The notes under the pieces were generated by a model that worked only from the letters and a program-made list of their open reading frames with translations, was not told where the DNA came from and did not search any database. Position numbers and translations under genes: made by a program. DNA of 64,000 nucleotides from Dysgonomonas sp. PF1-14 (lineage in GTDB: Bacteria > Bacteroidota > Bacteroidia > Bacteroidales > Dysgonomonadaceae), in assembly GCF_029892965.1 (NCBI RefSeq), contig NZ_JARXWN010000021.1:1-64000 (forward strand), given 5' to 3'. This document shows positions 1 through 64,000 of this stretch, one piece after another. Within the stretch, counting starts at the first letter, position 1. Each line of letters starts with the position of its first letter.

Positions 1-43
1 GAAGGCCTGTCATTACAGAGCCCGTTCTGTCTCAAAGCGGGTG

Positions 44-75
44 CAAAGATAAAGAATAAAATAACTAAATACAAA
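44..75 (-). promoter_or_regulatory. Bacteroides-type promoter firing off the left edge
   Basis: On the minus strand there is TATCTTTG (44-51), matching the TAnnTTTG -7 box, and TTTG (72-75) 20 nt upstream, matching the -33 box. Transcription would start near position 38 and leave the window. No ATG lies in the visible 40 nt of transcript, so the gene is either a leadered CDS or an RNA gene outside the window. Confidence 0.6.
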
Positions 76-158
76 ATAAAAAAAGAAGTATTTTTCAATA
101 TTTATTAATAAGAACTGGCACTTGGCTTAAACAGAACGGATTATATTAAAAAGTTTTT

Positions 159-1103
159 TTAATAGGTAGTCATAAATTTAGGTTTAATAACGACTCCAAG
201 CCTTATTCTCTGCCGATATTGATTATAATCTAACATCGACTCTCCGTATCCATTATAATATTGGAGAAACAGGTATTGGTTGTCGTCACTAAACAACCTG
301 ACCGAGAGATTTAACTCGATATTAGCATTCAGGTTTACACCACCACGCTTTGTTACTACACAGCCAACATTATACTTCCTCTTGGGACTGGAATAATTGA
401 ATGCAACGAATCCCCAACCTGAATACTTCACAATATCTTTATTGTTTTCCCCATCCACTATAGGAATCCACACCTTCGTCTGAAAATCCCAATGATCGTC
501 TATTATAAAATAGGAACTGAATGATACTTTATTCCAACTTCGGGAATCAATATCTCCCTTACCATTCGATTCATGCTCGAATTGCAGGGATATTGTTCCC
601 AAAAAACGGTTATCACGTACCAATGCTTTACCCAGCCCCAGAGTAGGGTTATAGTTCAGATCGCGAAACGGAAAAGAGTTCTGAAAAACATTCCAGAATG
701 CCTTCTGGCTATAGGTGAGGAACAGGTATGTCTTGAACGGCAAGGTACTATTGGTCAGCCGGTGACGAATACTAACCTGAAATTTGGCATCTGAATTTGT
801 TTGAGTAGGCTTCTTAAACATATCTGTACCTACGACAAAGTAATTATCTTTATATATGCCAAAAGAGGGTAAAGCATCCAGCTGCTTAATTATACTATCG
901 GCATTACTCAGCTGCTTTGACGGGCCAAATATAGAACCCACTATGGCATCTGTTTTATGCGATATAAAAGCTTTAATGTTGTTTGTTACAGTGTCTGCTT
1001 CGTTCCGTTCTGCCCTGATAGTGTCTTGCAATGCCTCGCCCTGTGCATACAATGATGTGGTTGCCATCAGACAGACAACAACCAAAAAATAAAGATTTCT
1101 CAT
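159..1103 (-). CDS. pldA: Outer membrane phospholipase A
   Basis: A 314-residue protein with an N-terminal signal peptide ending near TSLYAQG, followed by a barrel rich in alternating aromatic strands. The OMPLA catalytic pattern is present: His177 and Ser179 in FEHESNG and Asn191 in SWNK. The spacing (+2, +12) equals that of the E. coli His142/Ser144/Asn156 triad. It should hydrolyse acyl chains from phospholipids in the outer leaflet of the outer membrane. It is the last gene of an asparaginase, YkgJ-like, pldA run, starting 14 bp after the previous stop. The first ~100 residues after the signal peptide are longer than in E. coli PldA. Confidence 0.9.
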   Translation of the reverse strand: MRNLYFLVVVCLMATTSLYAQGEALQDTIRAERNEADTVTNNIKAFISHKTDAIVGSIFGPSKQLSNADSIIKQLDALPSFGIYKDNYFVVGTDMFKKPTQTNSDAKFQVSIRHRLTNSTLPFKTYLFLTYSQKAFWNVFQNSFPFRDLNYNPTLGLGKALVRDNRFLGTISLQFEHESNGKGDIDSRSWNKVSFSSYFIIDDHWDFQTKVWIPIVDGENNKDIVKYSGWGFVAFNYSSPKRKYNVGCVVTKRGGVNLNANIELNLSVRLFSDDNQYLFLQYYNGYGESMLDYNQYRQRIRLGVVIKPKFMTTY

Positions 1104-1117
1104 AAATCTATTCTAAA

Positions 1118-1597
1118 TCATTTCTCTATTAGTTCCGAAAGCACCTCGTATGCTATCGGACAAGTTGCTGTATTTTTAACAGTTAGCTTATAAATTTGTT
1201 CAAATTTTTTACGATCGGTATGAGGGTATTCCCTACAGGCTTTGGGGCGATGCTCATAAATAGAGCAATAATTGTCGGGCATGAGAAACGGACACGGCAT
1301 TGTCTTAAATACATAATCCCCATCTTCGTCGATCTTCAGATAGGCATCCATTACTTCGGCAGGCTTCATTCTCAGGGCTTTTGCCATACGCTCTATATCT
1401 TTATCATATAAGGCAGGCCCTAGCGTTTTACAACAATTAGCGCATGATAAGCAATCGATTTTTTCCGAGATACGGACATGAAGGTCATGGACTATCAAGT
1501 CCATTTTAGTCAAACGTTTCTTATTCTTCTTGTAGTATTGTAAAAATAATGGCTTCGATTTTTCTGCCATTAAACGCAAGTTTTCATACTCTTTCAT
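1118..1597 (-). CDS. YkgJ-family cysteine-cluster (zinc/iron-chelating) protein
   Basis: A 159-residue soluble protein. It carries the family pattern CxxCxxCC (CLSCANCC, residues ~48-55), then CPFL, a CSIYEHRPKACR segment and a further Cys near the C terminus. This is the YkgJ/UPF0153 metal-cluster signature; its biochemical role is unknown. Its ATG overlaps the 3' end of the upstream asparaginase gene by 14 bp, so the two are probably translationally coupled. Confidence 0.8.
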   Translation of the reverse strand: MKEYENLRLMAEKSKPLFLQYYKKNKKRLTKMDLIVHDLHVRISEKIDCLSCANCCKTLGPALYDKDIERMAKALRMKPAEVMDAYLKIDEDGDYVFKTMPCPFLMPDNYCSIYEHRPKACREYPHTDRKKFEQIYKLTVKNTATCPIAYEVLSELIEK

Positions 1598-2648
1598 TCA
1601 CTCTGTCTTCGGGGCGGGTTATCTCTCCTATCAAGGGCACTTTCATTCTGATTTTCACGTCTTCTTTTTCGTACTTATGCCCTATAAGAAACATCAGCTT
1701 GGTTATCGCCGCCTCGAATGTAGCATCCGAACCGCTGATGACTCCGGCTTTCAGCAACTCCCTGCCTGTCTCATAGCGCTGCATATCTACCATACCAGTG
1801 TTGCACTGTGTAATATTCAGTATCACAACTCCACGCTTCACAGTTTCGCGTATGAGGTCTATAAACCAAGGCGACAACGGAGCATTACCTGAGCCATAGG
1901 TTTCCATTATTATGGCTTTAATATTTTTCAGTGTCAGAATGGCCTCTACGGTTTGCCGGTCTATGCCCGGAAAAAGTTTTAACGTGCCAATACGGTTGTC
2001 GAGACGATAATGAAATACCGTTTTTTTATCGTAATCGGGTTGATGTATTACTTTGCGGTCGTATCGTATCTGGATACCCGATTTCGCCAGATTAGGATAA
2101 TTGTATGATTTAAAAGCATTGAAATTGTCAGCATTTACTTTCGTCGACCGGTTTCCCCTGAGAAGGTCGTTCTGGAAAAACACACATACTTCGGGAACAA
2201 TAGGATTACCCAGTATATCCTTGTCGGCAGCGATTTCAAGTGCTGTTATCAGATTTTCTTTTGCGTCAGTCCTTAGTTTTCCGATAGGCAACTGGGCTCC
2301 GGTAAGTACAATGGGCTTATGCAGATTCTCTATCATAAAACTAAGAGCTGAAGCTGTATAGGCCATTGTATCTGTACCATGCAATATGACAAAGCCATCA
2401 TACTGATTGTAATTATTCTCAATGGTATGTACCAGTTTTTTCCAATGCTCGGGTGTAATATCCGATGAGTCTATCACCGGACTGAAAACGATGTGATCGA
2501 CTTGAAATCTAAAACGTTGAAGCTCGGGCAGGTGGCTATTCAGATGCGCAAAATCGAACGGCTCGAGAGAACCGGTATCCGGATTTTCAACCATCCCGAT
2601 AGTTCCTCCCGTATATATTAATAATATATGCGCATTTACATCAATCAT
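1584..2648 (-). CDS. ansA: Type I (cytosolic) L-asparaginase
   Basis: 354 residues without a signal peptide. It has the two asparaginase signatures: LLIYTGGTIGM near residue 9 (catalytic Thr) and ILHGTDTMAYTASALSF near residue 84 (Thr-Asp of the second active-site element), followed by VLTGAQLPI. Length and lack of a leader fit the cytosolic type I AnsA, which hydrolyses asparagine to aspartate and ammonia. First gene of a three-gene minus-strand run with the YkgJ-like protein and pldA. A MITE-like repeat lies just upstream (2664-2854). Confidence 0.92.
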   Translation of the reverse strand: MIDVNAHILLIYTGGTIGMVENPDTGSLEPFDFAHLNSHLPELQRFRFQVDHIVFSPVIDSSDITPEHWKKLVHTIENNYNQYDGFVILHGTDTMAYTASALSFMIENLHKPIVLTGAQLPIGKLRTDAKENLITALEIAADKDILGNPIVPEVCVFFQNDLLRGNRSTKVNADNFNAFKSYNYPNLAKSGIQIRYDRKVIHQPDYDKKTVFHYRLDNRIGTLKLFPGIDRQTVEAILTLKNIKAIIMETYGSGNAPLSPWFIDLIRETVKRGVVILNITQCNTGMVDMQRYETGRELLKAGVISGSDATFEAAITKLMFLIGHKYEKEDVKIRMKVPLIGEITRPEDRVNERV

Positions 2649-2663
2649 GTCAGCTATGCTTTA

Positions 2664-2854
2664 GTAACTGTTTAAATTTGACCGAAAATATTTCATATAA
2701 CTGTTTCTGATTATTCTTTGACTCTTATTTTTATTCTTTCTTCTCTATTTTCTACTTTCCACTCTTGGTTTAGCCCGCTAAACCTGCGAATAAAAAGAAA
2801 AAATATATTTGAAACAATACAAAATAAAATTGCTAATCAAATTTAAACAGTTAC
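2664..2854. repeat. MITE-like element, family A, copy 1
   Basis: A 191-bp AT-rich element with perfect 17-bp terminal inverted repeats (GTAACTGTTTAAATTTG at the left end and its complement at the right end) and a direct TTA on each side (2661-2663 and 2855-2857). No coding capacity is visible. Inside is a small palindrome, GGTTTAGCCCGCTAAACC. Two more relatives occur at 60484-60605 and 62869-63048. Confidence 0.7.
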
Positions 2855-2894
2855 TTAGATTTGTAAAAATAATCAAATTAATCATATACAAGTA

Positions 2895-3554
2895 TTATTT
2901 TGAAAGTATTTTGAAGTTTTTACCCATATTTTCCCGAATATAAAAAGCAAATTGATCAAAATCGACCTTCATACAGCCAAAAACAGCCTTATAAACATGA
3001 CATATGGAAATTTCAGACATATCTGTTTCGCAAAATATAGAATCCGTCGGAATCTCTCTTAGCGAATCGGGGTTAAAATACTCTCCTACAGACAATTTAA
3101 ATCCCAGCCTGATTAACTGACGCGTCTGGTCTGGATTCCCGCGATATCCATGTATTATCCAAGGAATGCTAGTTTTGTACTCTTTATACAAAGAGATCAG
3201 CTCGTCCCAAGCTTTTACACAATGAATAATCAGCGGCTTATCTACACCGACAGCAAGTTCTATCTGCTGTCTGAATACAGCAATTTGTGCACTCATATCA
3301 GGCCCCTGTAATTTATCGAGACCAACTTCTCCCACAGCTAATACGGCATCATCCTTCACGATATCGGCAAGCACATCAAGCTCAGCAGCATCTTGAGCAT
3401 ACCAAGGATGTATTCCGCAAGAAAACCATCCGCCTGCATATTCCTGCTTTTTACTGTGAAAGCTTTCGGGATATGTATTCAGAATACATTTAACCTCATA
3501 GTCTGCGGCATCTTCGATTTTTACCTGATGGGTATGGATATCGTACAAATACAT
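2895..3554 (-). CDS. TatD-family metal-dependent hydrolase
   Basis: 219 residues from the ATG at 3554; an in-frame TTG two codons earlier is less likely. Metal-ligand motifs of the TatD amidohydrolase fold are in order: DIHTHQ at the start, GEVGLD (~97), IIHCVKAW (~132), IIHGYRG (~155) and CETDMS (~195). The family contains 3'-5' DNA exonucleases and D-aminoacyl-tRNA deacylases; the substrate here cannot be read from sequence. It is somewhat shorter than the usual ~255 residues. The gene faces the same way as folE and is separated from it by a terminator. Confidence 0.8.
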   Translation of the reverse strand: MYLYDIHTHQVKIEDAADYEVKCILNTYPESFHSKKQEYAGGWFSCGIHPWYAQDAAELDVLADIVKDDAVLAVGEVGLDKLQGPDMSAQIAVFRQQIELAVGVDKPLIIHCVKAWDELISLYKEYKTSIPWIIHGYRGNPDQTRQLIRLGFKLSVGEYFNPDSLREIPTDSIFCETDMSEISICHVYKAVFGCMKVDFDQFAFYIRENMGKNFKILSK

Positions 3555-3574
3555 CTTCAAATGATTAACCTAAA

Positions 3575-3614
3575 TAAAAAACGAGGTTATCCTTATTTTG
3601 TTCAGAAAACCTCG
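3575..3614 (-). terminator. Rho-independent terminator after folE
   Basis: On the minus strand CGAGGTT (3608-3614) and AACCTCG (3582-3588) form a stem followed by a run of six T. It lies in the 86-bp gap between folE and tatD. Confidence 0.6.
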
Positions 3615-3640
3615 CTAACTTTTATCATTCTTTTATCAAT

Positions 3641-4204
3641 TTACCGGATAAGGCTGATAAATTCTTCTCGGGTTTTCAACTGATTGAACACTCCTGTAAA
3701 ATCGGAGGTGGTAGTCGTTGAGTTCTGCTTTTCGACACCACGCATCTGCATACACATATGCTGGGCTTCTATTACAACCATCACGCCGAGTGGATTGAGC
3801 GTTTGCTGAATACATTCTTTTATCTGAAGCGTCATACGCTCCTGCACTTGTAAACGGCGCGCAAAGACATCGACAACACGCGCTATTTTGCTTAGTCCTG
3901 TTATATAGCCGTTAGGAATGTAAGCAACGTGCGCTTTTCCCCAGAAGGGTAGCATATGATGCTCGCACAGGGAATAGAAATCGATATCTTTTACAATAAC
4001 CATTTGCCTGTAATCTTCTTTGAACAGGGCTTTATTGAGTATTTCCTCCGGATCTTCCCTGTAGCCCTTCGTCAGGAATTGCATAGCTTTGGCAACTCTC
4101 TCGGGTGTTTTCAGTAAGCCTTCTCTATCTGCATCTTCACCTAAGAGTTGTATAATATGCTTATAGTGCCCCGATAGCAGGTCTATATTTTGTTCTTCTT
4201 GCAT
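3641..4204 (-). CDS. folE: GTP cyclohydrolase I
   Basis: 187 residues. Zinc and active-site motifs are visible: [20 protein letters not shown] (Cys and His ligands), RLQVQERMT, and [11 protein letters not shown] with the second Cys ligand; [12 protein letters not shown] closes the conserved core. Catalyses GTP to dihydroneopterin triphosphate, the first step of folate/pterin synthesis. It lies 24 bp after the SPOR protein gene, in the DUF1599, BT_3928-like, tpiA, SPOR, folE order known from Bacteroides genomes. Confidence 0.95.
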
Positions 4205-4228
4205 TATGAAGAGTTTTTATCTGATGAA

Positions 4229-4741
4229 TTATTCCGAAACGCGTTTTACGACATCGGATACTACATACATCTCCCTGCCGAAAGACGGGAATGTACCTTT
4301 CATTTCTTTCAATACTGCTTCGGCATCTTCTCGTTTGAGAAAGTTGCCTACGCGCAGACGCCAAAACGGCGAATGGAAACTGACAGTCGTCTCCATATTC
4401 GGATAAGCTCCGCGTATTTGTGATTGTTTGTATTCGGCTTCTCTTTTGGATTGTTGTTGGTTGTTACCCGAGAATACCTGAATCTTATACCCTCTCACTT
4501 TGGTATATTCGGCCGTAGGGTCGATGATACCTAAAGCCTTCGTTGTATCTGCGACATGACCAGCCTGACGTACAGCAACTATACCGTCTATGGACTCATC
4601 CTGCATCACTTTTACTTTTCCCTGCCCCAGCTTTGGCAAGTTAATGTCTTCTATGATCGTTCTTTCACCACTTTGGGCAAAAGCCGTAAGGGTACAGAAA
4701 CAAAAGGCAAGGAATATGTGAAGAGTTTTTTTCATATTCAT
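4229..4741 (-). CDS. Secreted SPOR-domain protein
   Basis: 170 residues with a signal peptide (MNMKKTLHIFLAFCFCTLTA, cleavage near AFA-QS). The C-terminal half from about residue 85 (VRGYKIQVFSGNNQQQSK...) has the SPOR pattern: two strand-helix repeats ending WRLRVGNF.REDAE. SPOR domains bind denuded septal peptidoglycan, so a cell-envelope or division-site role is expected. Upstream it is separated from tpiA by a hairpin with a T-run; downstream it leads into folE. Confidence 0.8.
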   Translation of the reverse strand: MNMKKTLHIFLAFCFCTLTAFAQSGERTIIEDINLPKLGQGKVKVMQDESIDGIVAVRQAGHVADTTKALGIIDPTAEYTKVRGYKIQVFSGNNQQQSKREAEYKQSQIRGAYPNMETTVSFHSPFWRLRVGNFLKREDAEAVLKEMKGTFPSFGREMYVVSDVVKRVSE

Positions 4742-4788
4742 ATTTTTAAAAATAGTATTGAGGAAGCCTTTTATAGTTTCCCCAATAC
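4742..4788 (-). terminator. Hairpin terminator or attenuator between tpiA and the SPOR gene
   Basis: GTATTGGGGAAA pairs with the sequence ending CAATAC (arms at 4783-4788 and 4755-4760 plus inner pairs, one mismatch). A TATTTTT tract follows on the minus strand, just before the next ATG. Confidence 0.5.
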
Positions 4789-4803
4789 AATATGTTGTGC
4801 GGA

Positions 4804-5562
4804 TTAGAATCCTTCGATAACCGGCATAAATTTCTCAACATCGAGAGAAGCACCGCCAATAAGACCACCGTCGATGTCAGGACAAGCAAACAGTTCTTTT
4901 GCATTACCTCCGTTAGCACTACCTCCGTAAAGGATAGATGTATTATCTGCTACTTCCTTGCCATATTTGTCAGCAATGGTTTTGCGGATAAAAGCATGCA
5001 TTTCCTGTGCTTGTGCCGATGTCGCTGTCAGACCTGTTCCGATAGCCCAAACCGGTTCGTATGCGATTACAATTTTAGAAAATTCTTCAGCCGAAAGGTT
5101 GAACAAGGCATCTACTGTTTGTTTCTTAACCACATCGAAATGAATGTTTTTTTCTCTTTCGTCTTTTGTTTCACCGATACAGAAGATAGGATGAAGGCCG
5201 TTAGCCAGCGCTAAAAGCACTTTTTCTTTCAGTATAGCATCTGTTTCTCCATAATATGTACGACGCTCAGAGTGTCCGAGTATCACGTATTTAGCACCTG
5301 TAGAAGCTACCATAGCAGCCGAAACTTCGCCTGTGTAAGCTCCTGAAGCCTTGTCTGCACAATTTTGTGCCGCTACATTAATTCTCTTATCGCTGATAGC
5401 ACCCGAAACCAGTGCAAGGTGGATAAATGGTGTTCCAAGAACTACTTCGCAGTTAATTTTATCTCTGTCTGCCAAAGCTACCTGGAGTGCTTTAACAAAC
5501 TCAATTCCTTCCTGAAGATTCTTGTTCATCTTCCAGTTTCCAGCAACAATGTTTTTTCTCAT
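4804..5562 (-). CDS. tpiA: Triosephosphate isomerase
   Basis: 252 residues. All diagnostic elements are present: AGNWKMN at the start, VILGHSERR (catalytic His), [12 protein letters not shown] (catalytic Glu) and [11 protein letters not shown] phosphate loop. Interconverts dihydroxyacetone phosphate and glyceraldehyde-3-phosphate in the cytosol. Located 26 bp after the DoxX/thioredoxin-like gene. Confidence 0.97.
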
Positions 5563-5588
5563 GATCCCAATTGTTTTTATTTAAATTA

Positions 5589-6929
5589 TTATTCTGTAAT
5601 ATTCTCTCCTGTTTCTTCCTGTTTCTCAGCGGTTTCTTTCCTCCTTCTGTAGACTAAAGCGTCAAACCCTTTCAGACCTAACAGTGGCAAGAAAAAAACG
5701 ACACATATATAGAACAAGTTTTTCCTGTCTTCTGTTTTCATATCTAATAGCTGTCCGTATGGCAACTCTGGTAAAGGCTTTGCCAGATCGCTTTCTTCGG
5801 GTACGGCTATACCCGCCCATTTATTAATGATGACACCGTTTTTAAACAGTATCAGTCCGGGATTGGAACGGATCATTGTCTTCAATGCTCTTTCGTCCAT
5901 CGAGCAAAACTCGAAATTGATGACATTCTCATTTGCCCACGACATAATTTCGTCTGTAGGTGAGGCTGTCAGGCAGTAAAACTTGTATCCGTAATCGCTG
6001 GCATAAGTCTCTACATCTTCGAAAACACTGAGGTATGAATCATTCATCTTTTCAAGTAACGGAGTTATCATCAGAAAGACATATCCGGTATCGGACAGCA
6101 CTTCTGTTGTAATATCTTCCTGTTCAAGCAACTCTGTCTTCTGCGGGTTGAAGCTAAGCTTGTTTATAACGAAGTCCTTGATAGGTGATTCCACTCCCTC
6201 GTTTATAATCTTCGTATCCATCCTGACAAATACCCATGTACTGTCTTCCCAAGGATAGTTCTCTTCGGTAAATTCTTTTTCTACTCCGTCTTTTGCATAC
6301 ACCAGCGTAGTTTCTTCATGTCTGCCTTTCCCTTCTTCTACATCCATTAGTTCGGGCAGGTTCGCTCCTATTTTGTATGGGCGAAAATCGATCAGCGGAT
6401 CAAGCACATAATTGCGGAATGCAAACAATCCTATAAAGATGAATATGTAAAGGAATGCCAGCCAGTAGGTTTTGCCTGTAAAGAAATTGCTTATACGTTC
6501 GCAATATATAAATACAATGATGGAGCAAGCCAGAAGGACAAGATTCTTATAGAAGGTTTGCCAGTTAGTGATGATCAACGCATCACCGAAACAGCCACAG
6601 TCTTCTACCGGATCGTTTATCGCCAGATACAGGGTAAGCAGGGTCATAAAGACCATTACAGCGAGTGTCAGCCGCGAATTCCATTTACGGTAAAGCCCAA
6701 AGAGCATACAGGCTCCCATAGCAAACTCAACAATACTTTGGACTACCGAACCTGTCATTGCCAGAAAGGAAAGAGACGACAGGTTGAATGCAGCCAGATA
6801 ATCCTCAATTTTGTAGGCCGTTCCGTATGGATCTACGGCTTTTACAAAACCGGAAAAAATAAAGGTAACTCCCAGAATAACCCGTGAGATTTCTACTGCT
6901 ATCTTTATTAAAATATCTTTTTTACTCAT
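5589..6929 (-). CDS. BT_3928-family membrane protein: DoxX domain plus thioredoxin-like domain
   Basis: 446 residues. The first ~150 residues form four membrane segments of DoxX/MauE type (ILGVTFIFSGFVKAVDPYGT, then a DPVEDCGCFGDAL loop with two cysteines). A further segment (~155-175) precedes a periplasmic region of ~230 residues that resembles thioredoxin-fold redox proteins, and a last membrane helix (FYICVVFFLPLLGL). A CxxC is missing in the thioredoxin-like part, so it may bind rather than reduce. The family name comes from Bacteroides; the function is unknown. Confidence 0.75.
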   Translation of the reverse strand: MSKKDILIKIAVEISRVILGVTFIFSGFVKAVDPYGTAYKIEDYLAAFNLSSLSFLAMTGSVVQSIVEFAMGACMLFGLYRKWNSRLTLAVMVFMTLLTLYLAINDPVEDCGCFGDALIITNWQTFYKNLVLLACSIIVFIYCERISNFFTGKTYWLAFLYIFIFIGLFAFRNYVLDPLIDFRPYKIGANLPELMDVEEGKGRHEETTLVYAKDGVEKEFTEENYPWEDSTWVFVRMDTKIINEGVESPIKDFVINKLSFNPQKTELLEQEDITTEVLSDTGYVFLMITPLLEKMNDSYLSVFEDVETYASDYGYKFYCLTASPTDEIMSWANENVINFEFCSMDERALKTMIRSNPGLILFKNGVIINKWAGIAVPEESDLAKPLPELPYGQLLDMKTEDRKNLFYICVVFFLPLLGLKGFDALVYRRRKETAEKQEETGENITE

Positions 6930-6936
6930 CGCCTAT

Positions 6937-7488
6937 TTAGCCTTCGCTATCGGGATATTCGAGTTTGATAAGCCCGAAAAGCGAATAATTAACCATATCC
7001 ATATAGTTGGCATCAACTCCTTCGGATACAATGGTTTTTCCTTTGTTTTCTTCTATCTGCTTTGTACGGTATATTTTTGTCAGAATCAGATCGGTGTATG
7101 AACTGATACGCATCGATCGCCATGCCTCGTCGTAATCGTGATTCTTAGCATACATCAACTCCTTAGTTTCGGTCATGTGTTTGTCGTACAATGCCAGCAC
7201 TTCTGCTTCACCAAGATCGACACTGTCGGAAAAACCGAGTTCGAGCTGAATAAGCCCGATGATACCATAGTTGACAATACCTATAAATTCGGGAGCTATA
7301 CCTTCATCTATAAGGCTCACTCCTTTTTCTTCTATACTGCGAATGCGTTTTGCCTTGATCAGTATCTGGTCTGTAACCGACTGTGGACGTAGGATGCGCC
7401 ACGAAGCGCCATAATCTTTCAGTTTCTTTGCAAAAAGATTACGACATATTGCTATCACATGCTCAAATTGTTGTTTAGTATCCGCCAT
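6937..7488 (-). CDS. DUF1599 protein
   Basis: 183 residues made of two related halves, each with a K.YG.SW..(L/M)R or HDYDEAWR.MR segment followed by YTDLILTKIYRTKQIEENKG-type helices. This fits DUF1599 (nucleotide-modification-associated domain 1). The function is not established. The gene stops 7 bp before the BT_3928-like gene, so it heads that operon; TACCTTTG on the minus strand at 7513-7520 is a likely -7 box. Confidence 0.75.
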   Translation of the reverse strand: MADTKQQFEHVIAICRNLFAKKLKDYGASWRILRPQSVTDQILIKAKRIRSIEEKGVSLIDEGIAPEFIGIVNYGIIGLIQLELGFSDSVDLGEAEVLALYDKHMTETKELMYAKNHDYDEAWRSMRISSYTDLILTKIYRTKQIEENKGKTIVSEGVDANYMDMVNYSLFGLIKLEYPDSEG

Positions 7489-7512
7489 GTTAATATCACT
7501 ATTTTCAGGCTA

Positions 7513-7520
7513 CAAAGGTA
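7513..7520 (-). promoter_or_regulatory. -7 box upstream of the DUF1599 operon
   Basis: TACCTTTG on the minus strand, 25 bp upstream of the DUF1599 ATG. A clear TTTG -33 box is not seen. Confidence 0.45.
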
Positions 7521-7569
7521 TGAAAATTAATTATAAATTATGAGTTATAAATTATGAATTGCGAAGCAA

Positions 7570-7800
7570 TTGGCAAAGCCAATATAAGGGGCGTGAAAAT
7601 TTTCGCCTGTAACTATCAACGGGCGAAAGATTTTTCGCCCCTACAATGAATCCGAGAATTTTGTGATGATTATCGTGGTTTAGTTAAAGAAATGGATACC
7701 CCTACAGAAAAGTAATAAAGAAAAAATAATGACAATTAAAAACCGACGGAATGAAATGTAGTCAAATGCGTTACATTAGCCTCGCCTTGGCTTCGGCGAT
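7570..7800. repeat. Intergenic palindromic repeat
   Basis: The 334-bp gap between GT39 and DUF1599 holds an imperfect inverted repeat around 7589-7642: GGGGCGTGAAAATTTTCGCC on the left, and GGGCGAAAGA plus TTTTTCGCCCC on the right. No ORF or RNA gene is recognised. Confidence 0.4.
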
Positions 7801-7822
7801 CGTTGACTGTTACCTTTTTTAA

Positions 7823-9337
7823 TTAATAAACAGTAGATAAACCTGTTACCTTTTTCATCCGATACAGGTAAATGTCGGCTGCATGGATACTATCAGTGGT
7901 CATGTACAGGCCATCGAGCGACTGCCTGAATTTTCTGAAATCGGACTGAATAGCTTCGCGTTCCTGATGCACTAAGACAAACTCATCGTGAAGAAATTCT
8001 TCCCCGCTTACTTTTTCGAGAACGAAGGGCCTGAGGTCTTCAGTTTTATCAGATACTAATACCTGAAATCTGTTGTGAGGAACAATGAGTTGCAAGCGCG
8101 GCATCACATGATAGGAAAAGCTATTTGCCAGAAATATAGTTCTTTGGGGCTGTAGCTTTCCGTTCATTACAAAGCCTCGTATTTTGGCATTCGCTATCTC
8201 CATACGGTCATAATACTTTATACCGGAATATAATCTCACACCGCCATCAATAAATAACAGCAGCAGGAACAGGCAGGTGAGTTTCTTATAAAGCGGATAT
8301 TTTATAGCCTTTGCCAGAATGAATGCCAGACTCAGTGCAAACAAAGGGAATGAACAGGTCATGAAACGAGTTACCAGCACCGGCAGATATGTAACAGAGA
8401 TTAGGGCGCCTATGGCTATGGGAATAAGGAAAGCGATGAAAGCAACAGCAGCGAGCATGACCGTTTTGTCTTTCTCCCGATATCCACCGACAAACACTTT
8501 CAATGTAATGATCAGTTGTATAGCCATTATGACAATCAGCCCGACCATCATCTGTACTTTGGTGAAATCCAGAAATGGTAGCCAGACCTCTTTCGGAGAG
8601 TAGAAATAGTAAATATGCAGAAACAGGTCGTTAATAGTCAACGGCTTTATCCAGTAATCTTCAGACACCATTCCTATTTGATTAACCAGTTGCAGAAACC
8701 AAGCCATATAGACTAAAGTGAATATACCACCACAAACGAGAACCCATTTCCAGTTTTTGTTTGTCCTGAAAAGGAATATAAAGAGCAGGGCGTAGATACC
8801 GGCAATACTCAGCAGCCCATAATTATGAAGATATGAGGCACAGATACCGGTTACAAGAAATAGCAGCCAGTCCTTTTTTGCTCCCCTGTCGAATATGGAA
8901 TATGCAGATAAGGCGCATGCAAGTACAAAGAACATTGTCCACGAATACATACGTATCTCCGTCACCAGATATTGCGTGACCGGAAACAAAATAACAAGCA
9001 GTATGAAAAGAATGGCAACCTTGTCTCCGAACAGTCTGCGAACAGGAAAGCAGCCTAACAAAAGAGTAGCTACAACACCAAGCGCAGAGAATAATCTAAG
9101 GGTAAACATCGATTCTCCAAAGACAGCGCTGAATGTCTTCAATCCCCAATAATACAGAGGTGGGTGAACATCGGATGCGGTGATCTTAGCTATGTCGCCA
9201 TACGAGGCTTTTGCCATAAATACGGAATATACGTCATCGTACAGGAAGGTAGTGTCACTGTAATCGAGATAGATAAACAAGCCTGTTGCCGAAAGTAGCA
9301 ATAAAGTATATATGAATATTTTGGTAAAGCTCTTCAT
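7823..9337 (-). CDS. GT39-type membrane glycosyltransferase
   Basis: 504 residues with about ten hydrophobic segments. The first periplasmic loop carries the GT39/PMT pattern: DYSDTTFLYDD after helix 1 and DVHPPLYYWGL around residue 55. Such enzymes transfer a sugar from a polyprenyl-phosphate carrier to lipid or protein on the periplasmic side; acceptor and sugar are unknown. Its start overlaps the stop of gldD by 4 bp. Confidence 0.75.
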   Translation of the reverse strand: MKSFTKIFIYTLLLLSATGLFIYLDYSDTTFLYDDVYSVFMAKASYGDIAKITASDVHPPLYYWGLKTFSAVFGESMFTLRLFSALGVVATLLLGCFPVRRLFGDKVAILFILLVILFPVTQYLVTEIRMYSWTMFFVLACALSAYSIFDRGAKKDWLLFLVTGICASYLHNYGLLSIAGIYALLFIFLFRTNKNWKWVLVCGGIFTLVYMAWFLQLVNQIGMVSEDYWIKPLTINDLFLHIYYFYSPKEVWLPFLDFTKVQMMVGLIVIMAIQLIITLKVFVGGYREKDKTVMLAAVAFIAFLIPIAIGALISVTYLPVLVTRFMTCSFPLFALSLAFILAKAIKYPLYKKLTCLFLLLLFIDGGVRLYSGIKYYDRMEIANAKIRGFVMNGKLQPQRTIFLANSFSYHVMPRLQLIVPHNRFQVLVSDKTEDLRPFVLEKVSGEEFLHDEFVLVHQEREAIQSDFRKFRQSLDGLYMTTDSIHAADIYLYRMKKVTGLSTVY

Positions 9338-9912
9338 TTACGATTATTAGGGTTACGCCATTCCAGCGATTCCATCATACGTACTATATCTTCTCTGATA
9401 AAAGCCACTACTGGGGCAATAGAATCGGGATCCATTTTCTGGTCGAAATACAAAGAACCTCTGAGAAAACCACTAAGATTATCTGTAATATAAAACTGGA
9501 GAGGCACAGCAACAGAGCCTTTTATATCGTATATAATACCCGAAGTATGCTGTAAGGAATCGGCAAACTGAGATTGGGAAATACCATCGGCTTTCGAGGC
9601 ATGGCTATACGCCAGCTGATAACTATCGTCCAGAGCCTTACTCAATGTATGCCTGTCGACAGGCAGATATGTACAGTATATAACAGCGTTGTATGAGGGA
9701 TAAGAGATATTGAACCAAAAACCGTCCTGACCTGCTTTTGGCACTTCCTCGAGCAAAGTACTTGCAGGGTAGAGAAAGGAGAAGCGGGGATATTCAAATC
9801 TAGCCATTCTCGTCTCCACCCTCTCTATGCGTGGATATCCTGCCGGCTTGGGAGTGTATTCATTACACGACAAGAAGACCAGTATGAATATGAATGGAAA
9901 AAGCTTTCTCAT
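9334..9912 (-). CDS. gldD: GldD-like gliding motility/T9SS lipoprotein
   Basis: 192 residues with a lipoprotein signal (FIFILVFLSC, lipid at Cys16), followed by NEYTPKPAGYPRIE, the typical GldD beginning, and a compact conserved domain. In Flavobacterium GldD is needed for gliding and type IX secretion. ssb lies directly upstream, as in the mutY-ssb-gldE-gldD clusters of other Bacteroidota, but no gldE is present between them here. Confidence 0.75.
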   Translation of the reverse strand: MRKLFPFIFILVFLSCNEYTPKPAGYPRIERVETRMARFEYPRFSFLYPASTLLEEVPKAGQDGFWFNISYPSYNAVIYCTYLPVDRHTLSKALDDSYQLAYSHASKADGISQSQFADSLQHTSGIIYDIKGSVAVPLQFYITDNLSGFLRGSLYFDQKMDPDSIAPVVAFIREDIVRMMESLEWRNPNNRK

Positions 9913-10024
9913 ATATAATATCTAAAAATAAAACAGATTAAAGCAAACAGTATCCTATTTGTATTAATCTGCCTATCTTATTATTAGAATTCTATCGGAA
10001 GAAGGTCACGCCTTCAAGTATTGG

Positions 10025-10474
10025 TTAGAAAGGCAAGTCGTCCTCTTCTGACAGATTACTTTGTGTATTATAATTATTGATGGAATTGTAAGGATCTACA
10101 GCCGGTTGCTGCGCAGGATAGGTTTCTCCTTCTTCGCGCCTGCGGCTACCCAGCAATTCCAGATTATCGGCATATATCTCGTTCACATACCGTTTTACCC
10201 CGTTCGCATCATCGTAGGTACGTGAGCGTATCTTTCCCTCTACATATACCTGTACGCCTTTGCGAACAAATTGCTCTGCCACTTTAGCCAGACCTCTCCA
10301 GCATACAATATTATGCCATTCGGTGCGATCGGGTATCTGTGTTCCATTGGCGGCTGTGTAGCCCCGTTCGGTGGTAGCCAGTGTAAAATTGGCTACGACA
10401 CTTCCATTATCAAAGTATTTTACATCGGGATCTTTTCCTACATTCCCTACTAATATCACTTTATTTATCGACAT
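10025..10474 (-). CDS. ssb: Single-stranded DNA-binding protein
   Basis: 149 residues: OB fold beginning MSINKVILVGNVGKDPDVKYF, with TEWHNIVCWRGLAKVAEQFV and VYVEGKI, a low-complexity linker, and the acidic EEDDLPF tip that recruits partner proteins. Binds ssDNA in replication and repair. TATATTTG at 10507-10514 (minus) is a probable -7 box. Confidence 0.95.
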   Translation of the reverse strand: MSINKVILVGNVGKDPDVKYFDNGSVVANFTLATTERGYTAANGTQIPDRTEWHNIVCWRGLAKVAEQFVRKGVQVYVEGKIRSRTYDDANGVKRYVNEIYADNLELLGSRRREEGETYPAQQPAVDPYNSINNYNTQSNLSEEDDLPF

Positions 10475-10538
10475 AATTTATCTTGTGGTTTTTGCATTAA
10501 TATCCACAAATATAGGAAAAATTTTCACTCTGTAAGAT

Positions 10539-11060
10539 TCAATATTCCTTTTCTTTCTCTTTTCCTATCGAGACCATTTTTTGCAAGAATAATGAATTGG
10601 GTATAACGATCAGTTCCCCCTCTTTTGTGCGTAGGTGAGTATAGAAAGTAAGTATTATTTCTATGGTAGCATCTATTGGCATATCTTTATCCAGAATCTG
10701 TATCTGGTCTCCTATACGGAACGGTGCAGTAAAGAAAATGATAATACCTGCTGTCATATTGCTAAGCAATGACCATTGGGCAAAAAATGCCACTCCGATA
10801 ACGGCAAAGACAGAAGACACCGCTATCAGCATATTCTGAGGGCGCACTCCCCATATTATAGCCAACGTTACGATACATCCGATATTGATAAGGATATTGA
10901 TAATATTAACAACGTGCAAAGTACGGGGCTCGGACTTTAATGTCATCAATCCATACTTTTTCACTATTTTCCCTACTATATATTTGGATGTGGGTGTTAT
11001 GAATATAGTGATCGCTGTAGCAATTACCTGAGGAAGATATTCTTTCATTATATTTATCAT
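10539..11060 (-). CDS. Small MscS-type mechanosensitive channel
   Basis: 173 residues. Three membrane segments (~8-25, 50-68, 75-95), the last one glycine/alanine-rich as in the MscS pore helix, followed by a beta domain start (APFRIGDQIQI..DMPIDATIEIILTFYTHLRTKEGELIVIPNSLF). The C-terminal alpha/beta vestibule is missing, as in minimal members. A second Met at residue 5 is also a possible start. Confidence 0.75.
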   Translation of the reverse strand: MINIMKEYLPQVIATAITIFITPTSKYIVGKIVKKYGLMTLKSEPRTLHVVNIINILINIGCIVTLAIIWGVRPQNMLIAVSSVFAVIGVAFFAQWSLLSNMTAGIIIFFTAPFRIGDQIQILDKDMPIDATIEIILTFYTHLRTKEGELIVIPNSLFLQKMVSIGKEKEKEY

Positions 11061-11331
11061 TATTGATCGGCCCTTAAAAGATAGAGTAAGCGATATGTAA
11101 CCATCCTGATTTGGCTGACACTACATCATATAAAATCGCTTCGGGGCAAAGGTACGCAATATTTTGAGATTTATAAAGAAGGTATATTCTCTTGGAATGT
11201 AATGAAGAATAAAGAAGTTTATCTATATGGCAGTTATAAGTTAACCACAGAAAAGCGTTCTTTGAAATATTATATTTAAGATTTAAAACATTGAGATTTT
11301 TGTAAGATTCGTAAGGTTTTAGTTAAAAACA
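11061..11331. other. Intergenic stretch, no gene seen
   Basis: Between mscS and the terminator of the lipoprotein gene. TACCTTTG on the minus strand (11147-11154) can serve as the -7 box for mscS; nothing else is recognised. Confidence 0.4.
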
Positions 11332-11361
11332 AAAAAAAGACGTAACCAACCGGCTACGTCT
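11332..11361 (-). terminator. Terminator after the lipoprotein gene
   Basis: GACGTA (11355-11360, minus) pairs with TACGTC (11339-11344), followed by at least seven T. Confidence 0.65.
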
Positions 11362-11379
11362 CTAATTATATATTGTTGT

Positions 11380-12195
11380 CTATTTTGCATAATATATCAT
11401 TCCGTAGCCAGAATTCCAGTTACCAAGATATTCTGCTCTATACTTAACTTCCTTATTCTCATCTGTATATGGAACAATATATCTAAACTTAACATATACA
11501 GCAGTCGCTTCGTTACCATCGTACTTAGGAGTATAGCCACGTAAAGCATTAAAATTTCCTACAGAAATGAAAGTATCTCCACTACCGTCACCACTTTCTT
11601 CTTTCTTGATAAAGCGAACGTCTATAATAATTTGGTTGTTGGCAAAGCCTCCTTCTACACCGTCTTTATCGAATTGATTTTCTGCATCGTAATAGAAATA
11701 TACATCAATCTTATCATCTTCTTTCAGGTTTTTCACACTATAACTAAACACCCAATTATCTTTGAAAGCTGCTTCATAAGGAGTAGCGTAGGGGCTATAG
11801 TCCCTTATACTCAGGTTGCTTACATGGATGCTATCACTCTGCACATTTTCAGGCAGATTCTTGTAAGGCTTATAGTTCGTAATAATATTCGATTTAGTCA
11901 ATGCCTTACCATTATTCTGGACATTGATATATTCTGCAGTGTAATAACCAGTTGTACCTTCAGCATTCACCTTGAAACCAATATAATAGCATTGTCCTAC
12001 TTGCAGATTACTCATTTGATCGGAAGGGCCTACTATTCGCCCTATCTCAGTAGAGGCATATTTTACTCCATCCTCCTGATCAATATATGCAAAGGCTGTT
12101 CCTTCACGAGAATTATCACCATCCCCCAAACAGGATGACATCAATACAGCAACGAATAAAGCGCCGCTAAAAAGCTTTAATAGAGATACTTTCAT
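11380..12195 (-). CDS. Lipoprotein of unknown function
   Basis: 271 residues with an SPII signal (LFVAVLMSSC, lipid at Cys22) followed by the acidic LGDGDN stretch, which may act as a surface-export signal in Bacteroidota. The rest is a beta-rich domain (many Tyr/Val strands, ending GYGMIYYAK) without a family I recognise; NigD-like lipoproteins are a possible comparison. It lies 28 bp after the barrel gene paired with the ECF sigma factor, so it may belong to that operon. Confidence 0.65.
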   Translation of the reverse strand: MKVSLLKLFSGALFVAVLMSSCLGDGDNSREGTAFAYIDQEDGVKYASTEIGRIVGPSDQMSNLQVGQCYYIGFKVNAEGTTGYYTAEYINVQNNGKALTKSNIITNYKPYKNLPENVQSDSIHVSNLSIRDYSPYATPYEAAFKDNWVFSYSVKNLKEDDKIDVYFYYDAENQFDKDGVEGGFANNQIIIDVRFIKKEESGDGSGDTFISVGNFNALRGYTPKYDGNEATAVYVKFRYIVPYTDENKEVKYRAEYLGNWNSGYGMIYYAK

Positions 12196-12222
12196 ATTTA
12201 AAAGTTATTTATAAAGAAAAAA

Positions 12223-13482
12223 TTAAAAATCAAACTTCACACCCAGATTCAGGTTCAACTGCGTCTTCTTGTCAGAATATATAGTTCTGTACTCATTACC
12301 GGCATTAAAGTAATAGGCACCTCCTATTGTTCCATAAAGATACATTTTTTTATACAAAGGATATGATATTCCCAGATTCGCATGTGTAGAAAACTGCAAA
12401 TTGGATTGCTTAATAGACTGGTCTATATAATATGGCTCTGTATAATAAAGAGTGTGCCCCAACTGTGTGTCCGAGATATCGGATATAGAGAAGTTCATAT
12501 CACTCTTATACCTTCCGTTGATATCTTTTTGTACCATACCGCCCACTGACAGGTACAGTTTAGCCTTGCCTAACTGATAGAACGTATAATTTAACGATAA
12601 TGGTATACCCAGATAATCAAAAGTTTGGGTTTCATTAAGATTAAATACGCTATTCGATGTTATTTTCGAAGACAGACGGGTATAAACCAGTCCTGTTTCG
12701 ACAGACAAACGTGAGTTCAATTGCTTGCCTACAGTTATTCCGAAAGAAACAGGTTGCTTATGCTGCAATTTATAATCACTATTTTCTCGTTTTAGTTCTT
12801 TCAGTAGCATCTCACTTCTTTCTGTACGCGAGAATAGTATATCTCCACCTTTCTGACTGAAATTCTCCGAGAACAGGTTTGCATCAGCTTTTACACCTAA
12901 GAAGAATCCCTTTGATGAAGACTTCGGCAACATTAGTGTATTTTCAGCAAGTAACGGTTCATCCGCTATTACAGGTTTTGGTTCTTCTTTGATCTCTTCC
13001 TCCTCTACAGGCGAAGCGACCTCTTCTACAATCTCAGAAACAATGTCTACTTCCGGTTGTGGTTGCGGCTCCTGTACTTTCTTTGGCACTGCTTTTACTG
13101 CCAATGGAGCAATATAAGGTTCTACCACTACCGTAGTATCTGCAACCTCCTCTACAGGTGATGGTTTTACTTCTTCTGTTACTATCGTTTTCACTTCGTC
13201 CACTTTAGGTTCTCCGCTTGGTATTAATAATACACCGGTAGCTACAGCAGCTGCTAATCCGGCAGCAACGGCTATCGTCTTCAATATAGATGATTTTGCT
13301 GTCGAAGAAGCTGCATGGGTGGATGAAGAATTTGCAGACGATGAAGCAGAATCAGCAGCTGGTACCGGCTGACTCGACAAAAGCTGATCTAGCCCGCCCC
13401 ATACAGCAGCAGGTACTTCCGGCTCAAAACTTCCTAGTTTTGAGGAGAATAGATCCTTTATTTTGTCATGTTCCACTTCCAT
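12223..13482 (-). CDS. Outer-membrane barrel protein with N-terminal cytoplasmic domain and inner-membrane helix
   Basis: 419 residues. Order: a short acidic N-terminal domain (HDKIKDLFSSKLGSFEPEVPAAVW..L) resembling those that accompany ECF sigma factors; a Ser/Ala-rich linker; one membrane helix at ~65-85 (TIAVAAGLAAAVATGVLLI); a Pro/Glu/Val-rich periplasmic linker to ~185; and a C-terminal ~220-residue beta-barrel of PorT/OmpW size ending in NLNLGVKFDF. There is no signal peptide. The gene starts 5 bp after the sigma-factor stop. I infer a one-protein link from the outer membrane to the sigma factor. Confidence 0.7.
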   Translation of the reverse strand: MEVEHDKIKDLFSSKLGSFEPEVPAAVWGGLDQLLSSQPVPAADSASSSANSSSTHAASSTAKSSILKTIAVAAGLAAAVATGVLLIPSGEPKVDEVKTIVTEEVKPSPVEEVADTTVVVEPYIAPLAVKAVPKKVQEPQPQPEVDIVSEIVEEVASPVEEEEIKEEPKPVIADEPLLAENTLMLPKSSSKGFFLGVKADANLFSENFSQKGGDILFSRTERSEMLLKELKRENSDYKLQHKQPVSFGITVGKQLNSRLSVETGLVYTRLSSKITSNSVFNLNETQTFDYLGIPLSLNYTFYQLGKAKLYLSVGGMVQKDINGRYKSDMNFSISDISDTQLGHTLYYTEPYYIDQSIKQSNLQFSTHANLGISYPLYKKMYLYGTIGGAYYFNAGNEYRTIYSDKKTQLNLNLGVKFDF

Positions 13483-13487
13483 CTTAC

Positions 13488-14051
13488 TTACGATCTCTCT
13501 TTTATATATTGTCTTACTTTCTCCTGTAATATTTGCCTGGCTCTCACATATTGTGAACGTGATGTGCCTTCACTGATTCCCAGCATATCGGCTATTTCTT
13601 TATGCGAATAATCTTCTATTGCGTATAGGTTGAAAACTGTAGAATATCCCCGAGGTAGTTCTTGTACCATTTTCAGTAATTCGGTCTCCGATATTTTATA
13701 CATCGCATCCTCCTCTGTGGAATCATCTACCACATCAGGAAGATCCTGTACATCGTCCGCAGTCTGAATTATTGATTTTTTCTTTCTTAAGTTTTCTAAA
13801 GCCAAGTTAATAAAAATGCGCTTCAACCATCCTTCGAAGGAGCCTCTATCCTGAAATGAATCGATATTGGCAAATACCTTCATGAATCCGTCCTGCAACA
13901 AATCTTGAGCGGAATCTGCATCGGAACTATAGCGTAAGCAAATGCTATACATCTTACGAGCATACCCCTCGTATAGCATTTTTTGAGCTTCCCGCTTTTG
14001 TTCCTTACAGCCTGCTATTATTTGCAGTTCATTCATATGGTCAAGCTTCAT
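13488..14051 (-). CDS. ECF-type RNA polymerase sigma factor
   Basis: 187 residues: region 2 (YARKMYSICLRYSSDADSAQDLLQDGFMKVFANIDSF split over two helices, with FEGWLKRIFINLALENLRKK) and region 4 (LPRGYSTVFNLYAIEDYSHKEIADMLGISEGTSRSQ). There is no region 1.1 or 3. It is co-transcribed with the barrel protein immediately downstream (5-bp gap), the likely regulator of its activity. A second Met (residue 6, 14036) is an alternative start. Confidence 0.9.
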   Translation of the reverse strand: MKLDHMNELQIIAGCKEQKREAQKMLYEGYARKMYSICLRYSSDADSAQDLLQDGFMKVFANIDSFQDRGSFEGWLKRIFINLALENLRKKKSIIQTADDVQDLPDVVDDSTEEDAMYKISETELLKMVQELPRGYSTVFNLYAIEDYSHKEIADMLGISEGTSRSQYVRARQILQEKVRQYIKERS

Positions 14052-14166
14052 TTAAAAGATGCAAAATTTGTAGAAATGTTGCATGCATCTGTGAATAATT
14101 TCATCAACTATTACCTTTTTTAATAATTAACGAAATCGTATCTTTTATATCTTTTGTCTAAATAAA

Positions 14167-14586
14167 TTATTCTGGCTTCTGGGTAAAAAGGACCATCTTA
14201 ACTTTCAGTTTATTACCTATATCTATTATATCAACGACATTTTGCAACGACAAAGACTTATCCGCCTGCAACAAAACGTTCATTTCAACATTGGGATTTA
14301 CATTTTTCTCATTCTCCAACGTAGTAGATAAAGCTGCTTCAATCTGATCCTTTGTTACTTCCTTATCATTAATATAATACCTTAAATCCCGAGTTATTAT
14401 CAAGTTGATATTCTTCTTTGTAACAACTTTCTCGGAGGTGGCTGCATTGGGCAACAAAACTCTGATTGCAGCCGGAGTTACCATAGTGGATATAATAAGA
14501 AAAAACAATAAGAGGAAGAACATGATATCATTGAGCGAAGCTGTATAAACTTCGGCCGTTCTGGTTTTCCTGCGTTCTATTTTCAT
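14167..14586 (-). CDS. exbD: ExbD/TolR-family biopolymer transport protein
   Basis: 139 residues with one N-terminal membrane helix (ASLNDIMFFLLLFFLIISTM) whose Asp is the conserved proton-relay residue, followed by the periplasmic ExbD domain (RDLRYYINDKEVTKDQIEAAL..VLLQADKS). Works with the ExbB-like protein encoded 34 bp upstream to power TonB- or Tol-type transport. Only one ExbD is seen here, whereas many Bacteroidota carry two. Confidence 0.85.
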   Translation of the reverse strand: MKIERRKTRTAEVYTASLNDIMFFLLLFFLIISTMVTPAAIRVLLPNAATSEKVVTKKNINLIITRDLRYYINDKEVTKDQIEAALSTTLENEKNVNPNVEMNVLLQADKSLSLQNVVDIIDIGNKLKVKMVLFTQKPE

Positions 14587-14620
14587 ATTTATCCTTTCCT
14601 TTTCCGATTAGATATATAAA

Positions 14621-15328
14621 TCAGGCCTCTACTGAGCCTCTCTTAAAGGCTCTTATAGCCTTCAATACTTCATTTGATTCCCTGTCTATATTTACAACGG
14701 TCTTATCAATGCGCCCGTTCAGAATATAATATCCTGCATAGGCAATGATACCTACAAGCAAACCTGCTCCCGAACATATCATTTTCTGATAAAGACCTGT
14801 AGAAATAGTATCTATCGCCAGATCGTTAGTCCTGGCAATATCGTAGAATATCTTTATCACTCCGAATATCGTTCCTAAGAACCCCAACATGGGTGCTATA
14901 GAAGCAGTAATACCAAGCCAGTTCATTTGATTTTCGAGAGTGCTAACCTGCTGACGGGCTTCGACCTCCATCGCTTCCTGTATCTCGTTATCGTCTCTTT
15001 CAAACTCTTTCAATCCGGCAGCAATCACTTTTGCAGAGGCATAAGGACGTTCTACACAGAACTTCAAAGCCTTATCTATTTTGCCTTCATGAACTAATTC
15101 TATAACACGAGATAACCACACAGAATCCTTTTTCCCCAAGCGATTGATTACAAGCCATTTGTTAATTATAACGTAGATCGCTAATAAGGACAGAAGAAAG
15201 ATAGGCAGCAAAATCCACCCTCCTTTCATTACAAGACTCAAATAGCTCTCCTCCGGAGCTGTCTGAACCACTTGCTCTGTCATTTCAACAACCGGATTCG
15301 CAGCTTGAAGTAAGACAAATAGATCCAT
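14621..15328 (-). CDS. exbB: MotA/TolQ/ExbB proton channel protein
   Basis: 235 residues from the ATG at 15328; the upstream in-frame start is TTG and less likely. Three membrane helices (GWILLPIFLLSLLAIYVII; WLGITASIAPMLGFLGTIFG; GLYQKMICSGAGLLVGIIAYAG) and the conserved polar residues of helices 2 and 3 fit ExbB/TolQ. Forms the channel with ExbD. Confidence 0.87.
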   Translation of the reverse strand: MDLFVLLQAANPVVEMTEQVVQTAPEESYLSLVMKGGWILLPIFLLSLLAIYVIINKWLVINRLGKKDSVWLSRVIELVHEGKIDKALKFCVERPYASAKVIAAGLKEFERDDNEIQEAMEVEARQQVSTLENQMNWLGITASIAPMLGFLGTIFGVIKIFYDIARTNDLAIDTISTGLYQKMICSGAGLLVGIIAYAGYYILNGRIDKTVVNIDRESNEVLKAIRAFKRGSVEA

Positions 15329-15418
15329 AGATATTATTCTGTGTTTTATATATGACAAATTCGATGAAAAAGCAAAGATAACCCTTCCATCGAATTTATA
15401 TTTACTATTTAATATTCT

Positions 15419-16843
15419 TTAATATATACCAAAACTCACTTTATTTATATACTCGAAGAAACAGCTGGCAACGCCGATTACAAATATCCCTGCCATTGAC
15501 AGTACCAGCGAAACTTTCAGGTAGCTATCTGTTGTAACAGTTTCAATAGGTGAATTGTTCTTGTTTATAAACATTGCTTTTACTACAAGTAAATAATAAT
15601 ACAAAGCGATAACTGTATTCAGGAACGCAAGGAACACTAACAATACCTGATTTTGCTGCATGGCTGCTGTAAAGACAAACAACTTGCTGAAGAATCCTGC
15701 TGCAAAAGGAATACCTCCCAGTGAGAATACTGCAATCATCATAGCCAATGCCAGTTTTGGATTTGTTTTGTACAATCCGTTATAGTCATCCATGCTTACT
15801 TTTCCGGTTCTGTCCTCGATAGCCGAGATAACCCCGAAAGCTGCCATATTGGAGAACACATAAACGAAAATATAAAATATGGTAGCTGCCATACCCAACT
15901 GGGTTCCGGTGAATACACTCAGCATTATGTAACCTGCCTGCGATATAGAAGAGAAAGCGAAGAATCGCTTCATATTCTTCTGACGAAGGGCGAATAAGTT
16001 ACCCACTGTGATGGTAACAAGGATAACAATCCAGATGATATTCTGCCATGTCTGCTCCAATACAGGAAATACTTTGTATAGAATAGCCATAAGCGCAAAT
16101 ACTGCTGCACCTTTAGATATTGTAGACAAGTAAAGCGTTACGGTAGTAGGCGCACCCTGATAAGTATCGGGAGCCCATAAGTGGAACGGCACAAGTGATA
16201 TTTTAAAGAACAAGCCGCTCATAACAAATATCATTGCCATGATAACCAGCGGAGTAGAATAAATGCTTGTTGCTATATCTGCATAGTACAATGTACCACA
16301 AGCCCCGTATAGGAACGAAAGCCCGAAGAGCATAATACCTGACGAGAAGATAGCATTGAATATATATTTTGCTCCTGCTTCGGCAGATTCGTGCCTGTAT
16401 TTATCGAATGCAACCAATGCTGCGATAGGCAACGATGCTGTTTCGAGACCGATGTAGAATAACAGGAAGTTTCCTGATGAGATCATCAGATACATACCCA
16501 ATAATGTAAGTGTAGTCAGCATGAAGAACTCACCTCTCTTCAAAATCGTATCAGGCCTGTTCAACCATACATTTCCCTGAAGCATGATAAGGAATGTTCC
16601 TATATTCAACACATTCTTTATTGTAAGATAGGCAGGACCGGTAACATACATACCTGCAAAGGAGGTGCCATTATCCTTAAAGAAGAAACACACGATTGTA
16701 TGTATCAGGAATAAAGTACAGGCTACCGGAAAATAATATTTCTTTGCGTTGTCTGAAGCAAACAGATCATAGAAAATAAGTAGGAGAAACACTACGATGA
16801 GTGATAACTCATGCTTCATCAACAAATAATTACTCAAATCCAT
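15419..16843 (-). CDS. nuoN: NADH-quinone oxidoreductase subunit N
   Basis: 474 residues, about 14 membrane helices. Characteristic antiporter-like motifs: EFFMLTTLTLLGMYLMISSG, LLFYIGLETASLP (conserved Glu of helix 5) and FHLWAPDTYQGAPT. It is the last gene of the nuo operon and a proton-pumping module of complex I in the inner membrane. Confidence 0.95.
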   Translation of the reverse strand: MDLSNYLLMKHELSLIVVFLLLIFYDLFASDNAKKYYFPVACTLFLIHTIVCFFFKDNGTSFAGMYVTGPAYLTIKNVLNIGTFLIMLQGNVWLNRPDTILKRGEFFMLTTLTLLGMYLMISSGNFLLFYIGLETASLPIAALVAFDKYRHESAEAGAKYIFNAIFSSGIMLFGLSFLYGACGTLYYADIATSIYSTPLVIMAMIFVMSGLFFKISLVPFHLWAPDTYQGAPTTVTLYLSTISKGAAVFALMAILYKVFPVLEQTWQNIIWIVILVTITVGNLFALRQKNMKRFFAFSSISQAGYIMLSVFTGTQLGMAATIFYIFVYVFSNMAAFGVISAIEDRTGKVSMDDYNGLYKTNPKLALAMMIAVFSLGGIPFAAGFFSKLFVFTAAMQQNQVLLVFLAFLNTVIALYYYLLVVKAMFINKNNSPIETVTTDSYLKVSLVLSMAGIFVIGVASCFFEYINKVSFGIY

Positions 16844-16885
16844 CTTTATATCTTAATATTATAACGTTTTCTATCTTATTCTTTC

Positions 16886-18364
16886 TTATTTCATATATGC
16901 TAGACTAGCACTGATCAAATCAGATATCCATCCCGGGAATAGTCCCATTCCGGCAACACAGATAATCAATCCCACTGTAGCTATCTTTTCGTGCCATACA
17001 GCATCGGTCAATTCCAGATGATGTTCATCCTGAACAGGTCCGTACAATATTTTTCCTACCACTTTGAGTATATAAACCGCTGTTACCACAATCGAAGATA
17101 TGGCTACAATAGTAAATACTCGGTGGAACATATCGTTGTGAGCAAATGCTCCCACAAATATCGTCATTTCGGCTACGAATCCACTCAAACCCGGAAGACC
17201 AAGAGAAGCCAAACCGGCAATCACATAACATACGCTCAAGAATGGCATAATCTTCATTAAGCCTCCCATCTCTCGAATATCACGCGTGTGCGTACGTCCG
17301 TATATCATACCGATAAGAGCAAAGAAAAGAGCCGTCATCAATCCATGCGACAACATCTGCATCACAGCACCGGTCATAGCCGTCTGATTCATCATTAGTA
17401 TGGCGAACAATACAAGCCCGCAGTGACTAACAGATGAATAAGCATTGATATATTTCAGGTCGGTCTGCGAAATAGCTCCTAAAGCTCCGTAAATAACACT
17501 GATACCTGTAAGGATAATAAATATCCACGCCAACTCGTCCGCAGCTTCCGGCATCAGGCGCATTGCCACGCGGAAACAGCCATATCCTCCCAGTTTCATC
17601 AATACTCCTGCATGAAGCATGGATACTGCTGTAGGTGCCGAAGCGTGACCGTCAGGCGACCAAGTATGGAATGGGAAGAGAGCTCCCAGTACACCAAATC
17701 CGACAAACGTAAGCGGGAATATCCAGTATTGGGCAGAAACAGGGATAGCCCCGTTTTGCGCAATTTCCATTATATTCCATGTATATTCTCCTGTAAGCGA
17801 TGAATTAAAGTAGATACCCAGTATTCCAACAAATAGGAATGCCGAACCACCCATCAGCATCAGCGTCAGTTTCATTGCAGAATATTCTTTGCGGCCTGTT
17901 CCCCATAGCCCGATAAGCAGATACATCGGTATCAGTGCTATCTCGTAGAAGAAGAACATGGTGAACAAGTCGAGTGAAATAAAGAACCCGTACACCCCTA
18001 TGGAAAGGAAGGTAAGCCACATGAAAAAATCTCTAGGCAACGGATCCATATTCCATGAGGCAAATGTCCCTGTAAATATAATAATGGCAGTCAGCAAGAT
18101 CATCAGAACGGAAATTCCATCTACCCCGATCGCATAACTAATGTTAAGACTTTCGAACCATGTATGACTTTGGTACAGTAACATCTCTGATGTATCGCCG
18201 CTTGCACGCATGTCGTAAAACATGTAAAGCAATACTAAGGCTAATGCCATCTCTATAACAGCTCCTACAACTCCTACCAAACGTACTTGTTTGATGTCGC
18301 GGCAAAAAAGAAAGAACAGCAACATCACAACAGGAACTACGATAAATAATGAAAGAATATTCAT
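16886..18364 (-). CDS. nuoM: NADH-quinone oxidoreductase subunit M
   Basis: 492 residues with ~14 membrane helices; motifs YAIGVDGISVLMILLTA, FFFYEIALIPMYLLIG and PFHTWSPDGHASAPTAVSMLHAG define NuoM. It lies 42 bp upstream of nuoN, and its start is 23 bp after the nuoL stop. Confidence 0.95.
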   Translation of the reverse strand: MNILSLFIVVPVVMLLFFLFCRDIKQVRLVGVVGAVIEMALALVLLYMFYDMRASGDTSEMLLYQSHTWFESLNISYAIGVDGISVLMILLTAIIIFTGTFASWNMDPLPRDFFMWLTFLSIGVYGFFISLDLFTMFFFYEIALIPMYLLIGLWGTGRKEYSAMKLTLMLMGGSAFLFVGILGIYFNSSLTGEYTWNIMEIAQNGAIPVSAQYWIFPLTFVGFGVLGALFPFHTWSPDGHASAPTAVSMLHAGVLMKLGGYGCFRVAMRLMPEAADELAWIFIILTGISVIYGALGAISQTDLKYINAYSSVSHCGLVLFAILMMNQTAMTGAVMQMLSHGLMTALFFALIGMIYGRTHTRDIREMGGLMKIMPFLSVCYVIAGLASLGLPGLSGFVAEMTIFVGAFAHNDMFHRVFTIVAISSIVVTAVYILKVVGKILYGPVQDEHHLELTDAVWHEKIATVGLIICVAGMGLFPGWISDLISASLAYMK

Positions 18365-18387
18365 CTTTTTATATTTTAATCTATATC

Positions 18388-20322
18388 TTATTTACAAACA
18401 AAACATACAACCCATCCGGCAAATCCGACTACAAGAATCAGCGCTCCTATGAGGTATGCCAATGCATACTGCTGTATATATCCGGATTGGAAATTCTTAA
18501 TTGCACGCGAAGAAGCCTGTGTAACATAGGCAAGCGAGTCCATAAAACCATCCACAAATTTCTTGTCGAACCATGCGATAGGCTTGGATATACGCTGGAA
18601 GATAATACTACGTGTAACAAACAACCACAGTTCGTCGAAATAGAACTTATGGAAAGCCCATTTGTATAACGTGCTGATGCTTCCGGCAATCTTGTCAGGC
18701 AATTCGTTTTTCTTAAAGTACAATCTGAATGCGATTCCCATACCTATCACTGAGATTACAACACTTGTAATAGCTACCTGCCAGTTAAGGTGTGCATCGT
18801 AAGGCACCATATCGGAAGTCACAAACTTTCCGAACGGAACATATCCTGCACCGAAGGCAAATATTGCCAATATGATCAACGGAATCGCCATGGCAGGACC
18901 TGCTTCGTGCGGCTCGTGATGATAATGCTTCTTTTCGTAGAAAAATATACGAAGGAAGAGGCGTGTCATATAGAAGGCTGTAAGTCCGGCTGCAAACGAC
19001 AGGATAAAGTATATCGCTTTATTGTGTTCGAAAGCCGCAGCCAATATTTCGTCTTTACTATAAAATCCTGAGAAGAAAGGAATGCCTGCAATAGCGAACA
19101 AGGCTACAGCAAAGGCAACACCTGTGATCGGCAGTTTTTTCCAAAGTCCGCCCATGTCGTCCATTTCATTGCTATGTACCGCATGGATAATAGCTCCTGC
19201 ACAAAGGAATAACAATGCTTTGAAGAAGGCGTGCGTAAACAGGTGAAACATACCCGCCATATAGCCAAGCCCTTCATGCCCGCCAAATTTGGATACCCCT
19301 AGCGAGGTTAACATGAAAGCAATCTGCGAAATGGTAGAGAATGCCAACACGCGTTTTATATCTGTTTGGGTACAGGCAACTATGGCAGCAAACAATGCTG
19401 TGATAGCTCCTACCCACGCTATAATATCAAGGGCATAAGGAGTTACTACATACACAGGGAACAGACGTGCTACAAGGAATACTCCGGCAACAACCATCGT
19501 TGCAGCATGGATCAGAGCAGACGCAGGGGTCGGTCCTTCCATCGCATCGGGCAACCAGATGTGGAACGGCATCATCGCCGATTTACCGGCACCACCCATA
19601 AATATGAGTATCATAGCCCACGACAGTACCGAAAGTCCGATGAATGATGAGCCTTGCATCGTAGTTATGAATGCCGCATTCGGATCGGTAATAGTCGCAA
19701 AATCGAATGTACCTGAGAAATAGGATAGTAATAATATACCTACAAGGAAGAAAAAGTCAGCAAAACGCGTAACAATAAATGCTTTCTTGGAAGCTGCTAC
19801 TGCCGATGGTTTCACATAATAGAAACTGATAAGCAGGAATGACGATACACCCACAAGTTCCCAGAAAATGTACATCTGGAAAATATTTGTAGCCATCACC
19901 AGACCGAGCATGGCAAAACTAAAGAGTGAAAGGAATGCGTAGTAACGCTGGAATCCTTTTTCACCTTTCATGTAGCCAAGACTGTAGATATGCACCATAA
20001 GCGACACAGTAGTAATAACCACGAGCATCATTACGGAAATAGGATCGAGATAGATACCTAAGTCAATGTGCATGGTATCGGTAAACTTCAACCATGTAAC
20101 GGCTGTATGAAATGCCTGATATACTCCGTCTACCTTACCGGCTACAAAGAAGTATTGATACGCTGTCATATATGCCAATACCGTCATTACTCCCAGCGAC
20201 AAGGTTCCCAATACTCCGGCTACGACAGGCTTCATGTATTTTCCGCCCAAGCCCAGTATAAGAAACATGATGACAGGCAGGGCAACTATCAGTATCGGAT
20301 ATGTAAAATTAATATGTTCCAT
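18388..20322 (-). CDS. nuoL: NADH-quinone oxidoreductase subunit L
   Basis: 644 residues; contains IDLGIYLDPISVMMLVVIT, MYIFWELVGVSSFLLISFYY, PFHIWLPDAMEGPTPASALIHA and the long amphipathic C-terminal helix with a final anchor (YQQ...LIGALILVVGFAGWVVCF). The proton-pumping antiporter-like subunit of complex I. Confidence 0.95.
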   Translation of the reverse strand: MEHINFTYPILIVALPVIMFLILGLGGKYMKPVVAGVLGTLSLGVMTVLAYMTAYQYFFVAGKVDGVYQAFHTAVTWLKFTDTMHIDLGIYLDPISVMMLVVITTVSLMVHIYSLGYMKGEKGFQRYYAFLSLFSFAMLGLVMATNIFQMYIFWELVGVSSFLLISFYYVKPSAVAASKKAFIVTRFADFFFLVGILLLSYFSGTFDFATITDPNAAFITTMQGSSFIGLSVLSWAMILIFMGGAGKSAMMPFHIWLPDAMEGPTPASALIHAATMVVAGVFLVARLFPVYVVTPYALDIIAWVGAITALFAAIVACTQTDIKRVLAFSTISQIAFMLTSLGVSKFGGHEGLGYMAGMFHLFTHAFFKALLFLCAGAIIHAVHSNEMDDMGGLWKKLPITGVAFAVALFAIAGIPFFSGFYSKDEILAAAFEHNKAIYFILSFAAGLTAFYMTRLFLRIFFYEKKHYHHEPHEAGPAMAIPLIILAIFAFGAGYVPFGKFVTSDMVPYDAHLNWQVAITSVVISVIGMGIAFRLYFKKNELPDKIAGSISTLYKWAFHKFYFDELWLFVTRSIIFQRISKPIAWFDKKFVDGFMDSLAYVTQASSRAIKNFQSGYIQQYALAYLIGALILVVGFAGWVVCFVCK

Positions 20323-20343
20323 ACTTTCTATCTATTTCCTTGC

Positions 20344-20688
20344 TTAGTTTTTCATTTTAGTTATGTTCTCATCCACATATATACTCTTCACATTGCGGTA
20401 TATATTGATGATGATAGCTATAGCTACAGCTGTTTCGGCAGCTGCTATACCTATTGCAAACAGAGTGAAGAAAAACCCTTCCATCTGTCCGGGATACAGG
20501 TAGCGGTTAAACACTACGAAATTAAGATCGGCAGCGTTGAGCATAAGTTCTATAGATATCAGAACCATCAGCATGTTTTTGCGGGAAAGGAATCCATATA
20601 CCCCTGCAAAAAACATTACTGTACTTACTACCAGATATGCTTCTAAAGGCACTGGTCCTGACAATAAACTTGTTATAAATTCTCCCAT
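20344..20688 (-). CDS. nuoK: NADH-quinone oxidoreductase subunit K
   Basis: 114 residues with three membrane helices and the conserved Glu residues in NMLMVLISIELMLNAADLNFV and FFTLFAIGIAAAETAVAIAI. It is slightly longer than the usual ~100 residues because of a charged C-terminal tail. Confidence 0.93.
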   Translation of the reverse strand: MGEFITSLLSGPVPLEAYLVVSTVMFFAGVYGFLSRKNMLMVLISIELMLNAADLNFVVFNRYLYPGQMEGFFFTLFAIGIAAAETAVAIAIIINIYRNVKSIYVDENITKMKN

Positions 20689-20699
20689 ATTTATATATT

Positions 20700-20817
20700 T
20701 TCACCCCTCCAACCTCCCCAAATGGGAGGCTACCGATGAGGGTCATTTTTTCTATTTTTTATTTTAGATACAACTCTATCTTTACTCCCCTCCCTTTGGA
20801 GGGGCAGGGGGAGGTGT
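20700..20817. repeat. G+C-rich palindromic insert in the nuo operon
   Basis: Between nuoK and nuoJ lies a gap of 129 bp, against 20-95 bp elsewhere in the operon. It holds two short palindromic units: CCTCCCCAAATGGGAGG near 20712-20730, and a CCCTCCCTTTGGAGGGG unit near 20788-20803. No ORF is present. Confidence 0.5.
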
Positions 20818-21321
20818 TTACCTCTTCCGCGCGATCATTATACCTCCGATGATACAAGCCAACAGCAATATACTGATAGCCTCGAATGGCAGTAAATACT
20901 GATATTTATCTGTTCCCATCATTGCCATACCTATATCCTGCATCTGCAATTCATCCTGTGTAATATAAGTATAGAACTTATTCACATTGTAGAATATAAT
21001 GTGTCCGCAAATTGCCAGTCCGGCCAGTGATGCTAATGCTGCGATGAACATCCGGCCCGGTTTTTCGAACTCAATATTACGCCCCGGCTCGTTTGTCAGC
21101 AATATGGCGAAGATAAACAGCACCATCACCCCTCCTGCGTAAACAGCTATCTGAACTGCCATCAGGAAATGATAGTTTAACAACAAATACAGTCCTGCCG
21201 TACCCAATAGCACAAACAGTAAGAATGTTGCTGCGCGGATAATCTTTTGCGTCGTAACTGCCATCAGAGAGCAGACTATAATTACCGCTGCTAAAATGTA
21301 AAATATGATTTGTTCTGCCAT
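20818..21321 (-). CDS. nuoJ: NADH-quinone oxidoreductase subunit J
   Basis: 167 residues, five membrane helices, with the NuoJ pattern LLFVLLGTAGLYLLLNYHFL and VAVQIAVYAGGVMVLFIFAI. Inner-membrane arm of complex I. Confidence 0.93.
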   Translation of the reverse strand: MAEQIIFYILAAVIIVCSLMAVTTQKIIRAATFLLFVLLGTAGLYLLLNYHFLMAVQIAVYAGGVMVLFIFAILLTNEPGRNIEFEKPGRMFIAALASLAGLAICGHIIFYNVNKFYTYITQDELQMQDIGMAMMGTDKYQYLLPFEAISILLLACIIGGIMIARKR

Positions 21322-21348
21322 AATCTATTGATTATCGTATATTGTTAG

Positions 21349-22059
21349 TTATTCCTTATCTTCTTTTTCCTGTTCTTCACTGGTCGGCAATTTAGAAGCC
21401 GGAACGGTGTCAGTGGTCACATCTTTCGGATAGTTCTTTTCGGGATGAACGCCACTATCTTCTTTTATGTCCTGTGCCGGGATCGGCTCAAGCTGTGTCT
21501 GAGGAGCACCTTCGGGAGCACTGTTGTCCCCATGTACGGCAGCTTCTGCTTTTGCCACAGGTTTAGTAACTACAGCCGCAGGTTTCTCTTTCTTCTTCTC
21601 GGCAAGCTTAGAGCCTTCATGGTTGAGTTGCTCTATCAGTTTGCTACGGGTAAACAAAGAGTTTTCGAATGTATTGGTAAATATGATAGCGTCCGAAGGA
21701 CAGGTAATCACGCACAGGTTACAGAATGTACACATACCCAAGTCGTATATGTAACGGTCGAGAATTTTCTTTTTCTTACCCTCTTCTGTTTCTATTGTTT
21801 TGGAGATCACCTGTATTGTTCCGTTAGGACAATTCATCTGGCAAATACCGCAAGCGGTACACAGATGCTCGTTGTTTTCATCATGCGGCATAATAAGCTC
21901 GCCACGAAAACGGTCGGGAATAACAAGAGTGTCTCTGTTCTCGGGATACTGTTCTGTGATCTTCTTCGTCCACAATTCGCCCCATGTCACCCGCATACCT
22001 GTGAGTAACGATTTTATTCCTCCAAATAATCCTGAAAAATATTCTGATACTGAACTCAT
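21349..22059 (-). CDS. nuoI: NADH-quinone oxidoreductase subunit I with long C-terminal tail
   Basis: 236 residues. Two 4Fe-4S motifs: CTACGICQMNCPNG (~73-86) and CTFCNLCVITCPSD (~112-125), all eight Cys present. These carry electrons to the quinone site. From ~150 on there is an ~85-residue low-complexity tail rich in Ala, Pro, Glu and Lys, not part of the usual ~150-180-residue NuoI. Confidence 0.93.
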   Translation of the reverse strand: MSSVSEYFSGLFGGIKSLLTGMRVTWGELWTKKITEQYPENRDTLVIPDRFRGELIMPHDENNEHLCTACGICQMNCPNGTIQVISKTIETEEGKKKKILDRYIYDLGMCTFCNLCVITCPSDAIIFTNTFENSLFTRSKLIEQLNHEGSKLAEKKKEKPAAVVTKPVAKAEAAVHGDNSAPEGAPQTQLEPIPAQDIKEDSGVHPEKNYPKDVTTDTVPASKLPTSEEQEKEDKE

Positions 22060-22080
22060 TTTCTTATCTGCTATAAATTA

Positions 22081-23187
22081 TTATTTCAGGGTCCAACCCA
22101 ATAAAACCAGCACTACCATCAACAGGATGTTCACCATATTGATAGGCAATAGATACTTCCACTCCAGATTCAACAATTGGTCGATACGCAAGCGAGGGAA
22201 TGTCCATCTTACCCATAAGCTCAGGAATACGAGGAATCCCGCTTTACCAAAGAACCATATGTAAGAAGGTATATAATTCATTACCTGATTGAATCCATCC
22301 CATCCTTCAACCTGAATAGGCATCCAGCCACCTAAGAATACTGTTGCTGCAATACCTGCTACAATGAACATATTCAGATACTCAGCCAGATAGAAAAACC
22401 CGAATTGAAGCCCTGAATATTCTGTATGGTATCCGGCAGTCAATTCCGATTCAGCTTCCGGTAAGTCGAAAGGTCCGCGATTGGTTTCGGCATGTCCCGA
22501 TATAAGATATATTATGAAAGCTATTATTGCAGGAACATGTCCGGCTATAATATTCCATTGGTGGATATATGTTTGTCCCTGTATAATCTGAGAGAAACTC
22601 ATTGTGCCCGAAAGCACAACTACAGTCATCAATGCAAATCCGGCAGAAAGCTCATAGCTTATAAACTGCGCCCCGCTTCGCATTGCACCAATCATCGAAT
22701 ATTTGTTGTTGCTAGACCATCCGGCAAGAAGCACCCCGATGATACCTAACGATGACACTGCTAATACATAGAAAACTCCGATATTGAAATCGACAGCCTG
22801 TAACCCGCGTCCAAAAGGCAACGCTCCGAATGTAAGCATAGAAGCTACAATCATAAAGAACGGAGCTGTAAAGAAAAGGAAACGGTCAGATTGTTTTACA
22901 TGAATGATCTCCTTAAGTAATATCTTGATCATGTCGGCGACACTCTGTATCAGACCGTATTTACCAACACGATTGGGACCCAGACGCGCCTGAAAAAATG
23001 CCGTAATTTTTCGCTCTACATATATCAGTATCAAGGCCAATACGGCATATAAAGTGAGCAATGCAGCTCCTATGAGCACAAACTCTATAGCCAAAACCGC
23101 CCATGTAGGCAAACTCTCCGCCAAAAACGTGCCGAATCTTTTTAGCAGTCCTGCTACCTCTAACGGTTGTGAATAGTTTAACAACAT
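22081..23187 (-). CDS. nuoH: NADH-quinone oxidoreductase subunit H
   Basis: 368 residues, eight or nine membrane helices; motifs [24 protein letters not shown] (split here: [18 protein letters not shown]), [24 protein letters not shown] and ending [13 protein letters not shown]. Forms the quinone entry chamber. Confidence 0.95.
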
Positions 23188-23219
23188 ATATCTTTATATT
23201 GATAAAATAAATAATCTAT

Positions 23220-24863
23220 TTAACGGTCGATATCAGGAATCACATAGTCCATAGAACCACCAATACCGATAAAGTCTGAAATCTTCTCATCTTTACAGAT
23301 CAACGGCATCACCGATACGGCAGCCATCGACGGAGAACGGAATTTCAGGCGATACGGAGTTTTATCTCCACGACTTTCGATGTAGACACCGAACTCACCG
23401 CGTCCGGCCTCAACACGCTGATAATATTCTCCCTCAGGAAGTTTAATAATGGCTTTGGTTTTAGCCAGATAGTCCCCTTCAGGTATATCATCTATAAGTT
23501 GTTCTATGATTTTTATAGACTCTTCTATCTCGTCCAGACGATTCAGATAGCGGTCAAAAGCATCTCCTGTATGACGAACAATTTCTTTAAAGCTATTTTG
23601 TACCTTTTCAAGACCATACAACGCATAAGGAGCATGCTTACGTATATCGCAGGAAAATCCGGAAGCACGTCCGGCAGGTCCTGTAACAGCATAAGAAATA
23701 GCGTCTTCATTTGAGAGAACACCCAGATTCTTCATACGACCTACAGCAATTACATTTCCGGTAAATAGCTTGTCATATTCGATCAATGCTTTGCGCATAA
23801 CCTTAATAAAGGCTTTCACATCGGATTGAAAATCGGGCTGAATATCGAACATTACACCGCCAAGTACATTGTAGTTGATAATAAGGCGGCCGCCTGTGTT
23901 TTTCTCAAATATCTTAAGGATTTCTTCACGTTCACGCATTCCGTAGATAAATGCTGTGGTAGAACCTAAGTCCATACACATGGTTCCCCATGCTACCAGA
24001 TGCGAATCGATACGATTCAACTCATCCATTATGGTACGTATATATTGTGCTCTTTCGGGCACTTCTATACCTGCCGCTTTTTCAACACACATACACAATC
24101 CGTGACGGTTGATATTTGCCGACAGATAATCTAAACGGTCTGTAAAATGTAGTATCTGAGGATAGGTAAGTTTTTCACTCAGCTTTTCTATACCTCTGTG
24201 AATATAACCACTGTGAACATCTATCTTTTTCACAATTTCACCATCCAACGCCACGCGGAAGTGCATTACCCCGTGAGTAGAAGGGTGCTGTGGTCCTATA
24301 TTTATAAGATAATCGTCTTTCTCAAAGATGGGTACATTCTCTTCTTTAAGTTCTCCTGTTGCAGTTTCCATTATGCGCGGAGCAATATCGATAATATCGC
24401 GGCTTTCTATAGAAACAGCATTGAGGACAGGATTAGTATCGTAATCTTTTCGTAGCGGATAGCCTATCCAGTCCGAATTGAGAAAGAAACGACGCATATC
24501 GGGATTATTGATAAAGCGTATGCCCAGCATGGCATATACTTCACGCTCGTTGAAATGAGCTGTCTCCCACAGGTCGGTTACAGTATACAGCAATGGATTT
24601 TCGCGGTCGGAAGTACCGGTTTTCACTGCTATCTCAATAGATAAGTCCTTTGAAGGACACAACAGATAGGTAACCATAAGTTTTTCACCTTCATCTGTAC
24701 CTGTCAACATTGCAAGATAGTCAAACGGAAGCTCCGCGTGATAGCGAAGTGCTTTTGCCAAATGGCGAAATTTGTCGGGCTCGACAGTTACCGTCAGTGG
24801 TGTCTTATCTTCGACAACCGCTTCGGGCACAGCTTCCAGTATTACCTTTTTAATATTTTCCAT
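23220..24863 (-). CDS. nuoCD: NADH-quinone oxidoreductase subunits C and D (fused)
   Basis: 547 residues. Residues ~1-165 are NuoC (FHYAEL/LAMLTGTDEG region, FNEREVYAMLGIRFINNPDMRR, WIGYPLRKDY); ~185 to the end is the 49-kDa NuoD (INIGPQHPSTHGVMHFRVALDGE, HSGYIHRGIEKL, DRLDYLSANINRHG, ending SMDYVIPDIDR). Fusion of C and D is common in this phylum. Confidence 0.96.
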   Translation of the reverse strand: MENIKKVILEAVPEAVVEDKTPLTVTVEPDKFRHLAKALRYHAELPFDYLAMLTGTDEGEKLMVTYLLCPSKDLSIEIAVKTGTSDRENPLLYTVTDLWETAHFNEREVYAMLGIRFINNPDMRRFFLNSDWIGYPLRKDYDTNPVLNAVSIESRDIIDIAPRIMETATGELKEENVPIFEKDDYLINIGPQHPSTHGVMHFRVALDGEIVKKIDVHSGYIHRGIEKLSEKLTYPQILHFTDRLDYLSANINRHGLCMCVEKAAGIEVPERAQYIRTIMDELNRIDSHLVAWGTMCMDLGSTTAFIYGMREREEILKIFEKNTGGRLIINYNVLGGVMFDIQPDFQSDVKAFIKVMRKALIEYDKLFTGNVIAVGRMKNLGVLSNEDAISYAVTGPAGRASGFSCDIRKHAPYALYGLEKVQNSFKEIVRHTGDAFDRYLNRLDEIEESIKIIEQLIDDIPEGDYLAKTKAIIKLPEGEYYQRVEAGRGEFGVYIESRGDKTPYRLKFRSPSMAAVSVMPLICKDEKISDFIGIGGSMDYVIPDIDR

Positions 24864-24958
24864 CGATAATTCTTCGAGTTAAAGGACTATAAACAGCAGG
24901 TAATACGCCAGCCTCACTTGCCTGACCTTATATTTACCTACTCTATTATTTTTTTGTA

Positions 24959-25534
24959 TTACTTCTTTACTTTAAACAGAAACCGTTCTACTTTGATCTT
25001 ACGCTGCAATTGCATCAAGCCATAGAACAAGGCTTCAGGGCGAGGAGGACAGCCCGGCACATAAACATCGACCGGCATTATTTCATCTATCCCTTTCACC
25101 ACATGGTATGAATCGACAAACGGACCGCCTGAAATAGCACAGCTACCCATAGCGATCACATATTTGGGCTCAGCCATCTGGTCGTACACACGCTTCAACA
25201 GTGGAGCCATCTTATGCACAATCGTTCCTGCTACAACCATAGTGTCAGCCTGACGTGGACTGTTACGTGTAACTTCCATACCAAAACGAGCCAAATCGTA
25301 ACGCGCAGCAGCCGAAGCCATAAATTCGATACCGCAACAGCTTGTAGCGAAGGCCAACGGCCAAACAGAGTTGGAACGTCCCCAGTTAATAAGGTCATCC
25401 AACTTCCCAACAACAACAGGCACTCCGCCTTCGTTGAGTTCTTTTATATAATCTTCAAGATACTCGTTGTCCTTAAATTCTTCGGACGGAATACCCTTTA
25501 TATATACATTTTTTATTTTATTTTTCATTTCCAT
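24959..25534 (-). CDS. nuoB: NADH-quinone oxidoreductase subunit B
   Basis: 191 residues from the ATG at 25534. A longer in-frame start at 25645 would lie inside nuoA, whereas AAAGGAG seven nt upstream of 25534 makes the shorter start more likely; its first codons overlap the nuoA stop by 10 bp. Cluster N2 ligands are in [22 protein letters not shown] and [12 protein letters not shown]. Confidence 0.94.
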
Positions 25535-25878
25535 TTCAATGCTCCTTTCTTCCAGGCATAGGCAAGACCTAAACCTAATATTAAGATGAAAAACAATATA
25601 CAGTATAATCCCGGCATCCCCAATTGCCTTACGACCGTAGCCCAAGGAAAGAGGAATATTGCCTCTACATCGAACATCAGATACAATATAGCATAGAGAT
25701 AGTATCCTACCTTAAACTGCATCCATGAAGTACCATGAGTAGGAACACCACATTCATAGGGCTCTCCTTTTTGGGCATTAAACGACTTTGGTGATAATAA
25801 TAAGGCCATGCCCAGACCGGCACAGACCAAAGTAATTCCCGTTAAGAAAACGACTAAAAAAAGAGCTGATGAAGCCAT
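25525..25878 (-). CDS. nuoA: NADH-quinone oxidoreductase subunit A
   Basis: 117 residues, three membrane helices; the loop [27 protein letters not shown] and the helix [14 protein letters not shown] are typical. It is the first gene of the nuo operon. Confidence 0.95.
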
Positions 25879-25998
25879 GTTTTTATATTAAAATTAGAAC
25901 TTTAGTAACAAATTGTCATTCACTTCCGATGATATCCATTTCACTTTGTCACCCTGATATGCTGCAAGCCTTAACCAGAGCGCGTTTGACAATCGGCG

Positions 25999-26029
25999 CA
26001 AAATTACTCTTTATTTTTTTAAAAGCAAA
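25999..26029 (-). promoter_or_regulatory. Promoter of the nuo operon
   Basis: On the minus strand TTTG (26026-26029), 19 nt, then TAATTTTG (25999-26006). This is an exact match to the Bacteroides -33/-7 pattern, ~120 bp upstream of nuoA. Confidence 0.7.
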
Positions 26030-26083
26030 AAAATAGTTGCCAAATTATGCAAATTTGACAACTATAGTTTACAAAACAAGTTG

Positions 26084-27010
26084 TTATGCTTTTTCTCTTA
26101 CGATATATATCGGTCTCTTTTTTGTTTCCAAGTATGTCTTTGATAGATATTGACCTAAAATACCCAGACAGAAGAGCTGAATACCCCCTATGAAGAAAAT
26201 GACACATAAGGTAGAAGCATAGCCCTGCACATCGTCGCCGAACATCAGCTTCTTAAATACAATTACAGATATCATCACAAAAGCGATGGCACAAAACAAA
26301 ATCCCAAACACAGACGCAATAACCAGCGGTCGTGTAGAGAAGGCAATAATTCCTTCTAATGAGTAAAGAAAGAGTCCGATAAACGACCATTTGGTCTGAC
26401 CGGCAACACGCTCTACATTCTCGAAGGCAATCCACTTGGTCTTAAAGCCAACCCAGCCGAAAATTCCTTTCGAGAAACGGTTGTATTCACTCATTTCCAG
26501 TATGGCATCAACCATCTGACGCGTCATCAGCCTGAAATCGCGGGCACCGTCTACAACCTCCGTATCAGAGATTTTATTAATCAGCTTATAGAACTGCTTC
26601 GCGAAGAAAGAGCGCACTGGCGGCTCTCCTTTTCGGTCGATACGCCGCGTGGCTACACAGTCATAATCTTCGGTCTTCAGGCTCTCATACATTTCCTTTA
26701 TCAGCGATGGGGGATCTTGCAGGTCGGCATCTATCAACGACACATAGTTTCCTGTAGCCGCTTCCAGTCCGGCATATATACCGGCTTCTTTACCAAAATT
26801 CCGCGAGAAGGAAACGTAATGAACCCGATCGTCCTGTTCACGCAGTTCTTTTATCAATTCCAGAGTCCTGTCTTTAGACCCATCGTTAATAAAGATAAAC
26901 TCAAATTCCTGATCCGGCATTTCAGCAGCCAGTTTTACAATCTCTTTATATAAAAAAGGAAGGGCTTGTTCTTCATTATAGCAAGGTACAATTAACGATA
27001 TCCTGTCCAT
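26084..27010 (-). CDS. Polyprenyl-phosphate-type family 2 glycosyltransferase
   Basis: 308 residues: N-terminal GT-A domain (SLIVPCYNEEQALPFLYKEI, FINDGSKDRTLELI, SLIDADLQDPPSLI with the DxD-type Asp pair) and two C-terminal membrane helices (~230-255 and ~270-290). The arrangement is that of GtrB/DPM1-like enzymes, which charge a lipid carrier with a sugar. It may supply the GT39 enzyme or similar transferases, but no neighbour proves this. Confidence 0.85.
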   Translation of the reverse strand: MDRISLIVPCYNEEQALPFLYKEIVKLAAEMPDQEFEFIFINDGSKDRTLELIKELREQDDRVHYVSFSRNFGKEAGIYAGLEAATGNYVSLIDADLQDPPSLIKEMYESLKTEDYDCVATRRIDRKGEPPVRSFFAKQFYKLINKISDTEVVDGARDFRLMTRQMVDAILEMSEYNRFSKGIFGWVGFKTKWIAFENVERVAGQTKWSFIGLFLYSLEGIIAFSTRPLVIASVFGILFCAIAFVMISVIVFKKLMFGDDVQGYASTLCVIFFIGGIQLFCLGILGQYLSKTYLETKKRPIYIVREKA

Positions 27011-27037
27011 GTTTAATTTGTTGGTTTATGTTGAATA

Positions 27038-27068
27038 CAAAGATAAAGTCTTTTGCGGCTTACACAAA
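27038..27068 (-). promoter_or_regulatory. Promoter of the GT2 gene
   Basis: TTTG (27065-27068), 19 nt, TATCTTTG (27038-27045) on the minus strand, 28 bp upstream of the ATG. Confidence 0.65.
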
Positions 27069-27084
27069 CCGCTCCTTATGATTT

Positions 27085-28143
27085 TTACAACAGTTCTAAA
27101 TATTTATGTACTAAGCGTGATACAGGATAACGATCTACATCTTCTTTTTTAACTTTTATATATCCATCAGTCAACAATATCCTATCAACTATAACCTTGT
27201 AAAAGGTTGCATATATTACCTGATGCGAAAGTACATGTTTCACCTGTGTTACATATTTTATTCTTACATTCTCTGCTGTTGCGAGCAAAGCTTTAGCATC
27301 ATTATTCTGCCCAATATTTTCTGTAAAAAGCTCTTCTTTCGTTTCTACCAAAGGCAATTCGTACAGATTTTGCCAGATATCTTTAGCTGTACGCTTGTGT
27401 AAAAACACATTGTCGCCACAGTGTATATCAAAATAAGAGAAATAACGATTTTTTGTTTTTTGTTTTCCTTCCTTTACAGGATACACACTTACCTGACCTC
27501 TGTCATTAGCTATACATATAGATAGAGCCGGGCAATTTTCACAATCGGGTGAAACGGGGACGCATTGCAATGCTCCGAATTCCATTATTGCCTGATTGTG
27601 CAAACCGGGCTTTGATTCGTCGAGTAAAGATTGTGCCAGTTCTGCAAAGGCTTTTTTCCCTCTGCCCGAATCGATAGGTTCATCCATTGCAAATATACGG
27701 GACAAAACCCTGTACACATTGCCATCGACTACAGCATAAGGTTCATTAAATGCAAATGAGGCTATAGCAGCAGCAGTGTACTCTCCCACCCCTTTCAGGC
27801 TTAGTATATCTTTATAGTCACGCGGAAATTTTCCATCAAAATTATCCACAATCATCTTTGCAGCTGCATGAAGATTTCGGGCACGACTATAATATCCCAA
27901 CCCCTGCCAAAGCTTAAGCACTTCGCTTTCGCCTGCTTTTGCCAACAGGGCAACTGTCGGAAACTTTTCTACAAAGCGGTTAAAATAATCATAACCCTGA
28001 TCTACGCGGGTTTGTTGCAATATTACTTCCGAAATCCAAATGATGTAGGGATCTGATGTTTTACGCCAAGGCAAGTCTCTCTTATTCTCATTATACCATT
28101 GTATCAATATGGCACTTAATCTCAAATTTTCCTTTTTACTCAT
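27085..28143 (-). CDS. mutY: A/G-specific adenine glycosylase
   Basis: 352 residues: DLPWRKTSDPYIIWISEVILQQTRVDQ, helix-hairpin-helix LKGVGEYTAAAIASFAF with VVDGNVYRVLSR (catalytic Asp), and an intact 4Fe-4S loop (Cys-x6-Cys-x2-Cys-x5-Cys in CVPVSPDCENCPALSIC). The C-terminal ~110 residues are the NUDIX-like domain that reads 8-oxoG. Removes A opposite 8-oxoguanine. Divergent from the HU gene, sharing a 159-bp intergenic region. Confidence 0.94.
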   Translation of the reverse strand: MSKKENLRLSAILIQWYNENKRDLPWRKTSDPYIIWISEVILQQTRVDQGYDYFNRFVEKFPTVALLAKAGESEVLKLWQGLGYYSRARNLHAAAKMIVDNFDGKFPRDYKDILSLKGVGEYTAAAIASFAFNEPYAVVDGNVYRVLSRIFAMDEPIDSGRGKKAFAELAQSLLDESKPGLHNQAIMEFGALQCVPVSPDCENCPALSICIANDRGQVSVYPVKEGKQKTKNRYFSYFDIHCGDNVFLHKRTAKDIWQNLYELPLVETKEELFTENIGQNNDAKALLATAENVRIKYVTQVKHVLSHQVIYATFYKVIVDRILLTDGYIKVKKEDVDRYPVSRLVHKYLELL

Positions 28144-28224
28144 TTACAATATTTTATAATTCAGAGCCAAACCTATCTGAATTTGAAAGTTAATTTCTCA
28201 GTGTTAAAAAAAAAATGATAATTA

Positions 28225-28259
28225 TTTGTTTCAAAGGTAAATAAAAAGCTATATATTTG
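28225..28259 (+). promoter_or_regulatory. Promoter of the HU gene, divergent from that of mutY
   Basis: Plus strand: TTTG at 28225 and TATATTTG at 28252-28259 (spacer 23, longer than usual). On the minus strand TACCTTTG at 28232-28239 would serve mutY, so the two promoters overlap. Confidence 0.5.
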
Positions 28260-28302
28260 CAGTCCAAAAAATTAATTGTTTAGAATTTTAAAAAATAAGA
28301 AA

Positions 28303-28578
28303 ATGACAAAAGCTGACATCGTTAACGAAATTGCGAAGAATACAGGCATTGACAAAGCTACTGTATTAAAAACAGTTGAATCATTCATGGATGTAGTTAA
28401 AGACTCTCTAAGTAAGAATGAAAATGTATATTTAAGAGGTTTCGGTAGTTTCATCGTGAAAACAAGAGCACAAAAAACAGCTCGCAATATTTCAAAGAAC
28501 ACAACTATCATTATTCCGGCGCACTCTATTCCGGCATTTAAACCTGCTAAAACTTTCGTTATCCAGGTAAGAAAGTAA
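28303..28578 (+). CDS. hup: HU-family DNA-binding protein
   Basis: 91 residues from MTKADIVNEIAKNTG; the in-frame TTG nine codons earlier is unlikely to be used. The HU core shows KNENVYLRGFGSFIVKTR and the DNA-binding arm RAQKTARNISKNTTIIIPAHSIPAFKPAK. Compacts and bends DNA. Followed by the COX24-like peptide and rng, an order also known from other Bacteroidota. Confidence 0.93.
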   Translation: MTKADIVNEIAKNTGIDKATVLKTVESFMDVVKDSLSKNENVYLRGFGSFIVKTRAQKTARNISKNTTIIIPAHSIPAFKPAKTFVIQVRK

Positions 28579-28621
28579 TTTACACGTTTACAATTTATTA
28601 ATTTCTAAATATATAAATCAC

Positions 28622-28714
28622 ATGCCAAGCGGAAAGAAAAGAAAAAGACATAAAATGTCGACGCACAAGCGCAAAAAAAGACTGAGAAAAAACAGACATA
28701 AAAAGAAAAAATAA
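28622..28714 (+). CDS. 30-residue AURKAIP1/COX24-domain basic peptide
   Basis: ATG at 28622, TAA at 28712; the product is 30 residues, more than half Lys/Arg/His (MPSGKKRKRHK, then MSTHKRKKRLRKNRHKKKK). This is the pattern of the DUF1713/COX24 family, whose mitochondrial member mS38 sits on the small ribosomal subunit. In Bacteroidota such peptides are regularly encoded between HU and rng. I infer ribosome association. Confidence 0.75.
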   Translation: MPSGKKRKRHKMSTHKRKKRLRKNRHKKKK

Positions 28715-28889
28715 GTCTATTCTCTTTCTTTAAGGGAAATATACGGGAACAAACTTATAAATTTATCCAATTTCTAAGTTTGTTCTTTGTGTATTATAGA
28801 AACTGCAATTATTTTAATAGAGATAATTGCATCACTCAGATTTAGATAAAGATATTTAAATCTAAAAACTCTAAATTCTAAAATATAGT

Positions 28890-30464
28890 ATGAACAGCGA
28901 ACTAGTAGTCGATGTCCAACCCAATGAAGTCTCAATAGCGGTACTCGAAGACAAGAAACTTGTCGAACTGCAAAAAGAAGGAAGAGACGCTTCATATGCG
29001 GTAGGCAACATCTATGCCGGCAAGGTAAAAAAACTTATGCCCGGTTTGAATGCTGCTTTTGTAGACATAGGGTACAAGAAGGACGCTTTTCTTCACTATT
29101 TAGATCTTGGTGCTCAATTCAAATCTGTTGACAAGTTCTACAAACAGGCACTGAACGACAAAAAGAAGTTCCCGAACATTTCGAAGATGAAGCTCGAACC
29201 CGACATCAACAAGGACGGTTCTATCAGCGACATACTGAAACCCGGACAGGAAATCCTCGTACAGATAGCCAAAGAACCTATATCGACAAAAGGCCCCCGC
29301 CTTACATCAGAACTGTCGCTGGCAGGACGATTCCTTGTAGTCATCCCGTTCAACGACAAAGTATCAGTCTCGCAAAAGATAAAATCGAAAGAAGAAAGGG
29401 CGCGTCTGCGACAACTGATACAAAGTATTAAGCCTAAAAACTTCGGTGTAATAGTAAGAACAGTAGCCGAAGGCAAGAAAGTAGCCGATCTGGATACTGA
29501 ACTAAAAACACTCGTTAAAAGATGGGAAGACAATCTTCCTAAAATACAGAAGGATAAACTACCTACTGTCGTCTTCGAAGAGACAGGACGTATAGTAGCT
29601 TTATTACGTGACGTATTTAATCCAAGCTTTCAGGAAATACATGTAAACGATCAGGACACAGGAAATCAGATTAAGGATTACATTTCATTCATTGCACCCG
29701 AAAAGAAGAACATTGTAAAGTCGTACAATGGCGAGTTGCCTATATTCGACAACTTCAATGTTACCAAGCAAATCAAAGCCCTCTTCGGCAAGACTGTTAC
29801 TTTCCGGAACGGTGCCTACCTGATCATAGAACATACCGAAGCCCTGCACGTGGTAGACGTCAATAGCGGCAATAGGTCGAAGAATCCTGAAGCAGGACAA
29901 GAAAACAATGCCTGGGAAGTGAATTCCGCGGCAGCAGAAGAAATAGCCCGACAACTAAGACTACGTGATATGGGGGGTATTATCGTAATCGACTTTATAG
30001 ACATGACTGAAGGCGAGCACCGCAGTCAGCTGATTAGCAAAATGCAGGAACTAATGGCCAACGACCGCGCCAAGCATAACATTTTGCCTCTGAGCAAATT
30101 CGGGTTGATGCAGATCACCCGTCAGCGCGTACGTCCCGAAATGGAAATCACCACGACCGAAACCTGTCCCAACTGTTTCGGTAAAGGGGAGATAAGGCCT
30201 TCTATATTATTCACAGACACCTTGCGTATGAAAATCAGTTATCTTGTGAAAGATCTGAATGTGAAAAAGTTTACTTTGCATGTACACCCGTATGTTGCAG
30301 CATTCATCAATGAAGGATTCGTTTCTCTGAAATGGCAATGGAAATGGCGTTATGGTATGGGAGTAAAAATAATCCCTAACCAGAATCTCGCCTTTCTCGA
30401 ATACCATTTCTATGATGTAAACGGTGAAGAGATTGATATGAAACAAGAATTCGAGGTAAAATAA
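28890..30464 (+). CDS. rng: Ribonuclease E/G family protein
   Basis: 524 residues. S1-like domain at ~38-125 (GNIYAGKVKKLMPGLNAAFVDIGYKKDAFL), RNase E/G core with GAYLIIEHTEALHVVDVNSG (first catalytic Asp) and GGIIVIDFIDM (second Asp), and the Zn-link CPNCFGKGE near 433. No long C-terminal scaffold, so RNase G-like. Cleaves single-stranded RNA 5' ends, e.g. in rRNA maturation. Confidence 0.93.
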   Translation: MNSELVVDVQPNEVSIAVLEDKKLVELQKEGRDASYAVGNIYAGKVKKLMPGLNAAFVDIGYKKDAFLHYLDLGAQFKSVDKFYKQALNDKKKFPNISKMKLEPDINKDGSISDILKPGQEILVQIAKEPISTKGPRLTSELSLAGRFLVVIPFNDKVSVSQKIKSKEERARLRQLIQSIKPKNFGVIVRTVAEGKKVADLDTELKTLVKRWEDNLPKIQKDKLPTVVFEETGRIVALLRDVFNPSFQEIHVNDQDTGNQIKDYISFIAPEKKNIVKSYNGELPIFDNFNVTKQIKALFGKTVTFRNGAYLIIEHTEALHVVDVNSGNRSKNPEAGQENNAWEVNSAAAEEIARQLRLRDMGGIIVIDFIDMTEGEHRSQLISKMQELMANDRAKHNILPLSKFGLMQITRQRVRPEMEITTTETCPNCFGKGEIRPSILFTDTLRMKISYLVKDLNVKKFTLHVHPYVAAFINEGFVSLKWQWKWRYGMGVKIIPNQNLAFLEYHFYDVNGEEIDMKQEFEVK

Positions 30465-30494
30465 AATAACCATTACCCGATAACGATAGAAAGA

Positions 30495-30527
30495 AAGCTG
30501 CTTTAACTTGTTTAAAGCAGCTTTTTT
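30495..30527 (+). terminator. Terminator after rng
   Basis: Perfect 12-bp stem AAGCTGCTTTAA / TTAAAGCAGCTT with a 5-nt loop and a T6 run. Confidence 0.8.
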
Positions 30528-30539
30528 CTGTTACCCTCT

Positions 30540-30924
30540 CCATTGAGGGTGAGATGGTAGATTTTAACTAAAACTTTATAAATCTCCCATTATAAAAGTG
30601 AGAGGCATCGTGAATCCCTCACAACACCTCTCCAATCATCTACGTATTTAATGTAGAAAACACACTACTATTTTCATATTATTAAGTACTTTAATCTTAC
30701 AGTAGATGACTCAAAACTTTAATTGTCTAAGAAATTATGATTAGACGTAAGTAAAGATAAAGAATATGATTTTCCTTTCAGGTGATATTATATTTACATA
30801 TAGGTTTTTACCGTTATGCACATTTCATATAATACTTATTATTAGATAATTACAATTTACATAATCGGATTCGATATGTATTTTTACTGTGTTTGAATAT
30901 TCTTTTTTTGCATAAGAAAAGCAA
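30540..30924. other. AT-rich intergenic region before the retron
   Basis: About 390 bp without a supported ORF on either strand. It begins with a short CCCTCTCC/GAGGGTGAGA palindrome and is then very AT-rich, in contrast to rng. Confidence 0.4.
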
Positions 30925-30932
30925 TATATTTG
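30925..30932 (+). promoter_or_regulatory. -7 box of the retron RNA
   Basis: TATATTTG; a TTTG at 30907-30910 is closer (14 nt) than the usual -33 box. Predicted start near 30938, about 40 nt before the a1 arm. Confidence 0.45.
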
Positions 30933-30979
30933 CTGTTTAAATTTTCCGACTCTAAAAAAAAGTGTTATTTTCGTTGCAC

Positions 30980-31134
30980 AGAGGATGAGCAAAGATTTAG
31001 CAAGAAGGGGGTGTAGTCGCCCCGTTAATTCAAGTTATTTTCTGAGATTTAGAATTAATAGGCTTTTATTGTTCTAAATCCTTCAGATATTAGAATAAAA
31101 GCCTATTAATTCTAAAAGTAAACACTCATCCTCT
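30980..31134 (+). ncRNA. Retron msr-msd RNA
   Basis: The ends pair: a1 AGAGGATGAG (30980-30989) with a2 CTCATCCTCT (31125-31134). Between them, the msr part holds a small GGGG/CCCC hairpin (31007-31010 with 31020-31023) preceded by TTAGC, which resembles the branch-point context (G at 31000; the G of GAGC at 30989 is an alternative). The msd part is a long hairpin: 22 bp perfect (31048-31069 with 31095-31116), a 3-nt bulge, 5 further bp (31073-31077 with 31090-31094) and a 12-nt loop. The reverse transcriptase gene starts 20 bp downstream. All parts and their order fit a retron. Confidence 0.85.
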
Positions 31135-31153
31135 TACTTTATATGCTACTACT

Positions 31154-32221
31154 ATGGTAATAATTATCTTTGTGATACTGCTCGCTGCTTTGCTTGTTAT
31201 TATTTTCATTCAGAGTTCAGAGAGAAATTCTTCCTATAGTAATCCGAAGAAATATGACCCTTATCATATAATGCATGGCTCGTATGAGGTCGATATCTTT
31301 GATGAAGAGGCTGTAGCATGGTGTGCCAATTTTCTGAATGTAACACCCAAAGAACTGGAAACAATACTCCGGAATGTACGCAGACAATACACACAGTTCA
31401 GAATAATGAAACGCAGCGGAGGATTCCGTACGATCTCTGCACCGAAACCCGGTCTGCTAGCTATACAGCGGAATATCTATTACAGGACTTTATTGGCGGC
31501 GAATGTGCATCCTGCCAGTACAGGTTTTCGCAGGAGAGTTTCTATTGTGGATAACGCTAATCCCCATCTGGGAAAAAAGGAGATACTGAAGGTCGATATA
31601 AAAGATTTTTTCGGTTCTATAGATGAAGATTATGTTATGAAAGTTTTTATGAATATTGGTTATCCTCCGAATATAGCTGAAATATTTGCCGAGTTGTGCT
31701 GCCTTAGAATGAGCCTGCCACAAGGAGCACCTACAAGTCCGGCTATCAGTAATGTATTTGCTTACGAAATGGATCAGAAGCTGACGGCACTTGCTCTACA
31801 ATACGGATTGACTTATACCCGCTATGCCGACGATCTTACTTTTTCGGGTGATGCTATCGAGCCTGAAATAATCATACCGAAGATAGAAGAAATAGTTTAT
31901 GAACCCGGTCTGGAACTGAATAAGAAGAAAACCAGACATATAAAAGAAGGCAGACGCAAGATAATCACAGGTATATCTGTCAGTTCGGGACGTAAACTTA
32001 CCGTACCCAAAGCCAAAAAGCGAGAGCTTCGTAAGAATGTACACTACATACTCTCCAAAGGGCTTGAAAGCCACAAGCAACATATCGGCTCCACAGACCC
32101 GGCCTATCTGAAGCGCATACTCGGTTATCTTAGTTTCTGGCTATCAGTAGAGCCCGACAACAAGTTTGTACAGGAATCTATTGCAGCTTTGAGGAAATTG
32201 GAAACTCCGGCCCAAGCCTGA
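31154..32221 (+). CDS. Retron reverse transcriptase with N-terminal membrane helix
   Basis: 355 residues. Residues 2-19 form one strongly hydrophobic helix (VIIIFVILLAALLVIIFI), followed by ~55 residues and then the RT from ~78. Retron-specific region X motif NAxxH is NANPH (134-138); motif A has Asp148 in KVDIKDFF; LPQGAPTSP is at 188-196; YADD at 224-227; ITG at 271-273 corresponds to the region Y VTG motif. Makes branched msDNA from the adjacent msr-msd RNA. A membrane anchor at the start of a retron RT is unusual. No effector gene follows on the same strand; the next gene is convergent with a 4-bp gap. Confidence 0.9.
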   Translation: MVIIIFVILLAALLVIIFIQSSERNSSYSNPKKYDPYHIMHGSYEVDIFDEEAVAWCANFLNVTPKELETILRNVRRQYTQFRIMKRSGGFRTISAPKPGLLAIQRNIYYRTLLAANVHPASTGFRRRVSIVDNANPHLGKKEILKVDIKDFFGSIDEDYVMKVFMNIGYPPNIAEIFAELCCLRMSLPQGAPTSPAISNVFAYEMDQKLTALALQYGLTYTRYADDLTFSGDAIEPEIIIPKIEEIVYEPGLELNKKKTRHIKEGRRKIITGISVSSGRKLTVPKAKKRELRKNVHYILSKGLESHKQHIGSTDPAYLKRILGYLSFWLSVEPDNKFVQESIAALRKLETPAQA

Positions 32222-32225
32222 GCAT

Positions 32226-35200
32226 TTATACTATTACTATCCTGTCGCCGTTCACTTTTACAAATCCCTTTCTTTCAGCCTCCTTAATGCCTTTATTGAT
32301 GGCAATATCCACATTCGTACCACTTCTGGCGAATCCGAAAAGTTGTGCCGTAATCCTTAAAAGATCTTTTACAGGTATGCTTATCTGGTCGGTCAATATC
32401 TGTCTGATAGCATTCGCTACTTCTTCGGGGGGCAGATCGGCTGCATCGCGCTCCGACATGGTGCGGTATATGTCGAACGATCGGAATTGTTCTTCGCTTA
32501 ACCAATAAAAGACAGTGCCTTCATGGTGGGTTTTAAAGAACGGAAGCCCTGATATGAGCATATCTAAATGTGCCTCCAATTTTTGTCCTAAGCGGAACAT
32601 ATTCCACGCCGACAGTATTTTCTTATACAACAGTGACCGGCTGAGCGGAGCCTCCGAACTCATTATTTGTTTCATCTGCTGCTGTATAAGCCTATTATGC
32701 TCGCTGCGGAAAAAATCTTCTGGCGGAAAAGAGACTTGCCTGAGTGTGACAAAGCGATAAGGCTGTTCGCCACCAACCATTTTTTTTACAGGAGCAGCCG
32801 GAGCATCTTTTATTACAGCACTCTGTATAGTAACGGTCGGTTTATACTTAATCTCCTGTGGCTTTTTCTCCTCATCCTCCTTTACCATCCTTATAGTATC
32901 TCCGATTGTCTCCATCACTTCCTCCGGTTTTTCCCACCAGTCCATAGTCCATATACGGCAGATATTCCATCCCAGCAATTTCAGTACACCGTTTTGGACT
33001 ATTTCCCTGTCTCTGGCAGTCTTGGTCTGTTTGTAATTTTCTCCATCGCACAAGATTCCGAGAATATAGTTCGATGGATTCTTTTCACCTACTATGCCTA
33101 TATCTATTTTATATCCCGAACAGCCTATATCCGTATGGACGGTATATCCTGCTTTGCGAAGCTCTTTGGCAATAACGTTTTCAATAGATATGGTTGTATC
33201 TGTTGAAGTTTGTGTATCTATAGCCACTCTTTCGCCACGTTGAGCATATTCGAGGAAGCGTTTCAATCCGGCTACACCTACAGCAGAAGACCTATTGAGG
33301 TCTATCTGGTCAGGTCGCAAAGTCGAGTAAATGATCATTTCGTAACGTGCTCTAGAGACGGCTACATTCAAACGGCGTTCTCCACCGAGCCTGTTGAGTG
33401 GGCCGAAATTCATGCTGACACGCCCGTTAGTATCGGGGCCATAGCCTACCGAGAACAGGATGATGTCGCGCTCGTCTCCCTGTACATTTTCCAGATTTTT
33501 GATGAATAACGGTTCTTCGCTTTCGAGGGCTATTGCCTCCAGATCGGGGCGAAGGACGAAAAGGTCGGAAAGCAGATCTTCGATAAGTGTTTGCTGAACA
33601 GAACTGAATGTAACCACCCCGATACTGCGTTTACGCAAATTGTCATCCGACAGTCGTCTCGCGATTTCGTCTATTACTGCCTGAGCTTCGGCCTTGTTCT
33701 GTCGCGATTTTCCTTTGTCGTAGAATCCGTCGATTTGCACCAGCTTTACTTTCGATTCAATATTGTCCGGAGACGGGAAGGTAAGCAGTTTGTTGTCGTA
33801 GTATTCCGAGTTGCTGAATGCTATAAGACTTTCGTGCTTGCTGCGGTAGTGCCACAGCAGGTATTTCGATGGCATGGAAAGGGCAAGGCAATCGTCAAGA
33901 ATGCTCTCGAGGTCTTCCATGTCTATATTCTCTTCATCTACAGTATTCACTGCAAAAAAACTGGTCGGAGGCATTTGTTTAGGGTCGCCTACGATGACTA
34001 CATTCTTTCCGCGCGCAATAGCACCGACTGCCTCATAGGTTGGCATCTGCGATGCTTCGTCAAAAACGATAAGGTCGAATTTATCGGCATCGGGGTCGAT
34101 GTATTGTGCTACCGATATAGGGCTCATCAGCATACAAGGGCACATCCGCGACAACAGGGTCGGTATCTGGTCGAACAGTTTGCGGATAGAGGTTCCCCGT
34201 CCATTATTCTTAATATTCCGTTGAAGAATGCCTACTTCGGAGTTTTGGACAGCCTCTTTGGTAAATGATGGAATATTGGTAGCCAGTTTTGCATAGAGTT
34301 CTTTCTTGGTAAGCTCTTCGAAATTGGTGGTCAGCTCCTTATATTTCTTTATCACATCGTTGAAAAGCTTTCCTTTGAACAATTCCAGATTCGGTTCCCT
34401 CGCAATAATATAATCGGTACAAGTATGATAAAATCCTTTGTGGAAAGCATCCATAACAGAATCGGTCGGTATATTCCTGTTCTTGTATTCGTCCGCAATG
34501 AAACCAATGTTCAGCCCATCTAGTTTTTCACAGGCCTGCAACCACTGGTACCAGTCTTTCAGTTTATCTATGTTTGTCAACCACAAGTTGAGGCGCGACA
34601 AGGCGGTATCTGTCCAGTACACAGAATCGTCGTACAAGTAACCTTTATCTACTCCCAATGTAGTATGCAGCTTGTTCTCGGCAACAGACAAATCAGATAA
34701 AAGTTTGCTTATTTCGGCTAGAGAGTTTCCATGAATACTTCTGAACGAATCTATTCCTTCCGAAAGCTGTCCGGCTATAGCTTCTTTTATTCTTGCTGTA
34801 TTACTTATATCCTTCGCATAATTCAGTATCAGGGCATTCAACCCTTCAAAATCTGTGATAATCTGTGAGATGGTATTCCAATCTTCACTATTATTCTTCC
34901 CATATTCTCCGAACAGGGAAGGGGTTTTGTCATTGTATTGGCTAACGTATTGTTCTTCGTCCTGATATTTTATAGTCTGTACCAGAATACTTTTTACATC
35001 TTTCGTAGCAATGCTACTACTCAGCGCATACGGTTTCAGTTGTTTCTTTATCTTGCGCTGACCGAAAAATTTAGGAATGAACCATTTGTTTGAGACCTGA
35101 TTCCATTCATTTAACTTGATCTTAGCTTCTATAGACAAAATTTCGTCCATGAATCTGGAGGTTATCTCTTGCTTTATCTTGTCGCGTTCCCTACCATGTA

Positions 35201-38039
35201 CCACTACCCCCTTGTAATTATCCAGTATTTTGTTTACTCGTGTTTGTTTTAGCAGAGCAGGAGTTAGCTCGGGTATTTGCAGAAGCTTAGACGCGATACC
35301 CGATATAATGTCGATCTGGTATTTGTCGTAATTAGCGTCCGCATCGCCTAATAGTCGTGCCAGTACATTCAGCTTTGGTTTTATCTCCGACAGTAAGCCG
35401 ATAGTATCCGCAATGAGTTTCGTAGCTTGATCTTTTACGGCAGATGAGTAACCCGATATCTCGATACCTGTCAGCGGATGGTTATACGGATGACCGAAAG
35501 CTCGTCCGGTACTCACCATCAGTTCTACGGCATCATTCCATTCCAGAATGGCATCTTTGGTAAGCCCGTCCAGTAGTTCCTGAGGCATGGTAAACTCAGT
35601 ATCGTTACTGATAGACAGATAACGGGCGATGGCATCGTATATGGAAAGCCCGAAAGAATACTTTTTATGCAGGGCATCTATATACACATTCATTTCGTTA
35701 CGCAACTTGTCCAGTCGTACGGCTTCCTGTTCAAAATCTTCCGGCGCAGCATGTTTCAATACCTCTGTCGTTGTTTTCAGTTGAGCCAGAATTGCTGATT
35801 TTTTCGTTTTGTTCGAATGCAGTTCGAGGCAGAACGGCGCCAGTCCTATCGCCGCCAGACGGCTTTGAACAACAGATAAGGCTGCCATTTTTTCAGCGAC
35901 AAACAGTACCCTTTTACCTTTGTACAAGGCATTGGCTATAATATTGGTTATGGTTTGCGATTTGCCTGTTCCCGGAGGGCCGTGCAGAATGTATGTCTTG
36001 TCATTTACTGCTTCATATATTGCTTCCAGTTGCGATGAGTCGGCGTTAATAGGTAAAACAATATCCGTGGGGGCAAGGTCTTTGTCTAGAACTGCGGCAT
36101 CGACCATATCTTCCTGCACATCCCATTCTATCTTACCATTGATGAGACTCGATACGATTTTATTTTCTTTCAGCTTATGTACATTGTTGTGGATATCGTT
36201 CCACATAATGAACTTATTGAAAGAAAAGATACCGAGAATTGCCTGTTCTTCCACATCCCATTTGCGCTGGTCTTTGATGCTTTTTCTGATGATGGAATAG
36301 ATCAGTCTGACATTTACTCCGCTTTCGTCTACAGGCAACGGATCGAGCCCTGATATGGTGATGCCGAAATTCTGCCGAAGCATCTCCAGCAAGGTGATGT
36401 TCATCATCGCATCTTCTTCCCGCGAGCGGATCACATAACCTTTAGCTGCTGATTTACGTATAATTTCTACAGGCAGTAGCAAGATCGGCGCATATCTTGG
36501 GCGTTCACTGCTGGGTGTCTCATACCATTTGAGCAAGCCCAGAGCAAGGTAGAGCGTATTTGCTCCGTTTTCTTCAATTGACAATCGTGACGACCGGTAC
36601 AGATGTACAAGTGCTTTACTCAGATCGTTTTCGGAAAGATAGGAACGCAGGCGTTTTTGTGATATTTCCGATTTTATAAGCTCTGCTATCGGGTCGGAGG
36701 CTTCAAGTGATTGGTAGATACCGAAATTGTACAGAGGGTTATCCCAATCGGTAGGCTTCGGCATAATCTGAAATTCACCACCATCGGCCAATGCGTCTTC
36801 AAACTTGTCCAGATCGGCAGCTATCAGTTGCAATGTATTTTTGGTTACCCTTATGTTGAGTAGGTTGTTTCGCAGGCTGAGGTCTAACAACTTACGCTCC
36901 CACATCAGTTGCTTGGTGAGCTCTACCTCAGTGCTGATACCCGACAAGTCGTAAGGGTTTACACTTTCGGGGGCAACTTGTGATTTATCAGTCAGCGGAG
37001 CTTCTTCTATTATTTCCCATTGCAATCCTTTCTGTATGCGCTGTGGCAAAGGTCTTATTCCGGTGAAACGCGATCTTTTTACATCCAATGCGAGAACGAA
37101 ACTCGATGGAGATAATTTACCGGCGGCTGTTTTTACAGCCTGATCGAAGTCGGCATTACTGCCCATGTTCATACAGGTAGTCTCTACGAGGGTGATTTCG
37201 TTTATTCCATCAGCAGTTCTTTTTGTCAGAAAAGACACATCATCGACAATGCTATCGGGGAATGTTTCGGGAATAAGCCAGCCTCCGGCAAAAGCGTGTC
37301 TCTGTGTAACTAAGATGAATGAATGTATGCCGACAGCTTCGAGACAAGAGGCATATAGAACAGCCATATCGAGGCATGTTCCCAGTTTTTGGGTAAGCAC
37401 CATATCTGCCATACGGATGCGTTGCCCGTATTCTTCAAAGCTGGCAGGAACAGTGCTATATATAATATTCAGCTCAGATATCGCCGTATAAATCGCCGCC
37501 ATTTGCTTTCGTACCCTGTCGGGGTTACGGCTCTGATATTCGTCCAGAGAAGCATTGCCTGTCCATTGTTCGAGTATGATTGCTGCCCGTTTTAGAATAG
37601 GCGCTATTGCCGGATGGTTGGGAGTAATGAAAGAAGACAGCATTTCCGGCAGGACAGATAAGCCGCCCCATTGGTCGAAAGCGAGTATATCTACCGGATA
37701 TTTGTCTTCAAAAATACACTCTCCACCCGAGAGAACTTTCAGCGTAAAATTTCCTGCCATCCGTTCGGTCAGCTGTGCAAAATATGTTGAGGACAGATTT
37801 ATTCTGAACGATTCTATTCTTACGGTTGCTCCTGCCGGAACAGACTCGATGAGATAGGGTGCAGCAGTTGCAAATTCGGGCTCGGCAGACAGTATAATGC
37901 TGATATCTTTCAATACTTCATCTGTTTTGTTTTCTATCGAAAACTGGCGGATAATCGAAACCCTGTTTTGCTGCATGGCAAAGTTGATAACGGGTAAACA
38001 GACAAATTCAACGCTGGCAATATTTGTATCCCTATTCAT
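32226..38039 (-). CDS. Hhe-type DUF4011-helicase-nuclease-DUF3320 protein
   Basis: 1937 residues. In order: an N-terminal beta region; a transglutaminase/protease-like segment with Cys222 (GTCLDMAVLYASCLEAVG) and His248 (RHAFAGG); DUF4011 from Trp380 (WERKLLDLSLRNNLLNIR); superfamily 1 helicase with Walker A GPPGTGKS (687-694), Walker B DEAS (Asp1327), GDPKQMPP and the late motif LNVAVSRAR (~1557-1565); a Vsr-like nuclease fold (Asp1646 in KIDIGIV, then LCDG 1663-1666 and TKTARDRE, GWNICRIW); DUF3320 (~1775-1860). This architecture is known as an antiphage candidate (Hhe). Expected to unwind and cut foreign DNA. TAATTTTG at 38102-38109 is a possible -7 box. Confidence 0.85.
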   Translation of the reverse strand: MNRDTNIASVEFVCLPVINFAMQQNRVSIIRQFSIENKTDEVLKDISIILSAEPEFATAAPYLIESVPAGATVRIESFRINLSSTYFAQLTERMAGNFTLKVLSGGECIFEDKYPVDILAFDQWGGLSVLPEMLSSFITPNHPAIAPILKRAAIILEQWTGNASLDEYQSRNPDRVRKQMAAIYTAISELNIIYSTVPASFEEYGQRIRMADMVLTQKLGTCLDMAVLYASCLEAVGIHSFILVTQRHAFAGGWLIPETFPDSIVDDVSFLTKRTADGINEITLVETTCMNMGSNADFDQAVKTAAGKLSPSSFVLALDVKRSRFTGIRPLPQRIQKGLQWEIIEEAPLTDKSQVAPESVNPYDLSGISTEVELTKQLMWERKLLDLSLRNNLLNIRVTKNTLQLIAADLDKFEDALADGGEFQIMPKPTDWDNPLYNFGIYQSLEASDPIAELIKSEISQKRLRSYLSENDLSKALVHLYRSSRLSIEENGANTLYLALGLLKWYETPSSERPRYAPILLLPVEIIRKSAAKGYVIRSREEDAMMNITLLEMLRQNFGITISGLDPLPVDESGVNVRLIYSIIRKSIKDQRKWDVEEQAILGIFSFNKFIMWNDIHNNVHKLKENKIVSSLINGKIEWDVQEDMVDAAVLDKDLAPTDIVLPINADSSQLEAIYEAVNDKTYILHGPPGTGKSQTITNIIANALYKGKRVLFVAEKMAALSVVQSRLAAIGLAPFCLELHSNKTKKSAILAQLKTTTEVLKHAAPEDFEQEAVRLDKLRNEMNVYIDALHKKYSFGLSIYDAIARYLSISNDTEFTMPQELLDGLTKDAILEWNDAVELMVSTGRAFGHPYNHPLTGIEISGYSSAVKDQATKLIADTIGLLSEIKPKLNVLARLLGDADANYDKYQIDIISGIASKLLQIPELTPALLKQTRVNKILDNYKGVVVHGRERDKIKQEITSRFMDEILSIEAKIKLNEWNQVSNKWFIPKFFGQRKIKKQLKPYALSSSIATKDVKSILVQTIKYQDEEQYVSQYNDKTPSLFGEYGKNNSEDWNTISQIITDFEGLNALILNYAKDISNTARIKEAIAGQLSEGIDSFRSIHGNSLAEISKLLSDLSVAENKLHTTLGVDKGYLYDDSVYWTDTALSRLNLWLTNIDKLKDWYQWLQACEKLDGLNIGFIADEYKNRNIPTDSVMDAFHKGFYHTCTDYIIAREPNLELFKGKLFNDVIKKYKELTTNFEELTKKELYAKLATNIPSFTKEAVQNSEVGILQRNIKNNGRGTSIRKLFDQIPTLLSRMCPCMLMSPISVAQYIDPDADKFDLIVFDEASQMPTYEAVGAIARGKNVVIVGDPKQMPPTSFFAVNTVDEENIDMEDLESILDDCLALSMPSKYLLWHYRSKHESLIAFSNSEYYDNKLLTFPSPDNIESKVKLVQIDGFYDKGKSRQNKAEAQAVIDEIARRLSDDNLRKRSIGVVTFSSVQQTLIEDLLSDLFVLRPDLEAIALESEEPLFIKNLENVQGDERDIILFSVGYGPDTNGRVSMNFGPLNRLGGERRLNVAVSRARYEMIIYSTLRPDQIDLNRSSAVGVAGLKRFLEYAQRGERVAIDTQTSTDTTISIENVIAKELRKAGYTVHTDIGCSGYKIDIGIVGEKNPSNYILGILCDGENYKQTKTARDREIVQNGVLKLLGWNICRIWTMDWWEKPEEVMETIGDTIRMVKEDEEKKPQEIKYKPTVTIQSAVIKDAPAAPVKKMVGGEQPYRFVTLRQVSFPPEDFFRSEHNRLIQQQMKQIMSSEAPLSRSLLYKKILSAWNMFRLGQKLEAHLDMLISGLPFFKTHHEGTVFYWLSEEQFRSFDIYRTMSERDAADLPPEEVANAIRQILTDQISIPVKDLLRITAQLFGFARSGTNVDIAINKGIKEAERKGFVKVNGDRIVIV

Positions 38040-38460
38040 GAGTGTAGCAGATGTATAATATAGTTATATATGTTTCTGTGTTATAAGAAAATGCAATATT
38101 ACAAAATTAAATTTATATGAATGTCTGTTATTGAACTTATATACAGGAGAAAATGGTTACATAACTAGCCTGTCAAAAATGATAACATATAGAACGTACA
38201 AACCCCAAAAAGCTAAAAGATATTAACAACATCTCCTTTTGGTTAAAATATACAATAAATACCGATTCAGATGATATTTATTTGACATCTTTACATCCGA
38301 AATTCATAAAAGATGCTCAACAAGCTTACATCTTGCAATTTTTGTTTTCAATGAATATATAACACCTCCCGTAAAGCCGGAAAAGAACTTATTTTAGCTC
38401 TTCTTACATAGAAACAGAAATTTAAAATCAATTATATTACCCAGATCAAACACGTAAATT
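38040..38460. other. Intergenic region between the Hhe-type gene and the GH3 gene
   Basis: AT-rich, divergent gene starts on both sides. Apart from the -7 candidate at 38102-38109 (minus) I see no motif, RNA or ORF. Confidence 0.4.
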
Positions 38461-40686
38461 ATGCTTAAGCGAGTAAAATCATTATTAGGTTTTCTATTTA
38501 TAGGAATCATAGCGGCAAATGTATCTGCTCAAAGTAATCAGCCTTTATATTTAGATCAGAATGCACCCATTGAGTCCCGTATCGAAGACGCCTTGTCGCG
38601 TATGACCTTAGAGGAAAAAGTAGCCATGTGCCATGCACAGTCAAAGTTCAGTTCAGCAGGAGTGCCACGACTGGGCATCCCCGAAAACTGGGCTACAGAC
38701 GGCCCGCATGGTATACGCCCCGAGGTACTCTGGGATGAATGGGAACAGGCCGGATGGACAAACGATTCCTGTATCGCCTTCCCTGCACTGACCGCCCTGG
38801 CGGCTACATGGAACAAAGACATGTCGCTGCTCTATGGGAAGAGTATCGGGGAGGAAGCCCGCTACCGCAACAAGAATATCCTGCTGGGACCCGGTGTCAA
38901 CATCTACCGCACACCCCTCAACGGACGCAACTTCGAGTATATGGGCGAAGACCCTTATCTGGCGTCCATGATGGTAGTGCCCTATATACAGGGGGTACAG
39001 GCAAATGGTGTAGCAGCTTGTGTTAAACATTATGCACTGAACAATCAGGAGGTAGACCGCCATACAGTAAATGTAAGTCTGGACGACAGAGCCCTCTATG
39101 AAATATACCTGCCTGCTTTCAAGGCTGCCGTACAGGAAGGACAGGCATGGGCTATCATGGGTGCCTACAACCGCTATAAAGGACAATGGGCATGCCACAA
39201 CCAGTACCTGCTCAATGATATCCTGCGAGGCGAATGGGGTTTTGACGGTGTTGTCGTCTCTGACTGGGGTGGTGTTAATAATACGAAAGAAGCCATCTAT
39301 CATGGGTTGGACATGGAATTCGGATCATGGACGGACGGATTGAGTGAAGGAGCCAGTAATGCCTATGACAACTACTATCTGGCTAATCCGTTCTTAAAGT
39401 TGCTACGGTCTGGTGAGGTGAAAATGGAGGAAGTAGACAAGAAGGTTCGCAATATTCTTCGTCTGGCTTTCCGTACGACTATGGACAGGAACCGCCCCTG
39501 GGGTTCTTTCGGAACGCCGGAACATGCGGCTGCCGGACGTAAGATAGCTGAAGAAGGCATTGTATTGTTGCAAAATAAGAATAATATCCTACCTGTCGAC
39601 CTGAATAAAACAAAGAAGATACTCGTTGTCGGAGAAAATGCCATTAAGCCGATGACTGTAGGAGGTGGCAGCTCTTCACTGAAAGCTAAGTATGAGGTAG
39701 CACCTTGGGATGGCATTGTCAAAAGGTTTTCTTCACTGGCTGAGGTGTCTTATGCACGCGGTTATGTAGGGGATCCTACAAGCGAATACAACGGCGTAAA
39801 GCTCAAAAGAGATCTGCATGATTCACGCTCAGCCGCAGAACTGATAGCTGAAGCTACAAAAATGGCTAAAGATGCCGATATCGTGATCTTTATCGGCGGG
39901 CTGAATAAGAGTGACTATCAGGATGCTGAAGGGCATGACCGTAAACAACTCGGGTTGCCTTATGATCAGGATAAAGTAATTACTGAACTGTTGAAAGTAA
40001 ACAAGAATCTGGTGGTGGTCAATATATCGGGAAATGCGGTTGCCATGCCTTGGGTGAATGAGGTGCCTGCCATCATACAATCGTGGTACAACGGTACGGA
40101 ATCGGGCAGCGCACTGGCTTCTATACTGACAGGTGATGCCAACCCATCGGGAAAGCTGCCGTTTACTTTCCCTGCCAGACTCGAAGATAATGGTGCACAC
40201 AAGCTGGGAGACTATCCGGGAGTCGATAAGGAAGCAACCTACCATGAAGGGCTCTTTGTAGGCTACCGCTGGACGGACAAGGAAAACATCAAACCTCTGT
40301 TCCCTTTCGGACACGGACTCAGCTATACGACATTCCAGTATGGTAAGGTGCAGGCTGACAGGAAGGAGATGAATCAGAACGATAAAATATCATTCTCCGT
40401 AAAGGTAAAGAATACCGGAAGCAGAGACGGAGCAGAGGTAGTACAGCTATACATCGCAGACCTGAAATCGAGCCTGCCAAGACCTCTAAAGGAACTGAAA
40501 AGCTTCGACAAGGTTTTCCTGAAGGCTGGGGAAGAGAAAACTGTGACGTTCTCAATCGATAAGTCGGCTCTCTCTTTCTTCGATGACAAGAAGCACGAAT
40601 GGGTGGCCGAACCGGGGGATTTCGAGGCCATCATCGCTGCCTCAGCTAACGACATAAAGGATAAGGTGATGTTTAAACTGAAATAG
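38461..40686 (+). CDS. Secreted GH3 beta-glucosidase
   Basis: 741 residues with an N-terminal signal peptide (ending NVSAQS). GH3 N-terminal barrel: GPHGIRPE, LGPGVNIYRTPLNGRNFEY, CVKHYALNNQE, and VVVSDWGG with nucleophile Asp268; the alpha/beta sandwich domain from ~380; FPFGHGLSYTTF and a C-terminal fibronectin III-like domain to the end. Releases glucose (or related sugar) from oligosaccharides in the periplasm. Monocistronic, with its own terminator. Confidence 0.93.
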   Translation: MLKRVKSLLGFLFIGIIAANVSAQSNQPLYLDQNAPIESRIEDALSRMTLEEKVAMCHAQSKFSSAGVPRLGIPENWATDGPHGIRPEVLWDEWEQAGWTNDSCIAFPALTALAATWNKDMSLLYGKSIGEEARYRNKNILLGPGVNIYRTPLNGRNFEYMGEDPYLASMMVVPYIQGVQANGVAACVKHYALNNQEVDRHTVNVSLDDRALYEIYLPAFKAAVQEGQAWAIMGAYNRYKGQWACHNQYLLNDILRGEWGFDGVVVSDWGGVNNTKEAIYHGLDMEFGSWTDGLSEGASNAYDNYYLANPFLKLLRSGEVKMEEVDKKVRNILRLAFRTTMDRNRPWGSFGTPEHAAAGRKIAEEGIVLLQNKNNILPVDLNKTKKILVVGENAIKPMTVGGGSSSLKAKYEVAPWDGIVKRFSSLAEVSYARGYVGDPTSEYNGVKLKRDLHDSRSAAELIAEATKMAKDADIVIFIGGLNKSDYQDAEGHDRKQLGLPYDQDKVITELLKVNKNLVVVNISGNAVAMPWVNEVPAIIQSWYNGTESGSALASILTGDANPSGKLPFTFPARLEDNGAHKLGDYPGVDKEATYHEGLFVGYRWTDKENIKPLFPFGHGLSYTTFQYGKVQADRKEMNQNDKISFSVKVKNTGSRDGAEVVQLYIADLKSSLPRPLKELKSFDKVFLKAGEEKTVTFSIDKSALSFFDDKKHEWVAEPGDFEAIIAASANDIKDKVMFKLK

Positions 40687-40708
40687 TATCTAAATCTGAA
40701 TATATTGA

Positions 40709-40737
40709 AGGTCGGCATATTAAGTGTCGGCCTTTTT
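40709..40737 (+). terminator. Terminator after the GH3 gene
   Basis: AAGGTCGGCA and TGTCGGCCTT form a 10-bp stem with two G-T pairs, followed by TTTTTT. Confidence 0.6.
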
Positions 40738-40843
40738 TGGTTCATGCTGATAATGGCCGCGCCGATGATTTTCCGTTATCCGGTATGAATTCTTTCAATA
40801 ATTATCTATTTTTGTATAGAGTATAAACAAGTGATATGATTTT

Positions 40844-41185
40844 ATGGTTATATCCGATAAAGATGCCTTCAGAAAGGCAATATATGATATTGTAAAATAT
40901 ATTCCGGCAGGTCGTGCAACCTCTTATGGCGCTATAGCCAAAGCAGCAGGATATCCAAACTTGTCGCGGATGGTAGGGGCTATGATGGGAGGCTGTACCG
41001 AAAAAGGTGTTCCGGCACATCGGGTTGTCAACAGTCAGGGATACCTGAGTGGCAGGTTTGCTTTCGATACCCCGACAAAGATGCAGGAACTACTCGAGGC
41101 TGAAGGGGTCACCGTTGTAAATGATAAGATCAGTAACTGGAAAAAAGTTTACTGGGATCCGTTGAAAGAGATACAGCTGGAATGA
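40844..41185 (+). CDS. Alkyltransferase-like protein (MGMT fold, no acceptor Cys)
   Basis: 113 residues: the winged-helix DNA-binding half of O6-alkylguanine-DNA alkyltransferase (PAGRATSYGAIAKAAGYPNLSRMVGAMM with the arginine finger region). The active-site PCHR is PAHR (VPAHRVVNSQG), so the methyl-acceptor Cys is replaced by Ala. Such ATL proteins bind alkylated bases and hand them to nucleotide-excision repair. Single gene. Confidence 0.87.
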   Translation: MVISDKDAFRKAIYDIVKYIPAGRATSYGAIAKAAGYPNLSRMVGAMMGGCTEKGVPAHRVVNSQGYLSGRFAFDTPTKMQELLEAEGVTVVNDKISNWKKVYWDPLKEIQLE

Positions 41186-41264
41186 TTTTTTTGATCCGAA
41201 AAGGACTAAGATATCAGAATATAATTTACATTTAAGGTATTAACACTAATTTAATCGTATTTGA

Positions 41265-43841
41265 ATGGGAATACATTTCCGACATAACACAAAACACAAA
41301 CTTGCTTTTTTCTGTATTCTTTTTCTGCTTATCCTCCCTCTGATGGCGGTTGCGCAAAGTGACGGAGATTCCATTCCACTGACACTGGGCGCAAATATTC
41401 AGAAACCGATTTACACTGAAAGCCCGAAAAAACATGGTGGTTTTTACTATTGGGCATGGGGAAAGCACTACAGCGGACTTTACTATCAGCCTGTGACTGC
41501 GCGTACAGTTTCATTAAGCTCACTATTTGGGGGACTTTCAGTAAAAGAACAACTACCGAAGCTGCATGCTCTGATATTGGAGGATAAACAAAGCCAGTTG
41601 TATATGCTGAAACCATTAGGCGGTTCATCTAGTTTTCTCCAATCCGGTTTTTTTCAAAGTGTGTACAAACAGGAGGATTTTAAGGATACTTATCTGAACG
41701 ATTTTATTCAGGAGGCATATACTGTAGTTCACCCTTATATGTTTGTTGTTTCCGAACATCTGGCCGAATCGGCTAAGGTAGGCTCTTCCGGTTCTTCAAT
41801 GTTTTATGTTGTAGGGGGAAGTGATTGTGACACCATATCGGATGGCAGTGCCGTTGAAGACAAGCTATCCAGCATATCTCACCTACCCGATCTGAGGGAT
41901 AAGACTGTACTCAATGATGTAGAAGCACTGATAGATAAACTCCATGAAGATAATTTTGCAAAAGTAGACCAAAAGACATATATAAGGGCACGCCTCTTTG
42001 ATATGCTGATAGGTGACTGGAATAAGATATCGGAAAACTGGTACTGGATACCTACTTCGGCAGGAGATTCTACTGTCTATATTCCGCAGACATTAGACCG
42101 TAGCCATGCTTTTTCGAAAGTGGATGGTGTATTCTTTAAAGAACTCTTGAATATGCTTGGCGTAGGCTTCATTACTAATTATGAAGATGAACTTAAAAAT
42201 CTAAAAAAGTTCAATAAGCTTTCCTATGCTCTGGACATTGCTCTTACTCAGAACTGTACGGCTGTATCGTGGCAGGAGCAGGCAAAACAACTTAAAACAC
42301 AACTGACAGATGCCGTCATAAATGAAGCATTCTCGAAACTACCAAAAGAAATGCAGAATGCGGAGGCTGACGAACTGAAAAAGAACCTCATACAGCGAAG
42401 GAACCATCTGGAAGAGACAGCGATGAAGTATTATGTTTACACCCAGAAGACCCCTGTTGTTACGGGTTCAAATAAGAGTGAGCGCTTTGTGATAGAGCAG
42501 GATGATAATAAAGACCTCAATATACGTATATATGATAAGGCTACCGACCGGCTGATACTGAATAAGAAGTACCTGCGAAAATACACGAAAGAGATCTGGT
42601 TGTATGGACTGGGAGGAGATGATGAATTTGAGGTGGATAAAGAGAAGAGAAATATCTCCCTATTGCTGATTGGTGGAGGGGGAAAAAACAACTACAAGAT
42701 ATACAATGGTAAAAATGTATCTGTATATGAATATAAGTCTGAAAAGGAAAGACTCAAAGATCTTAAAACAGCAAATGTGATCATACCGAATGAAGAAAGC
42801 GCACTGGACTACGATTACCAACGGCTGAAATATTCCACTATTTCTTTTACGCCTATCGGTATTTATGACTCCGATCTGGGGCTGAATCTGGGTACTTCTG
42901 TCGCTTACACAATATATGGTTTCAGACGTGCACCTTATACGCGTCGCCATCAGATAAGCTATGACTATACCAACGGGTTTACATATCAGGGGATATTTCC
43001 GAGCTACGACCATAAGAAGAGTCTGCATGTAGCTGCATACTTTGGCAGTCCTGCCTATTTTTCCAACTTCTTCGGGTTTGGAAACGACACGCGCGGGTAT
43101 AAGGATGAAAAGAAGAACTATAACCGCGTGAATATCACTAAGTATATGCTTGCTCCTGCCCTGTACTACAATATGAGTAAGGAACAGACATTCAATGTAT
43201 TTTCTTCATTTGAGGTGTATAAGGTAAAAAATCCGAAAGACCGCGACCGCTTTATCAATACTGTTTATGAGGACGACAGCCGCATGTTCTCGTCCCAGTA
43301 TTATATGAATCTGGGTGGCACTTACGACCTGAATAAAAAAATGGATGGCTTTGTCTCTTCTGTCTCGCTCTCGGGTACGGTGGGCTGGAATATAAATGTA
43401 GGCGACCCGAAACGGAACTATGCTTATACAAAGGGTAAGATAGGTATAAACCTAAAAATCACAGACCGCATCACCTTTGCTACTCAGGTAAAGGGTACTG
43501 CTCTGTTCTCCGACAAATATGAGTTCTATCAGGCGGCAACGACCGAACTACGAGGTTTCCGCGAAAATCGCTTTATAGGTAAACAGTCGTTGTATCAGTA
43601 TTCCGATATCCGTCTCGATATGGGTAAGCTGCAAAATCCGTTGACTCCGCTCAAATATGGCGTATTCGCCGGAATAGATCATGGGCGGGTATGGTATCAG
43701 GACGAGACTTCTGACAAGTGGCATTCGTCTTATGGCGGAGGTTTCTGGCTGACTATTCTTCGTAAGTTCACAGGGAAGTTCTCATACTTCGGATCGAGTG
43801 ACGGCAGCCGTTTTATGTTCCAGTTGGGAATGGGTTTCTGA
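41265..43841 (+). CDS. BamA/TamA-like outer-membrane barrel protein
   Basis: 858 residues with a signal peptide (ending LMAVAQS). N-terminal ~420 residues are a soluble domain, then a strand-rich linker (TKEIWLYGLGGDDEFEV) and a C-terminal ~360-residue barrel (SYDYTNGF.., TELRGFRENRFIGKQSLYQYSDIRLDMG, ending FMFQLGMGF). Related Bacteroidota proteins often carry an additional N-terminal metallophosphatase, absent here. The soluble part has LIGDWNKISENWYW (Asp251) and TLDRSHAF (Asp278), positions where relatives, as I recall them, show GDWDRH and DRDQAF kinase-like motifs. Role unknown. Confidence 0.75.
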   Translation: MGIHFRHNTKHKLAFFCILFLLILPLMAVAQSDGDSIPLTLGANIQKPIYTESPKKHGGFYYWAWGKHYSGLYYQPVTARTVSLSSLFGGLSVKEQLPKLHALILEDKQSQLYMLKPLGGSSSFLQSGFFQSVYKQEDFKDTYLNDFIQEAYTVVHPYMFVVSEHLAESAKVGSSGSSMFYVVGGSDCDTISDGSAVEDKLSSISHLPDLRDKTVLNDVEALIDKLHEDNFAKVDQKTYIRARLFDMLIGDWNKISENWYWIPTSAGDSTVYIPQTLDRSHAFSKVDGVFFKELLNMLGVGFITNYEDELKNLKKFNKLSYALDIALTQNCTAVSWQEQAKQLKTQLTDAVINEAFSKLPKEMQNAEADELKKNLIQRRNHLEETAMKYYVYTQKTPVVTGSNKSERFVIEQDDNKDLNIRIYDKATDRLILNKKYLRKYTKEIWLYGLGGDDEFEVDKEKRNISLLLIGGGGKNNYKIYNGKNVSVYEYKSEKERLKDLKTANVIIPNEESALDYDYQRLKYSTISFTPIGIYDSDLGLNLGTSVAYTIYGFRRAPYTRRHQISYDYTNGFTYQGIFPSYDHKKSLHVAAYFGSPAYFSNFFGFGNDTRGYKDEKKNYNRVNITKYMLAPALYYNMSKEQTFNVFSSFEVYKVKNPKDRDRFINTVYEDDSRMFSSQYYMNLGGTYDLNKKMDGFVSSVSLSGTVGWNINVGDPKRNYAYTKGKIGINLKITDRITFATQVKGTALFSDKYEFYQAATTELRGFRENRFIGKQSLYQYSDIRLDMGKLQNPLTPLKYGVFAGIDHGRVWYQDETSDKWHSSYGGGFWLTILRKFTGKFSYFGSSDGSRFMFQLGMGF

Positions 43842-43880
43842 TATTATATAAGGTTGTATTTGTTTTACTAGGAGATTTCT

Positions 43881-44015
43881 AGTTGCCTCCACTTTTAAGT
43901 GGAGGTATAGATGTCTAAAAATAAAGGACTTTAGTCAAATAAGAATAGGTTAAAACGATGTTTGGCTAAAGCCTTTTTTCCTTAGTAGCTCTTATCCACG
44001 CCTTAAAAGTCGTGG
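43881..44015. repeat. Intergenic palindrome cluster, family C, copy 1
   Basis: Contains CCTCCACTTTTAAGTGGAGG, GGCTAAAGCC, and CCACGCCTTAAAAGTCGTGG. The same three palindromes in opposite orientation occur at 62824-63122. Confidence 0.6.
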
Positions 44016-44028
44016 CAATTAATACAAA

Positions 44029-44103
44029 AAAGTTTTGCGAAGTAACGGTCACAAAGAGCCTTAGTTACGAAGTAACTCTCTGCTACGCCATTCGCAAAAC
44101 TTT
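44029..44103 (-). terminator. Long hairpin after the TROVE gene
   Basis: AAAGTTTTGCGAA (minus, 44091-44103) pairs perfectly over 13 bp with TTCGCAAAACTTT (44029-44041), enclosing a smaller AGTTACTTCGTAACT hairpin; a T-run follows. It can act as a terminator, but its size suggests a repeat element. Confidence 0.5.
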
Positions 44104-44111
44104 CATAATTA

Positions 44112-45626
44112 TTACAGTTCTATTTTTTCAATTTCACTCAGTGCATTGCCACCGTTGTCGATAGCGGCTATGATGTCGAATATTTTATCCGACCAGCCTG
44201 CTATCAGATATACATCTTTTCGGGTAGCATCCAGCGGAGTGTTTCCGTGTCCTGCAAGGTCGAACAGGTATAGCTTACTGTTTGGCGATATTTTTTTGTA
44301 ATCGTTCCATACATCTGCTATTTTCTTATCGTTCTTGCTGTTCCATAGCTGCATATCGGTAAACATCATCACCTTGTCTACCTGCTCTTTGCGTTTTAGC
44401 AAATCTTTTATTACAAGGTAGCCGTTAGTAGAATATCCTACTTCACCGCTTCGTCTATAGAAAGTAGTTACATTCGACAATATGTTTTTGGTAGGTACAT
44501 TTATTACTTTCCATATATCACCAAACATACCGGTTATAGCATTGGCACAACGCGATTTCAGCAACATGGCAAGCATCAGCCCGATGTCGTATGCCATTAT
44601 CGAGCTTCTTGGCGATACTGTTATGTGCATAGATCCCGATACGTCGCAGGCTATAGCTACACTGGTATCTTCGTCGAAGCCTTTTATATTTTCGGCGGAT
44701 ATGCTTGCAGCCTGTTCAAGGGCTTCCATCACACGCCCGGCATAGCCCGATTTTACTTTCGATATTTCACGATAGGCAGCAAGGAAACGGAATGGCAACT
44801 GTTTTGATCGGCGTACGGCATCGGCTGACGACAAGGTATCGCATACTTTTATTATATGTTCTTTCGAGACTTTTGCCTCCAATATGTTGCGTAAGTTACG
44901 CATCAATGCCATATAGCCAACTTTTTCGCTGTCTATCAGTTCTTCCCATTTAGTACGGAAAGCCAGTTCTTTTTCAGCATCGGTCTGGTATTTGTTTTGT
45001 CCCAAAGCCGAAAGTTCTGTCTCCCATGTGTATGGAGTTTCCAACTCATTGTTTACTATCTTGTTAAACAATGCTTGTTGAGCTTCGTCCTTCGCTTTTG
45101 GGTGGACAAGGAACAGGGCATCGCGCAGCTTTATCTCCGTATCGCGGTTGTACTTGGCGAACTGATACTCATCGAACCGATTGAAAGCATCCTGCAAGCC
45201 GGCTTGTAGCTGTTTCGACAGGCGATTTAGTTTCTTCGTATCCTTTCTGCTGTTTGCCAACTGGTAGTAAGCCAGCAATTCGGTGATCTCATCGGCACGT
45301 TGTACGACTTTCGATACCATTTTACTTACAGTGGAATCTCCTCTATGCACTTTTGCCAATTCTACAGCCAATACCAATGGTATGGAACGCATATTCATCT
45401 TCTGGCGGGTATATACTGCCAACTGTGCTACAAATACAGGATCGCAGTGTACGATCAGGTTACGCAGAGTTTCTATTCTTGCCTCTGCGCTTTCGTAAAA
45501 CTTGTCACTCAACGAAGAGGTAACCGCAGCAGTATATAGTTGCCACTCAGGTGACATACGGTAAGCTTCAGCTCCCTCATAGTTTACTACTTTGTTTTTT
45601 CCTTTGTTTAAGAAATTAAATTTCAT
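44112..45626 (-). CDS. rsr: Ro60/Rsr TROVE-domain RNA-binding protein
   Basis: 504 residues. N-terminal ~330 residues form the HEAT-like TROVE ring (MSPEWQLYTAAVTSSLSD, RNLIVHCDPVFVAQLAVYTRQKMNMRSIPLVLAVELA), and the rest is a von Willebrand A domain with an intact MIDAS motif DVSGS (Asp328-Ser332). Bacterial Ro proteins bind Y RNAs and misfolded RNAs and can guide exonucleases to them. Its promoter shares an operator-like element with rtcB. Confidence 0.92.
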   Translation of the reverse strand: MKFNFLNKGKNKVVNYEGAEAYRMSPEWQLYTAAVTSSLSDKFYESAEARIETLRNLIVHCDPVFVAQLAVYTRQKMNMRSIPLVLAVELAKVHRGDSTVSKMVSKVVQRADEITELLAYYQLANSRKDTKKLNRLSKQLQAGLQDAFNRFDEYQFAKYNRDTEIKLRDALFLVHPKAKDEAQQALFNKIVNNELETPYTWETELSALGQNKYQTDAEKELAFRTKWEELIDSEKVGYMALMRNLRNILEAKVSKEHIIKVCDTLSSADAVRRSKQLPFRFLAAYREISKVKSGYAGRVMEALEQAASISAENIKGFDEDTSVAIACDVSGSMHITVSPRSSIMAYDIGLMLAMLLKSRCANAITGMFGDIWKVINVPTKNILSNVTTFYRRSGEVGYSTNGYLVIKDLLKRKEQVDKVMMFTDMQLWNSKNDKKIADVWNDYKKISPNSKLYLFDLAGHGNTPLDATRKDVYLIAGWSDKIFDIIAAIDNGGNALSEIEKIEL

Positions 45627-45683
45627 CTTAGTAATTTTTAAAATGTTAAGGTCTTAACGACACTCTTTTATTGTTTGACATTA

Positions 45684-45721
45684 CAAAGATGCAGACATAG
45701 GTGCGCAGCTTTTTTGCGCAG
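45684..45721 (-). promoter_or_regulatory. TROVE promoter with two TGCGCAG sites
   Basis: -7-like box ATCTTTG (minus, 45684-45690). Twelve nt upstream of it begins an element with two TGCGCAG repeats at 13-nt spacing as read on the plus strand (45702-45708 and 45715-45721), followed by AATTATTTTT. The same arrangement occurs before rtcB. Confidence 0.7.
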
Positions 45722-45756
45722 ATGAAATTATTTTTATAAAAATTGAATTTTTAACT

Positions 45757-45787
45757 AAAAAATCCGGTCATCTCAATAGATACCGGA
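45757..45787 (-). terminator. Terminator after the DUF3836-like gene
   Basis: TCCGGT / ACCGGA stem (45782-45787 with 45763-45768, minus) followed by TTTTTT. Confidence 0.6.
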
Positions 45788-45817
45788 CTCTTCGGATGTA
45801 AATAAATCGTTTGTATA

Positions 45818-46258
45818 TCATTGTTTTGCGGTCATATTTTTACTATAGTCTACTATTTCCTTGTTCATTGCCAGATAATTTCCATTATTGTCGTACTGAT
45901 AAGTGGTTATTTCTGATTTCTTCTCCCAATTCTCTTTTTTTCTGCTCCATTTAGTATATACGATGGATTCGAGCCGTCCACCGTCGAAAGTATAATCGTA
46001 TTTATGTATTGCTCTCCAACCGGATATACCATTCCATTTGTAAACAGTGACATTTTTCTTATTATTATCAGTATCATACTCATAAACATATTTAAGCATA
46101 GGGTCGTATCCTTCATACTGAACTAAGTATTCTTTTACAAGACCAGTTTCTGTAATCTCTGTATTAACATATTTTTTTCGTTTTGGCGTTTTTGCAGATA
46201 CTGTTGTTATTGTTGCCGATAGGAATAATGCTGTTACAAATAATATTATAGTTTTCAT
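45818..46258 (-). CDS. Small secreted protein, DUF3836-like
   Basis: 146 residues with a signal peptide (MKTIILFVTALFLSATITTV, cleavage near VSA-K). The mature part consists of Tyr/Trp/Asp-rich strands (YEYDTDNNKKNVTVYKW, YDYTFDGGRLESIVYTKW, TYQYDNNGNYLAMNKE), the pattern of the small DUF3836 proteins of Bacteroidota. Function unknown. Lies between TROVE and the candidate Y-like RNA, on the same strand as both. Confidence 0.6.
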   Translation of the reverse strand: MKTIILFVTALFLSATITTVSAKTPKRKKYVNTEITETGLVKEYLVQYEGYDPMLKYVYEYDTDNNKKNVTVYKWNGISGWRAIHKYDYTFDGGRLESIVYTKWSRKKENWEKKSEITTYQYDNNGNYLAMNKEIVDYSKNMTAKQ

Positions 46259-46509
46259 AATTGTAAATTTTAATAAGATGGTAAATAAAAATTTCAGTAA
46301 TTATTCTAAGCGCTTTCTGTGAATATGACGAGGCCAGTTTGATAAAGGTTACAGTTTTTGCGAAATATTTTCTCTTTATTCGTAAGATGCTTATTATCAA
46401 GTGTGTTTTTTCTTGATTGCTTTTGAGAAAGTTTAGATAGAGCGTAAATCTTTCACCCGCCTATATGATAAGTAGGAGTTATAGGTTGCCCGGAAGGGAA
46501 GGATGGAGA

Positions 46510-46731
46510 GAAAAACAAGTAAGGCTACAGGCGAAAAGAGACTTTGCCGTACGGCTGCGAACGTTCTTACCCTTTGCGGGGCAGTGAACCGGCATTCGAC
46601 ATCTCAGAGAGACTTGCGCATAGTGCTTTGCCCTGCCGGATTTCAACCCGGCTTCGCGGAATCGGTTGCCCGAGTCTAAGCTACCTTAGGTTCGTTATCG
46701 AAGTAACTCTTATCTACGGCACTTACTTGCA
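46510..46731 (-). ncRNA. Candidate structured RNA, possibly Ro-associated (Y-like)
   Basis: About 220 nt with no credible ORF, G+C clearly above the flanks. On the minus strand a TACCTTTG box (46736-46743) is followed at about 6 nt by CAAGTAAG-TGCCGTA. CAAGTAAG (46722-46729) pairs with CTTACTTG (46516-46523) at the 3' end, which is followed by TTTTT; TGCCGTA (46715-46721) pairs with TACGGCA (46545-46551). Inside are three perfect hairpins: CTAAG-GTAG-CTTAG (46676-46689), TCGG-GCAA-CCGA with a GNRA loop (46662-46673), and GCCGG...CCGGC (46635-46652) with a T-loop-like TTGAAAT; GGGCA/TGCCC closes a fourth domain. Location ~0.9 kb upstream of TROVE and a closed terminal stem fit a bacterial Y RNA, but no conserved Y sequence was verified. 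Confidence 0.5.
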
Positions 46732-46735
46732 GGGA

Positions 46736-46743
46736 CAAAGGTA
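46736..46743 (-). promoter_or_regulatory. -7 box of the candidate RNA
   Basis: TACCTTTG on the minus strand. A divergent plus-strand TATATTTG (46786-46793) lies 42 nt away and can serve the NYN gene. Confidence 0.55.
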
Positions 46744-46823
46744 ATCTTTTATGCAATAAATTACCATATTTTTTGCAAAAGAGCGTATATTTGATATCCG
46801 ATGAAATGAAATATAAAAAACAT

Positions 46824-47579
46824 ATGACAGAAAATAAAGATCTGATGCTGGCAGTACTTATCGATGCCGATAATGTACCCTATGCGAATATAAAAGGAAT
46901 GCTGGATGAAATAGCAAAGTTCGGGAATCCTACTATCAAGCGGATATATGGTGACTGGACGAAGCCGACCGTATCGGGGTGGAAGCAGCCCCTGTTGGAA
47001 CATGCCATTACTCCCGTACAGCAATACAGCTACACTACAGGAAAAAATGCGACCGATTCGGCGATGATCATAGATGCTATGGATATATTGCACAGTGATA
47101 AGGTTGATGGTTTTTGCCTTGTCTCCAGCGACAGCGATTTTACGCGTCTGGCAGTCAGACTGCGCGAATCGGGAATGTTCGTGATCGGTTTGGGAGAGAA
47201 GAAGACGCCCAGTCCGTTTATCGTTGCCTGCGATAAGTTTATCTATATAGAGATATTGGATAACTCGGATACCCAGTCCGATACGGCGGCAAAAGATTCT
47301 CCTGCACCAAAGAAAGCCAATATAGAGCCTGTAAATAAAAAAATATTACAACTACTGAAATCTACAATCCGCGATGTGGCGGATGACGATGGCTGGGCAT
47401 ATCTGGGCGAGGTGGGCAACTTGGTTATCAAGAAGCGTCCCGACTTCGACCCGCGTAACTATGGCTTCCCGAAATTGACGCCATTGATCAAATCGCAAAA
47501 GAAAGTATTTGAAATAGACGAGCGCGATGTGGATAAGAAAGGACATACGAAGCTGATCTATGTGAGGGTGAAGGATTAG
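46824..47579 (+). CDS. NYN-domain nuclease with LOTUS/OST-HTH domain
   Basis: 251 residues from MTENKDLM; the ATG at 46806 is also possible, while a TTG further upstream is not. NYN (PIN-like) domain: VLIDADNVPY (first Asp pair), YGDWTKPT, KNATDSAMIIDAMDILH and CLVSSDSDFTRL (acidic residues of the metal site). After a short linker, ~175-251 is an OST-HTH/LOTUS RNA-binding domain (WAYLGEVGNLVIKKRPDFDPRNYG..). LabA/DUF88-like. RNA cleavage is a reasonable inference. Divergent from the candidate RNA. Confidence 0.85.
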   Translation: MTENKDLMLAVLIDADNVPYANIKGMLDEIAKFGNPTIKRIYGDWTKPTVSGWKQPLLEHAITPVQQYSYTTGKNATDSAMIIDAMDILHSDKVDGFCLVSSDSDFTRLAVRLRESGMFVIGLGEKKTPSPFIVACDKFIYIEILDNSDTQSDTAAKDSPAPKKANIEPVNKKILQLLKSTIRDVADDDGWAYLGEVGNLVIKKRPDFDPRNYGFPKLTPLIKSQKKVFEIDERDVDKKGHTKLIYVRVKD

Positions 47580-47627
47580 GGAGAGTATTATTTATTTTAT
47601 CAGATTATAAATCCTTATAATATTGAG

Positions 47628-47777
47628 GAGGGTGTGTCAAAAGTAAAACAGCACTATCAAAGTGTTACCTTCCGTTGTCATGCTGAGCGTTAGCGAAGCA
47701 TCTCTTCTATCAAAAGAGATCCTTACCTTTGGTCAGGATGACAGAAAGAAACCAGAAATTTCTTTTGACACACCCTC
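47628..47777. repeat. 150-bp MITE-like element
   Basis: Perfect 16-bp terminal inverted repeats (GAGGGTGTGTCAAAAG and its complement). Inside is TGTCATGCTGAGC ... GGTCAGGATGACA, another imperfect inverted repeat. The inner part recurs at 62698-62775. Confidence 0.65.
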
Positions 47778-47807
47778 AACGGGGGACAAATTTAAAAATG
47801 AATTGAT

Positions 47808-48875
47808 ATGGATATAATGGGTTATGCAATAAGAGGCGATTTGACTGGACTTGAAAGTCTGTTGAAGAAAAGTACTATAAAAGAAATTAACAAAAAAGAA
47901 TCAGGCTTGGGATTTTCAGCTCTAACCTGTGCTGTCCTATCTGTAGAAGTTGGTGCCGTGAGGTTGTTATTAGAATATGGAGCAGATCCAAACTCATTAA
48001 GCAAGTATGGTAAAACTCCTTTGTTTTTTGTAGGGGACAAACGACCTATAGATCATGACAGCATAGAAAAAAGGATAGAAATAACCCGATTATTATTGGA
48101 AAACAATGCAGACGTTAATATTTGTGATGACGTTAATAATCAAGCATTATCTTACGTGATGAGAGGAATTGATGGTAATTACTCTCTGGTCGAATTGCTC
48201 CTAAAATACGGGGCAGATCCCAATCATAAAAATGTGAAGGGAAATAGCCCTTTGGGTTTGGCTAAAAAAATAGGAGACGATAAAATGATAGAACTGTTGG
48301 AGAAAAATAAGATGAGCATTAAAGAAAACGTCGCTTACGACAAGGCAAAATGGCATTTTGAATACTTTGAACAGAATGGAAAGCCTGTTGACGGAGCTTA
48401 CGTGCATATAGCAATGTTGTTGAATTGGATAATCCAAAGAGGTCTCTTTTCGGGAAATCTGTTATCTGAAGAGGAGCAACAGGTATTAAATAATGTCAGG
48501 AAAAAGAAAGCCAAAGCAAGTGTTTTTTTGAAAGAATACTGTGACGGTTGCCTGCTGAGTGGAGATTTTACTGATGGAGCAAATGAATTTTTACAGGCAT
48601 ATTATGAGAAGTATTATTTTCACGACCTTATGGATGATTGTGCATATGAAATCAAGGACACTTGGGAAAACTACGCATGGATAGTCGAATTGCTTGATAG
48701 CCGCTTCGCAGAATGGAAACAATCAAAATCTTTCAAACCTGATCCGATATTAAAAACTCCGAAACTTGTTGGTCTGGGAAAGCCGGCTAAGATAAAACTT
48801 CTTCTTTTCTTTGCCTTTGTAGTTATTCTTCTACTGTTGTGCTATTGGGCAACAAAAGTAATGTATGGCTTGTAA
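47808..48875 (+). CDS. Ankyrin-repeat protein with C-terminal membrane anchor
   Basis: 355 residues. Residues ~1-165 contain about four ankyrin repeats (LTCAVLSVEVGAVRLLLEYG, ADPNSLSKYGKTPLFF, ITRLLLENNADVNICDDVNN, LVELLLKYGADPNHKNVKGN). A helical middle region follows (~175-320), and a single membrane helix near the C terminus (LLLFFAFVVILLLLCYWATK). No signal peptide: probably tail-anchored in the inner membrane with a cytoplasmic ankyrin domain. A- and T-rich compared with the neighbours; possibly acquired. Confidence 0.75.
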   Translation: MDIMGYAIRGDLTGLESLLKKSTIKEINKKESGLGFSALTCAVLSVEVGAVRLLLEYGADPNSLSKYGKTPLFFVGDKRPIDHDSIEKRIEITRLLLENNADVNICDDVNNQALSYVMRGIDGNYSLVELLLKYGADPNHKNVKGNSPLGLAKKIGDDKMIELLEKNKMSIKENVAYDKAKWHFEYFEQNGKPVDGAYVHIAMLLNWIIQRGLFSGNLLSEEEQQVLNNVRKKKAKASVFLKEYCDGCLLSGDFTDGANEFLQAYYEKYYFHDLMDDCAYEIKDTWENYAWIVELLDSRFAEWKQSKSFKPDPILKTPKLVGLGKPAKIKLLLFFAFVVILLLLCYWATKVMYGL

Positions 48876-48964
48876 ACAGAGGATTGCAAATCTACAGACG
48901 CAAATGAAAATAAAAAATTATAAGCTATTAATAATGAGCTAACAGCTTATATATTATCATTATC

Positions 48965-50275
48965 CTACAAAGCCTTAATATTCATGATCGGTTTTACCGA
49001 ATCTATTATTGTCGCAGTATCCTTTATCGCTTCTATAATCACATTCTTGTCTTTATAAGCCATTGGCGATTCGTCTAAGGTCTTCTGGCAGACCGAAGTG
49101 GAGTAGATACCCTCCATCTTTTTGGTGAACTCGGCCATATCGAGTGTTTCCAGTGCCTTGTTACGGGCTAAAACACGTCCTGCACCATGTGGAGCAGAGC
49201 AGTTCCAGTCGGCATTACTTTTACCTTCGCAGATAAGGATTCCATCCTGCATATTGAAAGGTATCACCATCTTTTCGCCTGTGTACGATCTGATAGCGCC
49301 TTTTCTTATAATCCAGTCGGCGGTATCGATAAAGTTGTGCATAGAGTAAACCGAATCTATCGCTTCAAAATCTTCTCCCAGATCTTTGAATATCGCTTTC
49401 GACATTGCTTTATGGTTAAACTGCGCATAAGTCTGTGCAATCACCATATCTAATAGATAGTTGTACATATCGTCACCTTCCAATGGATATTCTTTCTTGT
49501 CGGTTTTATACTTTTTGCTCAGGTCTTTCAGCTTCTGAGGGATGTCGCTTGTTGGCTGTGTATGCTTGGTTATATACTCAAACTCATCGTAATATGCTGT
49601 AGGCAGGTTATTTGTCGCTTCCATTTTCTTTGCATGGTAGTTGCATATTTTCAGCCCGAAGTTTCGCGATCCGGAGTGAATAGTCAGATAATGCGATCCG
49701 TCGTTTGCCGATTCGCCGACTTCGATGAAGTGGTTTCCCCCACCCAATGTTCCCACCGAGAAGTAGAACGAATTTTCATTAGTCCCGATTCTTTTACACA
49801 GTTGAGCAATATATTCTTTATCCACTATTACAGGCGATTTGGCTTCTCCGAAACGCTTTGCCCATTCCTGCTGAAAGGCGGCTATGTTTGTATTCACAGC
49901 TTCCAGATACGGAGCTATCCACCAGTTGTCAAAGTTTTTTTCATTACGGATGTTCATACCCATAGGCACAGAACGTCTGATGGCATGGTCTAATGTTGGC
50001 AGGCGATCGGCGTCGATTCGTTTATTAAGTTTATGTGCAGTCACCGAGCAGCCTATATCTACACCTATATAGTTCGGATTGATCATCTTGGTCATCGGCA
50101 TGGTGAATCCTATCACAATACCTTTACCTACATGCGTATCGGGCATAATTCGTACCTGTACGCCTTCGGATATTTCTTCGTTCAGTATATTCTTTACCAT
50201 CCCGATGGCTTCGGCTTCCACATTGTCGATAAATATTTTACAGTCCTTGTTGTATTTTCCTTCTAAATTGATCAT
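48965..50275 (-). CDS. rtcB: RtcB RNA ligase
   Basis: 436 residues. Metal site: GVDIGCSVTAHK (Cys76), NHFIEVG, HSGSRNFG; guanylylation His363 in NCSAPHGAGRVLARNKA. Joins RNA 2',3'-cyclic phosphate or 3'-phosphate to 5'-OH ends with GTP. No archease or RtcA gene is adjacent. Regulation is probably shared with the TROVE gene through the TGCGCAG sites. Confidence 0.94.
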   Translation of the reverse strand: MINLEGKYNKDCKIFIDNVEAEAIGMVKNILNEEISEGVQVRIMPDTHVGKGIVIGFTMPMTKMINPNYIGVDIGCSVTAHKLNKRIDADRLPTLDHAIRRSVPMGMNIRNEKNFDNWWIAPYLEAVNTNIAAFQQEWAKRFGEAKSPVIVDKEYIAQLCKRIGTNENSFYFSVGTLGGGNHFIEVGESANDGSHYLTIHSGSRNFGLKICNYHAKKMEATNNLPTAYYDEFEYITKHTQPTSDIPQKLKDLSKKYKTDKKEYPLEGDDMYNYLLDMVIAQTYAQFNHKAMSKAIFKDLGEDFEAIDSVYSMHNFIDTADWIIRKGAIRSYTGEKMVIPFNMQDGILICEGKSNADWNCSAPHGAGRVLARNKALETLDMAEFTKKMEGIYSTSVCQKTLDESPMAYKDKNVIIEAIKDTATIIDSVKPIMNIKAL

Positions 50276-50304
50276 TGTGTTATACTGTTTTTGTTATTCT
50301 GCTA

Positions 50305-50342
50305 CAAAGATAAACATGCCGATGCGCAGCTTTTCTGCGTAG
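50305..50342 (-). promoter_or_regulatory. rtcB promoter with TGCGCAG/TGCGTAG sites
   Basis: TATCTTTG (50305-50312, minus) is a perfect -7 box 30 bp upstream of the ATG. On the plus strand TGCGCAG (50323-50329) and TGCGTAG (50336-50342), 13 nt apart, followed by GAATTATTTTT. Position relative to the -7 box is identical to that in front of TROVE. Confidence 0.75.
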
Positions 50343-50508
50343 CTAGAATTATTTTTCATACAACAGTTACTTACATATCCATATTTTTCCAGAATTTTCC
50401 TTTGGCGGGTATTGACATCATTTATATATTTATTTTCGTGGGAATCGGTAAAAACAATATCCTGTGACTTCGGCATCTCTCTGAAAGATATTATCGGTTC
50501 ATTATTGA

Positions 50509-50902
50509 TGCGAATCAGTAGTTGAAATTATATGTTTGTTTATCTTCTTCTGCGCGCAATCACAGATTGCTTGCATTCCTTTTGGCCTAAGCCCCAAAAG
50601 GAATCAAAAAATCTTTAGCGACCCGCTTCATAGGACGACCCGTTAGAGGGCTCAAAGGCTAAACAGAAAAACTCGCTCATGACTTTTGCATATTACGAAC
50701 TGATAGCTAAGCTCAAACACGTTTTTGTTTTACGCCTTTCTCTCCCTACGGGTACCCCGTCCATAAAGCTAATGGCGCGGGCTAAAGCACGATCTGGAGA
50801 CAATAAATAAAGGGGTTTTACTTGTAACTTGTAACTGCCCAAAGGGCGAAGTAACTAGTAACTAATAAACAAACATATAATTTCAACTACTGAAATTCGC
50901 AT
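50509..50902. repeat. 0.4-kb inverted-terminal repeat element, family B, copy 1
   Basis: A 394-bp non-coding element whose ends are perfect 24-bp inverted repeats (50521-50544 and 50865-50888, beginning AGTTGAAATTATATG), extended outward to ATGCGAAT with a 2-nt indel. The interior has short palindromes. The second copy (60616-61015) is in inverted orientation. The right end lies next to a truncated gene. Confidence 0.75.
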
Positions 50903-50911
50903 TAATTATCT

Positions 50912-51040
50912 TTAATACAACGCAGCACAGCGCCAGTGGCACGTATAGTGAGTTATTCCCGAGCCTATCGTTACCTGAGCTTGTAACCCTATTGTAGTAA
51001 AAAACAATAAGCCTCCAAATAAGTATTTACATAGTTTCAT
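50912..51040 (-). pseudogene. 5' remnant of a fibre-like secreted protein gene
   Basis: ATG at 51040; a 42-residue reading frame whose first 28 residues (MKLCKYLFGGLLFF, ending in QAQVTIGSG) match the leader and start of the protein at 52977-54908 (MKLYKYLFGSLLF, QAQVTVGSG), and the upstream 20 bp are also alike. Homology stops after GSG, ~50 bp from the repeat element at 50509-50902. I read it as a third paralogue cut off by a rearrangement or insertion. Confidence 0.7.
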
Positions 51041-51082
51041 AAAGTGTTTTATTTAGTAATATTGACTAGAAAAGCAGATATA

Positions 51083-52945
51083 TTATTTATATCTGCTTCT
51101 TATATGTGGATTAACCTGCAAAAGACATGGATTAATAGTGACTGTAACATATGTAGATGCCCAACAGCCTGTCACGTTGTTCAGCGCATCCAGTCTGTAA
51201 GTTGTTGTTGCATTCAATTCTCCAGTATTGAAATCCACACCCTCGAACAAGAATGTACCGTCCTGTGTATGCCAGCGAGCTACAATATTCGGATCGGATT
51301 CTATATCGGCATGAAGGGTTGCGGAACTGCCAATACAAATATTCTGATTATCTGCCGAAACTGTTGGCATAGGATTTACAGTTATTTCAAATACCCGCAC
51401 GTCTTCTGTTGCCGGCTGGCCATCCAGTTCGAAATAAGGAGTAACCGTTACCGTATATTTGCCGGGAGACATGTATTTGTGGGAGACGCTGTGTACCAGA
51501 TTACTAAAATCATTGTCGCTGATAGTGACCCCATCGCCAAAGTCCCATACTATATGTGATAATCTGTAGATGCCGGAGGATGGCTGTTTTATCTCAATAG
51601 AGAAATTGGCATTGGAGCCGAAACAGATAGCATCGGTACCAACAATGGGGTGTAGTTTAAAAAATGATGCAATAAAAAAAGGTAATCCTACAATAGGTGT
51701 GTTGAATGAATCGGAGAATTCTCCTTGTCCTGTCTCAGGTTGTGTCGGAAAAAAAGTCCTACTAATATGAGTTACCGATGTCCCTCCCTGATTGGGATTT
51801 TCCACAGCCCACAGGTCTCGAAGGTTTCCCGCGAACCCATACAACTTACCATCAGGTGCAATCCTGAGTCTAGATATAAAACTCAACCGTTTATAACCGG
51901 GCTCCAAAGCTGTAACCTGATCCCAGGCAACCGGAATCATTGTCAAGTTGGGGAAGTCAGCCAATTCGTAACGGTATATCCCAGTCACATTCGTAGAAGG
52001 AATATTTCCTAACGGATTCTTAAACGTACCTGTGCTATACAGATACTTGCTATTGGGTGAAAACTCTAGTGTGAGAGGATATCCTCCTGCCAACACTCCT
52101 AGTTGGTCCTCTCTTATCTCCTTCCCTTCAGAAACAATGCCTGTTTCGCTGTTAAACTTTCCGAGAAAGAATTTTTTCCCTCTTGTGCTATCATCCCCGG
52201 TTATATTCCAGCTATAAGTAGCGAATATCCACTTCCCGTTTGGGGAAAAGTTCGTAAATCCATTCTCATGATTAACTTCTACTGCACCAAAGTCATATCC
52301 AAAAGGAGATTGTATGGGAGTAGAAAATCCGTCTTTGGTAATCAACCATGTATATATGGCATTATTAATCCTGCTGGCTAGCCAGTAGTTTACGCCATCG
52401 CCATGTTCTACTGCTGCAATGTTTACATTAATGTCATACAAAGGGTCCATTCCCGGAATGAGAGGCAGGGCTATATTCTTTTTCCCTGATACAATATCTC
52501 CTTTTCCTCCGTTGAGGGTCATATCAATAACCGAATAGGTAATAGTATTAGAACCTTTAGGATAAGGTGGCACTACCAGATAGTAAAGATTATCGGATTC
52601 CGGCACCGGAATGGCAAGTCCTGCCTGCATATTCATTTCGTTTCCGGGAAGCCCTGTGCCATTAGGCATAGGTTTTCTGTCGCGTCCAAAAACTGTAGTA
52701 CCATCGCTCGCAAACAGAAAATTTCCATCTTTGTCAGCAATAGAAGCCGAGCCCTGTCTTGTAAAAAGCGGACGCGTTCCTCCCTCTGTAGGAAATTTAG
52801 GGTACTTACTTGTTCCATTGAGTACATCTGTAAAGTCCAGTCCCGAGTAATGCCCGAAGTACCACCATGTGGCTTCGCGCTGGGCATGGACACAGAGAGA
52901 AAGCATCCAGAACGATAGTAATATATAGATACACTTATATTTCAT
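51083..52945 (-). CDS. Secreted PKD-domain protein (gliding-associated type)
   Basis: 620 residues, signal peptide ending VHAQ. Residues ~25-430 resemble the N-terminal beta-propeller-like domain of large gliding-associated proteins (WWYFGHYSGLDF, NLLFASDG-type repeats, MPNGTGLPG, YWLASRINNAIYTWLIT, FSPNGKWIFATYSW). A PKD domain follows (HIVWDFGDGVTISD ... SPGKYTVTV), then an immunoglobulin-like strand region to the end (VTVTINPCLLQVNPH). No clear T9SS CTD is seen, so it may be shortened at the C terminus. Surface role inferred. Confidence 0.7.
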   Translation of the reverse strand: MKYKCIYILLSFWMLSLCVHAQREATWWYFGHYSGLDFTDVLNGTSKYPKFPTEGGTRPLFTRQGSASIADKDGNFLFASDGTTVFGRDRKPMPNGTGLPGNEMNMQAGLAIPVPESDNLYYLVVPPYPKGSNTITYSVIDMTLNGGKGDIVSGKKNIALPLIPGMDPLYDINVNIAAVEHGDGVNYWLASRINNAIYTWLITKDGFSTPIQSPFGYDFGAVEVNHENGFTNFSPNGKWIFATYSWNITGDDSTRGKKFFLGKFNSETGIVSEGKEIREDQLGVLAGGYPLTLEFSPNSKYLYSTGTFKNPLGNIPSTNVTGIYRYELADFPNLTMIPVAWDQVTALEPGYKRLSFISRLRIAPDGKLYGFAGNLRDLWAVENPNQGGTSVTHISRTFFPTQPETGQGEFSDSFNTPIVGLPFFIASFFKLHPIVGTDAICFGSNANFSIEIKQPSSGIYRLSHIVWDFGDGVTISDNDFSNLVHSVSHKYMSPGKYTVTVTPYFELDGQPATEDVRVFEITVNPMPTVSADNQNICIGSSATLHADIESDPNIVARWHTQDGTFLFEGVDFNTGELNATTTYRLDALNNVTGCWASTYVTVTINPCLLQVNPHIRSRYK

Positions 52946-52976
52946 TTGTTTTATCTTATTGTAATTATAAATATTT

Positions 52977-54908
52977 TTATTCTTTCACAACACAGATAAT
53001 ACTGAGGTAAGAGAAGGCCGATGGAGTAATACTGTTTACCTTGTAATGCATTACCGAGTTTTCTATTTTGTCTACGGTAATTACCGAATCATCGTAATCT
53101 AATACCAGAAAAGCTAATTTTTCGCGTGGATACACGTTGGGTACTTGTGTTATGCTTGGGTCACTCGATACAAATCTTCCGCTAAGTCCCTTGTAATGTT
53201 GTTCGTAGACTGCATACAGGTCTACAGTGGCACTATTGCCTACGCCCGCTATCAGCGAGAGATTGAAGGGAGGCATGTAGAATGATGACGCACTAGGTGG
53301 TGCCCATGTAGCAAGCCCGTTAGCGTCGGATGTCAAAACTCTGCCTGCAAGCTGATTGCCGTCTACCAGTTTGAACCCATTTGCCGAAGACGATACTATA
53401 TGTAACTTGGCATCGGGGAGAACGCCTATCCCTACATTGCCACTGGGGTCAATAGCCATCTTAGTGGTAGGTTGTTTCGTATTTATGGCGCTACCGATAT
53501 CGTTTTCCTGCGTCTGAAAGTACATATATTCTCCGGCATCCGGCTTACCTCCCAACTGTGTATAAATTCGGGCCGAAGGTACTCCCTTCTTTGCTACGTT
53601 GTAAAATTCAATTCCTGTTATTTGATTTGCCTGCCATGCGTCATTATAAAGGCGAAGAGGATAGGCTGAGGTATTAGGATCAGTACTATCATTGGTTGTA
53701 TATACGCTCAGCTGGTCACCCAATCGGTTTTCTCCTTTGTTGGTATAGATTGCATAATTGTCTACGGTACCGGAGTTGTTATCATTGGCAACAGCTACGT
53801 TATCGAGATAAATCCCGTATGCCTTGTTCACCTTTCGTATCTCTCCACTCAGGTCAAGATGCATGCCACGTAATACATCTATTTCGGTATCTGCACCTGC
53901 AAAGTCGACTTTTCCGTAAAGTAGAGAAGCCGCATCTATTTTACCATCTCCATTAAAACTCAACGAAGAGCGTACGCCATATGTTTTATCTGCACTGGCT
54001 GTACCCGCAAAGGATGCCTGCGACAATACACCGGTTATCTCCCCTACTTTTCCGACTGGCATATGTGCTACTGCAGAAAAAGATCCTGCAAACATGCGGT
54101 CGACATTGCCAGCACCATTGGGAGCTCCCCGGTATGCTGTGCCCGAAACGCCTTTCAGCTCTGCTGTATTATTTGCATTGTCGGCCTGTGCCCATCCCTC
54201 CAGAGCAGTTATGGTTGCATTAGACGAAGCCGTATTGTCACCCGGAAGGGCTACCTGAGTGAATAAGCCTCTGTAGTTAGCAAATTTGCTACCGTCAATA
54301 TGTAAATAATTATTCTGGAAGTCGAGTACGCCAGAAGAGGTGGAAGTCCTTTTAATAGCATTCTCATTTGCCGCTATGGATAAGTATATATTGTTATTTG
54401 AAGACCTATCTCCCCATGTATTTACCATACTTCCGTCTTTTCTTATATATATGTCGGCTCCTATTTCGTTCTTGCCTAAAGTACTTCTTGTCAGATATAC
54501 TTTTTCTGCATCGGCAGTACCGTCATAAGTCCATTCCAGATCCATGGCAAAGAGCTTCCACTGGGTGCCATCCCACTGGTAAGTTCCTTGCTTGAACATA
54601 TTGGTTGCATTTATATTGTGTACCAAAAGGCCTGCGTGTTTTATTTTATCTGTTTCGGTCGCACCAATTATGAAAGGTTCCAGTGAGGTAAGGCTAGTTA
54701 GTTTTACCCTTGGCAATAGTAGTCCACCTGTTGTAGTAGTGATGTTAGAGTCGTCGGTTACCGAAGTCGGATTGCTTGCATCCTGTGTTTTAAGGTCGAG
54801 AAGTGCTGCTTTATTAGGCTCGGTCCCGGATCCTACTGTTACTTGAGCTTGTAATTCTATTGCAATAAGGAACAATAAACTCCCGAATAAGTATTTATAT
54901 AGTTTCAT
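52977..54908 (-). CDS. Large secreted fibre-like protein, paralogue 1
   Basis: 643 residues with a signal peptide (MKLYKYLFGSLLFLIAIELQ, A-QA). N-terminal ~150 residues (TEPNKAALLDLKTQDA, GLLLPRVKLTSLTSLEPFI, YQWDGTQWKLFAMDLEW) are shared with the next gene. The middle is Gly/Ala/Asn-rich beta-repeat sequence with YGIYLDN..YAIYTNKGENRLGDQL. Then GNVGIGVLPDAKLHI and GFKLVDGNQLAGRVLTSDANG, elements typical of large fibre-like proteins. I do not recognise a catalytic site. Function unknown; surface fibre or adhesin is an inference. Confidence 0.6.
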   Translation of the reverse strand: MKLYKYLFGSLLFLIAIELQAQVTVGSGTEPNKAALLDLKTQDASNPTSVTDDSNITTTTGGLLLPRVKLTSLTSLEPFIIGATETDKIKHAGLLVHNINATNMFKQGTYQWDGTQWKLFAMDLEWTYDGTADAEKVYLTRSTLGKNEIGADIYIRKDGSMVNTWGDRSSNNNIYLSIAANENAIKRTSTSSGVLDFQNNYLHIDGSKFANYRGLFTQVALPGDNTASSNATITALEGWAQADNANNTAELKGVSGTAYRGAPNGAGNVDRMFAGSFSAVAHMPVGKVGEITGVLSQASFAGTASADKTYGVRSSLSFNGDGKIDAASLLYGKVDFAGADTEIDVLRGMHLDLSGEIRKVNKAYGIYLDNVAVANDNNSGTVDNYAIYTNKGENRLGDQLSVYTTNDSTDPNTSAYPLRLYNDAWQANQITGIEFYNVAKKGVPSARIYTQLGGKPDAGEYMYFQTQENDIGSAINTKQPTTKMAIDPSGNVGIGVLPDAKLHIVSSSANGFKLVDGNQLAGRVLTSDANGLATWAPPSASSFYMPPFNLSLIAGVGNSATVDLYAVYEQHYKGLSGRFVSSDPSITQVPNVYPREKLAFLVLDYDDSVITVDKIENSVMHYKVNSITPSAFSYLSIICVVKE

Positions 54909-55081
54909 AAAGTGTTTTATTTAATAATTTAATTTCGTTCAATCTTATAGTTTGTCTTTTATATTTAGTGTACTTTTCCTGACATTGCTGATAAAACATA
55001 ATCGGAGACGGCGTGATAGCTTGTGTATGAAATGTATGTGATTTTTTTTGAAAGATATCTGTTTCATATATTATTCTATTC

Positions 55082-57337
55082 TCAATGTACTTTGGTAATA
55101 GTCATATTATACAATTTGTTTGAACCAGACGGAGAGGAAAATCGATAATTATCAACAACATCGCCACCTCCGGCAAGGGCGGCTTCTCCCCCCTCTAATA
55201 AATATTCTGTAATGGCAATTCGTGTTGCTCCCGAAAGTGTTATTATAAAATAAGAGTTCGAAGGATTGGCATTCAGGCTGTAACCGCGAGTACCATCGAC
55301 TTTAGCGTAGGGGTTCAGTACCATTCGGTTAACGTCAATCGTCATAAAATCGGTACTCCCTATCTGGGCTGCGACAAGCATCAGATTCTTAAATAACAGC
55401 ATGGTTTCTGTATTGTAGAGTATTGATAAGTCTTCTCTCCAATCAGCTATAGGCGAATATGACACCTCGATAACATAGTCTCCGGCTTCCGGTAGATCGA
55501 AGTATGAGTTTACCTGATTTATTGTATTCCCTTGTATTGTCCATCCTTGAGGATTCATTGTACCCATTACTACATTAAGGGTGTTCACCTCTTCATCATT
55601 AGCTTTAAAGAAGAAGGGGTAATAGGAGTTGGAAGCACCCGGTATATTGGATGTAGGCTGTATTTCACTGTATGCCGTAGTTGTCCTATAGTAGACCATA
55701 GGCAGGGATGGATATTTCCATGTGGCTGCACCATTCACATCTGACGCTAAGACCTTACTTTCAGCCTGATTGCCATCTACCAGTTTGAATCCCTCGATAG
55801 GAGAGGCGGCTGTTCCTCCAGTATTAATATCCAGTTTTACAGTCGGAGAAGTATTTCCTATCCCTACGTTTCCGTTGGCTGAAATAGTCATTTTGGTAGT
55901 AGGGCTGGTCTTATTCGGGTTTACAGTATCGTCACTTTGTGTCTGGAAATGTATGTTGTCTCCTTTTCCAGAATTGCCATTCATCTGTGTGATAATCCGT
56001 GCTGTGGGTACATTCTTCACTATAGCCGAGTTCCAGAATTCGATTCCCGTTACCTGACTGGCAGAGTTGGCATTATTGAGCAAACGCAATGGGTATTCGG
56101 AATTATCAGGATTGGTGCTGGTATTGCTTGAATGAATCTGAAGGATATCCCCTAAGCGGTTTTGTCCTTTATTGGTATAAATACCATAGTTAGTTCCTGC
56201 TACATCAACACTGCTCAGATATATACCGTATGCCTGATTTATGGTAGGTGTTCCTGTACTTGTAGAAGGACGTATATTCAGATCTAGTCCGTACAGAGTA
56301 TTTATCTTAGTGTTGTTGCTATGGAAGTTATAGTTACCTCCGAGAATATATGCCTTTTCGATAGGGCTGGCATGCCCAGATTCGAATGAGATGTAGGACT
56401 GAAGTCCATAGACGCTGGTCACATTACCAGCAGAGGCTCTCATACTGGCGAATGTTCTGGTTCCGGACACAGATGCTATATTTCCGGTACTACCAGCTAA
56501 CTGGGTTGCTTGGTTAAATGACCCTACTATAAAACCCGCAGTACCTGACCCGGCATTTTCCGCACCATTGAAGGCTCCGTACACCCGATCTACATTGCCG
56601 GTTCCCGCAGCACTGGCAGCAGCTCTTATCCCATACAGGCTTCCATAGCTCTTTGTGTTCTCTTCAGGAACCATAGCGTTAGCCCTCAGCCCATTGTAGT
56701 TTCTATAGGGAGAATCATTATCTACGAGCAGATAGCTTGTGTTGAAATCTAACGAAGGGCTAGCAGAGGTTGTCGTTTGGGTTATACCTGACGCATTTCT
56801 TTTCAATAGAGAGTATGTATTATAAACTGTCGCCATGCTTTGATCCGAGTTTTCCATGCTACCGTCTTTATTGATAAAGATATCTGCGCCAAACTCTCCA
56901 ATACGGCTATTACTCCTTTTAAGATATACTTGTTCTTTATCCTGAGTTGCGTCATAGCTCCATTCGGTGTCCATCACAAAGAGTTTCCATTGCGAACCGT
57001 CCCATTGGTAAGTAGCATGCTGCATTCCGTTAGTCTCGTTCAGGTTATGCACTACAAGTCCTGCGTGTTTAAGTTTCTCTTCATCTGTCGCATTTGTTAT
57101 AAATGGCTCTAATGAAGTTAGGCTAATGAGCTTGACTCTGGGCAGTAGTAAGCCTCCACTAGTAGAGGTTATATTGCTGTCATCTGTTACATTGGTAACA
57201 GTCCCGGCTTCCTGAGTTTTCAGATCGAGTAGTGCAGCTTTGTTTGGTTCTGCGCCGGAGCCTATGGTAACTTGTGCTTGCATGGTCACCATAGCCAAAA
57301 ACAATAGATTGATCAGAATAATTTTTTGTAGTTTCAT
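55082..57337 (-). CDS. Large secreted fibre-like protein, paralogue 2
   Basis: 751 residues, signal peptide ending MQAQ. Same layout as the upstream-strand neighbour at 52977-54908: VTIGSGAEPNKAALLDLKTQEA, GLLLPRVKLISLTSLEPFI, YQWDGSQWKLFVMDTEW, a long Gly/Ser/Ala-rich central part, YGIYTNKGQNRLGDIL, GNVGIGNTSPTVKLDI and GFKLVDGNQAESKVLASDVNGAATW, plus a different C-terminal ~190 residues. Gap of 173 bp to paralogue 1. The pair shares a region upstream with a direct repeat (57435-57460). Confidence 0.6.
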   Translation of the reverse strand: MKLQKIILINLLFLAMVTMQAQVTIGSGAEPNKAALLDLKTQEAGTVTNVTDDSNITSTSGGLLLPRVKLISLTSLEPFITNATDEEKLKHAGLVVHNLNETNGMQHATYQWDGSQWKLFVMDTEWSYDATQDKEQVYLKRSNSRIGEFGADIFINKDGSMENSDQSMATVYNTYSLLKRNASGITQTTTSASPSLDFNTSYLLVDNDSPYRNYNGLRANAMVPEENTKSYGSLYGIRAAASAAGTGNVDRVYGAFNGAENAGSGTAGFIVGSFNQATQLAGSTGNIASVSGTRTFASMRASAGNVTSVYGLQSYISFESGHASPIEKAYILGGNYNFHSNNTKINTLYGLDLNIRPSTSTGTPTINQAYGIYLSSVDVAGTNYGIYTNKGQNRLGDILQIHSSNTSTNPDNSEYPLRLLNNANSASQVTGIEFWNSAIVKNVPTARIITQMNGNSGKGDNIHFQTQSDDTVNPNKTSPTTKMTISANGNVGIGNTSPTVKLDINTGGTAASPIEGFKLVDGNQAESKVLASDVNGAATWKYPSLPMVYYRTTTAYSEIQPTSNIPGASNSYYPFFFKANDEEVNTLNVVMGTMNPQGWTIQGNTINQVNSYFDLPEAGDYVIEVSYSPIADWREDLSILYNTETMLLFKNLMLVAAQIGSTDFMTIDVNRMVLNPYAKVDGTRGYSLNANPSNSYFIITLSGATRIAITEYLLEGGEAALAGGGDVVDNYRFSSPSGSNKLYNMTITKVH

Positions 57338-57434
57338 ATAGTTTAATAATAGTTTTGTTTATATTTGTAGATTATCCAACGCCGTGATGGAACATTATAG
57401 AATTCGCATTATTACTTTCTCAAGTTTTTTTGCG

Positions 57435-57460
57435 TGAAGACAAATTCTTGAAGACAAATT
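57435..57460. promoter_or_regulatory. Direct repeat, candidate LytTR site
   Basis: TGAAGACAAATT occurs twice (57435-57446 and 57449-57460), period 14, in the 484-bp region between the divergent fibre gene and LytTR gene. LytTR regulators bind two direct repeats of this general size. Confidence 0.4.
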
Positions 57461-57821
57461 AATAATAAGTAAGTAGGACAAAACTACTTGATTGGTAATC
57501 TATGTAACATCCGACACAGCGTTGAGATACTCTAATCTATCGCTTTATATAAAAGCCCTGTATTTATTTAAAGCAAAGATAGATGTCTGTTCTGTTGTTT
57601 ATTTCTTAAAATATACACACTCGTTTTTTATTATACATAGGTTACGCATCCCTATTGTTTTATTTATATTTTGTATCACACACGTATTATTTATACAAAA
57701 TGACATTTTAGAAGCGTATCGTATCTTGTTGTATAAATTATATCATTATTGTATAAGCGATAAGATTTCAGATCTTTTTTCAATTATATTTATCCAAAAT
57801 CCCATTATATATTTTTATAAG
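57461..57821. other. Remaining intergenic region between fibre gene and LytTR gene
   Basis: AT-rich; a minus-strand TATCTTTG at 57574-57581 may be a -7 box for the fibre gene, though 240 bp from its ATG. An in-frame extension of the LytTR ORF runs through here (from 57492) but is hydrophobic and irregular and is not part of the regulator. Confidence 0.45.
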
Positions 57822-58535
57822 ATGATTATTTATAATTATATTGTTATTGATGATGAAGACCTCGATAGAATTGCAATTAGTGCCTATTTAAAAAAATATC
57901 CGTTTCTTCGACATCTTGCGTCTTTTTCTACAGCTACTGATGCAAAGGACTTTTTAAGCATTAAAAAGGTTGATATTATATTTCTCGATATAGAAATGCC
58001 TGAAATAGATGGGGTAACATTACTTTCTCAGATAAGAGATAGAGTGGAGTATCCGATATTTATAACATCGCACACCGAATACGCTTTAGATGCATTTGAA
58101 CTGGATGTGTCAGACTATATCGTAAAGCCTTTGAAGCAAGAACGCATAGAGGCATGTGTATTTAAGTTGAAGGATAGGCTGGACGCCAAATATAAGGCAA
58201 ATCTTCATGATCTGTCGTTCAAAAAAGATAATCTGTTATTAAAAGAAGGAACTGAGTATATCTCGATTGATATGTCTGATGTATTATATCTGAAAGCGAT
58301 GAAAGATTATACTCAAATAATATCATTACATAAAAAAACTGTAACAATACATGGCAATCTGGCTTCTATACTTAGAGAAGACCGATTTAGTTCTTTTGTC
58401 CGTATCCATAAGAGTTATGCCGTACAGAAGAAATATATTCAATCGATAGGCGCCAAGAATATTATAATGATAAACAAAGCATCTCTACCATTAGGGAATA
58501 TATACAAGAAAACTATTTTAGATACTTATTTATGA
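57822..58535 (+). CDS. LytTR-family response regulator
   Basis: 237 residues from MIIYNYIVIDDED. Receiver domain with acidic pair Asp10/Asp11, phospho-acceptor Asp56 (FLDIEMPEIDG), Thr/Ser at ~84 and Lys in DYIVKPLKQERIE. C-terminal LytTR domain from ~140 (VLYLKAMKDYTQIISLHKKTV, FVRIHKSYAVQKKYI). Overlaps the kinase gene by 4 bp (ATGA), so the pair is co-translated. Confidence 0.92.
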   Translation: MIIYNYIVIDDEDLDRIAISAYLKKYPFLRHLASFSTATDAKDFLSIKKVDIIFLDIEMPEIDGVTLLSQIRDRVEYPIFITSHTEYALDAFELDVSDYIVKPLKQERIEACVFKLKDRLDAKYKANLHDLSFKKDNLLLKEGTEYISIDMSDVLYLKAMKDYTQIISLHKKTVTIHGNLASILREDRFSSFVRIHKSYAVQKKYIQSIGAKNIIMINKASLPLGNIYKKTILDTYL

Positions 58536-60460
58536 GAATACTTCTATTTTCGATTTTTATTATTTTCACTTCACATATTACAGCAGCCCATCCTCATAAG
58601 CAAAAAATAGATTCTCTGCATCTGGCTCTTCAAAAACAAAAGGATGATTCTACAAAGGTACTGACCTATATAGCTTTGTCTAATTATAGCTATCATGCTT
58701 GTCCGGACTCAATGCTTATATATGCCAGAAAGGGGCTAGAGCTGTCAGAGAAGATAAAATGGGAAATAGGGATAGGACATAATTACTATTTATTGGGGCT
58801 TTATTATATAAACAAGGAAGGGCTGAGCCAAAGAGACAAAGCCTTGGATTATACACTCAAAGCAGTGTCGCATCTAAAGGATAAGAAGACATTGACCCAT
58901 GCTTATGCGACATTGACGACATTGTATGCGCATGAAAAAGAATTTGATAAAGCATTGAATTATGCTAACGATGCTCTGCAACTAGTCCAAAATGATCCGG
59001 GTCTGACAGTTTATGCGACAATAAATATGGGAGATCTGTATAAATACATGGAACAACGGAGTAAAGCAAAAGAATACTATCTCAAAGCCCTGAAGCTATT
59101 GGACAAATCTGAAGTAGAACTAGATAATAAGTTATACTTGCAACTGACAGCATTGTATCTTACTGCCGCCAATAGGGATACAACATATACTGACATTCAG
59201 GAATCGTACAAATACATAACCAAGGCTAAACAGTTATATGAGACTTCCTGTCATTATAGGCATGAAACCTTGTATTCAAGAATATTGGCTACACTGGGAG
59301 ATGTTATTGTGGATATAGTAAATAAAGATAGTGTGCTGACAAGAAGCTCAAAAAACAGGTTGCTTGACGATGCTGAAAAATATTTATTGAAATCACTGGA
59401 TATAGATATTTCGACAGGCGACAGTTTACAAATTGTAAACCGGTATAGGGTCTTGTACTATATTGAGAAGGAGAAAGGAGATTACAAGAAAGCGTTGGAA
59501 TATTCAGAAAAATGGTTTGAGGGTTATAATTTGTATTATTCACAGGAGAATAAAAATAAAATCGCAACTGTAGAGAAAGAGTATCAGGCAAGGGAATTTC
59601 AATATCAGATTAAATCAAAAGAAGAGCAATTGAGATATATTGTGATATTCGCTTTGCTTCTTATTGTCGTGGTTGTATTATTATTAATATTCAATCAGGT
59701 CAGGAAAAGAAAGAATTTGCAATTAAGTATGTTGAACGAAGAATTAGGCAAACGGAATGCAGAGTTGACAGAAGCCAATAATATGAAGATAAAATTACTG
59801 GGTATTATAAATCACGATTTGCGCAAACCTGTATCTCATCTTATTAGTTACTTACATCTTAGAAAAAATCTTCCTGAAGAAATGAGTCAAGAACGGCAAA
59901 GAATGACAGAGGAAAGAACACTTGTATTAGCAGAAGAACTTCTTCAGAATATGGAAGAACTTATATTCTGGTGTAAAAGCCAGATGAATAATTTCCATCC
60001 ACATATGGAAAAAGTAAAACTTTCTGATTTATTTTCAGGTGTTCAGTCTTTCTTTGACAATAAGGATAATGTTCGTTTCGAATTTCAGGTAGATTTCAGC
60101 ATAACAACAGATATTAATATTATGAAAACCATAATAAGGAATTTGACCTTTAATGCAATTCGGGCTGCCAGAAAAATAAAAAGAGAACCTGATGTCAGAT
60201 GGTTTACCCAATCAGACGGAGATAATGCTATGCTTACCATTGTAGATAACGGAGGGGGGATGTCCCTTGATAATATAATGATATTAAAGGAAGGTGCGAA
60301 TACAATATCTATATCTCAGGGATTGGGACTGCATATCATTCATGATCTAGCCAAAAGTATACATTGCAAAATTGAAGTTATATCTACTGATAATATTGGA
60401 ACAACAATAAAATTGATTCAAAAAATTACTGGAGTTACTCCCTTTATTCGGACAAAATAA
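58532..60460 (+). CDS. TPR sensor histidine kinase (HisKA type)
   Basis: 642 residues: signal peptide, a periplasmic array of TPR-like helical repeats (~35-340, e.g. ALDYTLKAVSHLKDKKTLT, AYATLTTLYAHEKEFDKALN), a membrane helix at ~368-389, a coiled segment, then HisKA with His428 in IINHDLRKPVSHL, N box RNLTFNAIRAARK, and G boxes IVDNGGGMS and SQGLGLHI. Partner of the LytTR regulator; such pairs usually have a HisKA_5/LytS-type kinase instead. Confidence 0.9.
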   Translation: MRILLFSIFIIFTSHITAAHPHKQKIDSLHLALQKQKDDSTKVLTYIALSNYSYHACPDSMLIYARKGLELSEKIKWEIGIGHNYYLLGLYYINKEGLSQRDKALDYTLKAVSHLKDKKTLTHAYATLTTLYAHEKEFDKALNYANDALQLVQNDPGLTVYATINMGDLYKYMEQRSKAKEYYLKALKLLDKSEVELDNKLYLQLTALYLTAANRDTTYTDIQESYKYITKAKQLYETSCHYRHETLYSRILATLGDVIVDIVNKDSVLTRSSKNRLLDDAEKYLLKSLDIDISTGDSLQIVNRYRVLYYIEKEKGDYKKALEYSEKWFEGYNLYYSQENKNKIATVEKEYQAREFQYQIKSKEEQLRYIVIFALLLIVVVVLLLIFNQVRKRKNLQLSMLNEELGKRNAELTEANNMKIKLLGIINHDLRKPVSHLISYLHLRKNLPEEMSQERQRMTEERTLVLAEELLQNMEELIFWCKSQMNNFHPHMEKVKLSDLFSGVQSFFDNKDNVRFEFQVDFSITTDINIMKTIIRNLTFNAIRAARKIKREPDVRWFTQSDGDNAMLTIVDNGGGMSLDNIMILKEGANTISISQGLGLHIIHDLAKSIHCKIEVISTDNIGTTIKLIQKITGVTPFIRTK

Positions 60461-60483
60461 TTTACCAAAATATTTTATTATAA

Positions 60484-60605
60484 GAGTCTGTTTAAATTTT
60501 ATTCATTTTATTCCGCAGGTTTAGCGGGCTAAACCAAGAGTGAAAAGTAGAAAATAGAGAAGAAAGAATAAAAATAAGATTGCCAATCAAATTTAAAACA
60601 GTTAC
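60484..60605. repeat. MITE-like element, family A, copy 2
   Basis: 122 bp, ends GAGTCTGTTTAAATTT and (AAATTTAAAACAGTTAC); inside it carries the same CAGGTTTAGCGGGCTAAACC palindrome as copy 1, but the flanking arm AGAGTGAAAAGTAG is on the other side, as if inverted about the palindrome. Abuts the second 0.4-kb repeat. Confidence 0.6.
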
Positions 60606-60615
60606 TTATATAATA

Positions 60616-61015
60616 ATGCGAATCAGGAGTTGAAATTATATGTTTGTTTATTAGTTACTAGTTACTTCGCCCTTTGGGCGGTTACAAGTTACAAGTAAAA
60701 TTCTTTATTTATCGTCTCCAGATCGTGCTTTAGCCCGCGCCGTTAGCTTTATGGACGGGGTACCCGTAGGGAAAGAAAGGCGTAAAACAAAAACGTGTTT
60801 GAGCTTAGCTATCAGTTCGTATAATGCAAAAGCCATGAGCGAGTTTTTTGTTTAGCCTTTGAGCCCTCTAACGGGTCGTCCTATGAAGCGGGGCGCTAAA
60901 GACCTTTTGATTCCTTTTGCGGCTTAGGCCAAAAGGAATGCAAGCAATCTGTGATTGCGCGCAGTAGAAAATAAACAAACGATTATTCAATACAATCTCA
61001 AATACTGATTGGCAT
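60616..61015. repeat. 0.4-kb repeat element, family B, copy 2 (inverted)
   Basis: Same element as 50509-50902 in opposite orientation. The left end is well conserved; the right end retains ATAAACAAAC and then diverges to ACTGATTGGCATTAA. No ORF. Confidence 0.75.
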
Positions 61016-61337
61016 TAATTGTCAATTTCGCGCCCGATTGCGTTTTTCGGCTACATCTTTCGCGCGAATTACGCGTTATTACATTGTATCAGCCGACTAT
61101 CTCCCCGCAACTCGCTATCCTTTAGTACTATCTCCTTTTTTATCACTTATTCCCCCCCTATAACAAACAGTTACTAAACCCTAATTTTATTTAAGATATA
61201 CGCATGTAAATGTTATTATACTATAAAACTTTTTCTAATGAAAGTCTGCAAACCCTCATTCTGACACATTTTTTGTATATTGTAGAAATAAGCCCGATAT
61301 CAATTGGAAATTTACAGGAATTTATTAATAAATAATT
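61016..61337. other. Intergenic stretch before the KamA-family gene
   Basis: Mixed composition with several CGCGC runs in the first half and AT-rich in the second. No gene, RNA or clear promoter box seen. Confidence 0.35.
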
Positions 61338-62663
61338 ATGAGCAAACAGATAAAAACGTATGCTTTGCACAACTATCTGACGATTCCTCAAATGGAGTCT
61401 CTGTCTGAAGAGATGAAAAAGGATATAGAAATAGTTGGCAGGGTATTACCATTCAAGACAAACAATTATGTAGTAGATGAACTGATAAACTGGGACGATG
61501 TAGAACACGACCCTATTTTTACGCTAAACTTCCCCCGCATGGGAATGCTGGAGAAGAAACATTATCTGGCAGTGGAAAAGCTGTTGGATCAGCAGGCTGA
61601 AAAAGAAGTTATAGATCGCAAAGTGCGTGAGATCCGTCTTGCGCTGAATCCCAATCCGGCAGGACAGGAACACAATGTGCCTTATCTGGGAGAGATAAAG
61701 CTAAAAGGCATACAGCACAAGTACCCTGAGACTGTATTGTTTTTTCCAAGTCAGGGACAGACATGCCATGCCTTCTGCACTTTTTGTTTTCGATGGCCAC
61801 AGTTTTCGGGAATGAGCGAACTTAAATTTGCAATGAAAGAGGCTGACCTGTTATTGAAGTACCTGCGTGTGCACAAGGAAGTAACCGACATACTGTTTAC
61901 AGGCGGCGACCCGATGGTGATGAATGCTGCAACTTTACAGGCATATATACGTCCGTTACTGACACCCGAATTCAGCCATATACACTCTATCCGCATAGGA
62001 ACCAAATCACTTGCATACTGGCCATACCGTTATCTGACCGATGCAGATAGTGATGATATCATCAGCCTGTTTGAAGAGGTGGTGGCAGCCGGTAAGAACC
62101 TTTCGGTACAGGCGCATTTCAATCATCCGCGCGAACTGTCGACTGATGCTGTGAAACAGGCTATCAAGCGGATTCTTTCTACAGGGGCACAGATACGTAC
62201 ACAGTCGCCTTTGCTGCGCAACATCAACGACAAGCCGGAGCTATGGGCAGAAATGTGGCGCAAACAGGTAGATCTGGGCTGTATTCCTTATTATATGTTC
62301 ATTGCACGCGATACAGGTGCTAAACATTACTTTGAATTGCCGCTCGATCGGTGCTGGCAGATATTTCGCAGGGCATACCGGCAGGTAAGCGGGCTTTGCC
62401 GTACAGTGCGGGGGCCTAGTATGAGCGACAATGCGGGCAAGATACAAGTACTGGGTGTACAGGAGGTAAGAGGCGAGAAGATATTCGTACTTCGTTTTAT
62501 TCAGGGGCGGAATCCTAAGTGGGTAGATGTTCCGTTCTTTGCAGAGTATAACCCGAAAGCAACATGGTTCGATCAGTTGAAGCCTGCATTCGGCGATGAG
62601 AGGTTCTTTTTTGAGGAACAACTGTTGAAGCTTAAAGTGGCTAAACCGTTCCTGTTTGAATAG
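61338..62663 (+). CDS. KamA-family radical SAM protein
   Basis: 441 residues. Radical SAM cluster CHAFCTFC (Cys143, Cys147, Cys150), followed by ILFTGGDPMVMNAATL (the GGxP SAM motif) and IRIGTKSLAYWPYR, as in lysine 2,3-aminomutase relatives. The PLP-binding end of LAM (a GGGGK-type motif) is only weakly recalled by SDNAGKI near residue 365; it is therefore not certain that this is an aminomutase. Family-level call. Confidence 0.75.
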   Translation: MSKQIKTYALHNYLTIPQMESLSEEMKKDIEIVGRVLPFKTNNYVVDELINWDDVEHDPIFTLNFPRMGMLEKKHYLAVEKLLDQQAEKEVIDRKVREIRLALNPNPAGQEHNVPYLGEIKLKGIQHKYPETVLFFPSQGQTCHAFCTFCFRWPQFSGMSELKFAMKEADLLLKYLRVHKEVTDILFTGGDPMVMNAATLQAYIRPLLTPEFSHIHSIRIGTKSLAYWPYRYLTDADSDDIISLFEEVVAAGKNLSVQAHFNHPRELSTDAVKQAIKRILSTGAQIRTQSPLLRNINDKPELWAEMWRKQVDLGCIPYYMFIARDTGAKHYFELPLDRCWQIFRRAYRQVSGLCRTVRGPSMSDNAGKIQVLGVQEVRGEKIFVLRFIQGRNPKWVDVPFFAEYNPKATWFDQLKPAFGDERFFFEEQLLKLKVAKPFLFE

Positions 62664-62697
62664 AAACTGATTCAATATAAGGATAGTTGTTATACTC

Positions 62698-62775
62698 CTG
62701 TCATGCTGACGATAAGAAGCATCTCTTACATGTCTTACTTTTGAGAGACGAGTCCTTCGTGCCTCAGGATGACAA
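62698..62775. repeat. Palindromic repeat, same inner unit as 47628-47777
   Basis: TGTCATGCTGACG ... CCTCAGGATGACA with GAAGCATCTC in between; the outer termini of the 150-bp element are missing here. Confidence 0.5.
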
Positions 62776-62823
62776 AGAGAATATTGGATGAATGGTTATT
62801 GTTATTCTTTGCTGAATAGTTTC

Positions 62824-63122
62824 CACGCCTTAAAAGGCGTGGATGTAGTTTTCTCAAGGAGACTTTAGAGTCTGTTTAAATTTTATTCGTTCAGATTTTT
62901 AGAGCCATTTTGGGAATAATTTATTCTTTTTTGAGGTGATAATAGCGGGCTATTTAAGCCGATAAAAGGGATAAATTAAACCGAAAGAGCCTAAAAATGA
63001 ATGAAAATAATCTATAATAAAATATTTTGGTAAAATTTAAACAGGCTCTTAGTCGAAATCACTTTGGCTAAAGCCCTTTCTGGTAATATTCTCTTATTCC
63101 TCCACTTAAAAGTGGAGGCAAC
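62824..63122. repeat. Palindrome cluster, family C, copy 2, interrupted
   Basis: CCACGCCTTAAAAGGCGTGG at the left, then GACTTTA, an inserted family A element, then TTAGTCGAAATC, GGCTAAAGCC and CCTCCACTTAAAAGTGGAGG. Opposite orientation to 43881-44015. Confidence 0.65.
62869..63048. mobile_element. Family A MITE-like element nested in a family C repeat
   Basis: 180 bp from GAGTCTGTTTAAATTT to AAATTTAAACAGGCTC, flanked by TTA on both sides (62866-62868, 63049-63051). Removing it with one TTA restores GACTTTAGTCGAAAT, which closely matches the uninterrupted copy at 43881-44015 (ACTTTAGTCAAAT). Confidence 0.75.
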
Positions 63123-63135
63123 TAAAGGTCATAGA

Positions 63136-63501
63136 TTATTTTCCCTTTTTTTCGTCTTCCTGTTCTTTTTTGTAGGTTTGTGACAGGATTATAGAACTAT
63201 AGAGCGTAAGGATGGCGGCAATAAGCAGTGTTACCACCCATGCGCTCATTTCCTTAAACATGAGGAATGCAGAAACAACCATAAGCAGTACGGCCAGTAT
63301 CTGTATATTGAACAGGCGTTTTCCTCTGAGGCTTTTTCCGGGATAGGGTGAGGTAAAGGTTACGGCGGCAAATCCGGCAACTCCTGCTACCATAACATAT
63401 TTGGCCACAAGCGGACTGATGTAATACGCTGCAGCTGCAACAAGTATAAGGATTGCCGACACCTGAAAAAATATCGTTTTGGTTTTGGGGCTTATATTCA
63501 T
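63136..63501 (-). CDS. Small membrane protein, unknown
   Basis: 121 residues with about four hydrophobic helices (FFQVSAILILVAAAAYYISPLVA, VMVAGVAGFAAVTF, IQILAVLLMVVSAFLMF, WVVTLLIAAILTLYSSII) and a charged C-terminal tail. No family recognised. It follows the DivIC/FtsB gene after 8 bp, so an operon is likely. Confidence 0.65.
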   Translation of the reverse strand: MNISPKTKTIFFQVSAILILVAAAAYYISPLVAKYVMVAGVAGFAAVTFTSPYPGKSLRGKRLFNIQILAVLLMVVSAFLMFKEMSAWVVTLLIAAILTLYSSIILSQTYKKEQEDEKKGK

Positions 63502-63509
63502 ATAATAGC

Positions 63510-63812
63510 TTATTCTACAATGAAAACGTCTTCGTTCTCTCTTTTCATCAGATAGTTTTCGCGAGCGAACTTTTCGATACGGTCTTTGTCCGATTCCAGT
63601 TCTTTCAGCTTTTGTTTGTCTTCGACCGTCTTGTCGCGATAATATTCTATTTGTCCGTTCAGTTCGCGTATTTTGTTGTCGTACCCTAAGCGGGCAAAAA
63701 TGTTACTTTCGCTGATGAAGAATGCAAATACAATAATAACAAGCATTATCAGTAGTTGTATCTTAGTATATCTTGTGGTAAGATACCTGAATATGGATTT
63801 CAGAAAATTCAT
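63510..63812 (-). CDS. DivIC/FtsB-like septum formation initiator
   Basis: 100 residues: a short cytoplasmic N terminus, one membrane helix (~18-36), a heptad coiled coil (NKIRELNGQIEYYRDKTVED ... KLKELESDKDRIEKFA) and the ENYLMKRENEDVF segment typical of DivIC/FtsB. Bitopic inner-membrane division protein. TATCTTTG on the minus strand at 63858-63865 is a probable -7 box. Confidence 0.85.
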   Translation of the reverse strand: MNFLKSIFRYLTTRYTKIQLLIMLVIIVFAFFISESNIFARLGYDNKIRELNGQIEYYRDKTVEDKQKLKELESDKDRIEKFARENYLMKRENEDVFIVE

Positions 63813-63963
63813 AATCGAAAGTAATTAAACAAATGGTAATCAATCGGACTCTCTTTGCAAAGATATATATTTTGCGCGCATAATTCGTTATATCGGGAAG
63901 AATAAAAGCATCTATATCAATCGGTAATTTTTATATCTTTACGGAATATTAAATCCAAATTTT

Positions 63964-64000
63964 ATGAAACACATCTATTTTCTATTCTTATTGTATCTGT
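63964..64000 (+). CDS. 5' end of a secreted protein gene (partial)
   Basis: ATG at 63964 followed by MKHIYFLFLLYL, a typical signal-peptide start, cut by the window end. Nothing more can be said. Confidence 0.45.
   Translation, partial: MKHIYFLFLLYL

Follow-up and report, generated by a model that had tools for sequence, protein, structure and literature searches.

A candidate 219-nt Y-type RNA with a conserved non-tRNA insert near a Ro60-like gene of Dysgonomonas sp. PF1-14

The TROVE locus and the candidate RNA

The window, the whole stretch of 64,000 nt that was analyzed from Dysgonomonas sp. PF1-14 (contig NZ_JARXWN010000021.1, positions 1 to 64,000), carries genes for a TROVE (Ro60-like) protein and for an RtcB RNA ligase and, between them, a candidate structured RNA of about 219 nt (Table 1). 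In the preliminary description this RNA was located upstream of the TROVE gene, which is correct: the TROVE gene lies downstream of it at a distance of 885 nt, with one DUF3836 gene intervening. Its neighbors also include an ankyrin protein gene, in addition to RtcB and the NYN-LOTUS gene, and TROVE, the RNA and RtcB do not make up a single unbroken cluster in the window.

A minimal RNA of the same type starts 10 nt past the TROVE stop codon, where it could double as a terminator. Minimal RNAs following TROVE were observed in L041, L043, L071 and L075 as well and are not evident in L044, which gives five of the six loci examined.

In regard to the architecture of the 219-nt RNA, all elements that had been named previously, that is, a -7 box, a closing stem, a T5 tract and three perfect internal hairpins, were found again on the minus strand, the RNA itself spanning 46729-46511 and the -7 box lying just upstream. 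The pattern TAnnTTTG is what we take to be the Bacteroidetes -7 box. GNRA-type loops close two hairpins (GTAG and GCAA), and the hairpin at 46652-46635, regarded as T-arm-like, has an 8-nt loop and belongs to an insert devoid of a T-loop motif. The conserved motif on the 5′ side of the stem, TGCCGTAGATAAGAGTTACTTCG, is common to Y RNAs of eight TROVE-positive genomes and can be written in a short form as TGCCGTAG...TACTTCG. The 5′ and 3′ strands of this stem enclose an insert, or module, which is itself closed by a helix with one pair altered on both sides in the orthologs described below.

Table 1. Features of the TROVE locus and of related loci (positions refer to the window unless a locus is named).
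Feature	Position	Strand	Remarks
Minimal Y-type RNA	44030-44102	minus	perfect 12-bp closing stem and T run; 5′ motif with one mismatch
TROVE (Ro60-like, Rsr) protein	44112-45626	minus	Pfam TROVE E 1.6e-32, and vWA_Ro60; predicted partner of the 219-nt RNA
DUF3836 gene	45818-46258	minus	between the TROVE gene and the 219-nt RNA
Candidate 219-nt Y RNA	46729-46511	minus	~219 nt, single-copy
-7 promoter element TACCTTTG	46743-46736	minus	putative, read from the sequence; TATCTTTG at a like place in both orthologs
Closing stem, 8 bp	46729-46722 with 46523-46516	minus	CAAGTAAG with CTTACTTG
Ro-type stem, 5′ strand	46729-46699	minus	CAAGTAAG followed by conserved motif TGCCGTAGATAAGAGTTACTTCG (46721-46699)
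Ro-type stem, 3′ strand	46543-46516	minus	AGTCTCTTTTCGCCTGTAGCCTTACTTG; shared 3′ motif and covarying closing helix
T5 tract	46515-46511	minus	directly after the closing stem; likely terminator, from the sequence
Insert (module)	46698-46544	minus	156 nt by the cut of the script; orthologs L040 16949-17100, L041 4790-4942
Insert-closing helix, 5′ strand	46694-46684	minus	CGAAC (46694-46690) pairs with GTTCG (~46562-46558)
Hairpin CTAAG-GTAG-CTTAG	46689-46676	minus	GNRA-type loop; invariant in three orthologs
Hairpin TCGG-GCAA-CCGA	46673-46662	minus	GNRA-type loop; invariant in three orthologs
Hairpin GCCGG-(GTTGAAAT)-CCGGC	46652-46635	minus	8-nt loop on 5-bp stem; one compensated pair (C-G to T-A) in orthologs
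Hairpin GTCTC-TCT-GAGAT	46613-46601	minus	paired bases invariant
Hairpin GTTC-AC-TGCCC..GGGTA-A-GAAC	46589-46563	minus	loop variable
Hairpin GCCGTACGGC	46555-46546	minus	GCCGCAAGGC in both orthologs
23S-like stretch 1	46698-46680	minus	ATAACG..CCTAAGGTAGC; E. coli 23S from 1916 onward; post hoc
23S-like stretch 2	46656-46641	minus	14/16 with 23S of the same genome (L045 from 1671); post hoc
NYN-LOTUS protein gene	from 46803	plus	neighbor of the 219-nt RNA
RtcB RNA ligase	48965-50275	minus	Pfam RtcB E 4.1e-59; adjoins Y RNAs in relatives
Large ResIII-type helicase	L041 5225-7981; L040 17152-19848	minus	directly upstream of the RNA
WYL-domain regulator	L043 9083-10093; L044 11379-12386; L071 10011-11033; L072 8480-9520		adjoins TROVE

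Orthologs and the shared end stem

Orthologs of the whole RNA were found in two genomes, G018 (85%) and G013 (88%), both listed in the genus of the window genome. Over the three genomes the mean column identity amounts to 93%, and the end stem, the -7 box and the hairpins are kept where the flanks differ; in each ortholog the -7 box is retained along with the closing stem and both GNRA hairpins, and a single one of them also has the T5 tract. A covariance model built on the insert gave strong matches in 3 of 29 chosen genomes (the window genome, G013 and G018), all of them TROVE-positive, and weak matches in G006 (E 0.07) and G000 (E 0.077) were taken as chance. The same model, run with stricter filters over evenly drawn samples of 395 genomes from the phylum and 393 from the order, recovered only the window genome. 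Likewise, an exact 22-mer of the RNA was found on two contigs of a genome-contig collection, consistent with G013 and G018. An origin from a phage or mobile element was rejected: phages searched for the RNA and viral contigs searched with two exact patterns yielded none, and a lone 32-base match among plasmids (E 0.02) lies inside a transporter gene and was taken as chance. The possibility of a multi-copy repeat was also considered: a BLAST search of the genome returned one full copy of the RNA, while its end stem is multi-copy, in the manner of a gene family.

The folding energy of the RNA is -69.2 kcal/mol, against a mean of -67.2 for shuffled sequences (z -0.45; 70 of 200 shuffles equaled or surpassed it). 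Folding energy, considered for both strands, was rejected as evidence for a structured RNA. What sets the RNA apart from chance is comparison, chiefly the end-stem sequence common to many RNAs, and not its energy. In the consensus fold of the three sequences, 3 of 66 pairs are changed on both sides, a number reached by 40 of 500 shuffles. Of the three hairpins named in the preliminary description, two are invariant; one compensated pair and two unpaired cells occur in the third. Changes of the insert among the orthologs are found in loops, or are compensated at three pairs, and the consensus fold pairs far worse when slid along the alignment. The insert is known from three sequences that are 93% alike, so that its fold is backed by little covariation; we regard the fold as plausible rather than proven.

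The end sequences of the RNA are not confined to the TROVE locus. A search of the genome revealed that they recur together on another contig, C1, where five shorter RNAs carry the end-stem strands, with the 5′ motif at zero mismatches. The RNAs of this array share a frame whose 5′ part reads approximately TGYCGTAGAnAAGrGTTACTTCG and whose 3′ part reads approximately CTYTTTTCGCCTGTTRCCTTG. Their inserts differ, and in some of them a T-arm is combined with an acceptor helix and a D-arm, the order being permuted. Three of these siblings scored 42.2, 41.6 and 35.7 bits against the Rfam family YrlA (E 2e-7 to 1.5e-5 in the 2.3 kb searched; the gathering cut-off is 69), aligning over the full length of YrlA or over its tRNA-like part, and the frame is thus that of bacterial Y RNAs. 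The array region (L039 6047-8270, corresponding to 33.0-35.3 kb of C1) holds about six Y RNAs with different modules. In one kind of module the tRNA parts are unpermuted (GGGG ... T-arm ... CCCC), and the same kind recurs in L040, L041, L043, L044, L072 and L106.

The closing helix was examined over eight pairs in 34 RNAs from eight genomes. Standard pairs occupy 262 of the 272 cells, whereas 3′ strands dealt anew among the RNAs pair in 204.5 cells on average and in 228 at most (2000 shuffles). At the pair adjoining the bulge, 15 RNAs have C-G and another 15 have T-A. As the 3′ strands were located by a motif covering part of the closing helix, the three outermost pairs provide the cleanest test. 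The set was drawn from 39 frame pairs, of which six were dropped, namely four minimal RNAs (window 44095, L041 10001, L043 6933, L071 7855), the near-duplicate L039 7720, and L073 10269, while one L039 RNA (D1) was added. For L043 5443 and L072 11321 the script had assigned a 3′ strand too far away, and both were paired again by hand with the nearer one. Two L106 RNAs, together with further members bearing the same type of module in L040, L043 and L044, remain outside the set.

Furthermore, the end motif follows the distribution of TROVE. Of 25 genomes of the genus, five have a TROVE gene, and these are the five in which a prior search had found strong end-motif matches; a TROVE gene was also found in five of 393 genomes sampled from the order, the window genome being among them. 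With at most one mismatch, the 5′ motif occurs in eight of the nine TROVE-positive genomes, and the 20 genus members scored as TROVE-negative, some of them incomplete, contain no such match. The positive matches are so partly by construction, as the pattern had been derived from genomes already known to contain matches; the absence from TROVE-negative genomes and the co-occurrence seen later do not depend on it. Matches with two mismatches, one in each of five TROVE-negative genomes, are at the level of the reversed control, and the TROVE-positive genome G116 has only a match of this kind. RtcB is found beside Y RNAs in L043, L044, L072 and L106, and L072 has at least four Y RNAs in a row with TROVE and RtcB. 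The WYL regulator adjoining TROVE in four loci possibly stands in place of RtcR. In G013, a nucleotidyltransferase of the RlaP family (PF10127, RNA repair) was observed beside the TROVE and Y RNA genes (L041 12847-13905).

The insert and its possible origins

An internal tRNA-like part had been proposed for the RNA, and it was not borne out. Regular expressions for T-loop and D-arm motifs matched neither the insert nor its two orthologs, ARAGORN reported no tRNA or tmRNA, and the insert has no Rfam match. In the set of 34 RNAs, by comparison, a T-loop motif is present in 27 inserts and a D-arm motif in 15. The three orthologous inserts, with 153-156 nt, are also the longest of the set (median 79). 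Another Y RNA without a T-loop motif was observed at L041 14889-15028 (minus strand), and one stretch of its insert seems to resemble a tRNA D-arm. Concerning other known RNAs, no Rfam family was found at the gathering cut-offs in the whole window, there was no match to YrlA in the window up to E 10, and the orthologs gave no match up to E 5; the RNA matches no other known RNA in an Rfam scan that included YrlA. Four scattered matches of snoRNA type (E<=10; 46314-46431, 46496-46549 and two near 46782-46862) lie far below the cut-offs and were discarded.

One alternative, possible but unlikely in our judgment, is that the insert represents a stand-alone structured RNA related to neither rRNA nor tRNA, which would bind a protein encoded nearby, for example an SF2 helicase. 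In G013 and G018, the RNA closely follows the end of a ResIII-type (SF2) helicase gene, which was found in just these 2 of the 29 genomes. However, the window genome has the RNA and no helicase of this type at E up to 1e-10, so the helicase is not an obligate partner. The neighboring NYN-LOTUS gene occurs in 14 of the 29 genomes, most of which are without the 219-nt RNA.

Alternatively, the insert could mimic 23S rRNA, joining portions of helix 69 (from its 3′ half) and of its flanks to a piece from about 270 nt upstream, in swapped order. Such a module would be the rRNA counterpart of the permuted-tRNA modules and would bring enzymes acting on rRNA, or the handling of damaged rRNA, to the Ro ring, or act as a decoy. 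Stretch 1 agrees with 23S rRNA at 17 of 19 positions in the window genome, 18 of 19 in G018 and 17 of 19 in G013, and stretch 2 in the G013 version (CGAAGTCGGGTTGAAAA) at 16 of 17 positions with the 23S rRNA of the window genome at L045 1671. When the two best ungapped matches to 23S rRNA are summed, the consensus scores 30.0, a value that none of 15,000 shuffles reached; for the individual sequences, the respective sums were reached by 27 (window genome), 1 (G018) and 0 (G013) of 15,000. Among 5,902 null pieces (4,500 shuffles, 1,102 genomic, 277 from 16S and 23 from RNase P), seven attain the sum of the window insert and none that of G018 or G013. Comparable scores were not obtained with antisense or reversed 23S, with 16S or with RNase P. 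A gap-tolerant alignment prefers a permuted over a linear 23S segment in all three sequences, and the swapped order of the two stretches is reminiscent of the permuted tRNA modules. Deinococcus Rsr is described as acting in 23S maturation (PMC4726728).

On the other hand, the comparison with 23S rRNA was chosen post hoc, after the insert had been read, and several results speak against it. In a permissive gapped alignment of the whole RNA with 23S rRNA, 31, 13 and 106 of 300 shuffles did as well for the three sequences; the alignment is non-significant for two of them, and its best place for the window genome and G013 is elsewhere in 23S. The sequence following stretch 1 is mostly at the shuffle level. 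The covariance model of the insert reaches at best 6.4 bits on the 23S rRNA of the same genome, at another place, and 2.4 bits at 1924-1950, while 23S is not among the matches of a BLAST search of this genome up to E 10. Moreover, stretch 2 is absent from E. coli 23S, and both stretches fold as local hairpins within the insert, a fold that presumably differs from the one in 23S. A full-length collinear homolog of 23S rRNA is unsupported by the gapped alignment and by the sequence after stretch 1. We consider a 23S mimic unlikely and regard it as a lead.

By eye, a further short pairing can be seen in all three orthologs where the stem motif meets the start of the insert (46712-46699 and beyond): after the conserved GTTACTTCG, GTTA can pair with TAAC (TAAT in G013). 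To our understanding, this hairpin resembles the loop region of helix 69. Helix 69 is a site of rRNA modification, and ribosome-targeting nucleases act nearby. It is conceivable, if rather improbable, that Y RNAs carry interchangeable decoys, tRNA mimics in the array and a swapped-order 23S mimic of the 3′ half of helix 69 here. If this were true, a system of Ro, Y RNA and RtcB would handle damaged rRNA as well as tRNA, with each Y RNA setting the substrate; a module that echoes 23S would link Ro RNPs with RtcB repair and with ribosome quality control in a single design.

Finally, a non-functional, decayed member of the Y array that acquired unrelated sequence would accord with the restriction of the RNA to three genomes and with its ordinary folding energy, but is very improbable given the 93% mean column identity, the end stem, -7 box and hairpins kept in three genomes despite differing flanks, and the confinement of changes in the insert to loops or to three compensated pairs.

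Proposed role and comparison with other Ro systems

Bacterial Y RNAs have mainly been described as one stem combined with a tRNA mimic. The claim of a Y-like RNA at this locus survives in one part and is dropped in another: the end stem, shared and covarying with siblings that carry tRNA mimics, and the co-occurrence with TROVE identify a Ro-scaffold (Y-type) RNA, while its interior is not tRNA-like. What the comparisons establish is the shared covarying end stem, the co-occurrence with TROVE and the distinct conserved insert. We find it highly probable that the 219-nt RNA is a Y-type RNA which combines an end stem for the adjacent Ro60-like ring with a separate non-tRNA module, presumably directed at another partner or class of substrate than those of its siblings. 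Its transcription, its binding by the TROVE protein, the tethering and gating of the ring, and the change of partner are what we infer from this arrangement.

According to the mechanism we propose, the paired ends of the RNA would form a stem, bound to the TROVE/Rsr ring on its outer face. This stem would tether the ring, and the 156-nt module would gate it and recruit an effector, as in known bacterial Y RNAs, where the effector of the best-studied example is the exoribonuclease PNPase. With a different fold in place of the permuted-tRNA module, the RNP should have another partner or another class of substrate than the tRNA-mimic siblings. A single genome in which a common Y RNA stem bears differing modules, one of them large and not tRNA-like, makes the idea of swappable adaptors, with the Y RNA deciding which partner or substrate the Ro ring takes on, directly testable.

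Several known systems invite comparison. According to PMC8394870 and PMC4726728, bacterial Y RNAs bind Rsr by their lower stem and hold PNPase at the opposite end, and the assembly of Rsr, Y RNA and PNPase works as an RNA degradation machine whose entry is gated by the Y RNA. The RNA studied here would resemble the Y RNA of Deinococcus radiodurans in its RYPER complex (Ro, Y RNA and PNPase), where the stem holds the Ro ring and the opposite end holds the nuclease and gates the entry of RNA (PMC4726728); this likeness is one of model and not of sequence comparison. In Salmonella, rsr, Y RNAs and rtcBA belong to one repair operon (PMC7790460). TROVE, Y RNAs and RtcB are likewise found together here, but in contrast to the rsr-yrlBA-rtcBA operon, the protein beside TROVE is a WYL protein (L043, L044, L071, L072) and not RtcR. 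Vertebrate Y RNAs (RF00019) also have a Ro60-binding lower stem and a variable loop domain, and the bacterial RNAs are reported not to be their homologs (PMC4726728); the 219-nt RNA differs in having no Rfam match.

The closest comparison concerns YrlA (RF02553) of Salmonella and Mycobacterium. In PMC8394870, YrlA is given a length of 90-150 nt and a tRNA-like module that serves as a substrate of tRNA modification enzymes. The two RNAs are alike in the stem of 5′ and 3′ ends and in having a gene of their own near an rsr-type gene and RtcB, whereas the 219-nt RNA is longer, has neither T-loop nor D-arm, and gives no Rfam score. Judged by sequence, it is not YrlA as defined by Rfam, but its Ro-type stem is common to it and its YrlA-like siblings.
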